From Alcaligenaceae bacterium (GTDB lineage Bacteria; Pseudomonadota; Gammaproteobacteria; Burkholderiales; Burkholderiaceae_B), in assembly GCA_029268595.1 (NCBI GenBank), contig JAJUGB010000002.1, forward strand, positions 1-57,621: DNA of 57,621 bases. The letters run 5' to 3'. The notes beneath the pieces were generated by a model. That model had not been told where the DNA came from. It ran no database searches and saw nothing but the letters and a program-made list of their open reading frames with translations. Below are positions 1 through 57,621 of the stretch, piece after piece. How positions within the stretch are numbered: position 1 is the first letter of the stretch; every line of letters starts with the position of its first letter. Both the position numbers and the translations under genes were made by a program.

Positions 1-155
1 AGGCCGAGGTCTTCGAGATCGGCCATCACGTTGCGTATTGTCGCGGGCGACAAGTCGAAAACCTGAGAAAGTGCACGCGACCCGACGGGCTGTCCGTCGG
101 CAATATAGCGTTCAATAAGCGCTTTCAATAACGCTTTTGCTCGGTCATCCATCAT
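1..155 (-). CDS. hrcA: Heat-inducible transcription repressor HrcA (5' end only)
   Basis: Only the first 51 codons are in the window; the rest lies beyond its left edge. The translated start ([21 protein letters not shown], then [10 protein letters not shown] and [16 protein letters not shown]) is the winged-helix DNA-binding region typical of HrcA, the repressor of groE and dnaK operons that binds CIRCE operators. A GGAG ribosome-binding site lies 8 bases before the first of two adjacent ATG codons (155 or 152). It is transcribed divergently from nadK, as in other Burkholderiales. I saw no CIRCE repeat in the short intergenic region, so there is no sign here of self-control by that element. 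Confidence 0.9.
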
Positions 156-215
156 CTGCAGTGCTCCGATAATCAGGCGGGAGTTTCACGAACATCCGCA
201 TCCCTGTTGGGAACA

Positions 216-221
216 TATAAT
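216..221 (+). promoter_or_regulatory. Likely -10 element for nadK-recN
   Basis: A perfect TATAAT lies about 40 bases before the nadK start in the hrcA-nadK divergent region. I found no good -35 hexamer at the right distance, so only the -10 is called. Confidence 0.4.
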
Positions 222-262
222 CGATTTATCGAAACACGTCCAACAACAATACAAGGTGGTCC

Positions 263-1162
263 ATGCATTTTAAATCCGTTGCGCTGGTTGGTCGGCATCA
301 GGACACCGGCCTGGACGCCCCTTTGCGCAGCCTTATCGACACTTTGCATGGCGCGGGATGCAAAGTCATTATTGAAGCGGCTACTGCTCGTAACACCGGC
401 ATTACCGAACACCCCACTGCCGACTGGGCGCAAATCGGCGAATCTGCCGATTTAGCCGTCATCATGGGCGGCGACGGCACCATGTTGGGGGCGGCGCGCG
501 AACTGGCCCATTACGAGGTTCCCTTGGTGGGCATCAACCACGGCCGGTTGGGCTTCATTACCGATATTCCCTTGCAGAACGCCACCGACGCCATCTCCAG
601 CGTTCTCGAAGGCAATTACGAAATCGAAGAACGCAGCTTGTTATGGGGGCAAGTTCTCAGGGGCGAGGAAACGCTATTTTCCGGCGTGGCGCTCAATGAT
701 GTCGTCATCAACCGTGCAGGGCGCGGCGGCATGATCGAATTGCATGTGGAACTGGATGGCGCCTTCATGCACAGCCAGCGCGCCGACGGGCTCATTGTGG
801 CAACCCCCACAGGGTCGACCGCCTACGCCCTTTCAGCCAACGGCCCCATACTCGATACCCGCCTTAACGCGCTCGTGCTTGTGCCGGTCGCCCCACAAAC
901 ACTTTCAAATCGGCCCATCGTCATCCCGGATTCCGGGCTGCTCAGCATTACAATAACGGCTCTCGGGCGAGTCGAATCAGGCGCAAGCGTCCACTTCGAT
1001 ATGCAGACCTGGTCCGACTGTCAGCCAGGAGACCGCATCGAGGTGCGCCGAGCACAAGATCGTGTCCAATTCATCCATCCGCGCGGCTACAGCTTTTTCT
1101 CGACGCTAAGGCGCAAGCTGCACTGGAACCTCATGCCGCAGGTCTCTGACGAGGTCGAATAA
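263..1162 (+). CDS. nadK: NAD kinase
   Basis: ATP-dependent phosphorylation of NAD to NADP in the cytoplasm, the only route to NADP in bacteria. The 299-residue length is normal for the family. The diagnostic GGDGT motif is at residues 69-73, followed by the NHGRLGF motif (92-98) and the conserved segment with TPTGSTAYALSANG, which forms the NAD-binding site. The ATG start gives a normal N-terminus, and a TATAAT lies upstream. recN begins 3 bases after the stop codon, so the two are almost certainly cotranscribed, an arrangement common in beta- and gamma-proteobacteria. Confidence 0.97.
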   Translation: MHFKSVALVGRHQDTGLDAPLRSLIDTLHGAGCKVIIEAATARNTGITEHPTADWAQIGESADLAVIMGGDGTMLGAARELAHYEVPLVGINHGRLGFITDIPLQNATDAISSVLEGNYEIEERSLLWGQVLRGEETLFSGVALNDVVINRAGRGGMIELHVELDGAFMHSQRADGLIVATPTGSTAYALSANGPILDTRLNALVLVPVAPQTLSNRPIVIPDSGLLSITITALGRVESGASVHFDMQTWSDCQPGDRIEVRRAQDRVQFIHPRGYSFFSTLRRKLHWNLMPQVSDEVE

Positions 1163-1165
1163 AAC

Positions 1166-2809
1166 ATGCTGCGCAGCCTGCATATCCGTGACTTCATCAT
1201 CGTTGACCAGGCCGAGATCGAGTTCCAGCCAGGGTTCACTGTTTTCTCGGGCGAGACCGGCGCGGGCAAATCGATACTGATCGATGCGCTATCGCTCGCG
1301 CTTGGCGCGCGCACCGATGCAAGCCTGGTGCGCGAAGGCGCGAATCGTACCGATGTTTCGGCCATCTTCGATGTGCCTCAAACTGCCACAGCCTGGCTTA
1401 CCGAGCAGGAACTTGAACGCGATGACGAGCTGGTACTGAGGCGGGTCATAGACAACCAGGGAAAAAGCCGGGCTTATATAAACGGCATTCCAACCACCTT
1501 GGCCCAACTGCGCGAGCTTAGCGAGCACCTTGTCGATATTCATGGGCAACATGCGCATCAGAGTCTGCTCAAGGCGGGCAGCCAGCGCGATATGTTGGAC
1601 GCGCAAGGCGGCCACCTCGAGCTTGCACGGCAAACGCAGTTTGCCTGGCAGCAGTGGCAGCAGTCCGAACACGCGCTGCGCCAGGCTCAGCACAATCAGG
1701 CACAGTGGCAGCAAGAACACGAGCGGCTGCAATGGCAGGCCTCCGAGCTTGAGCGCCTCAATCTGCGAGACGGAGAATGGGAAGAGCTAAGCAATAGACA
1801 TAGCCGTCTCGCGCACGCCCAAGCTTTGCTCGAAGGAGCCACCCACGCCCTGGCGGCACTCGACAGCGAAGAGGCCAGCGCCATCACACACCTTGGCGCC
1901 GCTGCAAACCAGCTCAAGCCACTGCTGCGTCACGATGGGCAGCTAGAAGCCATCTTCGAGGCGATTGAATCGGCGCGCATTGCCGCCGCCGAAGCCGTGT
2001 CCGATTTGAACAGCTACCTCGACCGGCTGGAATTGGACCCGGACAGTCTGGCCGAAGCCGAACAGCGCATGTCTGCGTTATTCGACACAGCCCGAAAATT
2101 CCATGTCGAGCCCGACGAACTGCCCGCCGTGCATCAACAGCTTCTGGAGAAGCTGGCGGCCCACGAGGCAGCCGCTGACATCGATGCTTTGGCTCAAGAA
2201 GCGCACCGCGCCCATGCAAATTATCAACGGGTGGCTGACGAACTATCTGCGGCCCGGGCGGCAGTGGCGGCTCGACTTGGCGAGCAGGTCAGCGAGGCCA
2301 TGCAGACGCTGGCAATGCAAGGCGGCCGCTTTCAAGTAGAGCTTACCCCCGCACAACCCTCGGCGCACGGCAACGAAACGGTAGAATTCCTTGTAGCGGG
2401 GCACGCAGGAACCCGTCCGCGGCCCTTGGCAAAGGTGGCGTCAGGCGGCGAACTGGCCCGCATATCGCTTGCGCTGTCGGTCATTGCCAGCCAAGCGGCC
2501 CGAGTGCCCACCTTGATTTTCGACGAAGTCGACACCGGAGTCGGCGGAGCCGTTGCGGAAGTGGTGGGACGCCTGTTAAAGCAGTTGGGACAGAGGCATC
2601 AGGTATTGTGCGTTACCCACTTGCCGCAGGTGGCCGCCTGCGCCGGCCATCATTTTCAAGTGAAGAAAAGCACCCATAAGGGTAAGACGCTTTCTCTTAT
2701 AGAACCGCTGGACGTCCCGGCTCGTATAGATGAAATTGCGCGGATGCTGGGCGGCCTGACCATTACCGATACCACTTTGCAGCACGCTAGAGAAATGTTG
2801 GCTTTGTGA
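1166..2809 (+). CDS. recN: DNA repair protein RecN
   Basis: SMC-like ATPase that acts at double-strand breaks before RecA-dependent recombination. The 547 residues show the family layout: an N-terminal half-ATPase with Walker A GETGAGKS (29-36), a long Gln/Glu/Ala-rich coiled-coil middle (about 150-400), and a C-terminal half with a GGELARISLALS signature and Walker B LIFDEVD (about 450-456), then THLPQVAA. It starts 3 bases after nadK and so shares its promoter. I saw no LexA-type box before nadK, so SOS control, known for recN in other bacteria, is not supported by this sequence. Convergent with fur. Confidence 0.97.
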   Translation: MLRSLHIRDFIIVDQAEIEFQPGFTVFSGETGAGKSILIDALSLALGARTDASLVREGANRTDVSAIFDVPQTATAWLTEQELERDDELVLRRVIDNQGKSRAYINGIPTTLAQLRELSEHLVDIHGQHAHQSLLKAGSQRDMLDAQGGHLELARQTQFAWQQWQQSEHALRQAQHNQAQWQQEHERLQWQASELERLNLRDGEWEELSNRHSRLAHAQALLEGATHALAALDSEEASAITHLGAAANQLKPLLRHDGQLEAIFEAIESARIAAAEAVSDLNSYLDRLELDPDSLAEAEQRMSALFDTARKFHVEPDELPAVHQQLLEKLAAHEAAADIDALAQEAHRAHANYQRVADELSAARAAVAARLGEQVSEAMQTLAMQGGRFQVELTPAQPSAHGNETVEFLVAGHAGTRPRPLAKVASGGELARISLALSVIASQAARVPTLIFDEVDTGVGGAVAEVVGRLLKQLGQRHQVLCVTHLPQVAACAGHHFQVKKSTHKGKTLSLIEPLDVPARIDEIARMLGGLTITDTTLQHAREMLAL

Positions 2810-2851
2810 AAGCTGGCTATTGGAACGGTACAGACAGGCCGCTACGGCCGT

Positions 2852-3283
2852 TTACGCGACTTTGGCCGATTTACTGCTGCACTTGGGGCAAATGCCATAC
2901 AAAAGCATGGTGTGGCTTTCGAGGACGAAGCCTTGGTCGCGCGCCACTTTGTGTTGGCGCTTTTCGATTTCAGCGTCGCTGAATTCAACGACTTTGCCGC
3001 AGTTGGTGCAGATCAGGTGATCGTGGTGGTCGCCATCATTCAGCTCGAATACCGCCTTGCCGCCATCGAACTGGCTACGCACCAGAATACCCGCTTGCTC
3101 GAACTGAGTGAGCACGCGGTAGACGGTAGCCAAACCGATGTCGACGTCTTCGGCGATGAGAGTACGGTAAACGTCTTCGGCACTTTGATGACGGTCGTCG
3201 GCCTTACGAAAAATATCGAGGATCTTCAGCCGCGGAAACGTGGCCTTGAGCCCCATATTTTTCAGTTCTGTCTGGTCGTTCAT
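2852..3283 (-). CDS. fur: Ferric uptake regulator Fur
   Basis: Iron-responsive repressor. The 143 residues contain the Fur winged helix ([44 protein letters not shown]), the His-rich metal site [16 protein letters not shown], and a second CPKC zinc motif near the C-terminus. Length and motifs are typical of true Fur rather than Zur or PerR. It is divergent from bamE, a gene order conserved in many beta-proteobacteria. No clear Fur box could be picked out by eye in the 140-base fur-bamE intergenic region. Confidence 0.97.
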
Positions 3284-3423
3284 AGATAAAATAGCCCTGG
3301 CAGAAAATTACTGTACAGGCCTTGCGGCGATGCAAAAAAGCCTGCCCTAACCGACGCTTATATGCGTTTATTGTTATGCCTTTATGATAACGGTTTTATT
3401 TGATTGAAAGACAGGGGCGCTTT

Positions 3424-3996
3424 GTGCTAACGACTGCAAGACCTTTACTCGCGAAACTACGCACCGGGCTGGCGATTAGCGCCATGGCGCTGGCTCTCTC
3501 AGCCTGCGGCTCCACCAAATGGGGCTTCCCGTATAGGGCGGATGTGCAGCAGGGCAACTGGATTACGGCTGAGCAGGTAGCGCGTCTGGAACGCGGCATG
3601 ACCCGCGAGCAAGTGCGTTTTGTACTGGGTACGCCAACGTTGCGCGATGTCTTTCACGCAGAACGTTGGGACTACACTTATTATCATAAGCCTGGTTACG
3701 GCGAACCAGAAGTGCGGCGATTCACTGTATGGTTTGAAGGCGATCTGCTCGCACGATGGGAAGGCGACCAGCAACCCGACCGACAGCCCTTCCAGGCGCC
3801 CGAACCTCTTCCAACCACCAGCGAAACCGAGCCCGACGCAGGCCAGACTTCGGCTGAATCGGAACCCACCCAGGAAGAGACGCCGGCAGGCTCCCCCGAG
3901 CGTGAAACAAACCGGCCAGAGGTCGAGTTCAACGCGCCACAGTCCGTGTCCCCGTCGCAGACACCCAATCACCCTACTCCTGAACCACTACGGTAA
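3424..3996 (+). CDS. bamE: Outer-membrane assembly lipoprotein BamE (SmpA/OmlA)
   Basis: Small lipoprotein of the BAM complex that inserts beta-barrel proteins in the outer membrane. The protein has a type II signal peptide ending in the lipobox LSAC. The BamE fold follows, with the conserved KWGFPYRADVQQGNW start, the G(M)TREQVRFVLGTP repeat-like segment and FHAERWDYTYYH. The last 80 or so residues are an unusually long Pro/Glu/Thr-rich tail that looks disordered. I chose the GTG at 3424, which has AGGGGC about 6 bases upstream; an in-frame TTG at 3400 is possible but lacks a site. dapB follows after 9 bases. Confidence 0.93.
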   Translation: MLTTARPLLAKLRTGLAISAMALALSACGSTKWGFPYRADVQQGNWITAEQVARLERGMTREQVRFVLGTPTLRDVFHAERWDYTYYHKPGYGEPEVRRFTVWFEGDLLARWEGDQQPDRQPFQAPEPLPTTSETEPDAGQTSAESEPTQEETPAGSPERETNRPEVEFNAPQSVSPSQTPNHPTPEPLR

Positions 3997-4005
3997 AAAA
4001 ATTTC

Positions 4006-4800
4006 ATGCGTATAGCGATTGCAGGGGCAGACGGCCGCATGGGCCGGATGCTTATAGAGGCTGTCCTCAATTCTCCAGATCTTTCTTTGGCGGCGGCGCT
4101 AGACCGTCCCGGCGCCCCAAGTATCGGCCAAGATGCAGGCGGCTTTCTCGGCCAGGAAACCGGCATTGCCATCACTGACGACCTCGACGCTATTGCGCAG
4201 GCCGACTGCCTCATCGACTTTACCCGCCCGGAAGGCACCTTGCAGCATCTGGAAGCCTGCGTCCGCCACGGCGTCAAATGCGTCATTGGCACTACCGGCT
4301 TCACCACAGAAGGCAAGCAAGCCATTCAGGCTGCCGGTCAAAAAATTGCCATTGTGTTCGCCCCCAATATGAGTTTGGGAGTCAACGTCACTCTCAAGCT
4401 GCTGGAAATGGCCGCCCGGCTGCTTAACAGCGGTTACGACGTTGAAGTCTTCGAAGCACATCACCGCAACAAAGTCGATGCCCCTTCCGGAACGGCTCTC
4501 GCCATGGGCGACGCAGTGGCCCGCGCCTGGGGCCAGGAACTCGACGATATTGCCGATTGGGCCCGACATGGTGAAACCGGCCCTCGACAAGACGGACGTA
4601 TTGGTTTTTCGGTGGTTCGCGGAGGCGACATCGTGGGCGACCACACCGTGTACTTCTGCGGCCAGGGAGAACGCCTGGAAATCACCCATCGCTCTAGCAG
4701 TCGCGCCACCTACGCCGAAGGAAGTCTGCGCGCAGCCCGCTATCTGGCGCGCAAGGAATTCGGCCTTTTCGACATGCAGGACGTGTTGGCCACAGCCTGA
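4006..4800 (+). CDS. dapB: 4-hydroxy-tetrahydrodipicolinate reductase
   Basis: NAD(P)H-dependent reductase of the diaminopimelate/lysine pathway, needed for peptidoglycan and lysine. The 264 residues begin with the dinucleotide-binding motif GADGRMG and contain the catalytic signature [15 protein letters not shown], with the His-His and Lys residues used in hydride and proton transfer. GTTGF and [10 protein letters not shown] motifs are also present. It lies 9 bases after bamE and converges with murB, leaving only 10 bases between the stops. Confidence 0.97.
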
Positions 4801-4810
4801 TACGGCTCTG

Positions 4811-5881
4811 TCACGCAACGGCCACGGGCTCTTGCTCGAGCAGCACCCCGAACCGGTCGTATACGTCCTGGCGAATCGCCTGCGATAGCGAGCGTATATC
4901 CTCGGCCGTTGCGCCCCCGTAATTCACCAGAACCAAAGCCTGGCGCTCGTGTACACCTACGGGCCCCAAGCGCTTACCTTTCCATCCGCATTGATCGATA
5001 AGCCAGCCGGCGGCTAATTTGTAGTGAGCGGATGCGGCATGGCCCGGGCTTACATGGTTTGCCGGATAGGCCACTAGACTGGGAAACCGCTGAACCAAAG
5101 ACTGATATTGAGCCGCCGGCACTATTGGATTCTTGAAGAAGCTTCCTGCGTTCGACAACACAGCAGGGTCAGGCAGCTTGCTGCGCCTGATTTCACACAC
5201 CGCCTCGAACACATCATCAGCAGTAACGGCTACACCTCCAGCATCACGCCCGCAGATGCGCGGATGCTTGCGTAAGTCAGGGTATTCAAGCACAGGATTC
5301 CATGGCCGCGGCAGGCGAAACCTTACCGCCACAATCAACCACCGCCCCAAGGGAGCGCGCTTGAAAAGGCTGTCTCGGTAGGCGAAACCACAGTCATTGC
5401 CCTCCATCTCGACCAGCCGGCCCTCGGTCAGATTCCAGGCCAGCACGCTATGCAAGCGCTGGTCGAGCTCGATTCCGTAGGCCCCAATATTTTGCACCGG
5501 TGCTGCGCCGACAGTCCCCGGTATCAGCGCCAGATTCTCCAGTCCCCACCAACCTTCCTTCAGGCAATACCTGACAAAGTCGTGCCAATTCTCACCGGCT
5601 TCCGCTTCGACAAGCCAGTGTTGTTCGTCTTCGTGGATCAGGCGCACTCCCCGAGTCTCGACTTTAATGAGTAGGCGCTGCAATTGTGCTTCGAGCACAA
5701 TATTGCTGCCCCCTCCCAGCACAAACGCCGGCCCATGCTGAGCCGCCAACTGAGTGAGCGCGGGCAACTGCGAGCGATCGGTAAAGCGCACGGCACGTGC
5801 CGCTTGTGATTTAAGGCCTAAGGTGTTGAAGCGGCCCAGCTCAAGGCAAGTTAGCGGGGCCACAGATGCAGAGTCGTACAA
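4811..5881 (-). CDS. murB: UDP-N-acetylenolpyruvoylglucosamine reductase
   Basis: FAD enzyme that reduces enolpyruvyl-UDP-GlcNAc to UDP-MurNAc. At 356 residues it is a type I MurB (E. coli-like). FAD-binding residues include LGGGSNIVL, and the NIGAYGIEL loop follows. The catalytic serine is in [10 protein letters not shown], and [19 protein letters not shown] near the end is typical of the type I C-terminal domain. The start at 5881 gives the usual short lead before LGRFNTLGL. Convergent with dapB; its promoter must lie in the AT-rich region at 5882-6000. Confidence 0.96.
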
Positions 5882-6150
5882 GGGAGTTTGTGAGCGTGAA
5901 AGTGATAAAAATGCGGCGACGTTGCTGCAGCGAAGCCGCTTGCAATGTCATTTTAAACTGTGCTAATATTCTTTTCTTCGATTTATTCGGCGCGTTTAGT
6001 GACCGGAATAAAACGGAGTAGTAAACAGGTTTGCAATAGTAAACAGGTTTACACCGAAGGGCTTTATTGAAGGCTTAGTTGTGGGAATTTACCCGGTGGG
6101 GAATCAACCCAGTGCTAAATCCAGTTGGCCAACTTCGGTAATTAAGCAGC
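5882..6150. other. Non-coding AT-rich interval between murB and tRNA-Gly
   Basis: No convincing ORF or RNA gene here. It contains the murB promoter region and a pair of 14-base direct repeats (listed separately). Composition is clearly more AT-rich than the flanking genes. Confidence 0.5.
6019..6050. repeat. Pair of 14-bp direct repeats
   Basis: TAGTAAACAGGTTT occurs at 6019-6032 and again at 6037-6050, an 18-base period. The function is unknown; two spaced identical sites could bind a regulator. Confidence 0.7.
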
Positions 6151-6179
6151 TTGCACAGCCAAAAATTCTAGGTTATAAT
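6151..6179 (+). promoter_or_regulatory. Sigma-70 promoter of tRNA-Gly
   Basis: TTGCAC (6151-6156), a 17-base spacer and TATAAT (6174-6179) form a near-consensus promoter. It predicts a transcript start near 6186, about 42 bases before the tRNA. Confidence 0.8.
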
Positions 6180-6227
6180 GCAAAGCTTCTTTGGTTAGCC
6201 AAGCGCTAATCACTTGGTAGTACAAAT

Positions 6228-6303
6228 GCGGGAATAGCTCAGTTGGTAGAGCGCAACCTTGCCAAGGTTGAGGTCGCGAGTTCGAGACTCGTTTCCCGCT
6301 CCA
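6228..6303 (+). tRNA. tRNA-Gly (anticodon GCC)
   Basis: A 76-nt cloverleaf. The acceptor stem GCGGGAA pairs with TTCCCGC, the D arm is GCTC/GAGC, and the anticodon stem CAACC/GGTTG holds the loop TTGCCAA (GCC). The T arm GCGAG-TTCGAGA-CTCGT carries one weak terminal pair. The CCA end is encoded. A strong promoter lies upstream and a terminator directly downstream, so it appears to be a single-gene unit. Confidence 0.98.
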
Positions 6304-6310
6304 AATTCCT

Positions 6311-6345
6311 AAAAAGGCCCAAACTCAGGTTTGGGCCTTTTTGTT
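6311..6345 (+). terminator. Rho-independent terminator of tRNA-Gly
   Basis: Stem AAGGCCCAAAC / GTTTGGGCCTT around a short TCAG loop, then a T-rich run. It begins 8 bases after the tRNA CCA. Confidence 0.9.
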
Positions 6346-6525
6346 TTTGGACTCGCTTCACTTCCTGGGCGACCTATCCAGGAATCCCTAGGAGAGGAAA
6401 TCGATTGGGGACACCAACATTGCTTCCGTTAGACGTGTTCTTCACAGAAACAGGTCTAGCGAATGTCGATCGCCCCCCTTTTATGACGAAGAGCCCCTTA
6501 GCATTCGGCTTGCTACCGCATCGCC

Positions 6526-8775
6526 TTAGGCTTCCCAATTTGCGGCTATCGCGTGCCGATTACGCCCAGCCTGCTTCGCCTGATACATCGCTGCATCGGC
6601 AACGCGGACCAGCTGATCGAAACTGGTGCTGTCATCAGGATAGATACCAATGCCAATGCTGACAGTCACGACCAGCGGCTGCCCCTCCAGGACGACGGGC
6701 CTACGGCACGCGGCGATCAGTCGCTCGGCCGCCGCCCGAGCCTCGGCCTCGTCTCGGATGCCATCCATGAGCACGACAAACTCATCGCCGCCCTTGCGAC
6801 ATAGCGTGTCGCCTTTACGCAAGGTGTCGGACAGCCGCTTGGTGACCTCTATGAGCAAGAGATCGCCCACTGCGTGACCCAAACTGTCATTGACCGCTTT
6901 AAAGCCGTCCAGATCCAGGTATAGCAAAGCCAGCTTGCGTCCGTCGCGCGCCGCCCGCGCCATGGCTTGCTCGGATAACTGTGCGAGCCGCCGTCTATTT
7001 GGCAAGCCCGTCAACGCGTCGTGCTGGGCCAAATGCGCCATCTTGTGGGCCATGGCGCGTGCCTGGCTGACCTCATGGAACACCAGAATAGCGCCGGCCA
7101 ACTCGCCCTTCTCATCTGATATGGGCGCAGCCGTATCTTCGATATGGGTCCGTTCGCCGCTACGGCCGACCAGAACATGCTCCCCGTCGGACTGCACCAC
7201 ACCTCGCTCGGCAAGCGCTACTCGTACCGGGTTGTGGACCAAGACAGCGCCATCCGCCAGCTTCTGCATATTAACGACATCTTCAATGGGACGACCCTGG
7301 GCACGACTTAGCGGCCATCCGGTCATAAGCTCCGCCGCGCGGTTCTGATAGGTAACGCAACCTGCTTCGTCCGTCGTGATCACTCCGTCGCGGATTGATT
7401 CCAGAGTGACCCGGAACCGCTCCTTTTCCTGGAACAGCTTGTCCTCCGCCACCTTGCGATCGGTGATGTCGTTGATTAGGACGAAAAAGCCCTTGACCTC
7501 ACCTTGCACGAGGTCTGGGGTCAGGATGGCTACGGAGTGCTCCAGCCGATCATCCTGATCGCGCAGCGCTTGCTCAAATACCTGGGTGCGGCCCTTGAGC
7601 GCCTCGCGCACATAGGGCTGTATTTGCTCGAAGTTGGCAGGGCCGAGGATTTCAGCCATATGCCGCCCCTTCAGCTGCTTGGCCGTCACACGGTGCCACT
7701 TCTGATGCGCCAGATTACTGAACCGATTACGCATGGAATCGTCCCAGTAGGCCACCCTGGCAGGCAGGCTGTCCAACACCGTGCGAAGCTCGTGCTCTGC
7801 ACGCTGTAGTCGACGACTTGTCGCGCGATGAGCTCGCAACTCGCGCTCAGCCACCAACGCCAGTCCGAGGCAGGCCAACATGAGGAAAGAAGTCGCCAGT
7901 CCCAAGGAAACGGCTTGCCGGCGCCAACCACCGAGAATGCTGTCCGTGGATTGCGCGGTATTGATCAATAGCGGGTAGTCGCCCAACGCACGGAAGGTAT
8001 AAAGCCGCTCGACCCCGTCGAGCGCGGCAATTCCGGTGAACGAACCTTCGCGCTCTTTCAGGAAGCGCTCGAAATTGGCGGTGCCCGCCAGCGTTTTGCC
8101 GGTAAGACTGCCCGTATAGGGAAACCTCATCACGATCGTGCCATCGAGCAGAAAGAGATTGATTCCGCTATCCGCACCCAGCTCTATGGCGGAAAACAGT
8201 TCTTTCAGGCGGTCCAGTTTTAATGTTTGCACCACCACCCCACCGAAACGGCCGTCAGGCTGATTCCATCGACGGCTTAGGGCAAGGCTGGCCGAGCCAT
8301 CAAACCGGGAAATAAATGGCTGACTGATGTATAAGCCTCGCCTGGGATCGCTCATGTGAGCGGTGAAATAGCTTCGATCCGCAAAGTTCCACTCGCCCTC
8401 GGGGAAAGGATCGGAGGCGTGCGTCACGCTTCCGTCGGCATCCAAAACCAGCAAGACGCCCAGCCCACCCTGTGGCTGCCCGCCGAATCGATTGGCGTGC
8501 GGCACGGCATGCGAAAGCATGTCGTGTGTCCCGTCTTCCAGGTGGTGGATGACGTGCAGCGCCGCCTGATCGGCAGCGCGCAACGTGGCCTCAAGGGCGT
8601 GACTGACGGTGAAAAGAAGATTGGCGTTGTCCGCTTGGGCGCGCTGCCAGATGGACGCTCGCGAGGCGAGTAGCTGGTGGGCCACCAATGCGCCGATGCC
8701 CAGCGCAATAGCCAGGGCAAAGAGTAAAAGGCGAGAACTTGCCCAGAACGTGCCCTTCACATCGGACTCCGACAT
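6526..8775 (-). CDS. Membrane-anchored PAS/GGDEF diguanylate cyclase
   Basis: Predicted cyclic-di-GMP synthase with an extracytoplasmic sensor. The 749 residues comprise a first membrane segment (about 13-34) and a periplasmic Cache-like domain (about 40-280). A second membrane segment follows (about 285-308), then two PAS domains (about 330-450 and 455-575) and a C-terminal GGDEF domain. The active-site motif is intact as GGDEF at 662-666. An RxxD inhibitory site (RKGD) lies exactly five residues before it, so product inhibition is expected. No EAL or HD-GYP domain is present. The ligand is unknown. It stands alone between two tRNA genes. Confidence 0.92.
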   Translation of the reverse strand: MSESDVKGTFWASSRLLLFALAIALGIGALVAHQLLASRASIWQRAQADNANLLFTVSHALEATLRAADQAALHVIHHLEDGTHDMLSHAVPHANRFGGQPQGGLGVLLVLDADGSVTHASDPFPEGEWNFADRSYFTAHMSDPRRGLYISQPFISRFDGSASLALSRRWNQPDGRFGGVVVQTLKLDRLKELFSAIELGADSGINLFLLDGTIVMRFPYTGSLTGKTLAGTANFERFLKEREGSFTGIAALDGVERLYTFRALGDYPLLINTAQSTDSILGGWRRQAVSLGLATSFLMLACLGLALVAERELRAHRATSRRLQRAEHELRTVLDSLPARVAYWDDSMRNRFSNLAHQKWHRVTAKQLKGRHMAEILGPANFEQIQPYVREALKGRTQVFEQALRDQDDRLEHSVAILTPDLVQGEVKGFFVLINDITDRKVAEDKLFQEKERFRVTLESIRDGVITTDEAGCVTYQNRAAELMTGWPLSRAQGRPIEDVVNMQKLADGAVLVHNPVRVALAERGVVQSDGEHVLVGRSGERTHIEDTAAPISDEKGELAGAILVFHEVSQARAMAHKMAHLAQHDALTGLPNRRRLAQLSEQAMARAARDGRKLALLYLDLDGFKAVNDSLGHAVGDLLLIEVTKRLSDTLRKGDTLCRKGGDEFVVLMDGIRDEAEARAAAERLIAACRRPVVLEGQPLVVTVSIGIGIYPDDSTSFDQLVRVADAAMYQAKQAGRNRHAIAANWEA

Positions 8776-8824
8776 AGAAAGGCATCATTGTAATGATTAA
8801 TTACGTTACTACGGGCAGAAAAAC

Positions 8825-8898
8825 TGGAGGCGCAACTCGGAATCGAACCGGGGTACACGGATTTGCAATCCGCTGCATAACCACTCTGCCATTGCGCC
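8825..8898 (-). tRNA. tRNA-Cys (anticodon GCA)
   Basis: A 74-nt cloverleaf on the minus strand. The acceptor stem GGCGCAA pairs with TTGCGCC, the anticodon loop TTGCAAA gives GCA, the T loop is TTCGATT, and the CCA end is encoded. A TATAAT-like -10 lies about 75 bases upstream. Confidence 0.98.
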
Positions 8899-8972
8899 GT
8901 GGGGACGTACACCTAAGCTGTACATTGATGGTAGCTATGCGTCCCAGCAAGAGACTGCTACCAAAGCAATAG

Positions 8973-8978
8973 ATTATA
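8973..8978 (-). promoter_or_regulatory. -10 element of tRNA-Cys
   Basis: A perfect TATAAT on the minus strand, 75 bases before the tRNA 5' end. The -35 region at a 17-base spacing (TCAAGC) is weak. Confidence 0.55.
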
Positions 8979-9010
8979 GCATGGGGAAAAATTGTGCTTG
9001 ACCGGTCAAC

Positions 9011-9829
9011 CTAGGCGGCTTCCACACGATCGACCCAGGTAGTGATCGAACCATCTGGATGCAGGCGCAAGCACCGGAAACCCGGCCCAATGGGATCCAA
9101 CTGATACTCCTGACTGCCCGGTTTGAACTGGATGCAGGTAGAAGGAGAAGTCATCAGTCGTATGTATTCTGGGGTGGAGTTGGGGGCAGTCGCCGGCTTC
9201 CGCGGGTAGCGCTCATCGAATTCAAGATGCACATGCCCGCTTAGCACTGCCCGCACATTGGGTGACACGGACAAGGCGTCCAGAAGCCACGACGCATTCT
9301 GCAGTTTCAGGTCGTCCAACCAGGGAACCCCCACATTCATGGGTGGATGGTGTATGACCACAAGAATGTGCCGCTTGCCTGCGTGGTGCAGGGCGTCCAG
9401 TAGTCGTCGCTGTTGATCCTCGCCAAGATGACCCTCATCGCTTCCGGGCACGACAGAGTCAAGCAACACGATGCGCCATCCGCCTGCATCAATGCCCGCG
9501 GGGGCTTTAGCGCCGAAGGCGGAATAGAAAGCTTCTCGTTTATCGTGGTTGCCCGGAATGGCAAATAAGGGGACGGATTCTCTGACGCTTTGAAGAAAGC
9601 GGCTATACGCCTCCGGCGAACCATCGTCAGCGATGTCACCGGTAGCCAAAATAAAATCCGGTGCCGCAACCTGCCCTCGCATCCGGTTTAATACTGCGAG
9701 CAAGGTGTCGTCGCTACGCACACCCCCGACGTCTTCGTCGGGCCGCTGTCGAAGATGAGAGTCGGTCAGCTGAACGACAACCACGTCGTCGTCAGGCCTA
9801 ACCGACTCTAGATGAACGAAAGTGTTCAT
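9011..9829 (-). CDS. Metallophosphoesterase, CpdA-like cyclic-nucleotide phosphodiesterase
   Basis: Class III cyclic-nucleotide phosphodiesterase-like enzyme of the calcineurin superfamily, using a two-metal centre. The 272 residues carry all five metal-binding motifs in order: TDSHL, TGDIADDG, GNHD, VIHHPP and SGHVHLEF. Family members hydrolyse 3',5'-cAMP, but substrate cannot be read from sequence, so the name is by resemblance. It is a single gene with its stop just before the tRNA-Cys promoter. The next gene upstream is a small membrane protein read from the same strand after 45 bases, so cotranscription is possible. Confidence 0.88.
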   Translation of the reverse strand: MNTFVHLESVRPDDDVVVVQLTDSHLRQRPDEDVGGVRSDDTLLAVLNRMRGQVAAPDFILATGDIADDGSPEAYSRFLQSVRESVPLFAIPGNHDKREAFYSAFGAKAPAGIDAGGWRIVLLDSVVPGSDEGHLGEDQQRRLLDALHHAGKRHILVVIHHPPMNVGVPWLDDLKLQNASWLLDALSVSPNVRAVLSGHVHLEFDERYPRKPATAPNSTPEYIRLMTSPSTCIQFKPGSQEYQLDPIGPGFRCLRLHPDGSITTWVDRVEAA

Positions 9830-9874
9830 GGTGACGCCTACCTCAAGGCGAACGCCACCGGGTCTGGCGTGAAT

Positions 9875-10021
9875 TTATAAGCCGCGACCGCTAATCAGGC
9901 GGACCAGCACAACAATGATGGCTATCACAAGCAGGACGTGGATAAAGCCGCCAAGCGTGTACGATGTGACCAGGCCAAGAAGCCAAAGGATGATCAAAAT
10001 AACTGCGATAGTCCAAAGCAT
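9875..10021 (-). CDS. 48-aa membrane protein, Lmo0937-type
   Basis: The product is a 48-residue, almost wholly hydrophobic protein with two membrane helices (about 2-19 and 27-44) and a short basic end, ISGRGL. It resembles the small Lmo0937/DUF5670 family, whose role is unknown and which is often stress-induced. I chose the ATG at 10021 because AGGAAGG lies 6 bases before it; a longer reading frame upstream has no such site. It sits beside a glycine-zipper lipoprotein gene in a small envelope-related cluster. Confidence 0.75.
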   Translation of the reverse strand: MLWTIAVILIILWLLGLVTSYTLGGFIHVLLVIAIIVVLVRLISGRGL

Positions 10022-10116
10022 AGTCGCCTTCCTTTTTTTGAGTTGTGAAAAAGAGGGTTGGCCCTTGACGACGCATCTTCGCTTCAATGCGTACAGGGCG
10101 AAATAGGGTCTTTGTA

Positions 10117-10332
10117 TTATTTACCCGTCTGATGTCCTATGACGCCGCCTACGGCCGCACCGCCGAGTGTCCCTCCGACGCTTCCGCCGGTCAGGACAGC
10201 TCCGCCAGCTGCTCCCACTCCCGCGCCTATGGCGGTATTTCTGCGTTGACGTGTGGTGTCGCCACATGCTGCAACGCTAAAAGCCAGGGCTAAAACGGCG
10301 GCGCCCGCGGCCCATCTCTTGTTTGCCTTCAT
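10117..10332 (-). CDS. Glycine-zipper lipoprotein (OsmB-like)
   Basis: A 71-residue predicted lipoprotein with a signal peptide ending in the lipobox VAAC. A glycine-zipper core then runs from NTAIGAGVGAAGG to GGAAVGGVIGHQTGK. Such proteins (OsmB, SlyB-like) sit in the outer membrane and are typically induced by osmotic or stationary-phase stress; that role is inferred. The ATG at 10332 has AAGG 7 bases upstream; an in-frame GTG lies 6 bases earlier. A close relative is encoded at 51881-52111. Confidence 0.8.
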   Translation of the reverse strand: MKANKRWAAGAAVLALAFSVAACGDTTRQRRNTAIGAGVGAAGGAVLTGGSVGGTLGGAAVGGVIGHQTGK

Positions 10333-10616
10333 ATCCACACCTTATGTGTAGTGGTCTCGCCAGATCAGCGGCAAGTGCTGTGCCTGCTTCCAACCCTGAA
10401 AAACGCGGGCCATTGCGTCGTACACACGGCGTTACCGTTCGGGGCCCTTGAACTTGGCTAGCCCCCTGGGCAATAAGGAAATCGGCCAGTTCGCAAAAGG
10501 TGGCGAAATCTCATCTATCCGAGAGCGTTTTCAATGACAAGTTGGCACGAGGTTTGCTATGGATGTGTCGAGTCCGCTGTGGATCACACGGTTCACCACT
10601 CTATAGGGAGAATGTT

Positions 10617-11588
10617 ATGAAGAAGACTATAGCGATTGCGATTTGCTCCTTGCCATTTGCGCTGACCCCACTGGCTTACGCTCAGACCGGGGGCGCCACC
10701 GCAGGGGGCCCAGCCGCGTCGGGCGCATCGACGCCAAACACGGAAAAGGATCCTGCGAATACTTCTGCAGCCACCGATCCAGACCGCATGAGCGCCAACA
10801 GCAGCTCAGGCGCTGCCGCCAACCGTTCGGCTGACGGCACTTCGTCCACCGAGACGACCCAAAGCAATACAAACCGTACCGGCAACAACCCGGGCGACGG
10901 TGGCGCTAGCGGCCCGACCGACCACACCACTCGAGCCGATGCCGGCGCGGCAGGCTCGCACACTAGCGGCCAGAACCCCGCTTCCAATAACCAACAGTCG
11001 GCCGGAAACACCGGAGGCGCGTCCAATCAAAGCCAAGGCGCATCAGGCGGCGGAGCGGCTGCTGGAGGCGCCGGCGGGGCTGCATCCGGCAGTGCTGGCT
11101 CCGGTGCGAGCGGCGGCTCGGGCGGCATGAGCCCCAGCACTGGCGGCGGCAACATGACTGAAGTGGAAAGCGTTCGTGAGCAACTGCTGGGCAAATCAGT
11201 ATTCAACGAAAACAACGACAAAATCGGCGACATCAACGACGTCGTGTTGGGCCCTGACAATAAGGCCACCGAAGTGGTTGTCGGTGTCGGCGGATTCATT
11301 GGTGTCGGTGAGCGCAAGGTAGCCGTACCCTTTGACCGCATCTCCAAGAGCACGGATGGTGACAAGTTGATTTTGGCTGGCTACACCAAAGACCAGTTGA
11401 AGGAAATGCCTGAATACCAGGCGCCCAACGACCGCGACAACGACAACGCTGATCGCGGCGACATTCGACCGGCTGCGCCTGGTGCCGGCGGCACACGCGG
11501 TACTGAAGGTATGGGCACGGGCGGAACGCCCGGTGCCGGCGGCATGGGTACGGGTGCGCCCGGCACCAGCCCCGGCTCCACTCGCTAA
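10617..11588 (+). CDS. Secreted PRC-barrel domain protein with Gly/Ala/Ser-rich linkers
   Basis: The product has 323 residues. A Sec signal peptide (about 1-22, ending in AYA) precedes a long low-complexity region rich in Gly, Ala, Ser, Asn and Thr (about 23-180). A PRC-barrel domain follows (about 185-265; LLGKSVFNENNDKIGDINDV, VVGVGGFIGVGERKVAVPF), then a Gly-rich tail of GAGG/GMGTGG repeats. PRC-barrels bind partner proteins or RNA; in Burkholderiales such secreted forms are uncharacterised and often stress-induced. The ATG at 10617 has AGGGAG upstream and is preferred over earlier in-frame codons. Confidence 0.8.
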   Translation: MKKTIAIAICSLPFALTPLAYAQTGGATAGGPAASGASTPNTEKDPANTSAATDPDRMSANSSSGAAANRSADGTSSTETTQSNTNRTGNNPGDGGASGPTDHTTRADAGAAGSHTSGQNPASNNQQSAGNTGGASNQSQGASGGGAAAGGAGGAASGSAGSGASGGSGGMSPSTGGGNMTEVESVREQLLGKSVFNENNDKIGDINDVVLGPDNKATEVVVGVGGFIGVGERKVAVPFDRISKSTDGDKLILAGYTKDQLKEMPEYQAPNDRDNDNADRGDIRPAAPGAGGTRGTEGMGTGGTPGAGGMGTGAPGTSPGSTR

Positions 11589-11633
11589 TTAAAGCTGCCG
11601 GACAGTACCGCCCCCCGGTACTGATGCGCAAAG

Positions 11634-11663
11634 ATCGGCCTTTCGCCATGGCGGAAGGCCGAT
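11634..11663 (+). terminator. Hairpin terminator after the PRC-barrel gene
   Basis: A 30-base inverted repeat with one mismatch (ATCGGCCTTTCGCCA and its complement). It is followed by a short T-poor tail, so it may only be a stabilising 3' hairpin. Confidence 0.55.
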
Positions 11664-11753
11664 TTCAATTGTGTGTGAAGCAAGCCCCGACTCGCCGCAC
11701 CGAGTCTTGCGTATTACGATCTAGTATGGACGTTTGCAATACCCCAAATCATT

Positions 11754-12335
11754 ATGGATGAATCGGTACGAGCCGCGATGACCCGGTGGCCTAAGGTGCC
11801 CGAGGTTTACGGCTGGCTTTCACTTAACCAGGCCGGAGAGTGGCGTCTGCACCCATTGGGGGACGCGCACACAGGCTCACGCGGAGAACCGATAGGTAAT
11901 CAACAGATTCGTGACTTTATCGGTCGCAACTATCTCTCCGACGGTGCCGGGCGGTGGTTCTTCCAAAATGGACCGCAACGGGTTTTCGTGCGCCTTGACG
12001 CCGCACCTTTCATCTTGCAGCTCTATTCCAATGATCTGCAGTTCTTCACGCACAACGGGCTCTCCATTGAGGCGGCGGATATAAAGGGCTGGTGGTTAGA
12101 CGACGCTGGCCGCCTATACGCTCAAACTGCGGTGGGGCCCGGGCTGGTCGCGGGACGCGACGTTCAAGCCGTGCTCGAGCAGCTTCGGGATGCAAACGGC
12201 ATCGTCCTGATCGAACGACTCCAGGAGTCGCCTGACACGGACATACTATTGCGCAAACAGCCAGAGCTATGGTTGCGAAACGTCCCAAGCGACCGACTGC
12301 CTGATCTCTTGGGATTTATAAAATCGCCTGGGTGA
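11754..12335 (+). CDS. Conserved hypothetical protein
   Basis: A 193-residue soluble protein with no signal peptide or membrane segment. I do not recognise the family with confidence. The N-terminus (VPEVYGWLSLNQAGEWRLH) reads like a small beta-sheet domain, and the middle is rich in aromatic residues (GRWFFQNGPQRVFVRL, LYSNDLQFFTHNG). The C-terminus has a DTDILLRKQPELWLR stretch. The start could also be the in-frame ATG eight codons later. It sits alone before the Nudix-aat-bpt-pyrD group, 100 bases upstream, and may be cotranscribed. Confidence 0.65.
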   Translation: MDESVRAAMTRWPKVPEVYGWLSLNQAGEWRLHPLGDAHTGSRGEPIGNQQIRDFIGRNYLSDGAGRWFFQNGPQRVFVRLDAAPFILQLYSNDLQFFTHNGLSIEAADIKGWWLDDAGRLYAQTAVGPGLVAGRDVQAVLEQLRDANGIVLIERLQESPDTDILLRKQPELWLRNVPSDRLPDLLGFIKSPG

Positions 12336-12435
12336 ACTGCTATCAAGCTCCTCTAATAGTCCGCCGGAGTTTAGAGCGGTCGAATTACGCTATGCTTAAT
12401 GCATCAGCGCCCACGGCAGTACGCCGCACATCAAC

Positions 12436-13023
12436 ATGACCATGCCTGCCCCTGCTTTTTATTACCCCGCTCCTCGCACCTACAATTTTTGCAGTCAGTG
12501 CGCCACACCCATTACCAAACGAATTCCACCAGACGACAACCGCATCCGGGACGTCTGCGAGAACTGTGGAGCAGTTCACTACCAAAACCCGCGCAATGTC
12601 GTAGGGGTTTTACCGGTGTTGGGCGATCGGGTCTTGTTGTGCCGCCGCGCCATCGAACCTCGTTACAACAAATGGACCTTGCCCGCGGGCTTTATGGAGC
12701 TGGGCGAAACCACAGCGCAAGGCGCCATGCGTGAAACGCAGGAAGAGGCCGGCGCCCAGATAGAGCTGGGTGACCTGTATACGCTGATAGACGTCCCCTT
12801 TGCAGAGCAGGTGCACTTTTTTTATTTGGGAAAAGTAACTAGCGAGGCCCTTTTCCCGGGGCCTGAAACGCTGGAAGCCCGATTTTTTGAGCTAGATGAG
12901 ATCCCCTGGAGCAACCTGGCCTTCCGGACAGTCATCACCACACTGGAACACTACATTCGGGACTACCAGACGGGCATATTCCCCATCCATCAGTACGAAA
13001 TACCCCTGCCCATCAAGGACTAA
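12436..13023 (+). CDS. Nudix hydrolase with N-terminal zinc ribbon
   Basis: The 195 residues contain a CxxC...CxxC zinc ribbon (CSQC and CENC, about 15-38), then a Nudix domain. Its box GFMELGETTAQGAMRETQEE matches GX5EX7REUXEEXGU in full. The zinc-ribbon-plus-Nudix design resembles NudC-like NADH pyrophosphatases, but the protein is shorter and lacks a clear NudC SQPWPFP-type motif, so the substrate is open. It is the first of four closely packed genes; aat follows after 12 bases. Confidence 0.85.
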   Translation: MTMPAPAFYYPAPRTYNFCSQCATPITKRIPPDDNRIRDVCENCGAVHYQNPRNVVGVLPVLGDRVLLCRRAIEPRYNKWTLPAGFMELGETTAQGAMRETQEEAGAQIELGDLYTLIDVPFAEQVHFFYLGKVTSEALFPGPETLEARFFELDEIPWSNLAFRTVITTLEHYIRDYQTGIFPIHQYEIPLPIKD

Positions 13024-13035
13024 TGGGAGACCTGC

Positions 13036-13788
13036 GTGAGTTTGCTTGCGTGGATCAATGGCGAAACTCCCTTACCCCACCCCAGCCAGGCCTTGCCGGA
13101 AGGATTGCTGGCTGTCGGGGGAGATCTTTCTATAAGTCGACTCACCGAAGCGTATTCCAAAGGTATTTTTCCTTGGTACAACGAGGGCGACCCGGTGCTG
13201 TGGTGGAGCCCCGACCCCCGCATGGTGCTTGATGTGCGAAACTTTTGCCCCTCGCATTCCTTACGGAAGCGGCTTAGACAAATCGCTCGGGAAGAGCAAA
13301 ACCCCAATTCGCGCATTCAGGTAACGACAGACACGGCGTTCGAAGAAGTCATGCGTGCCTGCGCGGCTCCGCGCAAGTCTCAAGCCGGAACCTGGATATC
13401 GTCCGACATTCAGAACGCCTACACGAAGTGGCATCGGGCTGGGGTCGTTCACAGCGTCGAGACCTGGATGGATGGCGAACTTGCCGGCGGCTTATATGGG
13501 GTGAATTTGGGCGGCTTCTTTTTCGGGGAGTCGATGTTCGCGCGGCGGGCTGACGCCTCGAAAATCGCGCTGGCCTATTTATTGCGGTTTCTATCGGTAC
13601 GAGGTGTCACCCATATAGACTGCCAGCAAGAGACGGCGCATTTGGCCAGTCTGGGCGCGCGTCCCATCCCTCGAGACGAGTTTTTGCGTCTATTGCAAGG
13701 CGCTTTGGAGCGACCGTCACTGGAATGGCCCGCGGGGCAACTATTGCATACCGGCGAGCTTGCAAGGCCAAATGCGAAAGCCGGATAA
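13036..13788 (+). CDS. aat: Leucyl/phenylalanyl-tRNA--protein transferase
   Basis: Adds Leu or Phe from tRNA to proteins with N-terminal Arg or Lys, marking them for ClpAP. The 250 residues show the family hallmarks [45 protein letters not shown] and HIDCQ. It starts at a GTG with GGGAGA upstream. Its neighbour bpt encodes the other known bacterial N-end-rule transferase, so the two together form an N-degron tagging unit. Confidence 0.96.
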
Positions 13789-13830
13789 TGACCTTATGCA
13801 TTGCCGATTCGTAGTTCATCGAGCCGCATT

Positions 13831-14550
13831 ATGAGCCACCCCACCGAACTAAGCTTCAAATCCCTGCAGTTCTATGCAACGGCGTCTTATCCCTGCAGCT
13901 ACATCGAAGGGCAAGAAGCTCGTTCTCAAGTGGCGGCGCCCACGCATCTTATCGACACGCCGACGTATTCTCGGCTGGTCGAGCAAGGTTTCCGGCGCAG
14001 CGGTCAATTCACCTATCGTCCCCATTGCGACGCTTGTCAGTCCTGCCTCCCGATACGTATCGATACTCGGGCCTTCAGCCCCAATCGCACGCAGCGACGG
14101 ATATGGCGCCGACATAGCGACTTGAGGGCCACCCAGGCCCCGCTCGAGTACAGGAGCGAGCACTTTGAACTGTACAAACAATACATTGGCACGCGCCACG
14201 CCGGCGCCGGCATGGACGAAGACAGTCAGATGCAATACACGCAGTTCTTGCTGACCAGCCGTGTTGCTTCGACGTTGATAGAGTTTCATGACGCAGAGCA
14301 GGCTTTACGCATGGTCAGCGTCATCGACGTGCTAGATACCGGTTTTTCTGCCGTATATACCTTTTTCGACCCGCATTACGCGGGTAGCCTTGGTGCTTAC
14401 AGCATTCTGTGGCAAATTGATCGTTGCCGCCGCCTAGAACTTCCATGGCTGTACTTAGGCTACTGGATCGCAGAAAGCCGTAAAATGACATACAAATCCC
14501 AATACAAGCCCTACCAGATTCTGCGCAACGGCGTCTGGACTCCCGAATAA
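13831..14550 (+). CDS. bpt: Aspartate/glutamate leucyltransferase (Bpt)
   Basis: Bacterial protein transferase that adds Leu to N-terminal Asp or Glu, resembling eukaryotic Ate1 in sequence. The 239 residues contain the early Cys-rich region (CSYIEG and [14 protein letters not shown]), the [14 protein letters not shown] motif and the C-terminal [19 protein letters not shown] segment typical of the family. I chose ATG 13831; the 10 codons before it (from a TTG) are not conserved-looking. Tandem with aat, and pyrD begins 6 bases after the stop. Confidence 0.93.
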
Positions 14551-14556
14551 TTCCGC

Positions 14557-15642
14557 ATGTCTCTTTTGTTTCGCTCGTATCCGCTGGCTCGGCCCGCGCT
14601 ATTCTCTCTGGACGCTGAAACGGCTCACGAACTGACCTTATCGTCCTTGCAAAGGGCCTACGACTGTCGTGTTACTCGCGCATTGTTAGGGGCTCGGCCG
14701 CAGTTGCCGGTCTCGCTCATGGGTCTTTCATTGCGCAACCCCGTCGGTCTGGCGGCAGGGCTCGACAAAAACGGCGCCCATATCGACGCATTGGGCAATC
14801 TAGGCTTCGGCTTTATTGAAGTCGGCACTGTTACGCCACGCGCCCAGCCCGGCAACGTTCGCCCTCGCCTATTCCGGCTGCCCCGGTCCCAAGCGCTGAT
14901 CAACCGTATGGGCTTCAATAACCAGGGCCTGGCGTCCTTTATTGATAACGTAGCGCGAAGCAAATGGCGTACGGAGGGAGGCATTTTAGGGCTCAATATC
15001 GGCAAGAACGCCGACACCCCTATTGAAAAAGCCGTTGACGACTATCTGCTAGGCCTGGACGGGGTATATGCCTTTGCCGACTACGTCACCGTCAATATTT
15101 CGTCGCCAAATACTAACGGCCTTCGCAACCTTCAGGGACAAGACGCGCTCACCGCCTTATTGCAACCTTTGCAGCAGCGGCGCCAGGCCTTGGAAGACCA
15201 GCACGGCCGTGCAGTGCCCTTGGTAGTGAAGATAGCACCCGACTTAACACCGGAAGAAGTCGACACCATCGCCGATGTACTTCCTCGCTTTGGCATAGAT
15301 GGCGTGATTGCCACCAACACCACTTTGTCCCGGGAAGCCGTTGCGCGTCAGCCGCATTCTTCAGAAGCTGGCGGTCTGTCTGGTCCGCCCGTACACGCCT
15401 TATCTTTGTTGGTCATAGAAAGGTTGCGCCGGCGCCTCGGAAAGGCGCTGGCCATCATCGGAGTGGGCGGGGTGGCGTCCGGTAAAGATGCTCAGGAAAA
15501 GATTGCTGCGGGCGCCGATGCGGTACAACTGTATACGGGCCTCATCTACCGGGGACCGGGACTCATCGGCGAGTGTGTCGAAGCACTAAGGCCGGCCATG
15601 TCCAAACAAGCGGCGATGCAAGCGGAAGCCAGCGCCTATTGA
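14557..15642 (+). CDS. pyrD: Dihydroorotate dehydrogenase (quinone), class 2
   Basis: Membrane-associated flavoenzyme oxidising dihydroorotate with quinone in pyrimidine synthesis. The 361 residues have the class 2 N-terminal amphipathic extension (about 1-40). The FMN barrel follows, with [48 protein letters not shown] (catalytic Ser region) and [12 protein letters not shown]. It ends the Nudix-aat-bpt-pyrD group; a terminator lies about 95 bases downstream. Confidence 0.96.
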
Positions 15643-15655
15643 TGGACGGCTCTTT

Positions 15656-15735
15656 CGAATGGACACGGTCCATGGAATAGGCCGACCCGTGGAATGAACG
15701 CGATCCTCGGAATAGACCCGACTCGTGGAATGATC
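15656..15735. repeat. Imperfect tandem repeats of about 18 bp
   Basis: Four or five units start with GAAT or GGAAT(A/G), spaced 17-18 bases, in the pyrD 3' region. They are imperfect after the first eight bases of each unit. Function unknown. Confidence 0.6.
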
Positions 15736-15772
15736 AAAAGTAAGGGCGCTCAATAGAGCGCCCTACTTTTTT
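15736..15772. terminator. Bidirectional rho-independent terminator
   Basis: Stem AGTAAGGGCGCTC / GAGCGCCCTACT with an A-run on one side and a T-run on the other. It serves pyrD on the plus strand and could serve the phasin gene on the minus strand. Confidence 0.9.
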
Positions 15773-15835
15773 GCTGTAGCGGTACTACAAGAGCCGCGCA
15801 ACCACTCGTTAAGCCATTGCTTCAGCTGGGGTAGA

Positions 15836-15924
15836 ACTTCGGTCGAGCTGACCTGTGGCCGAATGACTTCGGTCGAGCTGATCTGTCGCCGAATAGCTTC
15901 GGTCCAGCTGCTCTTCGGCCCGAT
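15836..15924. repeat. Three tandem 30-bp repeats
   Basis: Units at 15836-15865, 15866-15895 and 15896-15924 share ACTTCGGTCGAGCTG at their start and GCCGAAT at their end; the third is the most diverged. They lie between the terminator and the phasin stop codon and are not within a recognised gene. Confidence 0.8.
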
Positions 15925-15937
15925 CGACCCATTTCAA

Positions 15938-16525
15938 TCAGCCTTCAGCCGGACGGCGATTGCCGCGGTTGGCGTTGGCTTTTACTGCTTCAGCGGCCTT
16001 ATTGGCCATCTCGACCGACGCGTCGGTGGCGGCAACGACATTGGCTTGTGCTGTCTCGGCAGCTTGGCGCGTAGCCTTGCCCACAGTGTCGAATGTAGAG
16101 TTGGCCGTGGCCAGCGAAGACCTCATCAATGCGATGGCGCTTTCCGAGCCGGCGGGGGCGCGACTGGCAAGCTGATCCAGCGCCTCGGACAATTGCTGCT
16201 GGCCTAGAGCCACTTGCTGCTCGGCCACGCGAACAAGTTCGCCCTGAACGCCGGAGACAATGTCATAAACCTGCTTGCTGTAAGCCAACGCTTTCTCAGC
16301 ACTGGGCTGGGGCAAGGTCGAAATCACGTTCACCGCATCCTGGGCGTCGCGAGCGTCGACCAATTCTTGCGATTTTTGTCCCACTTCGTCCAACGTCGCT
16401 TTGAGCACGCGCAGGTTAAGATCGGTTAGTTTCTCGAAGCCGCCAAAAAAAGCGCTTTGCGCGGCCAAGATGTTATCGAGGGCGGCTTTTTGAGCCGAGA
16501 AAAGGGGCTGGGGAATAGCGCTCAT
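15938..16525 (-). CDS. phaP: Phasin family protein
   Basis: Polyhydroxyalkanoate granule-coating protein. The 195 residues are almost all helix and low in Cys and Trp. The phasin core is in the first 110 residues (QKAALDNILAAQSAFFGGFEKL through ARDAQDAVNVIS), then an Ala/Glu-rich coiled region and a basic tail NRGNRRP. The ATG has GAAGGA just upstream. A strong promoter with a palindromic operator over its predicted transcription start lies about 75 bases before the gene, suggesting repression until polymer accumulates. No PHA synthase is in the window. Confidence 0.88.
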   Translation of the reverse strand: MSAIPQPLFSAQKAALDNILAAQSAFFGGFEKLTDLNLRVLKATLDEVGQKSQELVDARDAQDAVNVISTLPQPSAEKALAYSKQVYDIVSGVQGELVRVAEQQVALGQQQLSEALDQLASRAPAGSESAIALMRSSLATANSTFDTVGKATRQAAETAQANVVAATDASVEMANKAAEAVKANANRGNRRPAEG

Positions 16526-16599
16526 GAGATATCCTTCAAGGTACGACTGGGGCAGTCGAAATTAATACGGAGGACTGAGGGCGTTGCTGCCTGACCCTC

Positions 16600-16618
16600 T
16601 ATGTTGCAGTGCAACATA
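16600..16618. promoter_or_regulatory. Palindromic operator in the phasin promoter
   Basis: TATGTTGCA, one base, then TGCAACATA: a perfect 9-1-9 inverted repeat over the predicted transcription start of the phasin gene. The TGCA core resembles sites reported for the PHA repressor PhaR. The neighbouring IclR regulator is another candidate binder. Confidence 0.7.
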
Positions 16619-16623
16619 ACTCT

Positions 16624-16651
16624 ATTGTAGGCTTGCGCCGCGCGCAGTCAA
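16624..16651 (-). promoter_or_regulatory. Promoter of the phasin gene
   Basis: Minus-strand TTGACT (16646-16651), a 16-base spacer and TACAAT (16624-16629). The predicted start falls within the palindrome at 16600-16618. Confidence 0.7.
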
Positions 16652-16680
16652 GAGTATTTGCTGCGCCGCAACAACCTGTT

Positions 16681-17523
16681 TCAATGTTGCTTGAAGAACG
16701 CCGTTGCGCTGTTTGAGCTGCACGGACCTTCATACCCCAGGTCGCGTGAAATGCGCGCCGCGGTCTCTTGCAACAGGGTGATCCACTCATCCCGCATGCG
16801 CTCCGCTGGCGCCGAGATGGACAAGCCCGCTTGAAGTTTGCCGGTATCGTCGTACACCCCTGCCGCAATGCAACGGACGCCTAGCTCCAACTCTTCGTTG
16901 TCTCGAGAATAGCCATGCCGCCTGACCAGCGCCAGGTCACGCTCCAGCTGTTCGGCACGTGTGAGACTGTTGCGTGTGGTGCCGGCGAGGCCGGTACGCA
17001 TAATGTAGGATTTGATCTGACGCGGGTCGCTCACTGACAGAAATAGCTTGCCTGTCGAGGTCAGATGCAGGGGCGCCCTACCCCCGATGGCGCGCACAAC
17101 CTGCATGCCGGAGCGTTCGCTCCAGGCTCGCTCGATATATACAATCTCGTCGCCCTGCTGGACCGAAAGATTAATGGTTTGACCGGTGACGCGGTGCAGT
17201 TCCCGCATGTATTCCAAGGCGACTTCACGGACATTGAGCCGTCCCTTTACGAGGGATCCCAGCTCTAGCAAGCGCATGCCGAGGCGGTAGAGCCCGCTGT
17301 CGACCCGCTCAACATAGCGGCCCACCACAAGGTCATTCAAGATACGATGGGCCGTTGAGGTATGAAGGCCCGCGGCAGCGGCCAAATGCTTGAGAGCCAT
17401 GGGTTCCGCCTGCCGCGCCAAGACATCAAGCAACAGCATTGCCCGCTGCAATACCTGGATAGTTATATGAGAGTTTTCAAAAACCGGGTTTACCGGCGAA
17501 ATTTGTTCAGTCGAACGTGCCAT
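16681..17523 (-). CDS. IclR-family transcriptional regulator
   Basis: One-component regulator with an N-terminal winged helix (about 20-80; LQRAMLLLDVLAR, LHTSTAHRILNDLV) and the C-terminal IclR ligand domain (about 95-260; INLSVQQGDEIVYIERAW, LHLTSTGKLFLS, GVRCIAAGVYDDTGK). I prefer the ATG at 17523 (280 aa). The ATG at 17547 has no clear ribosome-binding site and lies at the predicted transcription start. Its promoter carries a motif very like the phasin operator, so it may control itself and the phasin gene. The effector is unknown. Confidence 0.85.
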   Translation of the reverse strand: MARSTEQISPVNPVFENSHITIQVLQRAMLLLDVLARQAEPMALKHLAAAAGLHTSTAHRILNDLVVGRYVERVDSGLYRLGMRLLELGSLVKGRLNVREVALEYMRELHRVTGQTINLSVQQGDEIVYIERAWSERSGMQVVRAIGGRAPLHLTSTGKLFLSVSDPRQIKSYIMRTGLAGTTRNSLTRAEQLERDLALVRRHGYSRDNEELELGVRCIAAGVYDDTGKLQAGLSISAPAERMRDEWITLLQETAARISRDLGYEGPCSSNSATAFFKQH

Positions 17524-17532
17524 AGCGGTCTT

Positions 17533-17581
17533 GATGCAATGCAACATCTCATATTATGAAAAGAACCAGCTTGGCGCGCAA
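17533..17581 (-). promoter_or_regulatory. Promoter and operator-like site of the IclR gene
   Basis: Minus-strand TTGCGC (17576-17581), a 17-base spacer and CATAAT (17553-17558). Then ATGTTGCATTGCATC (17534-17548) lies at the predicted start. The motif shares ATGTTGCA(Y)TGCA with the phasin operator. Confidence 0.5.
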
Positions 17582-17584
17582 GTA

Positions 17585-18391
17585 CTAATTTTCGGGTGGT
17601 GTCAGTACTCCGCCCAGTCTTTGAACCTCGCTTTGCAGGTATGCCAAGGCCTCGGCAGCCGCATCCGGCTCACCTTTGACACCCAAGTCGATATGGGGTT
17701 GGCCGGACCCGCCCATGCTGGGCAGGCTAAAGGCCTTTACCCCCGGCCATCGTTGCTCTAAATACTCCAGGGCGGGGGTAATGCGCGACTCGGGCAGACG
17801 AAACGCCAAGAAGGAATGCTCCACACGCGTCGTGCGGTGCTGCAAGTGCCTATAGCGGGTATCGAGCGTCCATTCCATCATGGGCCACGCGATGACTGGA
17901 AATCCAGGCATGAAAGTGTGATCCCGTATAAAAAACCCGGGAATCTTGTTATAGGGGTTGGGCACAATCTCGACCCCTTCCGGGAATACTCCCATTTGCA
18001 GACGCTGCTGGTTTTCGGGCAGCGCCATGTCTGCACTACCCGTGCCCTGGCGCGCGTTCTCCTGGCAGCGCTCAGTAATGAGGCGCTCGGCCTCCGGGTG
18101 CAAGACCAAGGGCAGCCCCAGGGCGTCGGCGGCGGCTTGGCGAGTGCGGTCATCAGGAGTAGCACCTATGCCGCCGCAGCAAAACACAATGCCGCCTCTT
18201 TGAAAGCTCCGTTTGAGTGTCTCGGCAATGGCGCCATGGTCGTCCGATACAAACTCGGCAGAACTAAGATGCATGCCTCGTTGGGAGAGCAGCTCGATAA
18301 GCTTGGGCATGTGCTTATCTTGACGGCGGCCGGAAAGAATTTCGTCACCGATAATTATTAGCCGGATGTCTGGCATGGCTTCGGAGGTCAT
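17585..18391 (-). CDS. CinA-like molybdopterin-binding domain protein
   Basis: A 268-residue protein of the MoCF_biosynth / CinA N-terminal family, often annotated as competence/damage-inducible protein A. Motifs include IIIGDEILSGRRQDKH, VFCCGGIGATPDDRTRQA and NPYNKIPGFFIRDHTFMPGFP. It lacks the C-terminal nicotinamide-mononucleotide deamidase domain of full CinA, so the activity is uncertain; a nucleotide pyrophosphatase is possible. The start overlaps the stop of the EI24 gene by 4 bases (ATGA), with GAGAAG upstream, so translation is likely coupled. Confidence 0.82.
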   Translation of the reverse strand: MTSEAMPDIRLIIIGDEILSGRRQDKHMPKLIELLSQRGMHLSSAEFVSDDHGAIAETLKRSFQRGGIVFCCGGIGATPDDRTRQAAADALGLPLVLHPEAERLITERCQENARQGTGSADMALPENQQRLQMGVFPEGVEIVPNPYNKIPGFFIRDHTFMPGFPVIAWPMMEWTLDTRYRHLQHRTTRVEHSFLAFRLPESRITPALEYLEQRWPGVKAFSLPSMGGSGQPHIDLGVKGEPDAAAEALAYLQSEVQRLGGVLTPPEN

Positions 18392-19248
18392 AAATCTTCT
18401 CGTTCTGAAACGATGGTTGCTGCGGCCGGGCTTGGGCTGTGCTGCCGTAGACGACGTAGCGCTTCAAGACTAAAGTGTGCAAAAACCAGCGCCGAGAACA
18501 CAGGCAATACGAGCCAGGCGGGTGGGAACAGATTGATAAGTGCCATGCACAAGCCAATCAACCAGTACTGCCGGTTATACCGTCGCCATATCCACTTGCG
18601 CTCGCCCGGGTTGGCGTGCTCGATCACTGCGTCGACTCGCAGCATTCGAGTAAACGCGAAGGACCACCAAAAAATGGGCAGCAGTACCGGCAAGGGCGGA
18701 ATTAGCCAAAGTGGCATGGTAATGAGCCAGCCCAACGAAAATAAAATACCGACCCAAACGGCGTTCCAGGCCCCATAGGTGGTGGAGTATTGTCCCTTGC
18801 GTACAAGACCGGGATATTCGCGCTTCTCGATATGCCGCAGCACAATGGGCATGACGAACACGGCGGCTATGACCAGACCCAATATGCCCGATAAGGGCAG
18901 AAGAATGGCCACCGCCAGCAGCGGCACCAGATAAAGCTTTAAGGAAAACAGGCCGACCGCCAGCATCCACTGGTCGATGCTGTTCAGTATCTGCCAGTCG
19001 AGCGCCTGGGTCTCGAGCCATCCGGTGAGAGGGTCCCAGAAAAACCAGAGCAATATAATGGCGCCGAGCAAGGCAATGAAAAACGGCAGCAGCAGCGCCA
19101 AGAGCATCTTGGGATGAAGCTGGGACACTAAAGCGCGTTTAAACGCCAGGCCCACGGCGGCCAAGCCATTGGCCTGTCCGGGGCCCATGACAACGTCGTA
19201 ATTAGCCATGCGCATGTACAAGTTGGGACATGCGGCTATCATAAACAA
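18388..19248 (-). CDS. EI24-domain (CysZ-like) inner-membrane protein
   Basis: A polytopic membrane protein of up to 286 residues with about six hydrophobic segments, beginning LLALLLPFFIALLGAIILLW. Conserved family features include PLLAVAILLPLSGILGLVIA, HIEKREYPGL and FAFTRMLRVD. EI24/CysZ members include sulfate transporters, but this branch is uncharacterised, so no substrate is assigned. The start is uncertain: ATG codons at 19248, 19209 and 19188 are all in frame without a clear ribosome-binding site. Coupled to the downstream CinA-like gene and divergent from the thioredoxin-like gene. Confidence 0.75.
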   Translation of the reverse strand: MFMIAACPNLYMRMANYDVVMGPGQANGLAAVGLAFKRALVSQLHPKMLLALLLPFFIALLGAIILLWFFWDPLTGWLETQALDWQILNSIDQWMLAVGLFSLKLYLVPLLAVAILLPLSGILGLVIAAVFVMPIVLRHIEKREYPGLVRKGQYSTTYGAWNAVWVGILFSLGWLITMPLWLIPPLPVLLPIFWWSFAFTRMLRVDAVIEHANPGERKWIWRRYNRQYWLIGLCMALINLFPPAWLVLPVFSALVFAHFSLEALRRLRQHSPSPAAATIVSEREDL

Positions 19249-19268
19249 ACCACGCTTGATTTGTCTTT

Positions 19269-19652
19269 ATGACCACCTTCGATCCTCAACACAATATGGC
19301 CGCCCTGGCAGAGCGCCTGCGCGACCACGACGGCCTGGTTGTGGCTTGCCTATGTGCCGCATGGTGCGATACCTGCACCCAGTACCGGCCTCCGTTTCAA
19401 GAGCTGGCCGAACGGTGGCCGCAACATCTTTTTGTATGGATCGACATCGAAGAAAACCCCGAATTTCTGGGCGATGAAGATGTCGAGAACTTTCCGACCC
19501 TGCTAATTCAGTCATCGGAGTCCACTTTATTCTTCGGGCCTATGCTGCCCTATATCGGCCATCTGGAAAAGCTGCTGGGCCATGTACACGGATTAGCCCC
19601 TCTCGCCCCAGGCGAGGGCCCGCCTTTGCTGCGCCAGGTAGCGCAGGCGTAG
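19269..19652 (+). CDS. Thioredoxin-family protein
   Basis: A 127-residue cytoplasmic thioredoxin fold without signal peptide. The redox motif is WCDTC, unlike the classical WCGPC, and the cis-proline is in NFPTLLI. The FVWIDIEENPEFL strand is typical of thioredoxins. The DT dipeptide between the cysteines suggests a redox potential different from TrxA; its partner is unknown. It is convergent with rhlE, with 29 bases between the stops. Confidence 0.85.
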   Translation: MTTFDPQHNMAALAERLRDHDGLVVACLCAAWCDTCTQYRPPFQELAERWPQHLFVWIDIEENPEFLGDEDVENFPTLLIQSSESTLFFGPMLPYIGHLEKLLGHVHGLAPLAPGEGPPLLRQVAQA

Positions 19653-19681
19653 CCAGCTATATATTAGACAGACTCAGTACT

Positions 19682-21046
19682 TTAGTGGCCGCCGAGCAAT
19701 ACGCCCACCGACCGCTTGCTGGACGAGGACGACGGCTGTTTAGGCGTGGAGCTGTCGGCGCGCGTCGGAGTGCTCGAGGGCACGTAAGGCTTGTAGAACA
19801 ATTCGTCCTCGGGCTTGCGAGGCGTACTGCTCGTGTAGCTGCGGCTACGATCTCCCTGGCGCGATGGACGCGGCCGGGCCGGCAAGGTGAGCTGGCCCCG
19901 AGGGATCTTGACCTTGATCAGCTTCTCGATATCTTGCAGCAGACGCTCTTCCTCGGGAGAGTAAAACGCGATGGCTTCTCCCTTGGCGCCTGCACGACCT
20001 GTACGGCCTATCCGATGCACGTAGTCTTCGGCGTTATAGGGCAAATCGTAGTTGATGACGCAAGGCACGCCCGCCACATCCAGTCCGCGGGCGGCCACGT
20101 CGGTCGCCACCAGAACCTCAAGCTCGCCGGCCTTGAACGCGTCCAAGGCCTTCATTCGGTCGAGTTGACTCTTGTCGCCGTGAATGGACTCGGCCTTGAC
20201 TCCGTCGCGTTCCAACTGCCTGGCCAAACGGCTGGTACCGATTTTTGTATTGGAAAACACAATAACCTGGTTAAAGCCGCGCGACTTGACCAGATGCACC
20301 ACCGCTGCCCGCTTATCTTCGCCGGAAAGCGGATAGGCAATTTGAGTCACCGTATCGGCGGTCGCGTTGCGCTGCGAGACTTCAAGCTCGACGGGATCCT
20401 TCAGATGGGTGCGCGCCAGCTTGCGGATTTCATTGCTGAATGTGGCCGAAAAAAGCAGCGTCTGGCGCGAGGCAGGAAGTAGTCGGACAATGCGGTCCAG
20501 GTCGGGCAAAAAGCCCATATCCAGCATGCGATCGGCTTCGTCCAACACCAGAATATCGACCTGCCCCAGGTTGACATTTTTCTGCTCTACGTGATCGAGC
20601 AGCCGCCCGGGCGTGGCAATGAGCACTTCGCAGCCGCGACGCAAGGCGTCGCGCTGAGGGCCGATGTCTACGCCGCCATATACCACCGCTGCACGTAAGG
20701 GAATGGACTGGCTGTACTGCGCCACGTTGTCGTACACCTGGACCGCCAGCTCGCGGGTTGGCGTAAGAATCAGCGCCCGCACAGGATGACGCGCCGGCGA
20801 TGCGCTGGTGTTGGCGTAACGCATAAGCCGATGCAAGATGGGCAGCGTGAACGCGGCCGTCTTGCCTGTACCCGTCTGCGCGGCCCCCATGACATCTCGC
20901 CCGTCCATGACAACGGGCATGGCTTTAGCCTGGATGGGTGTCGGAGTGGTGTATCCGGTGGCGGCAACGGCTTGCAATATGCCAGGGTGCAAACCGAAGT
21001 CAGAGAAAGTGGGGGTGGAAGTATCGGGTTGTGTAGATTCAGTCAT
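19682..21046 (-). CDS. rhlE: DEAD-box ATP-dependent RNA helicase RhlE
   Basis: RNA helicase with roles in ribosome maturation and RNA decay. The 454 residues show the Q motif (FGLHPGILQAV...TPIQ), Walker A AQTGTGKT (56-63), VLDEADRMLDMGF, LFSATF and HRIGRTGRAG. They end in a basic Ser/Pro/Arg-rich tail (about 385-454) that likely binds RNA. The RhlE type is chosen from the PVVMDGRDVMG and GGVDIGPQ segments. About 370 bases separate it from divergent ilvE, room for a long 5' leader as seen for helicases of this type elsewhere. Confidence 0.93.
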   Translation of the reverse strand: MTESTQPDTSTPTFSDFGLHPGILQAVAATGYTTPTPIQAKAMPVVMDGRDVMGAAQTGTGKTAAFTLPILHRLMRYANTSASPARHPVRALILTPTRELAVQVYDNVAQYSQSIPLRAAVVYGGVDIGPQRDALRRGCEVLIATPGRLLDHVEQKNVNLGQVDILVLDEADRMLDMGFLPDLDRIVRLLPASRQTLLFSATFSNEIRKLARTHLKDPVELEVSQRNATADTVTQIAYPLSGEDKRAAVVHLVKSRGFNQVIVFSNTKIGTSRLARQLERDGVKAESIHGDKSQLDRMKALDAFKAGELEVLVATDVAARGLDVAGVPCVINYDLPYNAEDYVHRIGRTGRAGAKGEAIAFYSPEEERLLQDIEKLIKVKIPRGQLTLPARPRPSRQGDRSRSYTSSTPRKPEDELFYKPYVPSSTPTRADSSTPKQPSSSSSKRSVGVLLGGH

Positions 21047-21420
21047 CGAAAGTTGGTTATGCCGTGCGAAGAAAAGCCCCTCCCGGCCTTGATTACCTTA
21101 CTATTTTACCTTGCGGCTCTCCTGAGAACCATGCCGCAGCCCGAATGCATCTTGACAAGTGTCGCTTAATATCCACGAAATCGCCGCCAGGCCGGCTGTA
21201 GAGCGCGCCGCGGATGAGGGCGGCGCTGCCGTCCAGCTCGGTTACGTCATCCACTTCTTCAGTGCTTGACTTTCTGCGCCGAGCCCAAGCGGTCAAGTAA
21301 ATGCACACCACGCTGTGCTGTACACAGATCATTCCACAGCAAAAGACTCGCCCCTGCCCAGCGGGGCGGCTTTGCAGCGCCCGCTTGCTACAATGTTCGC
21401 TTCTTTTTCGGGAGAAACGA
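21047..21420. other. Divergent non-coding region rhlE-ilvE
   Basis: About 374 bases without a supported gene. It holds the ilvE promoter, a GC hairpin at 21349-21368 (CGCCCC/GGGGCG), and presumably the rhlE promoter and leader. Confidence 0.5.
21386..21394 (+). promoter_or_regulatory. Extended -10 promoter of ilvE
   Basis: TGCTACAAT, an extended -10 element, about 27 bases before the ATG, which fits a short leader. No clear -35. Confidence 0.5.
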
Positions 21421-22341
21421 ATGTCGATGTCCGACCGCGACGGGTTTATCTGGTATGACGGTGCAATGGTGCCATGGCGCGAAGCAAACACTCATGTCCT
21501 GACTCATTCACTGCATTACGGACTAGCCGTTTTTGAAGGCCTGCGCGCCTACAACTCGGAGATCGGCACAGCCATATTCCGGCTTGAAGAACACACGAAT
21601 CGCCTGTTCAATTCGGCCCATATTTACCAAATGCCCATCCCCTACGATCGGGAAACCATTATGCAGGCCCATCGCGATGTCGTGCGCCAGAATCAGCTCG
21701 AGTCCTGCTACATCCGTCCCCTGGTTTTCTATGGCTCCGAGAAAATGGGGGTCTCACCAAAAGGCGCGAAAGTCCATGTTGCGATTGCGGCATGGTCCTG
21801 GGGCGCCTACCTGGGAGAAGAAGCGCTCGCACAAGGCATACGGGTGAAGATCTCGTCGTATGCTCGCCAGCACGTGAACGTCACCATGCCCAGGGCGAAG
21901 GTGGCGAGCACCTACGCGAACTCCATATTGGCCAATACCGAAGCTATTGAGCACGGTTACGATGAAGCCATATTGCTGGATACCGAGGGGTTCGTGGCCG
22001 AGGGTTCGGGGGAGAACATCTTTATCGTGAAAAACGGAGTGCTCATAGAGCCGGAAATCGCCTCTGCGCTCACGGGCATTACGCGTTCGTCCATACACGC
22101 CCTGGCAGCCGATCTGGGCATCGAGATTCAAACTCGCCGCATCACACGCGACGACCTTTATATCGCCGATGAAGCCTTTTTCACTGGCACCGCGGCTGAA
22201 GTCACCCCTATCCGCGAAATCGATCGCCGAACCATTGGCTCCGCCAAGCGCGGACCCATCACCCACATGCTGCAACAGGCGTTCTTCGATGTGGTGCACG
22301 GCCGCAACCCCAAATATCATCACTGGTTAGCCAAAGTATAA
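21421..22341 (+). CDS. ilvE: Branched-chain amino acid aminotransferase
   Basis: PLP enzyme making Leu, Ile and Val from their keto acids. The 306 residues match class IV aminotransferases: WREANTHVLTHSLHYGLAVF near the start, the PLP-lysine K160 in MPRAKVASTYANS, EAILLDTEGFVAEGSGENIF and FFTGTAAEVTPIREID. The ATG at 21421 has GGGAG seven bases upstream. An open frame extends 40 codons further but lacks family similarity. The zinc-finger and hydrolase genes follow closely. Confidence 0.96.
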   Translation: MSMSDRDGFIWYDGAMVPWREANTHVLTHSLHYGLAVFEGLRAYNSEIGTAIFRLEEHTNRLFNSAHIYQMPIPYDRETIMQAHRDVVRQNQLESCYIRPLVFYGSEKMGVSPKGAKVHVAIAAWSWGAYLGEEALAQGIRVKISSYARQHVNVTMPRAKVASTYANSILANTEAIEHGYDEAILLDTEGFVAEGSGENIFIVKNGVLIEPEIASALTGITRSSIHALAADLGIEIQTRRITRDDLYIADEAFFTGTAAEVTPIREIDRRTIGSAKRGPITHMLQQAFFDVVHGRNPKYHHWLAKV

Positions 22342-22378
22342 AAACGGCGCGACCCCACCGTCTTATTCAGGAAACACC

Positions 22379-22585
22379 ATGAGCGTCGAGAACGTTTCTG
22401 ATCCGCATGACACACCCATAGTCGTTGAGGAAGACGACCTGCCGGTTTATTGCCCTGGCCCCAAGGCCCCTTTATGGTCGATGCATCCCCGGATTTACCT
22501 GCCCATCGAGCAATCGGGGCGGATTTCCTGTCCCTACTGCAGCGCCACCTACGAGCTCAAGGGAGCCGCAAAAGAAGGATCGTGA
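22379..22585 (+). CDS. CHCC-type zinc-finger protein
   Basis: A 68-residue acidic protein. Its C-terminal half matches the zf-CHCC family: VYCPGPKAPLWSMHPRIYLP then SCPYCSATYEL, with Cys, His and a CxxC pair as likely zinc ligands. A relative is a mitochondrial complex I subunit; the bacterial role is unknown. AGGAAAC precedes the ATG. It follows ilvE by 37 bases and its TGA stop overlaps the next gene's GTG start. Confidence 0.87.
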   Translation: MSVENVSDPHDTPIVVEEDDLPVYCPGPKAPLWSMHPRIYLPIEQSGRISCPYCSATYELKGAAKEGS

Positions 22586-23673
22586 CAGCCCAGTTCGACT
22601 CTTCCGCTTGCCCCTCGCCTTTCTGGTTGCCTAACGGCCACCTGCAGACCATACATGGCGCCCTGGCGGCTCGGCATCATCGCATCGGCTTCATACGCGA
22701 GCGGGTCGATACCCCAGATACCGACTTTATCGACTTTGACTGGGCAGGACCCGGCCTCTTCTCGGACAAAGCGGCAGATAACACCTTTGCCACGCCCGAT
22801 CCGCGTCTGGCGCCCACTGCGGCCCGTCGCTGGATGACCTCGCAAGATTGGGAGCAGGCCCCCATGACGCCAGATGTCTCGGCACTTATTGTCTTTCACG
22901 GGCTGGAAGGCAGCAGCAAGAGTCATTATGCGCAAGCCATCGCCCAGTATTTTCGGGCACGCGGCTGGGTAGTGGTTATCGCGCACTTTCGAAGTTGCTC
23001 TGGTTTCCTCAACAGGATGGCCCGCGCCTATTATTCGGGCGACAGCGAAGACATCCAGTTCATGTTCAACACAGTAAGGCAACGACTACCCCGGGCCCGT
23101 TGGCACGCCGTGGGAGTCTCCATGGGTGGAAACATGCTGCTGAAGTATTTGGGCGAAACACCACAAGCACAAGACTGGCTATACGCGGCGGCGGCGGTTT
23201 CCAGCCCGATGGACCTGGTGGCTTGCGGCAACCGCTTATCCGATTCCTTCCTGGGTCGCCATGTGTATGGCCGTTACTTTTTGAAGACCATGCGGCACAA
23301 GCTGCAAGCGAAGGCGCGGCGATTTCCCGGCACTATTGATTTACTGCGCTTGGGCCAAGTCAGGACAATACGCGATTTCGACGATCTGTATACGGCGCCA
23401 ATGCATGGCTATCGCAATGCCTTGGATTATTGGAGCCGCGCCTCAAGTAAACCCGTGCTGAAGCAAATTACCGTACCCACCCTGGTGCTTAATGCACGCA
23501 ATGACCCATTCGTTCCCGCTGCGTCCTTGCCCAGTCCCGACGAATGTTCCTCGACGGTGCTGCTGCATCAGCCCGCCGAAGGAGGCCATATGGGATTCGT
23601 CTGTGGCGGTTTCCCGGGGCATCTGAATTGGCTGCCCGCGCGTCTGGGCCGGTACTTCGAGACCCTTCAATAG
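22582..23673 (+). CDS. YheT-like alpha/beta hydrolase
   Basis: A 363-residue predicted esterase/hydrolase. The nucleophile elbow is GVSMGGN, the acid is probably the Asp in NARNDPFVP, and the catalytic His is in GGHMGFV. FWLPNGHLQTI near the start and VVIAHFRSCSGFLNR are characteristic of YheT relatives. The GTG start overlaps the previous stop (GTGA) and has AGAAGG upstream. Substrate unknown. Downstream to 23812 I see no gene. Confidence 0.88.
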   Translation: MTAQFDSSACPSPFWLPNGHLQTIHGALAARHHRIGFIRERVDTPDTDFIDFDWAGPGLFSDKAADNTFATPDPRLAPTAARRWMTSQDWEQAPMTPDVSALIVFHGLEGSSKSHYAQAIAQYFRARGWVVVIAHFRSCSGFLNRMARAYYSGDSEDIQFMFNTVRQRLPRARWHAVGVSMGGNMLLKYLGETPQAQDWLYAAAAVSSPMDLVACGNRLSDSFLGRHVYGRYFLKTMRHKLQAKARRFPGTIDLLRLGQVRTIRDFDDLYTAPMHGYRNALDYWSRASSKPVLKQITVPTLVLNARNDPFVPAASLPSPDECSSTVLLHQPAEGGHMGFVCGGFPGHLNWLPARLGRYFETLQ

Positions 23674-23812
23674 TTGGGCCGGACGGCTCTCTCGCGAGAT
23701 ACGACCGCATCACGGGACGCGGCCGCCGGCAAACGCTTCAAAGTACCAAATGGGATTCCGTCTGACGACTCGGGCTTATGCCGCTTGCGTCCGTTGCAAG
23801 TCGCTGAAACGC

Positions 23813-25327
23813 CTACTGCTTGAACTGCTCGAGCAATCGTCGATCAGATTCGACCTTTTCTTTGAGCGCCCGTATTTGTACATCGAGCTGAGACTGTACA
23901 TAGAAGTCTTTAGATAGACCTCGAGCTTGTTGCAGCTGATCGACCGCGGCTCGCACGGCTCCGGTTTTTTCGTAGTAGGTCGCCATGGCACGCCGCGCTT
24001 CGACCTGCTGACCAAGGCGCTCGTGACCTTGGGCTTTCAACTGATAAAAACGGGGCTCCTCGGGCCATTGGCGCACACGCTCGTTGAGAAAAGACAAGGC
24101 CTCGTCATGCCGACCTGACTCTTGCAATGCAATGACCACCGACAACGCTGCCGCTTGATTGCCCGGCCAGCGCTGGTGCGCCTTTTGGGCGATTTCCACT
24201 GCCTGGCTGCCCTGCCCTTGCTGCAACGCTAACTGGCTGGCCAAGGCCGCAATCTGCGGCGTGTAAGCCCCGCCCTGTTGCGCCCGCTGCAGGGCCACGG
24301 CGGCCTCACTATAGTTTTTGCGTAACCAAGCCGAATAGGCCAGTCCATACCAAGCCGCCGCTGCCCGTACCCCTTGCGACTGCTCGGCCTCTCGTCGGAG
24401 CGATGCCTGAGCACTTTGCTGGGCAGCAGAATCGCGCGCGGCCTGTATCACGCGCAGTTTGGCACGCACAAACCAGAACGCGTCACTGTCCGGCTGCGGT
24501 CGCACAGCGGTTTCACGAATACGGTTCTGAATATCGGACATGCGCTGAATGGACAACGGGTGGGTGCTGGCGTATGCGCCGCCTCCCATCCCTTCATTTA
24601 GGCGCGAGGCGTTCATCAGCTGATTGAACATTTCTGCCATTCCGCTGGGGTCAAACCCACTCCGGCGCAGCATTTCCAGACCGACGCGATCGGCCTCTTG
24701 CTCAGCTTGGCGAGAAAAACCGAGCTGGCGATCGACGGCGGCCGCCTGGCCGAACGCCGCGACGCCCATGGCCAGATCGCCGCTTCCTGCCAGAGCAGCC
24801 AAAAGCGCGGCCGCGACGGACGCCATCATCATATGGCTGGTCTGGGACTGTTGAGTCATGCCCCGCGCCACATGCCGTTGCGTCACATGGCCGATTTCAT
24901 GCGCCACCACAGAGGCGAGTTGTGACTCGTTCTGTGCAGCGGTGACCAACCCGCTATGTATCCCTATATAGCCGCCCGGCAAAGCGAAAGCATTTATTTG
25001 CGGATCGCGTATGGCAAACACAGTGATGGTTTGTGTTCCGTGGGGTGATGAAGCGGCCAGTTTCCTACCAAGCTCGGTAAGGTACTGGTTCACATCTGGA
25101 TCGTCGATATAGGTGGGGTCGCGACGGCCCTGTTCCATGATGGCGTCGCCGAGCGTTCGCTCGAGCTGTGGAGACAGCTCTGCCGAGGCGACAGGACCCA
25201 TGCTGGGTATTCCCATGGGTTGGGCCATGGCGAGCCCGGTCGCCAGAGTAAGGGCAGCCGCCAGTACGCCCGCCTTTGACTGGCCCATACGACCGCACCC
25301 TGAACGAGGACGGCTCTCGTGTGACAT
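23813..25327 (-). CDS. bepA: Periplasmic M48 metalloprotease BepA-like with TPR repeats
   Basis: Quality-control protease/chaperone for outer-membrane proteins such as LptD. The product has a Sec signal peptide and an M48 zinc protease domain. HEIGH is at 143-147 and the third ligand Glu in QAEQEADRVG. A C-terminal TPR region (about 325-490) docks on the BAM complex in E. coli BepA. The 504-residue length is typical. ATG 25327 is one base from the ctaG stop and has GGGAA upstream; ATG 25288 would give a more compact signal peptide. Cotranscribed with ctaG. Confidence 0.88.
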   Translation of the reverse strand: MSHESRPRSGCGRMGQSKAGVLAAALTLATGLAMAQPMGIPSMGPVASAELSPQLERTLGDAIMEQGRRDPTYIDDPDVNQYLTELGRKLAASSPHGTQTITVFAIRDPQINAFALPGGYIGIHSGLVTAAQNESQLASVVAHEIGHVTQRHVARGMTQQSQTSHMMMASVAAALLAALAGSGDLAMGVAAFGQAAAVDRQLGFSRQAEQEADRVGLEMLRRSGFDPSGMAEMFNQLMNASRLNEGMGGGAYASTHPLSIQRMSDIQNRIRETAVRPQPDSDAFWFVRAKLRVIQAARDSAAQQSAQASLRREAEQSQGVRAAAAWYGLAYSAWLRKNYSEAAVALQRAQQGGAYTPQIAALASQLALQQGQGSQAVEIAQKAHQRWPGNQAAALSVVIALQESGRHDEALSFLNERVRQWPEEPRFYQLKAQGHERLGQQVEARRAMATYYEKTGAVRAAVDQLQQARGLSKDFYVQSQLDVQIRALKEKVESDRRLLEQFKQ

Positions 25328-25328
25328 G

Positions 25329-26189
25329 CTAGGTTCCCAAGGCAGGGTTGGCCCGGGCCGCCCGTTTGTCTCCTCGGCCGCGCAGACGGCCGCGCGCCGA
25401 CAGGCGCATCAAGGTACCCAAGGCAAAGAGCAGGCCAAACACTTCGACAAAGCCGGCCAATACCCACATGGTGAGCCCACCAATTGCCTGGTCGGTGACG
25501 GCAGACATGCCCGGAATTGCCCGGCCGCACAGGTCGAATACCGGATAAATGTCGTACTCACTGAACGTAATGACCGCACCCGCAATCATTTGGGGCACCA
25601 TGGTAATTACAGGCGAGAGAATACGCGCGCCGGGCGACATCACAGCTGGCGGGCTGGGGCGACGATCGAGAATGAGGTTCCAGTACATGAAGCCACTGAT
25701 TACCACCGACCAGTTCATGAACCGGTACAGACGCCAATCCAGCATGGAATAAAACTGAATGGACGGAATCAGCCACACCAACACCAGGAAAACGAACAGG
25801 AATGGCACCCAGATCTTGTTGGTGAAGAACCACTTCACGCCTCGGCCCGGCAGGGTGTCGAAAAACTCCCTTAACCATACCCGCATGCGCAACGGCAATG
25901 CCGCTCGCATTACCTGGCCCGGGTATGCCCCCATGATAAGCAGGGGCCCCAGATGATGAAGGACCAGATGCTGGAGGCGATGCGCAAAAAATAGCCGTTC
26001 GGCATAGTAGTCGACCCGGGTGTGCAGCATCAGGTACAGCACCACAAACCCAGTCCAGAATAGAAACTGGCGCGTCGCCGACACCTTAAGGTGACGACTA
26101 CCGCGCCAGAACAGAACTGCGCCTAGGGCAAATGCAAGCAGCAGGGCTGGAGAGAACTCCCAGGGAATGAGCCAGCCTAGCAAGTCCAT
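25329..26189 (-). CDS. Cytochrome c oxidase assembly factor, CtaG_2 family
   Basis: A 286-residue membrane protein with about seven helices. Conserved pieces HRLQHLVLHHLGPLLIMGAYPG and PFLFVFLVLVWLIPSIQFYSMLDWRLYR..WSVVISGFMYWN match the caa3_CtaG family, thought to help insert copper or assemble cytochrome oxidases. This is not the Cox11-type CtaG. The basic C-terminus (RGRLRGRGDKRAARAN) is cytoplasmic-looking. It lies directly upstream of the BepA-like gene and probably shares its promoter. Confidence 0.85.
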   Translation of the reverse strand: MDLLGWLIPWEFSPALLLAFALGAVLFWRGSRHLKVSATRQFLFWTGFVVLYLMLHTRVDYYAERLFFAHRLQHLVLHHLGPLLIMGAYPGQVMRAALPLRMRVWLREFFDTLPGRGVKWFFTNKIWVPFLFVFLVLVWLIPSIQFYSMLDWRLYRFMNWSVVISGFMYWNLILDRRPSPPAVMSPGARILSPVITMVPQMIAGAVITFSEYDIYPVFDLCGRAIPGMSAVTDQAIGGLTMWVLAGFVEVFGLLFALGTLMRLSARGRLRGRGDKRAARANPALGT

Positions 26190-26214
26190 GGATGTATCCA
26201 GTAAAGCAAAGCTC

Positions 26215-26550
26215 CTAGTTTAGGGCAATATGCCGATGGTCGCCCCACTGCACGCCCCGAACAGGGGGATAGGCCCGCAACTGCCGAGCCTGGTTCATAA
26301 GCACTTGCCGCATTTCGGGCGGGCAATTGACCGTGACGCAGGCCGCCGCCATTTCGGGGTCGTGGCCGTGCTCGACACGCATGCCGGCGACTTTCAGGCC
26401 CGCCGCACCGAATCCGGAGTAAATGTGCTTGCGTACATCGGCCATGTCTTTGCGAGAACACATGACCGTGAATCGGGACAACGAATTGCGCACCGGCAGG
26501 GGAGCCTGCTGTATACCTGCCCGACGCAAAAAGAGATTGAATAGCCGCAT
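26215..26550 (-). CDS. Stand-alone MgtC C-terminal-like domain protein
   Basis: A 111-residue soluble protein resembling the C-terminal ACT-like domain of MgtC/SapB proteins. Features include FTVMCSRKDMADVRKHIYSG, VAGMRVEHGHDPEMAAACV and a terminal PPVRGVQWGDHR. The membrane part of MgtC is entirely absent, so this is a free regulatory-type domain. I judge the family by pattern only. The ATG at 26550 has an excellent GGGAGGTAAT site. It is preceded by a long structured leader ending in a terminator, so transcription attenuation is likely. Confidence 0.6.
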   Translation of the reverse strand: MRLFNLFLRRAGIQQAPLPVRNSLSRFTVMCSRKDMADVRKHIYSGFGAAGLKVAGMRVEHGHDPEMAAACVTVNCPPEMRQVLMNQARQLRAYPPVRGVQWGDHRHIALN

Positions 26551-26810
26551 ATTACCTCCCGTTTTTGAACAGCCAGCGCTGCACAAAAGCCCTGCGCGTA
26601 GCGCAGGCCGATAAAACACAAGGGGTGGGAGTTTTAAGCGGTTTAGGGCCGCTGATACTGCCACGCCTGAAGTCTGGAAAGACCAGGCGTGACCGAGCCA
26701 GGAAGCTGGGAAGTTACACGCCTGGGAAGGAAATGGTGTCGATACGCAATCGACTATTACCGTCGCCTGAGTCGGAATTCACCGCTTTCAGCCCTATAAA
26801 GTGAAGGAGC
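26551..26810 (-). promoter_or_regulatory. Candidate structured 5' leader (riboswitch-like) of the MgtC-domain gene
   Basis: The minus-strand RNA contains a hairpin at 26738-26754 (GTCGAT/ATCGAC). Next come CCAGGCGTG (26717-26725), a CCAG-CTTC-CTGG hairpin, CACGCCTGG (26683-26691), a GTCT-TTCC-AGAC hairpin, and a second CAGGCGTG (26662-26669). The middle segment can pair with either flank but not both, so two mutually exclusive folds exist. A terminator and a strong ribosome-binding site follow. I do not match it to a known riboswitch class. No ORF is supported in 26551-26906. Confidence 0.5.
26585..26609 (-). terminator. Terminator inside the leader of the MgtC-domain gene
   Basis: Minus-strand stem CCTGCGC-TAC-GCGCAGG followed by GCTTTT, placed 35 bases before the start codon. 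A premature terminator here implies regulated read-through. Confidence 0.7.
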
Positions 26811-26906
26811 CAATATTCTAGCCTTTTCAATAGCTTGGCACAAGGTGTCGCGCAGCAGCCACGCGCCATAGTCGTTGTCGACCGGCAACGAGAAAGTGTC
26901 GCGCCG

Positions 26907-27362
26907 TTAATACACATAGCCGTCGAGCCATCCCATTGCTTTGTAGACGTGCATGACCGTCACGGCAATGAAAAGCACTACCACGCTGCCGCCGAACAAT
27001 GTTGTGAAGATGGCGATCAGGACAGGAGCCCAGCCCGTGCGCGTGACCTGTCCCGTGCCGCGGTTATACCTTTGGTCGAACCACTCGTCACTTTTCAGGG
27101 AAAAAACCAAAGCCTCGATAAATCCGTCAGTAGCGGGAATAATCAGTAGCAAAAACGCCGGGTTGTCCCACCAGCTCGGGTACAACTGGGCCAGCACAAT
27201 GAGCAGGCACGAGGCAAGCGTCACCATCCAGGCACGACGCCTGCCCAAATACCACCAATGTGCCCCGAAGACCCCGAGGACCGCGGCAAGCAACGCTACA
27301 ATGACTTTGCTGCGATGCCGGCCGGCCACATGGCCGGCATTATTCGTACTCGTTTGCATCAT
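26907..27362 (-). CDS. TM2-domain membrane protein
   Basis: A 151-residue protein with about four hydrophobic segments. The first two form a TM2 module (KVIVALLAAVLGVFGAHWWYLGRRRAW), a small two-helix domain of unknown function. A later pair (APVLIAIFTTLFGGSVVVLF) precedes a short C-terminus. Two ATGs are adjacent; the first is taken. Divergent from the UbiH-like gene across 71 bases. Confidence 0.8.
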   Translation of the reverse strand: MMQTSTNNAGHVAGRHRSKVIVALLAAVLGVFGAHWWYLGRRRAWMVTLASCLLIVLAQLYPSWWDNPAFLLLIIPATDGFIEALVFSLKSDEWFDQRYNRGTGQVTRTGWAPVLIAIFTTLFGGSVVVLFIAVTVMHVYKAMGWLDGYVY

Positions 27363-27433
27363 TGGCGAACGTCACCCCTTCCATGAATGCGGTTTAACTG
27401 CGGCAGATTGTAGTAGAGCACCGGGATAGACGA

Positions 27434-28582
27434 ATGAATCAGCCCGATTTCGACCTGGCCATTACCGGCGCCGGACCAGTGGGGAGCGCTTTGGCTTTGC
27501 TGCTTGCCAGCAACGCACCCCAGCCAGAGCGCATTGTTCTAGTGGCTCCCCCGCCCCGTGCGGCCTCGGAACCCGGCACCGACCCTCGGACTCTTGCTTT
27601 GAATCAGGGAAGCCGCAGCCTGTTGGAGCCCTTGGATGCATGGCCGGATAGTTGGGCCGACATCCTTACGGTACATGTATCACAACGAAGGCGCTTAGGT
27701 CGAACCCTCATCACTCACCAAGAGCTTGACGTGCCTCGGCTGGGCAGCGTGGTCACCTATCCAAGCATTGTGCAAACCTTGCACGAGGCATCCAGACGGG
27801 CGGGCGTTACCCTTGTGCATGGGCAAGCAGGGCCAAGTACCCCTGGGCAACCCGTCCATTTGCAGACCGATGCAGCCCCACTAAGCTGCAGCATTCTCGT
27901 CCGTTCGGACGGAGTCCGCCCTGCCGGCCTAAAGCGCAGCTATGACCAGCATGGCCTGTTAGCCGCCGTGAGGGCCAGCCGGCCAAAGCCGGGGGTGGCG
28001 TTCGAGCGCTTCACCCGAGAAGGGCCTTTGGCTCTTCTGCCGCACCCCCAAGGTCAAGATGTTTACAGTCTGGTTTGGTGTTGTCGGCCCGAGACGGCGC
28101 AATCACTTCACGCTTTGAATGGGGCTGGCTTTGCTCGCGCCCTGCACGAAGCCTTTGGCGAGCGCGTGGGCCACTTTGAGTTGGCGTCCGACCGAAAGCT
28201 CGTGCCGCTGACGCTTAGTGCCGGTCCTCAGTTGCTTGACCCCTACACCGTAGCCATCGGCAACGCAGCGCAAACCTTGCATCCGGTGGCCGGCCAAGGG
28301 CTTAATCTGGGTTTGCGCGATGCTGCTCAACTGGCCAGTGTGCTGCGGCCGTGGCTGCAGCAGCCGCGTTTAAGTCCTACCCCATTTTTGCAGGATTTTG
28401 CTGGCAGGCGTCGAATTGATCGTTGGGCGACTGGCGCGGTCACCGATTTCCTGCCTCGCGTGTTCACCACGCGCCAGGCAGCGGTCGAACACGCGGCCGG
28501 TCTGGCTCTGCTTACCCTCGATCTTTTCGCTACGCTGCGCGCTCCTTTAGCCCGGCAACTCCTGGAAGGTTTGCGCGCCTGA
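27434..28582 (+). CDS. ubiH: UbiH/VisC-type FAD monooxygenase
   Basis: A 382-residue flavin hydroxylase of the ubiquinone-synthesis family. The FAD-binding GAGPVG is at 12-17, the DG-type motif appears as LVRSDGVRP, and AIGNAAQTLHPVAGQGLNLGLRD is characteristic of UbiH/UbiF/VisC proteins. The order next to dusB is common in Burkholderiales. Which ring position it hydroxylates cannot be read from the sequence, so UbiH is by resemblance. Confidence 0.82.
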   Translation: MNQPDFDLAITGAGPVGSALALLLASNAPQPERIVLVAPPPRAASEPGTDPRTLALNQGSRSLLEPLDAWPDSWADILTVHVSQRRRLGRTLITHQELDVPRLGSVVTYPSIVQTLHEASRRAGVTLVHGQAGPSTPGQPVHLQTDAAPLSCSILVRSDGVRPAGLKRSYDQHGLLAAVRASRPKPGVAFERFTREGPLALLPHPQGQDVYSLVWCCRPETAQSLHALNGAGFARALHEAFGERVGHFELASDRKLVPLTLSAGPQLLDPYTVAIGNAAQTLHPVAGQGLNLGLRDAAQLASVLRPWLQQPRLSPTPFLQDFAGRRRIDRWATGAVTDFLPRVFTTRQAAVEHAAGLALLTLDLFATLRAPLARQLLEGLRA

Positions 28583-28618
28583 CTGCCCATTGGTCGAGTG
28601 CGAGTTAAAATCCCTCGA

Positions 28619-29638
28619 ATGCACATCGGCCAATGGTCCTTCCCCAACCCCGTCTTTGTCGCGCCCATGGCGGGCGTCACAGACCGCCCTTATCGCCAGC
28701 TTTGCAAAAAGTTGGGGGCCGGTCACGCTGTGTCAGAGATGGCGGCTAGTAACCCACGCTTATGGAACAGCGTGAAAACGTCCCGACGACTCGACCACGA
28801 AGGCGAGTCCCATCCCATAGCCGTGCAAATTGCCGGCGCAGACCCCGAGATGATGGCCGAGGCGGCCGTTTACAACATCGAAAAGGGCGCGGCCATCATA
28901 GATATCAATATGGGTTGCCCCGTAAAGAAGGTGTGCAATGTGGCCTCCGGCTCGGCTCTCTTACGCGACCCGGACTTGATCGCCCGAATCCTGGAAAGCG
29001 TGGTCAATGCTTGCACCCCATACAAAGTACCGGTCACTTTAAAGACACGCACCGGATGGGACGCCAAGACCCGCAATGCCCTACTCATTGCACGCCTTGC
29101 AGAACAAGCCGGCATTGCCGCTCTCACTCTTCATGGACGTACGCGCGCCGACCTCTACTCAGGCAAGGCCGAATACGACACCATTCGCCAGGTAAAGCGC
29201 GAAATCAAGATTCCGGTCATTGCCAATGGGGATATCGATAGTCCCGAGAAAGCCAGATACGTACTACAGTACACCGGTGCCGACGCCGTCATGGTCGGCC
29301 GCGCCGCTCAGGGACGCCCCTGGATATTTCGTGAGATCGCCCACTTTCTGGCCACGGGCAAGCATCTGGCGCCGCCCAGTTATGGCGAACTGCGCGAATG
29401 CTTGCTGCAACATCTGCATGACCATTACAGGTTCTATGGCGAGTACACAGGCGTCAGGTCGGCGCGCAAACATATAGGCTGGTATCTCGGCTCTATACCC
29501 GGCACACAAGCCTTGATGGCTCGCATTAACGCCACCGAAAGCACTGCCGATCAAGTGCGGGCGCTCGAGCAGTGGTTTGACAGCCATCCCTCCGACAAGC
29601 TTCTTACCCCTTCCATGCGGCCCGCGCTGGCCGCCTGA
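28619..29638 (+). CDS. dusB: tRNA-dihydrouridine synthase B
   Basis: FMN enzyme reducing specific uridines in the tRNA D-loop. The 339 residues start MHIGQWSFPNPVFVAPMAGV, which aligns with typical DusB N-termini; an upstream GTG at 28598 is less likely. The catalytic Cys is C106 in NMGCPVKKVCNVASG, and LTLHGRTR, GNGDI and GRAAQGRPW motifs are present. fis follows after 23 bases, the classical dusB-fis pair. Confidence 0.96.
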   Translation: MHIGQWSFPNPVFVAPMAGVTDRPYRQLCKKLGAGHAVSEMAASNPRLWNSVKTSRRLDHEGESHPIAVQIAGADPEMMAEAAVYNIEKGAAIIDINMGCPVKKVCNVASGSALLRDPDLIARILESVVNACTPYKVPVTLKTRTGWDAKTRNALLIARLAEQAGIAALTLHGRTRADLYSGKAEYDTIRQVKREIKIPVIANGDIDSPEKARYVLQYTGADAVMVGRAAQGRPWIFREIAHFLATGKHLAPPSYGELRECLLQHLHDHYRFYGEYTGVRSARKHIGWYLGSIPGTQALMARINATESTADQVRALEQWFDSHPSDKLLTPSMRPALAA

Positions 29639-29661
29639 TCGGGTCCCCAAATACAACAGAC

Positions 29662-29901
29662 ATGAGCAATATCAATCCACTAGAGCAATGCGTGCGCGAG
29701 ACGCTGGAGCGCTATTTCGACGACTTGGGCGACTCTGAGCCGCATCACGTACTGGCGATGGTGCTCACATGCGTCGAGAAGCCCGTACTGGAAGTCGCGC
29801 TGGAAAAATCCGGCGGAAACCAGTCGCGCGCCGCCGAAATGCTTGGCATTACCCGCAGCACCCTGCGCAAAAAGCTGCAGGCACACCAAATCCAACCCTA
29901 G
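29662..29901 (+). CDS. fis: DNA-binding protein Fis
   Basis: Nucleoid-associated DNA-bending protein. At 79 residues it is shorter than E. coli Fis (98) but typical for beta-proteobacteria. The C-terminal helix-turn-helix [20 protein letters not shown] is highly conserved; the N-terminal beta-hairpin arm is abbreviated. Downstream of dusB and 17 bases before purH. Confidence 0.95.
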
Positions 29902-29918
29902 TCCTTGTCTTCCCTCCC

Positions 29919-31514
29919 ATGAAAGTTCAAACAGCCCTTCTCTCGGTTTCTGACAAAACCGGTATTGTCGAATTTGCCCAGGCGCTCGCCCAACGGGGCG
30001 TACGTCTTCTTTCCACGGGAGGGACAGCAAAGCTTCTGGCACAAGCCGGGCTCCATGTGACGGAAGTCGCCGCCCATACCGGTTCACCGGAAATCCTCGA
30101 CGGACGCGTCAAGACGCTGCATCCGAAAATCCACGGTGGCTTGCTGGCGCGCCGAGATAGCGACGAACACATGCAGACCCTGACCCAGCACGGCATCGAC
30201 CGCATCGACCTGCTAGTGGTGAACCTGTATCCGTTCCGTGAAACCATTGCCAAGCCCGGCTGCTCTTTTGCCGATGCCGTCGAAAACATAGATATTGGAG
30301 GCCCTGCCATGCTGCGGGCCGCCGCCAAGAACCACGGCACACCCGAGGGTGGTGTGACCGTGGTTATTGACCCCAGCGATTATGGTCGCGTGCTCAGCGA
30401 CATGGACAGCCCTGCCGGCCAGCCCTCGTATGGTTTGCGCTTAGAGCTGGCCGCCAAGGTTTACGCGCACACAGCGGCTTACGACGGCGCCATTGCCACC
30501 TATTTAAGCAGCCTGGCGCAATCCGAACCGGCACAACAGGAAGAGCCGGCACGTGAATCATGGCCGCGCGTCCTCAACTTGCAACTGCGCCGGCAACAAA
30601 CCCTGCGTTATGGCGAAAATCCTCACCAGACTGCAGCTTTCTATCTGGATCCGGATGTCGCCCCAGGACTGCTGGGCAGCTTGCGCCAACTGCAAGGCAA
30701 AGAACTGTCCTATAACAATATCGCCGACGCCGATGCAGCGTGGGAATGTGTACGCTCCATTCCCGAGTGCGCTTGTGTCATCGTGAAGCACGCCAATCCT
30801 TGCGGGGTGGCCATGGCGGAAACGCCCGAACATGCCTACCAGCAGGCGTTCAAGACTGATCCCACTTCGGCCTTCGGCGGCATCATTGCCTTTAACCGGC
30901 CAGTGGACATTGCCACTGCGCAAACCATCACCTCACAACAGTTTGTCGAAGTCCTGCTCGCCCCGGCCTACGATCCGGAAGCACTGGAAATATTCGCCGC
31001 TAAAAAAAATGTCCGAGTGCTACAGGTTCCTGCCGGTGTCGGGCACAACGCCCTGGACGTGAAGCGCGTTGGCGGCGGCTGGCTGGTGCAAAATCCGGAC
31101 GACTACCAGGTTGCCATGGACGATCTGAAGGTGGTGACCGAAAAGGCGCCGACCGCGCAACAAATGACTGACCTGCTGTTTGCCTGGAAAGTCGCCAAAT
31201 ACGTCAAATCCAATGCCATCGTCTTTGCTGCGGGGGGCATGACCCTGGGCGTCGGCGCCGGGCAAATGAGCCGCATCGATTCGGCGCGTATCGCCAGCAT
31301 CAAGGCCGCCAATGCCGGCCTCACCCTCCAGGGATCGGCCGTGGCTTCAGACGCCTTCTTCCCGTTCCGCGACGGTCTGGATGTTGTCGCTGACGCAGGC
31401 GCCACCTGCGTGATTCAACCAGGTGGAAGTGTTCGCGATGACGAAGTCATTGCGGCAGCTAACGAACGTGGTATCGCCATGGTATTTACCGGCGCCCGCC
31501 ACTTCCGTCACTGA
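29919..31514 (+). CDS. purH: Bifunctional AICAR transformylase / IMP cyclohydrolase
   Basis: Catalyses the last two steps of purine synthesis. The 531 residues begin with the MGS-like cyclohydrolase domain ([45 protein letters not shown]). The transformylase domain follows ([43 protein letters not shown]). The in-frame extension upstream overlaps fis and is not family-like. The stop shares one base with the ruvC start. Confidence 0.96.
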
Positions 31515-32059
31515 TGCGCATCCTCGGCATCGATCCCGGCCTGAGACGCACCGGATTCGGTGTGATCGATGCGTCAGGTATGACCTTGCGCTACGTGACA
31601 AGCGGGGTCATCGTGGTGCCGTCGGATCAGCCTTTGGCTCAGCGCCTCAAGGTCATATTGGACAATATCCGCGAGATTGTTCAGAGCACGTCGCCTACTG
31701 TATCAGCGCTGGAAAAGGTGTTCGTCAACACCAATCCCACCTCCACCTTGCTGCTGGGACAGGCTCGCGGCGCCGCCCTGTGCGCTTTGGCGGACCACGA
31801 GCTCATGGTGCACGAATACACGGCCCTGCAGATCAAGAAATCAGTGGTGGGCAATGGCCACGCCGCCAAAGAACAAGTGCAAGCCATGGTGCAGCACTTA
31901 CTCGCGTTAAATGGTCTGCCCGCTGCCGACTCGGCGGACGCTCTCGCTTGCGCCATTTGCCACGCTCATACCGGCCCGCTGGCCGATCGACTCGTGCAAA
32001 AAGGTGCGTTGGCCAACATGCGCGGGCTGCGCATCAGAGGCGGCCGCCTGGTCGGATAA
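31514..32059 (+). CDS. ruvC: Holliday junction resolvase RuvC
   Basis: Endonuclease that cuts four-way junctions. The 181 residues contain the first catalytic Asp in [13 protein letters not shown], the Glu in [11 protein letters not shown] and the C-terminal [12 protein letters not shown] acidic pair. The start overlaps purH (TGATG). ruvA follows after 12 bases. Confidence 0.97.
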
Positions 32060-32071
32060 TCGGGAAACACC

Positions 32072-32647
32072 ATGATAGGAAGAATCACCGGCACAATTTT
32101 GGAAAAATTGCCGCCCACGGTCTGCATCGACGTGGGTGGGGTTGGTTACGAAATTGACGTGCCCATGAGTACCCTGTACGACCTGCCCGACATGGGTGCT
32201 CGCGTCACGCTTTACACCCATCTTGCCATTCGAGAAGACGCTCATGTGCTGTATGGCTTTCTGACGGCGCAAGAGCGCAGTACTTTTCGGGCTCTCATCA
32301 AGGTGACAGGCGTAGGGGCGCGAACGGCCTTGGCCGTGCTGTCCGGCATGTCGGTACAAGACCTGGCCAACGCTGTCACGCGCCAGGAAACCGGCCTGCT
32401 GACCCGCGTTCCAGGCATAGGCAAGAAGACGGCCGAACGACTCTTGCTGGAGCTAAAGGGCAAGCTGGGCGCGGATCTGCCCTCCGACCCCTCACGCCCT
32501 GCGGGAGGACGGGAAGACATACTTAATGCACTGCTTTCGCTCGGTTATTCCAGCAACGAATCCCAGAGTGCACTCAAGGCGCTGCCCGAAAACGTGGAAG
32601 TGGCCGAAGGCATACGGCTGGCTTTAAAGTCGCTATCGCGCGCGTAG
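32072..32647 (+). CDS. ruvA: Holliday junction DNA helicase subunit RuvA
   Basis: Junction-binding tetramer subunit. The 191 residues show the N-terminal OB fold ([20 protein letters not shown]), tandem helix-hairpin-helix motifs ([35 protein letters not shown]) and the C-terminal UBA-like domain ([19 protein letters not shown]) that contacts RuvB. AGGAAGAATC follows the start, and GGGAAACACC precedes it. Confidence 0.97.
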
Positions 32648-32715
32648 TCTGGTAGCAGCCCGCGCCAAAGAGGCGGTGGTGTACGATTGTCGAAACTTCG
32701 GGTTTCACAAGCAAT

Positions 32716-33783
32716 ATGGCCATTCATTCCGATTCGCTCTCTAGCGCCCCCTCTCCTGACCGCCTCGTCGCCCCTCAAAGTGCCTCGCCCAACGAAGAGT
32801 CCATCGAGCGCGCACTGCGCCCCCGGCTGTTGCAGGACTATGTCGGACAGCCTCGTGTGCGCGAGCAGCTTGAAATCTTTATAGCGGCAGCCCGGAAGCG
32901 TCAGGAAGCCCTGGATCACGTCTTGTTGTTCGGCCCGCCCGGTCTGGGCAAAACCACACTGGCCCATATTGTGGCTCATGAGATGGGCGTACAGCTTCGC
33001 CAGACCTCTGGGCCAGTATTGGAGCGGCCGGGTGATCTGGCGGCCCTGCTCACAAATCTTGAAAAGAACGACGTTCTATTCATTGACGAGATTCACCGAC
33101 TTTCACCCGTAGTAGAAGAAATCCTGTACCCGGCGCTGGAAGATTTTCAGATCGATATTCTTATTGGCGAGGGACCCGCCGCCCGCAGCGTAAAGATAGA
33201 CCTGCAACCGTTTACGCTGGTCGGTGCAACGACGCGCGCCGGCATGCTGACCAACCCGCTGCGAGACCGATTTGGCATCGTATCGCGCCTCGAGTTCTAC
33301 AGCCCGGAAGACCTTACCCGTATCGTCGCACGCAGCGCCAGCCTGCTGAATGTCCAAATCAGTCCCGACGGCGCCGCTGAAATCGCTCGGCGAGCTCGCG
33401 GCACTCCTCGCATTGCAAACCGGCTCCTGCGGCGGGTGCGCGACTACGCGGAAGTGAAATCGGACGGCAATATTGACCAGACGGTGGCCTCTTCGGCGCT
33501 ATCCATGCTGGAAGTCGACCCTCAGGGCCTGGATCTCATGGACCGCAAGTTACTGGACGCCATAGTGCACAAATTTGACGGCGGCCCCGTGGGCGTAGAT
33601 AGCTTGGCCGCCGCAATTGGCGAAGAGCGCGATACCATCGAGGACGTCATCGAGCCCTACCTCATACAGCACGGATTTTTACAGCGCACTCCGCGGGGCC
33701 GCATGGCGACTCAAACCACCTGGCGGCATCTGGGATTGTCTGCACCTCGTGCGGCGGGCTCCGGAGACTTGTTCGAGTCGTAA
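32716..33783 (+). CDS. ruvB: Holliday junction DNA helicase RuvB
   Basis: AAA+ motor for branch migration. The 355 residues carry Walker A GPPGLGKT (73-80), Walker [10 protein letters not shown], sensor 1 [10 protein letters not shown] and the arginine finger region LRDRFGIV. The winged-helix end includes [20 protein letters not shown] and [10 protein letters not shown]. Last gene of purH-ruvCAB. Confidence 0.97.
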
Positions 33784-33874
33784 CACCTGGTGCCCAAGGG
33801 TTGGCCTTTATTGACAACATGCACTTGCTGATCTACGGTAGCCCACACTCTGGCATCCTTTCTGCAGGCGACCC

Positions 33875-34834
33875 ATGCCGACGATTTCCATGTCGACCGA
33901 GATCCTTCCGCAGGCGGATTCGCGGGAGTCTTGGCGAGAAGCCATCTGCAAAGTAATCCATCAGGTGCAAGTCAGGAACCTTGCACCAGAAAACTTTGCC
34001 GCTCGAATCTCAGGCCGGGGCTATGGCGCCATCAGTTGTGCGGCCTTCTGGAGTAAATCGCACCAGGTCTACTCTAAGGGTGAGCGCTACAGCGACACGG
34101 GCTCTGCTGGTTATTTGCTTAGCTGGCAGCTGGAAGGCGCCACTCATATCGAACAAGAAAAAACCAGCATGCTGGTCCATCCGGGCAGCCTTGCCATTGT
34201 GGACGCTCGCCGCCCCATGTCGATTACCTTTCCCAAGGATGTGCGGCGGGTCGTAGCAAAATTACCGGCGGCCGCACTAGAGCAGCGGCTGCCGAGGTTG
34301 CGGCACGCCCATTCGTTAAGCCTGACGCCGCCGCCCAATATGGGTCAGATATTGCTGGCCTACCTCAGGGAACTGGCCGAAGGAGGGCTTACATTAAGCA
34401 GTTCGGACGCCGCCCTATTGGCAGACAATATTTCTAATGTGCTGCAGGTCATATTGGGCGGTACAGGCCTGGGCGCTCTTGACTCTCATCAACTTCGCCA
34501 ACGGTCCATTTTGCAGTACTTGAAACAGCACGCCTGTGATGGCGATCTAAGTCTGGACAAGGTGGCCTCGCATTTCAACGTGTCACGAAGGCTGCTACAA
34601 CAAACGCTGCAAGACATGGATACCAGCTTCACGCAAGTGGTGGCCACCGAGCGAATGTCTCGTGCAGCTGAGCTACTAAGCCAAAGCTCCGAACCCATCT
34701 CTCAGGTGGCTTACCGCTGCGGATTCAATGACGTTTCGCATTTCAACCATCTTTTCAAGCGAGCTCACGGTTTCAGCCCCTCGGCTTACCGTCGCAAACA
34801 CGGTGGCGCGCCCAACCTTCTCTCGGCCTCATAA
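33875..34834 (+). CDS. AraC-family transcriptional regulator
   Basis: A 319-residue regulator with an AraC-binding-like N-terminal domain (about 30-190). The C-terminal double helix-turn-helix (about 210-310) includes LSLDKVASHFNVSRRLLQQT and QVAYRCGFNDVSHFNHLFKR, GFSPSAYRR. The start may be the ATG five codons later (33890). It converges with the VAO-GlcF pair, whose metabolic type makes it a plausible target, but this is only from position. Confidence 0.85.
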   Translation: MPTISMSTEILPQADSRESWREAICKVIHQVQVRNLAPENFAARISGRGYGAISCAAFWSKSHQVYSKGERYSDTGSAGYLLSWQLEGATHIEQEKTSMLVHPGSLAIVDARRPMSITFPKDVRRVVAKLPAAALEQRLPRLRHAHSLSLTPPPNMGQILLAYLRELAEGGLTLSSSDAALLADNISNVLQVILGGTGLGALDSHQLRQRSILQYLKQHACDGDLSLDKVASHFNVSRRLLQQTLQDMDTSFTQVVATERMSRAAELLSQSSEPISQVAYRCGFNDVSHFNHLFKRAHGFSPSAYRRKHGGAPNLLSAS

Positions 34835-34991
34835 ATACCGGCCTTCATTGCACGTCCAGCCCCCGCATGTTCGCGGACCTCGGGGAGCTGACGGCGTTAG
34901 CCTGGCCAGCCAAGACGCGCCGCGGCTAAGGCGCGCTGCCGAGGAAGACTCGCCCCCAATGTAACGAGCCATCCCGCCTACTGGTGCTCCT

Positions 34992-36560
34992 TCAAGCGGT
35001 CTGCCCAACGGGCGCAGCCTCGGCTGCTGCAGTCTGCTGGGGGCTGTAAATCCCGTACTTACCCTGGGCAATGACACCGTTAGGGTCCAGAGCCTGCTTG
35101 ATGTCGCTCAAAGCCCTTTGCAGAGAAGGCATCATCATCTGCATGTGCAGCTCGCGGTAGTCAGTAGGTGCGCGGCCCACCCCGACTCCTCGACGGGCAA
35201 ACTCATCAGCCAGTTCGCGGTAGCAGGCATCGGCTCGTGCATTCTCGTCTGCGTCATCTTTGTTCCATACCATCACGTGCAGGCCGCGCGCGAATCGTGC
35301 CGATGCCACGTGCATAATGATGTAGTCCATGCCGTGCTTAGCGTAGATTTCCCTACCCAAACGGTCGAGCTCAAGAGCCTGACTACCCACCATGGGCGTT
35401 CCTGGCAAGAACCAAGAATTACCGCTGCCAGGCCTCCATTGCAGCATGCCGAGTTCATCGGCACTGGGGCGGCCGTTCATGGCATTGATCGCTATATTAA
35501 GTGCGGGGATTTGCAGCGCTTCTTCGTGGCTGACATAGCGCGCCTTGCCACTTCGCTCAAAGTGAGCGCGAACTCGCTGGATTTGTGGCTCCATGGCCGC
35601 GTCAGAGGCACCGTAGAACATCCCGGATACCTGCCATGCGCCAAGTCCATGCTTCTTTTGCAAGGCGCGTCGCCCTTCGGCGGAGAATGCCTCTTTACTG
35701 CCTTCCAAGTATTCCCAGTTCTGGTCTTCCGGCGCCAGCGCGTACAGATCGTTCGAGATGCGAAACAAGCTGGGTACGAAGTTCGAAAGCTTCAGGGGGC
35801 GACAAAGATCGATGATCTCGGCGATATCGTCGTCTTCAGGGAAGATGAAATGAAAGGACCTGGCTGCAGGTGGGCGTGGCATTAGCCAGATGGCCGCCCG
35901 CGTGACAATGCCAAAATTCGATTGGGCAAAAAGGCCGTCCAGGGCAGGACCATACGAATACTTTGACACATGCCAATTGACCAGGTTGTCGGTGTCGAGG
36001 CTGCCGTCCCCGGTGCGAATGATCTCGCCATTTCCCAGGACGACCTCCATGCCGCAAAGCATGCCGAAATGATCAAAGTAAGGACCGTAGCCCGCACCGC
36101 GGTCCATCGCGTTGCCCAAGATGCCGCCATGAGGAGGCCCAGAAGTAGCGGACAACATCAACTTATCGCCACGCGCCACCAGTTCGTCGTGCAGCATCTG
36201 AAAACTGACACCGGGCTCTATTTCGGCGTAGCAAGTCTCTTCGTTTACCTCGAGGATACGGTTCATACGATATCCGAGGTCGACCACCACCTGTCCTTCT
36301 TGGACTGGCGCCCGAGACCCCAGCCCGATATTGTTGCCCGTACTGATGGGATACAGCTGAACGCGATGTTGATTCGCTGCTTTGACGATGGCCTGAACAT
36401 CACGGGTCGACTCGGGAAACAGAACCGCGGCCGGCGGTCGCTGCTTTGCCGGTAGAGTATGTTCGCCATAACGCTGTATGGTTTCCGGTCTGACGTCCAC
36501 CCACTCAGCTCCAATGGCTTGGGCCACAGTGTCGAGAAACGATTCAAGATTTCCACTCAT
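34992..36560 (-). CDS. VAO/4-cresol dehydrogenase-type FAD oxidoreductase
   Basis: A 522-residue flavoprotein of the vanillyl-alcohol oxidase / p-cresol methylhydroxylase family. The FAD-binding half includes PAAVLFPESTRDVQAIVKAA, ISTGNNIGLGSRAP, TSGPPHGGILGNAMDRG and HFGMLCGMEVVLGNGEII. The substrate half ends with a Tyr-Arg pair (Y468-R469) where family members hold the catalytic dyad. Family enzymes act on para-alkyl phenols, often with a cytochrome c partner; here the partner is an iron-sulfur protein instead, 24 bases upstream. The covalent FAD link cannot be judged. Substrate unknown. Confidence 0.8.
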   Translation of the reverse strand: MSGNLESFLDTVAQAIGAEWVDVRPETIQRYGEHTLPAKQRPPAAVLFPESTRDVQAIVKAANQHRVQLYPISTGNNIGLGSRAPVQEGQVVVDLGYRMNRILEVNEETCYAEIEPGVSFQMLHDELVARGDKLMLSATSGPPHGGILGNAMDRGAGYGPYFDHFGMLCGMEVVLGNGEIIRTGDGSLDTDNLVNWHVSKYSYGPALDGLFAQSNFGIVTRAAIWLMPRPPAARSFHFIFPEDDDIAEIIDLCRPLKLSNFVPSLFRISNDLYALAPEDQNWEYLEGSKEAFSAEGRRALQKKHGLGAWQVSGMFYGASDAAMEPQIQRVRAHFERSGKARYVSHEEALQIPALNIAINAMNGRPSADELGMLQWRPGSGNSWFLPGTPMVGSQALELDRLGREIYAKHGMDYIIMHVASARFARGLHVMVWNKDDADENARADACYRELADEFARRGVGVGRAPTDYRELHMQMMMPSLQRALSDIKQALDPNGVIAQGKYGIYSPQQTAAAEAAPVGQTA

Positions 36561-36584
36561 TTGTCTTCCTCCTAGATTAACAAC

Positions 36585-37997
36585 TCACCAGACTCCCAAA
36601 TCGCCTTCATCCGGGCGATCAGGCGCCTTATGAATATGAATTGGCGCGACGACTTCGCTCGCGTCTGTCGATGCTTTCGGCTCATCGGGCGGAGCCTCCA
36701 GATGCACGCCTTGCAGGGCCAGAGGCACCGGCCCACCATATGCCCAGTCCAGCAGCTCCACCGTGTGGACAATGGGCGCACTGGTATAGAGCCTGATCTG
36801 AGTAATGCAACCGATATTGCCCGCGGCGACGATTTGCGGTTGCACCCGTTCTATGTTTTCGGCCTTGCGCTTGCCAAGTTGACGAGCCAGCTCGGGCTGC
36901 AGCATGTTGTAAGTGCCGGCCGATCCGCAGCAGAAGTGTTGCTCGCCGATGTCGACGACTTGAAATCCCGCCGCGCGAAGCAATGCACGCGGCTGCCGCG
37001 TTATCTTCTGTGCATTGCGAAGGGAGCACGCGTCGTGATAGGCGACTCTATAACCTGGCACGGCAGAAGTCTCGTTAATGGACAACTGCTCAAGCCACTC
37101 GGAGACATCAAGAGCGAGATTGGCTATTTTTCGCGCCGGCTCTGCCAGTTCCGGATCGTCGCCGAACATATGACCATAATCCTTTACCGTGGTGCCGCAG
37201 CCCGATGCGTTGGTCAAGATGGCATCTAATCCCTGCCCTTCGATCTCGGCCATCCAGCTGTTGATGTTTGCTGCAGCAAACTGTTTTGCCGCTTCCTGTT
37301 TACCCATATGCAGGTTCAAGGAGCCGCAACATCCGGCACTCTTGGGCGTCACCACTTCACAGCCGAAGCGCGTCAGCAGACGGATCGTGGCATCGTTAAT
37401 GTTGGGAGAGAGGACGGGCTGGACACAGCCGGCTAACAGGGCGACTCGCCACCGCTTCTCACCGAGTGCCGGAAATACATGAGTAGATTGCATCCCTCCT
37501 TCACTGGATGCGGATTCAGGCGGTATCAGGTTTGCCAGGTGCCTCAATGAGCTAGGCAACAGTTGCTCGAAGCGCGCGGCCATCCGCCCTGCGCTCAGTA
37601 ACGGCTTAAAAAGACGCGGCCGAGGCAGGACATACCCCAGGGCGCCACGCAATGCACGATCGGCCCACGGCCGCTTATAGTTGTCCTCTATGTAGGCGCG
37701 CCCTATATCGACCAGGTGCATGTAATCCACCTTGACTGCACAGGTGGTCATGCAAGACATGCACGACAGACACCGGTCAATATGCTCCACGGTCTTGCGA
37801 GAGGGGCTTCCACCCCGCTCCAGCATCTCCTTGATCAGATCGATACGGCCTCGCGGCCCATCGTTCTCATCATGCAGCAAAGTATAGGTGGGACAACCCG
37901 ACGTGCAGAATCCAAAATGCTGGCAAGTACCGAGAATCTTGTCTGCCTCAGCAATTTCGGGCCGAGATAGTTGAAGTTCGGTGAAACTGGTTTTCAT
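36585..37997 (-). CDS. GlcF-like iron-sulfur (CCG-domain) subunit
   Basis: The 470 residues comprise two 4Fe-4S motifs and two CCG domains, as in GlcF/LutA/heterodisulfide-reductase-type subunits. The first cluster motif reads C25-QHF-GF-C31-TSG-C35-P: the second Cys of CxxCxxCxxxCP is Phe28. The second is C76-LS-C79-MS-C82-MTT-C86 with Ala in place of Pro. CCG motifs are AGCCGSLNLHMG and FCCGSAGTYNML. The first cluster may be 3Fe-4S or absent. It probably accepts electrons from the adjacent flavoprotein and passes them to quinone. First gene of the pair. Confidence 0.82.
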   Translation of the reverse strand: MKTSFTELQLSRPEIAEADKILGTCQHFGFCTSGCPTYTLLHDENDGPRGRIDLIKEMLERGGSPSRKTVEHIDRCLSCMSCMTTCAVKVDYMHLVDIGRAYIEDNYKRPWADRALRGALGYVLPRPRLFKPLLSAGRMAARFEQLLPSSLRHLANLIPPESASSEGGMQSTHVFPALGEKRWRVALLAGCVQPVLSPNINDATIRLLTRFGCEVVTPKSAGCCGSLNLHMGKQEAAKQFAAANINSWMAEIEGQGLDAILTNASGCGTTVKDYGHMFGDDPELAEPARKIANLALDVSEWLEQLSINETSAVPGYRVAYHDACSLRNAQKITRQPRALLRAAGFQVVDIGEQHFCCGSAGTYNMLQPELARQLGKRKAENIERVQPQIVAAGNIGCITQIRLYTSAPIVHTVELLDWAYGGPVPLALQGVHLEAPPDEPKASTDASEVVAPIHIHKAPDRPDEGDLGVW

Positions 37998-38093
37998 CGT
38001 GAAGACGCCGTTAGATAACTACGCCTTCATCTTCAACCAGTGCATTAAAAAGGTCTTGGGGATTGATGCAAATCTATTGGGCGTTTGCGCACA

Positions 38094-39920
38094 CTAATTA
38101 CGTACGCAGCGCAAAAGTTCTTCACCGTAAGCTTCGCGCTTGCGCACACCGACCCCACTGATTTGAGCAAGGTCTTCCAGGGACTGAGGGCAGGCCAGCG
38201 CAATCTCGCGCAGCGTGGCGTCGTGAAAAATGACATATGCGGGCACACCGTGACTGCGAGCCACCTCCGCTCGCCAGGCACGCAATGCTTCGAATCGAGC
38301 ACGCGCCTCTTCGGGCAAAGACTCGAGTTCGGGTTTGCGGCGGGCGCCCGTGCTGCGGCTGCCCCGCGACTTTTTTTCTGGCTCTCGTCGCAGCATCAAG
38401 GTCGTTTCACCTTTCAGGACGGCGCGACTGCCCTCGGTGAGAGCCAACGTGCCATAGCCTTCGGTATCGACGCATAACAGGCCCTGCGCCAGCAGTTGGC
38501 GCAGGACGCCACGCCAGGCTTGTTCAGATAGGTCAGCGCCGACTCCAAAAACGGAAAGGTTCTCGTGACCGTGCTGCTGGACGCGCTCGGTGAGTTTTCC
38601 GCGCAGAATATCGATAAGATGACCAGCGCCAAAACGCTGACCCCGTTCACGCCATAGCCGATAGACAGCCGAAAGTATTTTCTGGGCCGCTACCGTGCCG
38701 TCCCAGGCTTCGGGCGGCTCTAGACAGGTGTCGCAGTTGCCGCAGGGGCCGATCTGTTGATCAAAATAGGCCAGCAAGCGTTGGCGCCGGCAATTAACCG
38801 TCTCACACAGGCCAAGCATTGCGTCAAGGTGCCCCTGCAGTCGGCGCTTGAACAGGTCTTCGCCGGGGGACTCGTCTATCATCCGCCGTTGTTGCACCAC
38901 ATCTTGCAAGCCATACGCCAGCCAGGCGTCCGCAGGCAAGCCGTCGCGTCCCGCGCGTCCCGTTTCCTGGTAATACCCTTCGACCGACTTGGGCAAGTCG
39001 ATATGGGCGACAAATCGCACGTCGGGCTTGTCGATGCCCATGCCGAACGCTATGGTTGCCACCATGACCAAGCCGTCTTCGCGCAGGAAGCGGGCTTGGT
39101 TTTCTGACCGCACGGCGGCGCTAAGCCCGGCATGATAAGGCAGCGCAGGAATGCCGTGGTTGCATAAAAAGTCGGCCGTCTCTTCGACTCGCGCGCGGGA
39201 CAAGCAATAAACGATTCCGCATTCTCCTGCGTGCTCGTCCTCGATGAATCGCAGCAACTGGCGTCGCACCTCATTTTTTTCGACGATGCGATAGCGGATA
39301 TTGGGCCGATCGAAGCTGGACACAAACTCGCGTGCGTCGGTAAGGGCCAGACGCTGCACGATTTCGTGCCGGGTTGCCGTAGTAGCCGTGGCCGTCAGAG
39401 CGATGCGGGGCACTGCCGGCCAGCGCTCGGACAGCATCGAGAGCTGCAAGTATTCGGGCCGGAAATCATGTCCCCATTGCGATACGCAATGCGCCTCGTC
39501 AATAGCAAACAAGCCCACCTTGCCCCTCGACAATAAGTCGAGGCACCGGTCTGTCAGCAGGCGTTCGGGGGCAACGTAGAGGAGATCGAGCTCTCCGGCC
39601 AAGAACGCACGCTCAACCTCGCGAGCAGTCTGCCAATCTTGGCTGGAATTAAGATATGCCGCTCGCACACCGAGTTCGAGAAGCGCGTCCACCTGGTCTT
39701 GCATCAGCGCAATCAACGGTGAAACGACGACTCCGGTGCCTTCGCGCATGAGGGCGGGAATTTGGTAGCAAAGCGACTTGCCGCCTCCCGTTGGCATGAG
39801 CACGAGGGCGTCGCCCCCTTCGGCCACGTGTTCGATGATGGCCTGCTGCTGACCCCGGAAAGAGTCATAGCCAAAAATTTGCTGGAGTAAGCCGAGCGAG
39901 TCGGTGGCGGAAGATAGCAT
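38094..39920 (-). CDS. recQ: ATP-dependent DNA helicase RecQ
   Basis: 3'-5' helicase of recombination and replication repair. The 608 residues contain PTGGGKS (43-49), [17 protein letters not shown] and [12 protein letters not shown]. The RQC zinc site follows ([13 protein letters not shown]...CGNCDTC) with its winged helix, then a single C-terminal HRDC domain ([20 protein letters not shown]). I use ATG 39920, since the 42 codons before it lack helicase similarity. No good ribosome-binding site precedes it, so the start is moderately certain. Confidence 0.94.
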
Positions 39921-40135
39921 GGGGCAAGACAAGTGCTGATCGGCTTGAAGGCCGAGCGGAATTGAGCACCGATTGTAGCCCGTGGAACTTACAGCGCCCC
40001 TTCCCTGTGACAATGCTGGCCTCGTGGGCCGCCCCTGCCTCCGCAACCTTTATTGTTGCGTACGCAGCTAAGCGGGCGGATGGGTAGTGAGGGTGAATTG
40101 CATGCGAACAAACCGTGGCAGCCCCCGAGCCTGCC

Positions 40136-41293
40136 TCAAGGAAGGGGCACAGAGAACTGCACTCCTACTCCGTAATCGCCCGACACCCGGTCGTGGTCGG
40201 CGTTGAGCGAGACCCTAAGATTTGGGCTATACCAGAACTGCTGACTGAAGCCGAACTGCTGTTTCAATGGACCCGTAGCAGAGCCCACCCGCTCGTAGGA
40301 GCCGACAAGGTCTCCCCAGCTTCCCAAAGGCACAACGGCCTGCCAGCGACTGCTGCGCTGGAATGGGGCAGAGCCAAAATCGGCATAGTTGCTTAAGTCC
40401 GAAAACCCCTCCGAGCGCTGCTCGCCCAACCAGGACAGCTCCAGACTGTCGAGCAAACTCACGTCGTATCCCACTCGATAACGCCAGCCATCGTGAAGGT
40501 CGCGGGTGGCCTTGGCCAACCCCAAACGCCACGCTCCCCAGTTTGGCGTCGTGTATTGAACACCCATACCGGCTGCAACCATGCTGGGCGCCCACTGCCC
40601 TTCGGACTCGAGAGTAAGTTCGGGAGTCAGGCCATATCGCACAACAATGTCGCCTGCGCCGGAGCCATAAACCAGATCGCCTTGTGTGATCCCGCTGGTG
40701 CTGTGGTCCAGTGCGCCCACCATGACACCATATTGCCACTGGTCTTCCGGCACCACCCCGTCCGTTAAACCTTGGGAGACGGCGATTCCGCCCAATCGGA
40801 CTGAGCTGCCCCAAACCGGCGCCTTCGACGAATAATTTCCCAGGGTCAACTCCAACTGGTCGTCCCGTGAGTATCGCCAGTTTTCTGCGCCGAGCTCCCA
40901 TGCGTCGTGCCCCGTTATCGTTGACACCGACAAGGGAGCGCGGTACCCCCGGGCTCCCCGAAGGCCAGGCCCATGCAAGCGCTTGGTCGGAAGTCGCCTT
41001 CGGTATGACCAGTCGAATTGGGGCGAGAGATCCTGCTCAGACAATAAGGGGGGTGACTCCGCCTCGACGCTCGCCGTCCAATACATGTCTGGCTCAATCG
41101 CCGGTGGCAGAGGACGCGGCGGGCTCACCGCCACTTGCGGCGCGGCATATACCTGCACCGGAGAGATATCGCGTATGGTCGGTGTCCGCCTTGGTTCTTC
41201 TGGAAAAGACGCCAATTCTTTAGCCGCGACCTGTGCCCCAGCAGCTACACAAACACAACTAATCAGCAAGAGGGCAAGACGGCGAAGATCCAT
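40136..41293 (-). CDS. Orphan usher-like outer-membrane barrel protein
   Basis: A 385-residue protein with a Sec signal peptide (about 1-24) and a Pro-rich linker (about 35-75). An array of amphipathic beta strands then runs to VQFSVPLP at the end. Several segments (VVRYGLTPELTLESEGQW, GAWRLGLAKATRD, SDLSNYADFGSAP) resemble the translocation barrel of fimbrial ushers. The usual NTD, plug and CTDs are missing, as are chaperone and pilin genes nearby. It starts 8 bases after the ClC gene, so it is probably cotranscribed. Function unknown; resemblance judged by eye. Confidence 0.55.
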   Translation of the reverse strand: MDLRRLALLLISCVCVAAGAQVAAKELASFPEEPRRTPTIRDISPVQVYAAPQVAVSPPRPLPPAIEPDMYWTASVEAESPPLLSEQDLSPQFDWSYRRRLPTKRLHGPGLRGARGYRAPLSVSTITGHDAWELGAENWRYSRDDQLELTLGNYSSKAPVWGSSVRLGGIAVSQGLTDGVVPEDQWQYGVMVGALDHSTSGITQGDLVYGSGAGDIVVRYGLTPELTLESEGQWAPSMVAAGMGVQYTTPNWGAWRLGLAKATRDLHDGWRYRVGYDVSLLDSLELSWLGEQRSEGFSDLSNYADFGSAPFQRSSRWQAVVPLGSWGDLVGSYERVGSATGPLKQQFGFSQQFWYSPNLRVSLNADHDRVSGDYGVGVQFSVPLP

Positions 41294-41301
41294 AACACGT
41301 T

Positions 41302-43083
41302 TCAGCGGCCGGTTTTCCTTATTTCGATCAAAGCTTCACTGCTCGCATCCAGCGAGCATTTGATGGCGGAGTACTTTTCGAGCAAAGACGATTTATATAC
41401 GACCCCCAACAGCTTGGGATGTTCCTCATCGCTTACAACAGGGATGCGTTCGCCTCGGAATTGCACAAAATAAGCTTGTGCGTCGTCCAAACTGAGGTCC
41501 GGATGTAGCGGCTCGACAAAGTCCCGACGCGCAATATCGCCTGCGACACGTTCCTGCAGCTCGCTTTGAGCAAGCAACATGCTGGTGAGATCCTGTTGGG
41601 CAATCTGACCGAGGTAGACCCCGTCGTCATCCACCACATAAAGATATCGAACCGGAAACTCCACGAACAGCTGTAGCGCATCTTTGACCGGCGTGTGGGC
41701 ATTCACAACCGTTTCGGCCGGCCGGATAAGATCGGCCACCCGCAAATGACGTAATCCCTGGCGGGTGGCCAAGTCGCGTTCCCGAGCCAGAGTGACGTCG
41801 TACATGGCGATCTCGGCGATAGCCCTGGCCACAAAATATGCTACGACGCAGGCCATCATCAACGGCGCCACCACCTGATAACTGTGGGTCATTTCGAAGA
41901 TCATCAGCAAGGCCATCAGCGGAGCCCCTGTGGCGGCGCTAAGAAACGCCCCCATTCCGACCAGCGTAAATAGGTAGGGAGAGACCGCCAATCCGGGCCA
42001 CAACCAGAGCGTGAGTTGGCCAAACAAAGAGCCAAAGGCAGCGCCCACCACCAACGTTGGCGTGAATACACCCCCTACTGCCCCGGAACCAACAGTGAGT
42101 GTTGTGGCCATAACCTTTCCGGCCAGAATTAGCGCGACAGCCTGCCAAGCCCAGTTCTCGTGCAATAAGGACGAAACAATACTGAAACCATTGCCCGCCA
42201 CCTCGGGGGAGACCAGCAGCATGGCTCCCAATAGTAGACCGCCCAAAGCCAACCTTGGCGGGAGCGACAATCCGGTACGAGCAAAAGCGGCGCGACCAAT
42301 ATTCAGTACTCGCAAAAACTGGGGAGCAGCAATGCCGGCCGCCACACCGAGCAGCAGCAGCGGCGCCATGCCCGCCACCGAGGCAGCCGGCAGATCGGGT
42401 AGTGCATAAATTACGTGGTAATCGCCCAAGGCGCGTAAGGTCAGATGAGCGGAGGCCGCGGCAATAAGCAAAGGACCGACGCTCTGTATGGCCATGGTGC
42501 CCAAGACGATTTCCGCAACAAACAGCGCCCCCGCAATGGGCGCACCATACGCGGAGGCCACGCCGCCCGCTGCGCCACACGCCACGAGCAGCCGCAGGCG
42601 AGCTGGGGTGAAGAAGGCGAAACTCGCCAGAACGGAGGCCGATAACGCTCCGAGATGAACCATCGCCCCTTCTCGCCCGATGGAGCCTCCCGAGGCGACG
42701 CTGAAGAGCGAGGATAAGGATCGCAGCAGACCTTGTTTGACGGACAGTCTGCCGTCTCCGATGGCCACCGCCTCCATATAGTCCGAGGCGTTTCCGGACG
42801 GACTTTTCCCCGCCCACCATAGAAGAAGTCCGGCAATGAGTCCCCCCACCATGGGCACCAGCAAACGCCCATACCAAGGTAGGCTGCGCATGGTTTCCAC
42901 GATAGAGCCGCTACGTCCCGAAAACGCCGATTGCAGCAGATATATACCCTGGTGAAACAGCAAGGTGGCGAACGCCGCCAGGATGCCCACCACGACAGCC
43001 CATATGAGCATGGCGGGACGATCGGACAGCCAGCGATAGTCTGCCAGCCGGCTTCGAAGGGTCGAAAAGCGGCGCGGCATCAT
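41302..43083 (-). CDS. ClC-type chloride channel/antiporter with CBS domains
   Basis: A 593-residue ClC protein with about ten to twelve membrane helices (about 20-430) and a C-terminal CBS pair (about 450-580; VADLIRPAETVVNAHTPVKD, VVDDDGVYLGQIAQQDL). The gating-glutamate motif is GGSIGREGAMVHLG, and GSGAVGGVFTPTLVVGAAFG marks the second filter loop. The gating Glu is kept, but GREGP has Ala instead of Pro. Closest in type to ClcB. Ion and transport mode are not determined. Divergent from the two-component genes. Confidence 0.9.
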   Translation of the reverse strand: MMPRRFSTLRSRLADYRWLSDRPAMLIWAVVVGILAAFATLLFHQGIYLLQSAFSGRSGSIVETMRSLPWYGRLLVPMVGGLIAGLLLWWAGKSPSGNASDYMEAVAIGDGRLSVKQGLLRSLSSLFSVASGGSIGREGAMVHLGALSASVLASFAFFTPARLRLLVACGAAGGVASAYGAPIAGALFVAEIVLGTMAIQSVGPLLIAAASAHLTLRALGDYHVIYALPDLPAASVAGMAPLLLLGVAAGIAAPQFLRVLNIGRAAFARTGLSLPPRLALGGLLLGAMLLVSPEVAGNGFSIVSSLLHENWAWQAVALILAGKVMATTLTVGSGAVGGVFTPTLVVGAAFGSLFGQLTLWLWPGLAVSPYLFTLVGMGAFLSAATGAPLMALLMIFEMTHSYQVVAPLMMACVVAYFVARAIAEIAMYDVTLARERDLATRQGLRHLRVADLIRPAETVVNAHTPVKDALQLFVEFPVRYLYVVDDDGVYLGQIAQQDLTSMLLAQSELQERVAGDIARRDFVEPLHPDLSLDDAQAYFVQFRGERIPVVSDEEHPKLLGVVYKSSLLEKYSAIKCSLDASSEALIEIRKTGR

Positions 43084-43169
43084 TCGACTGCCCTCCCATG
43101 CGAGGCGATGTATTTCAATCTATTTCTTCCCCTTGCCACTGCGAGCTGTCGAAGGCACACTCTACGCCC

Positions 43170-43871
43170 ATGGAAGCACCCTTATTGAAAATTTTGGTCG
43201 TGGATGACGACCCGGCATTACGCCAGCTCTTGGCCGATTACCTGAATCGCCATGGGTATGACACCCTGCTGGCGCCCGATGCACGCGACCTGGAGTCGCG
43301 GATCCAGCGCTATGCACCCGACCTCATTGTGCTGGATCGGATGCTTCCAGAGGGAGACGGCGCAGAAGCCTGTCGCCGTCTGCGCCAGCAAGGCGAAGAT
43401 ATCCCCGTTATTTTACTGACAGGCCGAGACGAGACGGTGGACCGCATCATCGGACTGGAAGCGGGGGCGGATGATTACTTGGGCAAGCCCTTCGATCCGC
43501 GAGAACTTTTGGCTCGCATCGAGGCGGTACTTCGACGCAAGAAAGGCCCCTCCGCATTCAACAAGGGCAAACCGGTACAGTTCGGACCCTTTGTCTTCGA
43601 TCCGGCTACGCGAGTCCTGTCTCGCGACGACGTTCCCATTAAATTGACCGGCGGTGAAGTCAATCTCCTGGAAGCGCTGGTAGGTAATCCAGGCAAAGCA
43701 CTGTCTCGTGAGCGTTTGTTGGCGCTGGCACGCGACGACGAAGATGGTGAGCGCAGCGACCGGGCCATCGACATCGCCATTTTGCGGCTGCGTCGCGCCA
43801 TCGAGGACGACCCGAAACAACCACGCTGGATCCAGACTGTCTGGGGCGTGGGCTACCGCTTTTCCCCGTGA
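43170..43871 (+). CDS. OmpR-family response regulator
   Basis: A 233-residue regulator with a receiver domain. The acidic pocket is DDDPA, the phospho-acceptor is Asp56 in VLDRMLPEGDG, the Lys is in LGKPFDP. A winged-helix DNA-binding domain follows (about 135-230; GGEVNLLEALVGNPGKALSR, RRAIEDDP...TVWGVGYRF). I chose the ATG at 43170; earlier codons encode no receiver sequence. Its last four bases overlap the kinase gene. Confidence 0.92.
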   Translation: MEAPLLKILVVDDDPALRQLLADYLNRHGYDTLLAPDARDLESRIQRYAPDLIVLDRMLPEGDGAEACRRLRQQGEDIPVILLTGRDETVDRIIGLEAGADDYLGKPFDPRELLARIEAVLRRKKGPSAFNKGKPVQFGPFVFDPATRVLSRDDVPIKLTGGEVNLLEALVGNPGKALSRERLLALARDDEDGERSDRAIDIAILRLRRAIEDDPKQPRWIQTVWGVGYRFSP

Positions 43872-45274
43872 TGCGATTTCGCATCCCTTTGCCCCGCTCG
43901 CTCTGGTCGCGAGTCATACTTCTGACATTGGGCACGGTGTTGTTGGCGCAGGCTGCCACCCTTGCCACAGTGTCCTACTACCGCGAGCGCTTCACCGAAA
44001 CCGTCACCGTTCAAATAACGGCCACCACCATACGCACTTTACGGGCAGCTCTTGCCGAAATACCTGCCGAAGAGCGGGACGATTTTGTGCGCAGTGCCTC
44101 GCAGAACGAGTGGCACTTATGGTCGCGTCGGCTGCCCTCCAGCGCAGAATTGCAAGCCCGCCGCTCAAGCAGTCGGGCTGACGCCCCGCCTCCTCGCAAT
44201 GATCTGCGGCGCGAGTTGCGCAGCTTTGTGCGGGCGCTGAACCTTACCTTGGACGACGGGACGCGGGTCGGTTTATCTCGCGGAGCGAGTCCAAGGCTGT
44301 ATATCTCGCTATTGCCAGACAGTGGCCTGGACCCACGCGAAGATCGTGAATGGCTGGTGGTTCCGCTGGACAAGCTGTCTCCACCGGTTGCCACGCCCGC
44401 GATTATTGCGTGGTTGGCGGGCATGGGTGCACTTTTATTACTTGCCGGCGCGTTCTCCTGGCATATCACGCGGCCCCTGACCCGCCTGGCCCGGGCAGCC
44501 GACCAGCTTGCATCCGGGCAGCCGCAACGAGTGATCCCTTCGGGGCCGCGTGAAACGCGCATCCTGGGTGAACGATTCAACGCCATGCTGGATGCGCTTT
44601 CCGAATCGGAAGCGGTGCGTCGGACACTCCTGGCTGGGCTGCCACATGATTTAAAAGGCCCGTTATCCCGGATGTGGCTTCGGATAGAGATGATGGACTC
44701 CGACGCCGGTTTAAAGGAAGGCCTGCGTAACGACGTCCAGGATATGCAGCGCATGGTCAACCAGTTCATCGGCTTCGTCCGCGGCTCCGATCCAGCCACT
44801 TATCAATTGGCGCCACTGGACTTAGGCGTATGGCTGGAAGAGCAGGTGGCCGCATGGGAAAGCACCGGAAGCGCAGTAAGCCTGCGAACCGGCGCTCCCT
44901 CAGGAATGGTGCTGCACGCCGACCGACTCGCCCTGGCGCGCTTGCTGGACAATCTGATCACTAACGCACTCAATCACGGAGCTCCGCCCGTGAAGATCGG
45001 GCTCTATCGCGACAACGACGTAGCCGTCATTACTGTGTCTGATCAGGGCCCCGGTATCTCAGAGGACCGACGCCACGAAGCCATGCGACCATTTTCGCGC
45101 CTGGACGAAGCTCGTACACGTACCGGCTCTGTAGGACTGGGCCTGGCTTTGTGCGAGGCCATTGCTCGTGCCCATCGGGGCAGCATTGCTCTCGGTTCTG
45201 CCAGGTGCGGCGGCGGACTGGAAGTGACTGTCCGCCTGCCCCTTGCGAGCAAAGAAGTAGGCGTTCAGGCTTGA
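43868..45274 (+). CDS. EnvZ-like sensor histidine kinase
   Basis: A 468-residue membrane kinase: TM1 (about 13-35), a periplasmic sensor region (about 36-175), and TM2 (about 176-198). HAMP follows (about 198-250; SWHITRPLTRLARAADQLASG), then the phosphoacceptor His260 in LPHDLKGPLSR and an ATPase domain (N box DNLITNALNHG, DQGPGI, GSVGLGLAL). It overlaps its regulator by ATGA. Its stop overlaps that of cydB-like by 10 bases. The signal is unknown; the neighbouring bd-like genes are possible targets. Confidence 0.92.
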   Translation: MMRFRIPLPRSLWSRVILLTLGTVLLAQAATLATVSYYRERFTETVTVQITATTIRTLRAALAEIPAEERDDFVRSASQNEWHLWSRRLPSSAELQARRSSSRADAPPPRNDLRRELRSFVRALNLTLDDGTRVGLSRGASPRLYISLLPDSGLDPREDREWLVVPLDKLSPPVATPAIIAWLAGMGALLLLAGAFSWHITRPLTRLARAADQLASGQPQRVIPSGPRETRILGERFNAMLDALSESEAVRRTLLAGLPHDLKGPLSRMWLRIEMMDSDAGLKEGLRNDVQDMQRMVNQFIGFVRGSDPATYQLAPLDLGVWLEEQVAAWESTGSAVSLRTGAPSGMVLHADRLALARLLDNLITNALNHGAPPVKIGLYRDNDVAVITVSDQGPGISEDRRHEAMRPFSRLDEARTRTGSVGLGLALCEAIARAHRGSIALGSARCGGGLEVTVRLPLASKEVGVQA

Positions 45275-46323
45275 TTGGGTGCGTATGGTCGAGGTTGCGG
45301 CGGACGAGTGGGACCCAGCATGCTCCAATACACCCATAAATTGAAAATAAAGGCCACGGGTAGCGCCACAATTGCGCCGGCCAGAATCAATCGCATGGAG
45401 TCCACCGAAGCGGCCGCATCCCATATCGTGATGTTGTCCAGCACCAGGTAGGGAAAAAAGCTGTAGGCGATCCCGGCCAGTATCAATACAAATACCAGCC
45501 AGGTCATCAAGAATGGCAAGGCGGTAGTGCGCAAACTGGCATTGACCATGCGCCTTAGGGTTATCTCTATGCTCATGAAGCACACGAAGAGAACCACCCA
45601 AATTGCAGCTACTGCCCCCAGCGGCGGCCCGTCGCTCCAGCGCAAAAAAACGCCCGTATTGCTAAGTGCCAGCACTATGGAAACCGCAACGGCGCCAGCC
45701 GCCACCCACCGCACCGCTTGGCGTCCCCATACAATCGCGCGAATGCGCAGGTGGCCCGCTTCTCGCATAATGAGCCATGTTGCGCCCAATAGAGCATAAG
45801 CGGCCAGCACACATATTCCAATGAACGCGGAAAACGCAAGATTACCCATCTGCGGCCCGGAGCCGACAATAAGCTGCGCCAGCAACAAACCGTGCGCCAA
45901 AGCGGTCATGACCGAGCCAATGGCAAAGCCCCGTATCCACGGCGACTGGAACTCTACCGGGGCACGCAAACGAAGTTCGAATGAGACAAAACGGATAAAC
46001 ACCCCCAACGCCATCAGCGTCAACGGCAAATACAAGGGCTCCATGATGTCTCCCCAGGCTTTGGGAAAGACCGACACAAACAGCCCCAGGCCCAGAAATA
46101 GCCAATAGGCATTGGCATCGCGCCATGGGCCCAATAAAACCATCATTCGCGTTCTGGATCCGGTCGGGGCAAGAAGTAATAGACAACCCACCCCGATGTC
46201 GAAACCATCCAGAAGGGCGCCCGCCGTGATGACTGCAAAAAGCACGGCCATGAAGACCAGGGGCATCCAGAAAAGCGGGTCGTGCGCGCTGAAGCCCAGG
46301 AGATTGACAAGGGAGTCGATCAT
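45265..46323 (-). CDS. Cytochrome bd-type subunit II-like protein (CydB family)
   Basis: A 352-residue, eight-helix membrane protein matching CydB. LLDGFDIGVGCLLLLAP and GPWRDANAYWL correspond to DGFDMGVG and GPxWDGNEVWL of the family. The Asp of the second motif is kept, but the following Gly, Glu and Val are changed. It overlaps the cydA-like gene by 4 bases. Because its partner lacks heme ligands, the assignment of function as an oxidase is doubtful. Confidence 0.75.
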   Translation of the reverse strand: MIDSLVNLLGFSAHDPLFWMPLVFMAVLFAVITAGALLDGFDIGVGCLLLLAPTGSRTRMMVLLGPWRDANAYWLFLGLGLFVSVFPKAWGDIMEPLYLPLTLMALGVFIRFVSFELRLRAPVEFQSPWIRGFAIGSVMTALAHGLLLAQLIVGSGPQMGNLAFSAFIGICVLAAYALLGATWLIMREAGHLRIRAIVWGRQAVRWVAAGAVAVSIVLALSNTGVFLRWSDGPPLGAVAAIWVVLFVCFMSIEITLRRMVNASLRTTALPFLMTWLVFVLILAGIAYSFFPYLVLDNITIWDAAASVDSMRLILAGAIVALPVAFIFNLWVYWSMLGPTRPPQPRPYAPNQA

Positions 46324-47660
46324 GCCCTGCCCCGCCGCCGCGCCACCGGGATGACGCCGTAGTGGCTGATGTGACGCAGCAACTGATAGAAGGCACCCAC
46401 GAATATCAGGTAAACCAGCGCATGCACTAACAATCCTGCACTAAGCAGGGCCGCTGGTTGCGTGGCACTGACCTCGGCCAACGTTACCGTATTGTTCACC
46501 GCCCAGGGAGAGAGGCCCAGTAGCACGTGGCAAAGGATGGCGGCGCCCAGCACCCACCCGATGAACATGGAGGCCGACAGCAGGCGACGGCTTGTACGGC
46601 TCAGGTGAGCGGGGTCCCCGTCATGCCGCCTTAAACGCAGGTAAGAGGCGATGGCCATCAAAACCATAAATAGGCTTGCCGCCCACGCTATGCGGAACGA
46701 CCAGAAGGTGGCCGACACGGGGGCGTGCATGCCTGCATAGCGATCCAACCCCAAGCTTTGGCCCTGTGTGTCCTGCCCCAGCCAAGAAGCTGCCGCTCCC
46801 GGCAGGCGGAGGGCGTATCGGGTCTCCTGACGAGCTGCGTCTGGCCAGCCCACAAGGGGAAAATCAGTCGCCGCGCCCGTTTTCCAATACCCCATGGTGG
46901 CCGCCGCCTTGGCAGGCTGGTGCTGAGCCATGTCCTGACCGTACCCCACCAAGGCAAGCGTCAGAACCAGCCCGGCACCCAAAGCCAGGTGCTGCCCGGT
47001 GCGAAACGATAGCAGTTCGCCTTCGCTCAGGGGATGACGCATGCTCTGTCTGGCGCTGACGCCCAGTAAAAGAAAAGCTGCCGTCAGCGCTGCGCCTGAC
47101 CCAAGCAAAGCGGCCAACCACGGCATGGAGGGGTTGCCTGCGATGTCAGCCCAGTTCATCACGAGATATTCCCCGTTTATCAGTACCGAACCGGTGGGCG
47201 TCTGCATCCAGGATTGAAGAATGACCATGCACAGGGACGCGAGCGTCACGCCGACAGCGACCATGGCAACGACCAAGGTATGTACGCGATCAGACAGTTG
47301 ACGCTGGCCGAAAAGCATGGCGCCGAGAAAGCAGGATTTGAAGATGAAGGTGGTGAGAATGGCTGCTGCAATTAAGGGCCCTGCAATGTTTCCGATGCGA
47401 TCCATCAGCCCCGGCCATAGGCTGCCGATCTGGATCAATACCGGAATGCTGGCGGCGAAAGCCAGGACGGAAGCCAGCGCGAACACCCGCACCCAGAACC
47501 GATATGCCGCTATCCACCCCGGCCCCTTGGTGAAATGGGCGCCAAGCTTGAAAAACAGGAGCGTCCACGACAAACCCAACTCGATAAGCAAGAATAAGGT
47601 TAGAAATCCCAGACTGACGAGGAAATGGATTTGTGTAAGCCAGAGCGAGGCATTCGTCAT
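46320..47660 (-). CDS. Divergent CydA-like protein lacking heme ligands
   Basis: A 446-residue, nine-helix protein clearly aligned with CydA/CioA: WxxxxxIGNIAGPL, FLGAMLFG, SWMQTPTGS, and the Q-loop piece QPAKAAATMGYW. Yet the residues that bind hemes in CydA are gone. The H19 position is Gly18 or a neighbour; H186 falls in WLAALLGSG (181-189) with no His; and M393 is Ala325 in SFRIAW. The Glu of FLEAxF is Lys108, the Q-loop Glu is Met256, and GRQPW reads GLSPW. I use ATG 47660. It is very unlikely to be an ordinary quinol oxidase; its role is unknown. Confidence 0.78.
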   Translation of the reverse strand: MTNASLWLTQIHFLVSLGFLTLFLLIELGLSWTLLFFKLGAHFTKGPGWIAAYRFWVRVFALASVLAFAASIPVLIQIGSLWPGLMDRIGNIAGPLIAAAILTTFIFKSCFLGAMLFGQRQLSDRVHTLVVAMVAVGVTLASLCMVILQSWMQTPTGSVLINGEYLVMNWADIAGNPSMPWLAALLGSGAALTAAFLLLGVSARQSMRHPLSEGELLSFRTGQHLALGAGLVLTLALVGYGQDMAQHQPAKAAATMGYWKTGAATDFPLVGWPDAARQETRYALRLPGAAASWLGQDTQGQSLGLDRYAGMHAPVSATFWSFRIAWAASLFMVLMAIASYLRLRRHDGDPAHLSRTSRRLLSASMFIGWVLGAAILCHVLLGLSPWAVNNTVTLAEVSATQPAALLSAGLLVHALVYLIFVGAFYQLLRHISHYGVIPVARRRGRA

Positions 47661-47772
47661 AATGCGCGCTAGTTTAGAGCGTCTTGACGCATAATGGCTA
47701 CACGCCGCGGAGCAAACATTTCCTAACATGGCAAAATGCCTATTTCGGCGATCTTTCGTTCACTCTATTTGT

Positions 47773-49530
47773 ATGACCCCCCCAGCCACAACCACCCCCA
47801 CGTCCAACTTCCTTCGCACCATCATTGAAAATGACCTGGCTGCTGGCCGTCACGCGGATAAACGCTGGGCCGGAAGGCCCGGCCCAGCGTCGGTCCAGAA
47901 AGACGCTCCACTCGATACGGCGCGCATTCGCACCCGCTTCCCGCCCGAACCCAATGGCTACTTGCACATTGGCCACGCGAAAAGCATCTGCATCAACTTT
48001 GGCATGGCCGGCGATTACGAAGGCGCCTGCCATCTGCGCTTCGATGACACCAACCCCGAGAAAGAAGAAGAAGAATACGTTCGGGCGATTATCGAGGCGG
48101 TGAAGTGGCTGGGGTTCGACTGGAAGTACAAGAATGAAGAGAATCTTTACTTTGCCAGCGATTACTTCGAGTACATGTACGAATTCGCTCAGTCGCTGAT
48201 TCGCGCGGGTGACGCTTACGTAGACGAACAATCACCGGAAGAGATTCGGGCAACACGGGGCACCCTGACTGAAAAAGGCACGAACTCGCCCTGGCGAGAT
48301 CGGCCCGCTGAAGAGTCGCTGGCACTGCTGGCCGAAATGCGTGCAGGCAAGCATCCGGACGGCAGCTTGGCCTTGCGGGCCAAAATCGATATGGGCTCGC
48401 CCAATATCAATATGCGTGATCCGGTCCTGTACCGAATTCGCCATACTGCGCACCATCGCACGGGCACAGACTGGTGCATCTATCCGATGTACACCTGGGC
48501 GCATCCGGTAGAAGACGCTTTAGAGGGCATTACGCACAGCTTTTGCACGCTCGAGTTCGAAGATCAAAGACCCTTCTACGATTGGATCCTCAATAAACTG
48601 GCCGACCAGGGCCAACTGTGCCGGCCCTTGCCGCAGCAGTATGAATTCGCCCGCTTGAACCTAAGTTATGTAGTGACAAGCAAACGCAAGCTTCTTCAGC
48701 TGGTGCAAGAAGGCCATGTCCATGGGTGGGACGATCCCCGCATGCCGACCTTGGCCGGCCTGCGTCGTCGTGGCTACACTCCGGAATCCATACGCCTTTT
48801 CTGTGAACGCCTCGGCGTGTCGAAGGCCGATTCTCGCATCGATTACAGCGTGCTCGAACAAGCCTTGCGGGACGACCTCGACCCCAAAGCCGAGCGCCGC
48901 GTCGCCGTACTCGACCCACTCAAATTGGTCATTACCAACTACCCTGAAGGACAGTCGGAAGTGTGCCAGGCGCCCCGCAATCCGCATGATCCGGATGCAG
49001 GCAAACGCGAATTTCCTTTTTCCCGCGAACTCTGGATTGAACGAGACGATTTCCGCGAAGACCCGCCCAAGAAGTACTTCCGGCTCTTCCCAGGCAATAC
49101 CGTGCGGCTCAAGTACGGCTATGTTGTCAAGTGCACCGGTTGCGTCAAGGACGAACACGGTGAAGTTGTGGAGGTTCATGCCGAGTACCTGCCTGATACC
49201 AAGAGCGGCACACCAGGGTCCGACTCGGTCAAGGTCAAGGGCAATATCACTTGGGTAAGTGCGCAACACGCTGTGGCGGCTGAAATTCGCCTTTACGACC
49301 GGCTCTTTGCCGATCCGCACCCAGACGCCGGCGATAAAAACTTCCTGGAAGCGCTCAATCCCAATTCAGTTCAAATAGTGCAAGGTTGGCTCGAACCGGG
49401 CATTGTTGCAGCGCCTGAGTCACATTGGCAGTTCGAACGCCTGGGCTATTTTGTGGCCGATCGAATCGACTCCTCGCCTGAACGGCCCGTCATAAACCGC
49501 ACCGCCACGCTGCGCGATTCCTGGGTATAA
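47773..49530 (+). CDS. glnS: Glutaminyl-tRNA synthetase
   Basis: Charges tRNA-Gln. The 585 residues have the HIGH motif in [41 protein letters not shown], and the KMSKS equivalent VTSKRKL. The C-terminal anticodon-binding beta barrels include [12 protein letters not shown] use ATG 47773; 15 earlier codons are not family-like. The upstream 112 bases are shared with the divergent bd-like pair. minC starts 3 bases after the stop codon. Confidence 0.96.
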
Positions 49531-49532
49531 CC

Positions 49533-50393
49533 ATGAGCTCTACCCCGATTCCCAAAAAGAACACGCTGGCGCTTGACTTCAAAAGTGCCGCTCTGTATGC
49601 CGTCCGTGTGGTTCTTCATAGTCACCAGCTGGACGAGCTGCTTGGTGCGCTGGACAAGCGCATGCACGATGCGGGGTCGTTCTTCGAGAACGAGCCCGTG
49701 GTCATTGATGCCTCCGGCCTTACCGAGCAAGTCGACTGGAAGGGGCTGGTAGCGGCCTTGCGCAAGCATGCTTTGCACCCCATCGGCGTGGTGGCCGATG
49801 GAGTCAATCTTGAAGGCGCCCTGGCGCTAGGCCTCGCTCAAGTCGACTTATCCAGCGCCCCTACACGGCCAGCCGCGGTTCCCGCGCAAGATAAGGACAT
49901 GCCGGTGGTCGCACCGCCGCCCGAAGTGGGCAAGCCAGTCACTGGTGAAGCCGCTGCACCAGGTAAGGCGGGGGCCAACGGCAGCCCGGCACATAATGAC
50001 GCCGAGGCTCCTTCTGAGGCCCAAGCCTCCCCCGCCCCGCCTGCAGTAGCGCCGGCCGCCATGGTGGTCAACCGGCAGCTGCGATCCGGCCAGCGAGTCT
50101 ATGCACGAGACACTGATTTGATCGTCATTGGCGTGGTCAGCCAAGGCGCCGAAGTCATTGCCGACGGCAACATTCATATTTATGGTCCCTTGCGCGGCAA
50201 GGCCATGGCTGGTGCGCGAGGCGACACCAGCGCCCGCATCTTCACCACCCAGCTCGACCCAGAGCTCATAGCTATTGCTGGCGTCTACCGCGTCATCGAG
50301 ACACGTCTGGACGATTCCGTTCATAACAAGCCAGCAATCATTCAACTTTCCGGCGACTCCTTGCAAATTTCCGAGCTCGGACACAAGGGGTGA
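49533..50393 (+). CDS. minC: Septum-site inhibitor MinC
   Basis: Inhibits FtsZ ring formation away from midcell. The 286 residues have the N-terminal MinC domain ([19 protein letters not shown]), a Pro/Ala-rich linker (about 110-170), and the C-terminal beta-helix ([38 protein letters not shown]) that binds MinD and itself. First of minCDE. Confidence 0.95.
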
Positions 50394-50504
50394 CCGACAT
50401 CTTTTGTTGCCACGCCGTTTAGGGAGAAACGGTGCTCCAGCGTTTCTTCGGTGTGGTTTTGCTTTACGATTACGTGATTTGTTCAACTAAGGAATTCAAT
50501 CGTC

Positions 50505-51320
50505 ATGGCGCGTATTGTTGTGGTGACTTCCGGCAAGGGCGGTGTGGGTAAAACAACCACCAGTGCCAGTTTTTCGTCTGGGCTTGCCATGCGCGGGCAC
50601 AAGACCGTAGTGATTGACTTCGACGTCGGCCTGCGCAACCTGGACCTCATCATGGGCTGCGAGCGCCGCGTCGTATACGACTTCGTCAATGTCATTCAAG
50701 GCGAGGCCACTCTTAATCAGGCGCTTATCCGCGATAAGCAGCTTGAAAACCTGTTTATCTTGCCTGCCTCACAAACGCGTGACAAAGACGCCCTATCCAA
50801 AGAAGGGGTTGAAAAAGTACTCAACGACCTGAAGGAAATGGGCTTTGAATACATAGTCTGCGATTCGCCAGCTGGTATTGAAACCGGCGCGCTCATGGCG
50901 TCTTACTTTGCCGACGACGCCATCGTTGTCACCAATCCCGAGGTCTCGTCGGTACGAGACTCGGACCGCATCCTCGGCATCTTGTCGGCCAAGTCGCAGC
51001 GGGCCGTCAACGGCCACGACCCCATCAAGGAATACCTTCTGCTTACACGCTACAACGCCAAGCGCGTGGCGGACGGCGAAATGCTGTCGCTGCAAGACAT
51101 CGAAGACATCCTGCGCATCAAGCTTATTGGGGTCATCCCCGAATCAGAGACTGTGTTGCAAGCCTCCAACCAGGGTATTCCGGCCATACACATTCGCGAC
51201 AGCGAGGTATCGGAAGCCTATCAGGACGTCGTGGCACGTTATATGGGCGAAGAAAAGCCTTTGCGCTTCGTCGACTATACAAAACCGGGGCTGTTCAAAC
51301 GGCTCTTCGGAGGTAAGTGA
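50505..51320 (+). CDS. minD: Septum-site ATPase MinD
   Basis: ParA-type membrane ATPase that carries MinC. The 271 residues hold the deviant Walker [10 protein letters not shown] (10-18) and [11 protein letters not shown]. The C-terminal amphipathic membrane-targeting helix is [11 protein letters not shown] 111-base gap separates it from minC; minE follows with one base between. Confidence 0.97.
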
Positions 51321-51321
51321 C

Positions 51322-51582
51322 ATGTCTTTTCTGTCTTTTCTTCTTGGACAAAAAAAGACGTCGGCCAGCGTGGCCAAAGACCGTCTGCAACTTATTCTTA
51401 TCAACGAGCGAGGCCGTGGCGGTGTCACCCCAGACTACCTGCCGCGCCTGCAAAAAGAGCTGGTCGAAGTCATTTCCCGGTACGTGAAGATCAATCCGGA
51501 CGACATCAAGGTCAACCTGGACAGGCAGGATTCGCTGGAAATACTTGAGGTCAAAATCGAGATGCCGCAGCCCGATGCCTAG
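51322..51582 (+). CDS. minE: Min topological specificity factor MinE
   Basis: 86 residues. The N-terminal membrane-binding segment is [12 protein letters not shown], the MinD-contact region is [13 protein letters not shown], and the dimer domain includes [18 protein letters not shown]. It begins one base after the minD stop with GGAGG before the start. Ends the min operon; a terminator lies about 130 bases downstream. Confidence 0.97.
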
Positions 51583-51714
51583 AGGCCGTAGTACGGCAGG
51601 AGCTTCACTTCTCGTGTCGGCGCCGGTGCCAAGAGCGCTGAAGCTGTGCCCAGCGCGTCGGTGCTTTGGGCGCTGCCGTTAAAGAGGTCCTCTCGTCCGC
51701 CAGCGCAGAAAACC

Positions 51715-51753
51715 AAAAGGCCTGATTTCGTCATTTCGAAATCAGGCCTTTAT
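51715..51753. terminator. Terminator downstream of minE
   Basis: Perfect stem AAAGGCCTGATTTCG / CGAAATCAGGCCTTT around a short loop, with T-rich ends on both strands, so it can work both ways. The rest of 51583-51880 shows no gene. Confidence 0.9.
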
Positions 51754-51880
51754 TGCTTGGGCTGTCGTCGCCAGCTTGTTGGCGTCGGTTCATGCAAGCG
51801 ATTGACAAGGACTAGAGGCGCACCCGCTTCGCCAGCACTGTAGACGTCAACTGGCCTTCCAGCCAGGCAATGTTCAAGAT

Positions 51881-52111
51881 TCAGTCTGTGCGCTTACCAA
51901 TTTGATCGCCAACAATACCGCCCACGGCAGCGCCGCCCACGGTACCCAGCACGCTGCCCCCGGATATCGCTGCACCGGCCACACCACCGACGCCCGCGCC
52001 GGTCACGGTGCTTTTTTGCCGATGACTCATGTTGTCCCAGCTAGAGCATCCCGCAGCAGACACTGCCAAAATCACCACGGCGGCCGACTTACCCAAAGTG
52101 CTTAATTTCAT
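51881..52111 (-). CDS. Glycine-zipper lipoprotein, second copy
   Basis: A 76-residue predicted lipoprotein with lipobox AAGC and a glycine-zipper core (VTGAGVGGVAGAAISGGSVL, GGAAVGGIVGDQIGKR). It is clearly related to the 71-residue protein at 10117-10332. The start has GGAG six bases upstream. Likely an outer-membrane stress protein of OsmB type, by inference. Confidence 0.8.
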   Translation of the reverse strand: MKLSTLGKSAAVVILAVSAAGCSSWDNMSHRQKSTVTGAGVGGVAGAAISGGSVLGTVGGAAVGGIVGDQIGKRTD

Positions 52112-52275
52112 TCATATCTCCACGTGTAAAAACAAGCGTTGTAGATACGATACCGGGATTGCAATTTCCATGCCAACACTCTGCTGACACAGTTGTTAAC
52201 GGTCGAAAAAGCTGTATCAGAAACAGGACGGGAGGACGGAGTGGGCCTAGTGACGTAAGCCAAAGCCCGGACAAG

Positions 52276-52321
52276 AAAAAGGACCGGCAAGCACGCATAA
52301 AAATGCGAATACTCCCGGTCC
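52276..52321 (-). terminator. Rho-independent terminator of ettA
   Basis: Minus-strand stem between GGACCGG and CCGGTCC with an inner GCAT/ATGC hairpin, followed by TTTTTCTTG, about 45 bases after the ettA stop. Confidence 0.75.
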
Positions 52322-52364
52322 CGTGCAGTCACAAGACTTTAGAATCTGCAGCTTTACCGCGACA

Positions 52365-54038
52365 TTACTTCAGCGCCTTGTAACGTATGCGGCGCGGTTT
52401 GGAAGCTTCTTCGCCCAGGCGCTGCCGCTTGTCCGCTTCGTACTCCTGGTAGTTTCCGTCAAAGAAGACCACCTGCGACTCACCTTCGAACGCCAGGATA
52501 TGTGTGGCAATGCGGTCCAGGAACCAGCGGTCGTGGCTGATGACCATGACCGATCCGGCAAACTCCAAAAGTGCGTCCTCGAGCGCTCGCAGGGTTTCGA
52601 CGTCAAGGTCGTTGGAGGGCTCGTCCAGCAACAAAACGTTCCCACCCTTCATGAGGGTGCTTGCCAAATGGAATCGCCCCCGTTCGCCTCCGGACAGCTG
52701 GCCGACCAGTTTGTTCTGATCGCCACCCCGGAAGTTGAACCGCCCCAGATAAGCACGTGAGGACATCTCGAACTTGCCCACCGTAATGAGATCAGCCCCA
52801 TCGGCGAGCGCGTCGAATACGGTTTTATCGTTCTGCAGCGCCTCGCGGGACTGATCCACATAGGCGAGTTTGACCGTCTGCCCCAGGGAAACGCTTCCTG
52901 AGTCGGGTTGCTCTTGTCCGGCTATCATTCGGAACAGAGTCGATTTACCCGCCCCGTTTGGTCCGATGATGCCCACAATGGCGCCGGGTGGGACCTTGAA
53001 GCTGAGATTATCGATGAGCAGACGGTCGCCAAAAGCCTTGCTGACGTTATTGAACTCAATGACCTCGTTCCCCAGCCGCTCTGCAACGGGAATGAAAATT
53101 TCCTGAGTCTCGTTGCGACGCTGATACTCGTATGAGGACAGCTCTTCAAAACGTGCCAGACGCGCCTTGGCCTTGGCCTGACGCCCTTTCGGGTTTTGCC
53201 GCACCCATTCAAGTTCCTTCTTGATGGTGCGCTGACGGGCAGACTCGGACGCTTCTTCTTGCTTGAGCCGTGCATCTTTCTGCTCCAGCCAAGATGTGTA
53301 ATTGCCCTTCCAGGGAATGCCGTGCCCTCGGTCCAGCTCAAGAATCCAGTCAGCGGCGTTGTCAAGAAAATACCGGTCGTGAGTCACTGCCACCACAGTG
53401 CCTGGGAATTTGCGCAGAAACAGCTCCAGCCATTCGACACTTTCAGCATCCAGGTGGTTGGTGGGCTCGTCCAGCAGCAGCATATCGGGTTTGGAAAGCA
53501 GCAGGCGACACAGCGCAACCCGCCGCTTCTCACCGCCCGAGAGGTTTCCGACGCTGGCTTCCCAAGGGGGAAGGCGCAGGGCGTCCGCGGCTATTTCCAT
53601 CTGGTGCTCGATGTCGTCGGCGCCGCTTGTAGCCGCTGCCGCGATAATCGCCTCAAGCTCCGCCTGCTCGTTGGCGAGCGCGTCAAAGTCGGCGTCCGGT
53701 TCTGAATAGGCCGCGTACACCTCGTCGAGTCGCTTGCGAGCCGTAAAGACATCTCCAAGCCCTTGTTCTACCGACTCGCGCACTGTGTGAGCAGGGTCCA
53801 GCACCGGCTCTTGTGGCAAGTAGCCGATCTTTATGCCGGGCATGGGGATGGCCTCGCCCTCGATTTCGCGATCCACCCCTGCCATGATGCGCAGCAGCGT
53901 CGACTTACCCGCACCGTTCAGACCCAACACCCCAATTTTGGCGCCCGGGAAAAAGGACAGGGATATATCGCGCAAGATTTGCCGTTTAGGAGGCACGATC
54001 TTGCCCACGCGATTCATTGTGTAAACGTACTGAGCCAT
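52365..54038 (-). CDS. ettA: Energy-dependent translational throttle protein EttA (ABC-F)
   Basis: Ribosome-bound ABC-F ATPase that gates the first elongation step by ATP/ADP level. The 557 residues have two ABC domains: Walker A GLNGAGKST and GPNGAGKST. Signatures are NLSGGEKRRVALCRLLL and LSGGERGRFHLAST; Walker B LLLDEPTNHLD and LLLDEPSNDLD. The arm and the inter-domain linker (RQRTIKKELEWVRQNPKGRQ) are typical. No membrane domains. ATG 54038 is preferred to the TTG at 54056. Confidence 0.96.
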   Translation of the reverse strand: MAQYVYTMNRVGKIVPPKRQILRDISLSFFPGAKIGVLGLNGAGKSTLLRIMAGVDREIEGEAIPMPGIKIGYLPQEPVLDPAHTVRESVEQGLGDVFTARKRLDEVYAAYSEPDADFDALANEQAELEAIIAAAATSGADDIEHQMEIAADALRLPPWEASVGNLSGGEKRRVALCRLLLSKPDMLLLDEPTNHLDAESVEWLELFLRKFPGTVVAVTHDRYFLDNAADWILELDRGHGIPWKGNYTSWLEQKDARLKQEEASESARQRTIKKELEWVRQNPKGRQAKAKARLARFEELSSYEYQRRNETQEIFIPVAERLGNEVIEFNNVSKAFGDRLLIDNLSFKVPPGAIVGIIGPNGAGKSTLFRMIAGQEQPDSGSVSLGQTVKLAYVDQSREALQNDKTVFDALADGADLITVGKFEMSSRAYLGRFNFRGGDQNKLVGQLSGGERGRFHLASTLMKGGNVLLLDEPSNDLDVETLRALEDALLEFAGSVMVISHDRWFLDRIATHILAFEGESQVVFFDGNYQEYEADKRQRLGEEASKPRRIRYKALK

Positions 54039-54235
54039 ATGTAGAAAGTCACTCAAGAACCCAAAACATTTGATTGTAGGCCGAGCGTCTGAACAAAGGG
54101 AGCACGAACTCCGCCAACTTACCAGGTAGCGAATCGCCAGGATGCTCTAAAATGAAAAAGTTCTCAGGCCGGCACCCGGCCAGCTGCAAGCGATGTGCAA
54201 GCGGCATCTTCTGGTCTTTCACGGATTTCATCGCC

Positions 54236-54724
54236 ATGCACCCCGATTCCCACCGCCCCGATCCCCTACTCTTCACTCAGGAAGAGCTCGACATGCTGGG
54301 CCGGACAGCAGACGCCCTCAGCGCATACATGGGCAAGCCCGTGTTGGCTGAAGTAGTAGACGCTGATGAAACTGGCTTTGAATGGGTTATTTTTGGGGTT
54401 CCGTTAGACGTGTCAGAGGATTCCGGCAACATGGTCACAGTCCAGATAGGAGGCCCCGGCGCACGCATCATGGGTAATAAAGGTGGCCTGCAACTCGAAG
54501 ACGGTGACGTCTACGAGTGCCAATACTTGTGGGCTATACAGCTATCGGACCTTGAAGGCGTGCGCTTTATCAAAGTGGACGAAGAAGGCGAAGAAGTCGC
54601 CTGGAGCGACGACCTGAGCAACGTGCTTCCCTTTGCCCTGACCGACACAACGCCGCCCACCCACGATGACGATGAGGAGGACGAGGACGACATGGGCACT
54701 GACGCGCCCCCTACCTTGCACTAG
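54236..54724 (+). CDS. Acidic conserved hypothetical protein
   Basis: A 162-residue soluble protein I cannot assign. After a short Pro-rich start, a helix-rich segment (EELDMLGRTADALSAYMG) leads to a beta-rich middle (GFEWVIFGVPLD, TVQIGGPGARIMGN). The end is a very acidic tail of about ten Asp/Glu. ATG 54236 fits better than upstream codons, which have no clear ribosome-binding site. Between two minus-strand genes, likely its own unit. Confidence 0.65.
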   Translation: MHPDSHRPDPLLFTQEELDMLGRTADALSAYMGKPVLAEVVDADETGFEWVIFGVPLDVSEDSGNMVTVQIGGPGARIMGNKGGLQLEDGDVYECQYLWAIQLSDLEGVRFIKVDEEGEEVAWSDDLSNVLPFALTDTTPPTHDDDEEDEDDMGTDAPPTLH

Positions 54725-54737
54725 GCCTGGACTGGCA

Positions 54738-55691
54738 CTAGGCGACCGCTGCGCCGCCCGGTTGCGTTCCCCGCATGCGATCTCGCAGATATAGCAGCGC
54801 CCCGAAGGGCCACATGGCAACCACGAGCGATCGGGCCGCCCAACCTCGCAGCTCGCTACCTGGCGGAGGCTCTTGCTTCTGACGCTTCAAGTGCAAGCCA
54901 AAGCGCGTATAACGCGCGGCCGCCTTTAAAAACTCTTTGGGTGCATGACGAAACCACGGCAGGCATTCAACCACGGTATCGCGCGCCAGTAGCCAGAGTC
55001 CAAGAGCATGACGCTCGGCCGTGCGTCCCTCGACTGACAGCGAATCGTCACTATCGTGATATACCCGGAACACTTGATTTACGAACCGGGTCAAATACCC
55101 TGCCCGCCCGATGGCCCGCCAAACCAGGCTTTCAGGCACGAAGCCTGAAACGTCCTCAGGAAAAGGAAATTGCCGAAGAACCTCGGTTCGCATGCAGCCA
55201 AACTTCTCGCCCTTGACCTGGTGCTTGAACGCCATGTCCAGTACCGTGGCGTCAATGACGTCCTCTGGGAACATATCACCTACAATCCGGCCGTCCGGTC
55301 GTGCGCATAAGCCGGTTATTGCTACAAACCGCATGCGCTCCTCCGGCAACAAGGCTTGCCACGCCTGGGCCATGGTGTACAACGCATTCATGTCCAAGCT
55401 GTCATCGCTGTCAAGCGCAACCAACAGTTCGCCTCGGGCTTCGCGCACACCCCGGTTGAACGCTGTCTTCTTGTGCTGATTTTCTTGCCAGAAGTAGTGG
55501 ATGGGGAAACGCGCCTCTTGCTGCCATGCCAGGACCAGCTCGCGCGTGCCATCGCTTGAACCATCGTCAACCACCACCCACTCAAAGTCCTGCAACGTCT
55601 GTTCGCGTAGCGACTCGTACACGCGCGGCAAGGTATGCGCGCGGTTATAGGTGGGGGTCAGGACGGTGAAAAGATGACGGGGGCCATCCAT
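54738..55691 (-). CDS. Family-2 glycosyltransferase
   Basis: A 317-residue inverting GT-A glycosyltransferase. Near the start are FTVLTPTYNRAHTLPRVYES and FEWVVVDDGSSDGT (UDP-sugar binding), and the metal-binding acidic run is VALDSDDSL. A C-terminal extension (about 240-317) ends with a hydrophobic segment (SLVVAMWPFGALLYL) that may attach to the membrane. Family members build LPS or capsule; acceptor and sugar are unknown. It stands alone. The start at 55691 avoids a hydrophobic leader in the longer frame. Confidence 0.85.
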   Translation of the reverse strand: MDGPRHLFTVLTPTYNRAHTLPRVYESLREQTLQDFEWVVVDDGSSDGTRELVLAWQQEARFPIHYFWQENQHKKTAFNRGVREARGELLVALDSDDSLDMNALYTMAQAWQALLPEERMRFVAITGLCARPDGRIVGDMFPEDVIDATVLDMAFKHQVKGEKFGCMRTEVLRQFPFPEDVSGFVPESLVWRAIGRAGYLTRFVNQVFRVYHDSDDSLSVEGRTAERHALGLWLLARDTVVECLPWFRHAPKEFLKAAARYTRFGLHLKRQKQEPPPGSELRGWAARSLVVAMWPFGALLYLRDRMRGTQPGGAAVA

Positions 55692-55742
55692 ATTATTTTG
55701 ATTAGGCACCGTAGGAGTCGGCACACGAGCCGATGATAGGGT

Positions 55743-55779
55743 AAAAAAAAACCATAAGTCTAAAAACTTATGGTTTTTT
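55743..55779. terminator. Bidirectional terminator
   Basis: Stem AACCATAAGT / ACTTATGGTT with A-run before and T-run after, in an AT-rich patch. On the minus strand it would end the 42-aa ORF transcript before the glycosyltransferase gene. Confidence 0.9.
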
Positions 55780-55865
55780 GCCTTTGGCAAAAATAGACAC
55801 AATTGAAAGATATCTATACGCCAAAGAATTTTAAAAGCCGCAAACTTGGCGACTGGCGCGCCCGC

Positions 55866-55994
55866 TTATGCCCGCTTGACCTTCTCGAGCATCTTGAACA
55901 CGCCTTTGGGCGAATTCACAAAAAGACGCTTGAAGGCTTTGCCAAGGCACCGGCGCTCGAGCGTATTGCGGCGGTTGCGTTTGATTTCTGCCAT
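55866..55994 (-). CDS. 42-residue highly basic small protein
   Basis: A short ORF reading MAEIKRNRRNTLERR, then CLGKAFKRLF, ending KMLEKVKRA. About one third of residues are Lys or Arg, with one Cys and no membrane segment; it looks like a nucleic-acid or ribosome binder. TGAGGA lies 7 bases before the ATG. A matching terminator lies downstream, and it diverges from uvrA. I do not recognise the family. It could still be chance, but start, ribosome-binding site and terminator together support a real gene. Confidence 0.5.
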   Translation of the reverse strand: MAEIKRNRRNTLERRCLGKAFKRLFVNSPKGVFKMLEKVKRA

Positions 55995-56096
55995 GACATT
56001 CCTCAAAGTAAAATACTGGGGTAAACACGGCATTCTACCGTAAAAACCAGCCGGCGAGTAGTCCCGTCTCTCGGCTTAAGGGGTTACCCTAGCACC

Positions 56097-57621
56097 ATGA
56101 GTTCACAAATCCGCATCCTTGGCGCCCGCCAAAACAACCTCAAAAACCTTGACGTCACCATTAACACCGGCGAACTGCTGGTTCTAACGGGTGTGTCTGG
56201 CTCTGGTAAGAGCTCACTGGCGTTCGACACCCTCTACGCTGAAGGTCAGCGCCGCTATGTGGAAACGTTTTCCCCCTATGCGCGTCAGTTTCTCGATCGC
56301 ATGGACAAACCACAAGTGGACCGCATCGAAGGAATACTGCCGGCCATTGCGATTGATCAGGTCAACCCGGTTCGTAATTCACGCAGCACTGTCGGCACCA
56401 TGACCGAGCTGAACGACCACCTGAAGTTGCTGTACGCCCGCACAGGGCGTCTTTACTGCCAGTGTTGCGCTCAGCTTGTGCAGCGGGATTCACCCGAGTC
56501 CATACATCAGGAACTGCTTCATCGAGTTGAAAAGCATGATCCCCGATTGATAGTCACGTTTCCTATCGCCATCCCAGCCAACTTTACGGAAGAAGAGGTG
56601 CGCGGCTTTCTTGAGCAGCAAGGTTACACGCGTATCCACCACGAAGAAACCAGGGCCGCACCGACCCAACCTACGGTCCAAGGCAAGAAGACGGCCAAGA
56701 GCCGCAAGGCGCCCAGTGTTTCTGCCGTCCGTGTCTTGCACGTAGTGCAAGACCGCTTCCGACTGGGCAATGCCGAGACCGCCCGCGTGATGGAGGCCTT
56801 GGAGGCGGCCCTCAAACAAGGGGACGGCCATATCACCGTATACGCTTCAGAACCAGAGCAAGAACTGGAGACGGCCTGGCGATTCAGCAGCCGGCTGCAT
56901 TGTGCGCAATGCGATATCGAGTATTCCTCCCCTTTGCCCAGCACCTTTTCGTTCAACTCGCCCCTGGGTGCCTGTGAAGCGTGCCGAGGTTTCGGCCGCG
57001 TCATGGGCATCGATTATGGTCTGGTCATCCCGAACCCCCGGAAAACGCTGCGAGAAGGAGCCGTCAAGACCTGGCAAACGGCCAGCTACAAGGAATGCCA
57101 GGCAGAAATGGAGCAGTACGCGCCACGGGCTGGCGTTCGTTTGGACACGCCTTGGCAAGACCTCACCGAGGACGAACAAAGATGGGTGATTGAGGGAACT
57201 CCCGATTGGAAGGGAGGGCCTCACGCCTGGAAGACACAGTGGTACGGCGCCCAGCGCTTCTTCGACTGGCTCGAATCGCGCGCATACAAAATGCACGTCC
57301 GCGTTCTGCTCTCGAAATATCGCAGCTATACCCCCTGCCCCAGCTGCGGCGGAGCTCGCCTGAAGCCCGATGCCACGCTCTGGCGAGTCGGCAAGAACAC
57401 AGCGGAGTCCCAGTCCGGCTACCGCCGTTACATGCCCGTCCACGCTCAATGGACACCCGAACAGTTAAACGCCCTGCCCGGGCTCGGTTTACACGATCTC
57501 ATGCGGCTGCCAATTACTCGCGTGCGGCGTTTCTTTGACGACTTGCGTTTCGATGGCCGGGCAGACAGCGCCCTCGAGCTCGTGCTCGAGGACGTGCGCC
57601 CCCGCCGGAAGTTTCTGTGTG
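56097..57621 (+). CDS. UvrA-type excinuclease ATPase (3' end outside window)
   Basis: The first 508 codons of a UvrA-family protein, cut by the right edge. Walker A GVSGSGKSS follows ILGARQNNLKNLDV; TLYAEGQRRYVE and RSTVGTMTELNDHL match UvrA. One zinc site is C269/C272 and C293/C296, a second CPSCGGARLKPDA. The text differs from standard E. coli-like UvrA in many places (VNPVRNSRST, MDKPQVDRIEG) and resembles the long UvrA-like paralogs of some Burkholderiales and Xanthomonas. Length beyond the edge would settle this. Confidence 0.85.
   Translation, partial: MSSQIRILGARQNNLKNLDVTINTGELLVLTGVSGSGKSSLAFDTLYAEGQRRYVETFSPYARQFLDRMDKPQVDRIEGILPAIAIDQVNPVRNSRSTVGTMTELNDHLKLLYARTGRLYCQCCAQLVQRDSPESIHQELLHRVEKHDPRLIVTFPIAIPANFTEEEVRGFLEQQGYTRIHHEETRAAPTQPTVQGKKTAKSRKAPSVSAVRVLHVVQDRFRLGNAETARVMEALEAALKQGDGHITVYASEPEQELETAWRFSSRLHCAQCDIEYSSPLPSTFSFNSPLGACEACRGFGRVMGIDYGLVIPNPRKTLREGAVKTWQTASYKECQAEMEQYAPRAGVRLDTPWQDLTEDEQRWVIEGTPDWKGGPHAWKTQWYGAQRFFDWLESRAYKMHVRVLLSKYRSYTPCPSCGGARLKPDATLWRVGKNTAESQSGYRRYMPVHAQWTPEQLNALPGLGLHDLMRLPITRVRRFFDDLRFDGRADSALELVLEDVRPRRKFLC

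Follow-up and report, generated by a model that had tools for sequence, protein, structure and literature searches.

A gene pair from an Alcaligenaceae genome, related over its full length to the two subunits of cytochrome bd, belongs to a branch of the bd superfamily that lacks the heme ligands; judged from sequence, this branch is real, conserved and wider than first noted. Databases and papers class the pair as a cytochrome bd oxidase, and among the related bacteria that have kept it are relatives of the whooping-cough agent. The pair is probably a heme-free pseudo-oxidase in which constraint has moved to CydB and to a charged channel between CydA and CydB. Because the residues that hold heme have been lost and yet the pair has been kept, it very probably does not use oxygen and has taken on another job.

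The gene pair and its predicted structure

The window, that is, the whole stretch of 57,621 nucleotides that was analysed, holds the pair between a two-component system and glnS.

43098..45274, (+): convergent response regulator and histidine kinase, named by eye from the sequence
45265..46323, (-): partner cydB-like gene (352 aa), from PF02322 and VIA-align to 9fka_B
46320..47660, (-): heme-less cydA-like gene (446 aa; putative pseudo-oxidase subunit I), from its translation, PF01654 and an AF2 model
47728..49530, (+): divergent glnS, the usual neighbour, named by eye from the sequence

The stop codon of the cydA-like gene overlaps the start codon of the cydB-like gene in ATGA. Both proteins have nearly full-length Pfam matches, to cytochrome bd subunits I (PF01654, 257 bits, residues 9-434) and II (PF02322, 172 bits), and both score far under the cut-offs of the NCBIfam equivalog models. 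An ordinary CydA is also encoded in the same genome (L014 on contig 10, 563 bits) and keeps every ligand.

The AlphaFold (AF2) model of the CydA-like protein is itself CydA-like (pLDDT 83, pTM 0.85), with lower confidence over residues 61-110 (block means 62-82). The ten best Foldseek matches are all cytochrome bd chains aligned as subunit I, and the best VIA-align match is 7ose_A (Z 45.5, rmsd 3.2, 432 residues); the span of this alignment and of the PF01654 match bears out the original prediction that the protein aligns along its whole length with CioA/CydA. The CydB-like model (pLDDT 75) matches CydB chains, with a best VIA-align Z of 30.4 to 9fka_B. By prediction, the cytochrome bd fold is retained, and comparison by HMM and by structure finds the homology to cytochrome bd.

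Loss of heme and catalytic residues

The CydA-like protein of the window was compared with CydA of E. coli K-12 (NC_000913) in a MAFFT alignment. Passages of two published accounts assign His186 and Met393 as the ligands of heme b558, Glu445 as that of heme b595 and His19 as that of heme d (PMC8585947), and place Glu99 at heme d (PMC6853902). The corresponding codons, all located by alignment, are as follows.

47601..47603, (-): L20 at heme d ligand His19
47361..47363, (-): A100 at Glu99, the heme d site
47337..47339, (-): K108 at proton-path Glu107, a clade signature
47106..47108, (-): L185 at heme b558 ligand His186
46893..46895, (-): M256 at Q-loop Glu257, with K251 close by kept
46686..46688, (-): A325 at heme b558 ligand Met393
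46521..46523, (-): L380 at heme b595 ligand Glu445
46120..46122, (-): CydB R68 at Trp57, beside channel Asp58, the paired signature

Three ligands (H19, H186 and M393) had been called missing by eye. This holds, since the alignment places Leu20, Leu185 and Ala325 where a His or Met was looked for, and the loss was understated, with Glu99 and Glu445 absent as well. The lysine proposed for the active-site Glu falls at Glu107 and Met256 falls at the Q-loop Glu257, as proposed; the change from GRQPW to GLSPW is seen in the window translation, in which R448 and Q449 have become L383 and S384. Residues kept in the window protein are Lys252 (K251), Arg391 (R323) and Pro450 (P385). Lys252 and Glu257 belong to the quinol site, and Glu107 is said, going by the title of a 2008 paper by Borisov, to be a proton-path residue. 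His12 of the window protein was considered as a substitute for His19 and rejected; it is an unlikely ligand because 77 of 81 heme-less rows have Gln there, a residue that intact oxidases also conserve at this position.

Residue counts across the family

The family search covered 200 genomes of the family of the window's genome, and a copy of this type was counted by us in about 125 of them, with residues read in part of these. All searches together gave 225 CydA rows, duplicates included, which were scored at five sites (His19, Glu99, His186, Met393 and Glu445). The resulting distribution is two-peaked: five ligands are kept in 125 rows, four in 0, three in 1, two in 2, one in 12 and none in 85. 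The terms heme-less and intact denote the two sides of this gap (100 rows with at most three ligands and 125 with five), and because the split was made at the gap, it is partly circular to say that five are kept by every one of the 119 distinct intact sequences. The tree, the E107K change and the W57R change in CydB were not used to define the group and are therefore checks separate from the ligand split.

The heme-less rows comprise 85 distinct sequences. Frames of at least 400 aa are found in 81 of these (L103, L104, L200 and L205 are shorter), and 78 cover all five sites, with L012, L171 and L201 also set aside as not reaching the last two ligand sites. Among the 78, zero ligands are kept in 65, one in 10, two in 2 and three in 1; by site, with the window included, retention is 0 for His186, 8 for Met393, 5 for His19, 0 for Glu99 and 4 for Glu445. 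Glu107 is replaced in 81 of 81 heme-less sequences (Lys in 79, Arg in 2) and is Glu in 119 of 119 distinct intact rows, and CydB position 57 is Arg in 79 of 80 heme-less rows and Trp in 117 of 117 intact ones. At the quinol site Glu257 occurs in 0 of 78 and D239 is lost in 73 of 78, with Lys252 present in 60 of 78 (K in 60 and R in 16 of the 81) and the Q-loop Pro kept in all 81. The GRQPW residues R448, Q449 and P450 are kept in 2, 17 and 77 of 78, respectively.

Within the family, the genus taken to include Bordetella hinzii is represented by 15 genomes, and every one of them has a match. The E-value is no worse than 5.7e-128 in 14 of these; the weakest match (L104, in G208) is fragmentary. 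Beyond the family, the order (349 genomes) and the phylum (398 genomes) were searched for the best match per genome at an E-value of 1e-80 or better, a threshold that would miss weaker heme-less homologues. No heme-less copy occurs among the best matches of 109 distinct genomes; these keep all five ligands except for L269, which has a lone H186P.

Origin of the heme-less clade

A maximum-likelihood tree was built from 87 rows (45 from the 85 heme-less sequences, 31 from the 76 sister ones and 11 further intact ones) by a quick search with SH-aLRT support only and no bootstrap. A tree of the bd superfamily had been named by the original prediction as a way of checking it, and this one has a single heme-less clade inside the CIO-type oxidases: the 45 heme-less rows group with an SH-aLRT of 100 on a stem of 0.88, in the part of the tree remote from E. 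coli CydA. The sister of the clade is the intact pair L166/L167 (support 99) from genomes G170 and G052, which also carry copies that share 49% and 48% identity with the gene in the window. The base of the clade is not resolved, and L176 and L194 lie on long branches. Near the base, L193 retains H19, M393 and E445, L168 and L178 retain H19 and E445, and L169 retains H19, with E99, E107, H186 and E257 already gone from all four; at the level of sequence, these near-basal rows show stepwise loss. Met393 alone is kept in seven nested rows.

The ligands left in L193, L168 and L178, and the Met393 of 8 among the 78, could be taken as signs of a protein that still binds heme through other residues and has some redox or oxygen-binding role, as could the enrichment of CydB His144 in the clade (57 of 80 rows, with Gln in 22; the position is Gln in 74 of 74 sister CydB). 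Such a hemoprotein is very improbable, however, given the 65 of 78 sequences with none of the five ligands and a CydA in which no mid-helix His has become newly fixed across the clade; the His columns at 70% or above are H127 and H430, near predicted helix ends.

A probable Bordetella member

In the available text of PMC11257404, B. bronchiseptica cydAB3 (BB4012-4011) is annotated computationally as a predicted bd oxidase of high affinity, and passages of PMC11257404, PMC13367067 and PMC12914433 call cydAB3 or B. pertussis BP3224-BP3225 a bd oxidase. By the deletion co-ordinates in that first source, the start of cydA3 lies about 1338 bases, or ~446 codons, from the start of cydB3 (PMC11257404), and BB4011 is reported to be the counterpart of BP3224, which is published with a C/G tract of 9 (PMC1891110). 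Genome G091 has 236 IS481 primer matches, a heme-less copy (L098) and an 11-G run downstream of cydA, in the cydB region. Such a number is typical of B. pertussis. The ~446 codons, the C/G tract of BP3224, and the IS481 count of G091 with its heme-less L098 and 11-G run are the reasons for which cydAB3 and BP3224-25 are probably orthologous to the heme-less group. Canonical CydA copies read in the Bordetella genus keep all ligands.

The genetics of this locus is described in passages of a single study. A cyd3 single deletion grows as wild type, no single oxidase is required for persistence in mice, and the cyd3 transcript level is like that of the silent flaA (PMC11257404). A strain living on cyd3 alone could not be made, nor could any that relied solely on cco, cio, ctaD2 or cyo2 (PMC11257404). 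The failure of the cyd3-only strain is counted here in support of a non-oxidase reading, and it may reflect very low transcription. Since cyd3 is broken in 7 of 14 surveyed B. pertussis strains (PMC11257404), it is dispensable there. A literature search that covered few subscription journals found, in listings and passages, no paper noting the missing heme ligands of the group, and the word 'ligand' is absent from PMC11257404.

Selection and shift of constraint

By their dN/dS, the heme-less genes are under purifying selection, kept and not decaying. For pairs limited to a dS of 0.05-1.5, with duplicates removed, the median is 0.173 (range 0.04-0.33) over 75 unique heme-less pairs, similar to the 0.191 over 241 intact pairs; on the 60 most similar pairs per group, with duplicates in, the medians are 0.170 and 0.130, respectively. 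The pairs in these counts and in the conservation counts that follow are not independent. In 95.6% of 3081 heme-less pairs (the window row left out), similarity is higher for CydB than for CydA; the share is 6.0% for 2701 sister intact pairs and 0.4% for 902 canonical pairs. Among CydA sites at or above 95% in both intact groups, the heme-less clade keeps 26 and loses 41, and among such CydB sites it keeps 11 and loses 3. Fixed residues gained by the clade's CydB include R187, R205, W206, N222, W242, E253 and D296.

A slowly decaying leftover duplicate without function would fit the truncated or interrupted copies (L171, L200, L201 and L205), the breakage of the locus in half of the surveyed B. 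pertussis strains and its low expression in B. bronchiseptica. This explanation is largely refuted, and hardly credible, in the face of the dN/dS range, the 78 distinct sequences spanning all five sites, the clade-specific fixed residues and a conservation of CydB relative to CydA above that in working oxidases. A sequencing artefact or a pseudogene is ruled out by the same dN/dS values and the same 78 sequences. That the gene is maintained with its CydB partner, as first proposed, is borne out by purifying selection, synteny and an unusually conserved CydB.

The cytoplasmic proton channel of E. coli bd is given, in a passage of PMC6853902, as D119A, K57A, K109B, D105B, Y379B and D58B (the last letter naming the subunit). 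In the heme-less clade, CydA has D119R in 76 of 81 rows and K57R in 81 of 81, at two positions that are variable among intact oxidases, and CydB has K109R and D105E each in 80 of 80, with D58 kept in 78 of 80. These changed channel charges, together with W57R in CydB and E107K, argue that the charges of the channel have been changed and then fixed, with the heme core left to drift. The new charges may do no more than occupy the space that heme has vacated.

Neighbouring genes and a possible sensor role

Among 100 heme-less loci, which in some cases include the same gene fetched twice, cydB lies directly after cydA in 99 and glnS stands divergently beside cydAB in 97. A histidine kinase match, often a short one, lies near cydAB in 65 of the 100, a frequent but not obligatory neighbour. 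In its place next to cydAB are found clcA (L177, L179, L181, L197 and L198), recQ (L176 and L196) or minC (L193).

A quinone or membrane-redox sensor would engage quinone via the Q-loop and pass a signal perhaps to the adjacent two-component system. Quinone may be bound, since most sequences retain both the Pro and the Lys of the Q-loop (81 of 81 for Pro, and K or R at position 252 in 76 of 81), and a convergent kinase match stands in 65 of the 100 loci. Such a sensor is nevertheless unlikely: E257 is lost in 78 of 78 sequences and D239 in most, and the kinase is convergent to cydAB, which speaks against an operon. A dedicated sensor role, one of the guesses made at the outset, is further weakened because cydAB persists in several relatives where clcA, recQ or minC takes the place of the kinase.

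Other CydA homologues in carrier genomes

Pseudo-enzymes are often regulators of their active relatives, and a canonical CydA is also present in many carrier genomes, the window's own included. Both points would suit a partner that assists, assembles or inhibits other respiratory complexes, for example by pairing with the canonical CydA/CydB. This role is rather improbable, and the early guess that the pair serves in the assembly of a bd oxidase is made less likely by genomes G006, G041 and G127, each 99% complete, in which the heme-less copy is the only CydA homologue and CydD does not exceed its cut-off. The ligands were read as lost in their copies (L194/L232, L228 and L073/L227, respectively). 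Because these three 99%-complete genomes hold no other CydA homologue, partnering canonical bd cannot be the sole purpose of the pair; a partner role with heme-copper oxidases may apply instead. The co-occurrence of CydD is uninformative, as CydD over the cut-off is missing in 6 of 12 genomes, including the window's own with its canonical CydA.

A probable heme-free membrane complex

On its residues, the heme-less CydAB would hold no heme in the normal sites and would reduce no oxygen, and it is highly likely not to be an oxygen reductase. The proposal of a non-oxidase member of the bd superfamily with a CydB partner gains support from the single clade, the synteny, the purifying selection and the conserved CydB. 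As to what the pair does instead, an ion- or proton-linked membrane function or transport, carried by CydB and the recharged channel, is the preferred guess, offered tentatively; it is ranked above quinone sensing, which in turn is ranked above a partner role. The kept Q-loop Pro and Lys252 could mean quinone binding instead of transport.

The ion- or proton-linked function may have arisen in the following way. The CydAB pair would have derived from a CIO-type cytochrome bd within Alcaligenaceae, lost the heme sites of subunit I with most quinol and redox residues, and then been kept as a non-redox membrane complex. Its working part would be CydB with a cytoplasmic charged half-channel at the CydA/CydB interface, comprising CydA R58, R120 and K108 and CydB R68, D69, E116 and R120, and this half-channel would serve to conduct or to couple either a proton or some other small ion or solute. 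The full scenario is more speculative: an oxidase turned into a heme-free transporter or ion pathway via CydB and the E107K/W57R-recharged channel, kept across Alcaligenaceae, with E99, E107, H186 and E257 lost before M393, E445 and H19.

Comparison with known systems

The closest known relatives are CIO-type bd oxidases of Proteobacteria (L013, L117-L165 and L166/L167), which share whole-length homology, a short Q-loop, the cydA-cydB pair and the predicted fold. The heme-less clade differs from them in its lost or changed heme-site residues, E107 and E257, in the loss of R448 in 76 of 78 sequences, and in the Arg that replaces W57 of CydB in 79 of 80. Archaeal CydAA', reportedly described by Murali in 2021 as an oxygen reductase that is active and carries b hemes, is similar in consisting of paralogous bd-superfamily subunits that diverged after duplication, whereas in the present clade the heme sites are gone. 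NrfD/PsrC-type subunits are quinone-binding, heme-free helical membrane proteins, and matches to this family have a VIA-align Z of 13-21 at 7-14% identity. The CydA model aligns with ActC (6btm_C; Z 20.6, rmsd 3.9, 309 residues, 8% identity), a match that canonical CydA may equal, and the CydB model aligns with PsrC (2vpw_C; Z 15.4, rmsd 4.7, 237 residues, 14% identity). Both matches are an analogy of working at most.

Significance

The bd superfamily is known as a group of oxygen reductases built around heme-binding helices, and a conserved heme-less branch breaks that definition. It would represent a respiratory enzyme caught being repurposed, with living intermediates. The respiratory inventories in papers of 2024-2026 include the probable Bordetella member among the bd oxidases, and one of these papers inactivates it as a 'second' bd oxidase. 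For PF01654 matches in Alcaligenaceae, the ligands should be checked before such proteins are read as oxidases.

Structural likeness and features of the window

Alternative complex III ActC-type chains match the predicted structures of both window subunits, CydA (m11c0fb1f0199) and CydB (m04cba50bbb12), in VIA-align, and the CydB model is additionally matched by PsrC. These ActC-type and PsrC matches have Z scores of 13-21, which exceed those of unrelated rows. The CydA/CydB and NrfD/PsrC folds may share a deep relation.

Residue 144 of the window CydB (numbered on its protein, P0002) lies mid-helix; 57 of the 80 heme-less CydB proteins carry His there, and the sister oxidases, intact CIO-type cytochrome bd relatives, have Gln. 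Other features of the window are as follows:

45265-45274, where cydB and the convergently oriented histidine kinase gene share ~10 bases at their stop ends
10500-11588, protein with long low-complexity stretches rich in Gly/Ala/Ser/Asn

Variation among relatives

The heme-less cydA is interrupted or truncated in some relatives (sequences L171, L200, L201 and L205). A CIO-type CydA from genome G666 (L269) carries His186 to Pro (H186P) with its remaining heme ligands intact; this isolated change may be an error or an early loss. Within the heme-less clade, L193, L168, L169, L178, L197 and L176 retain one to three heme ligands, in no case just Met393. These six sequences are useful for ordering the ligand losses or for testing residual heme binding.
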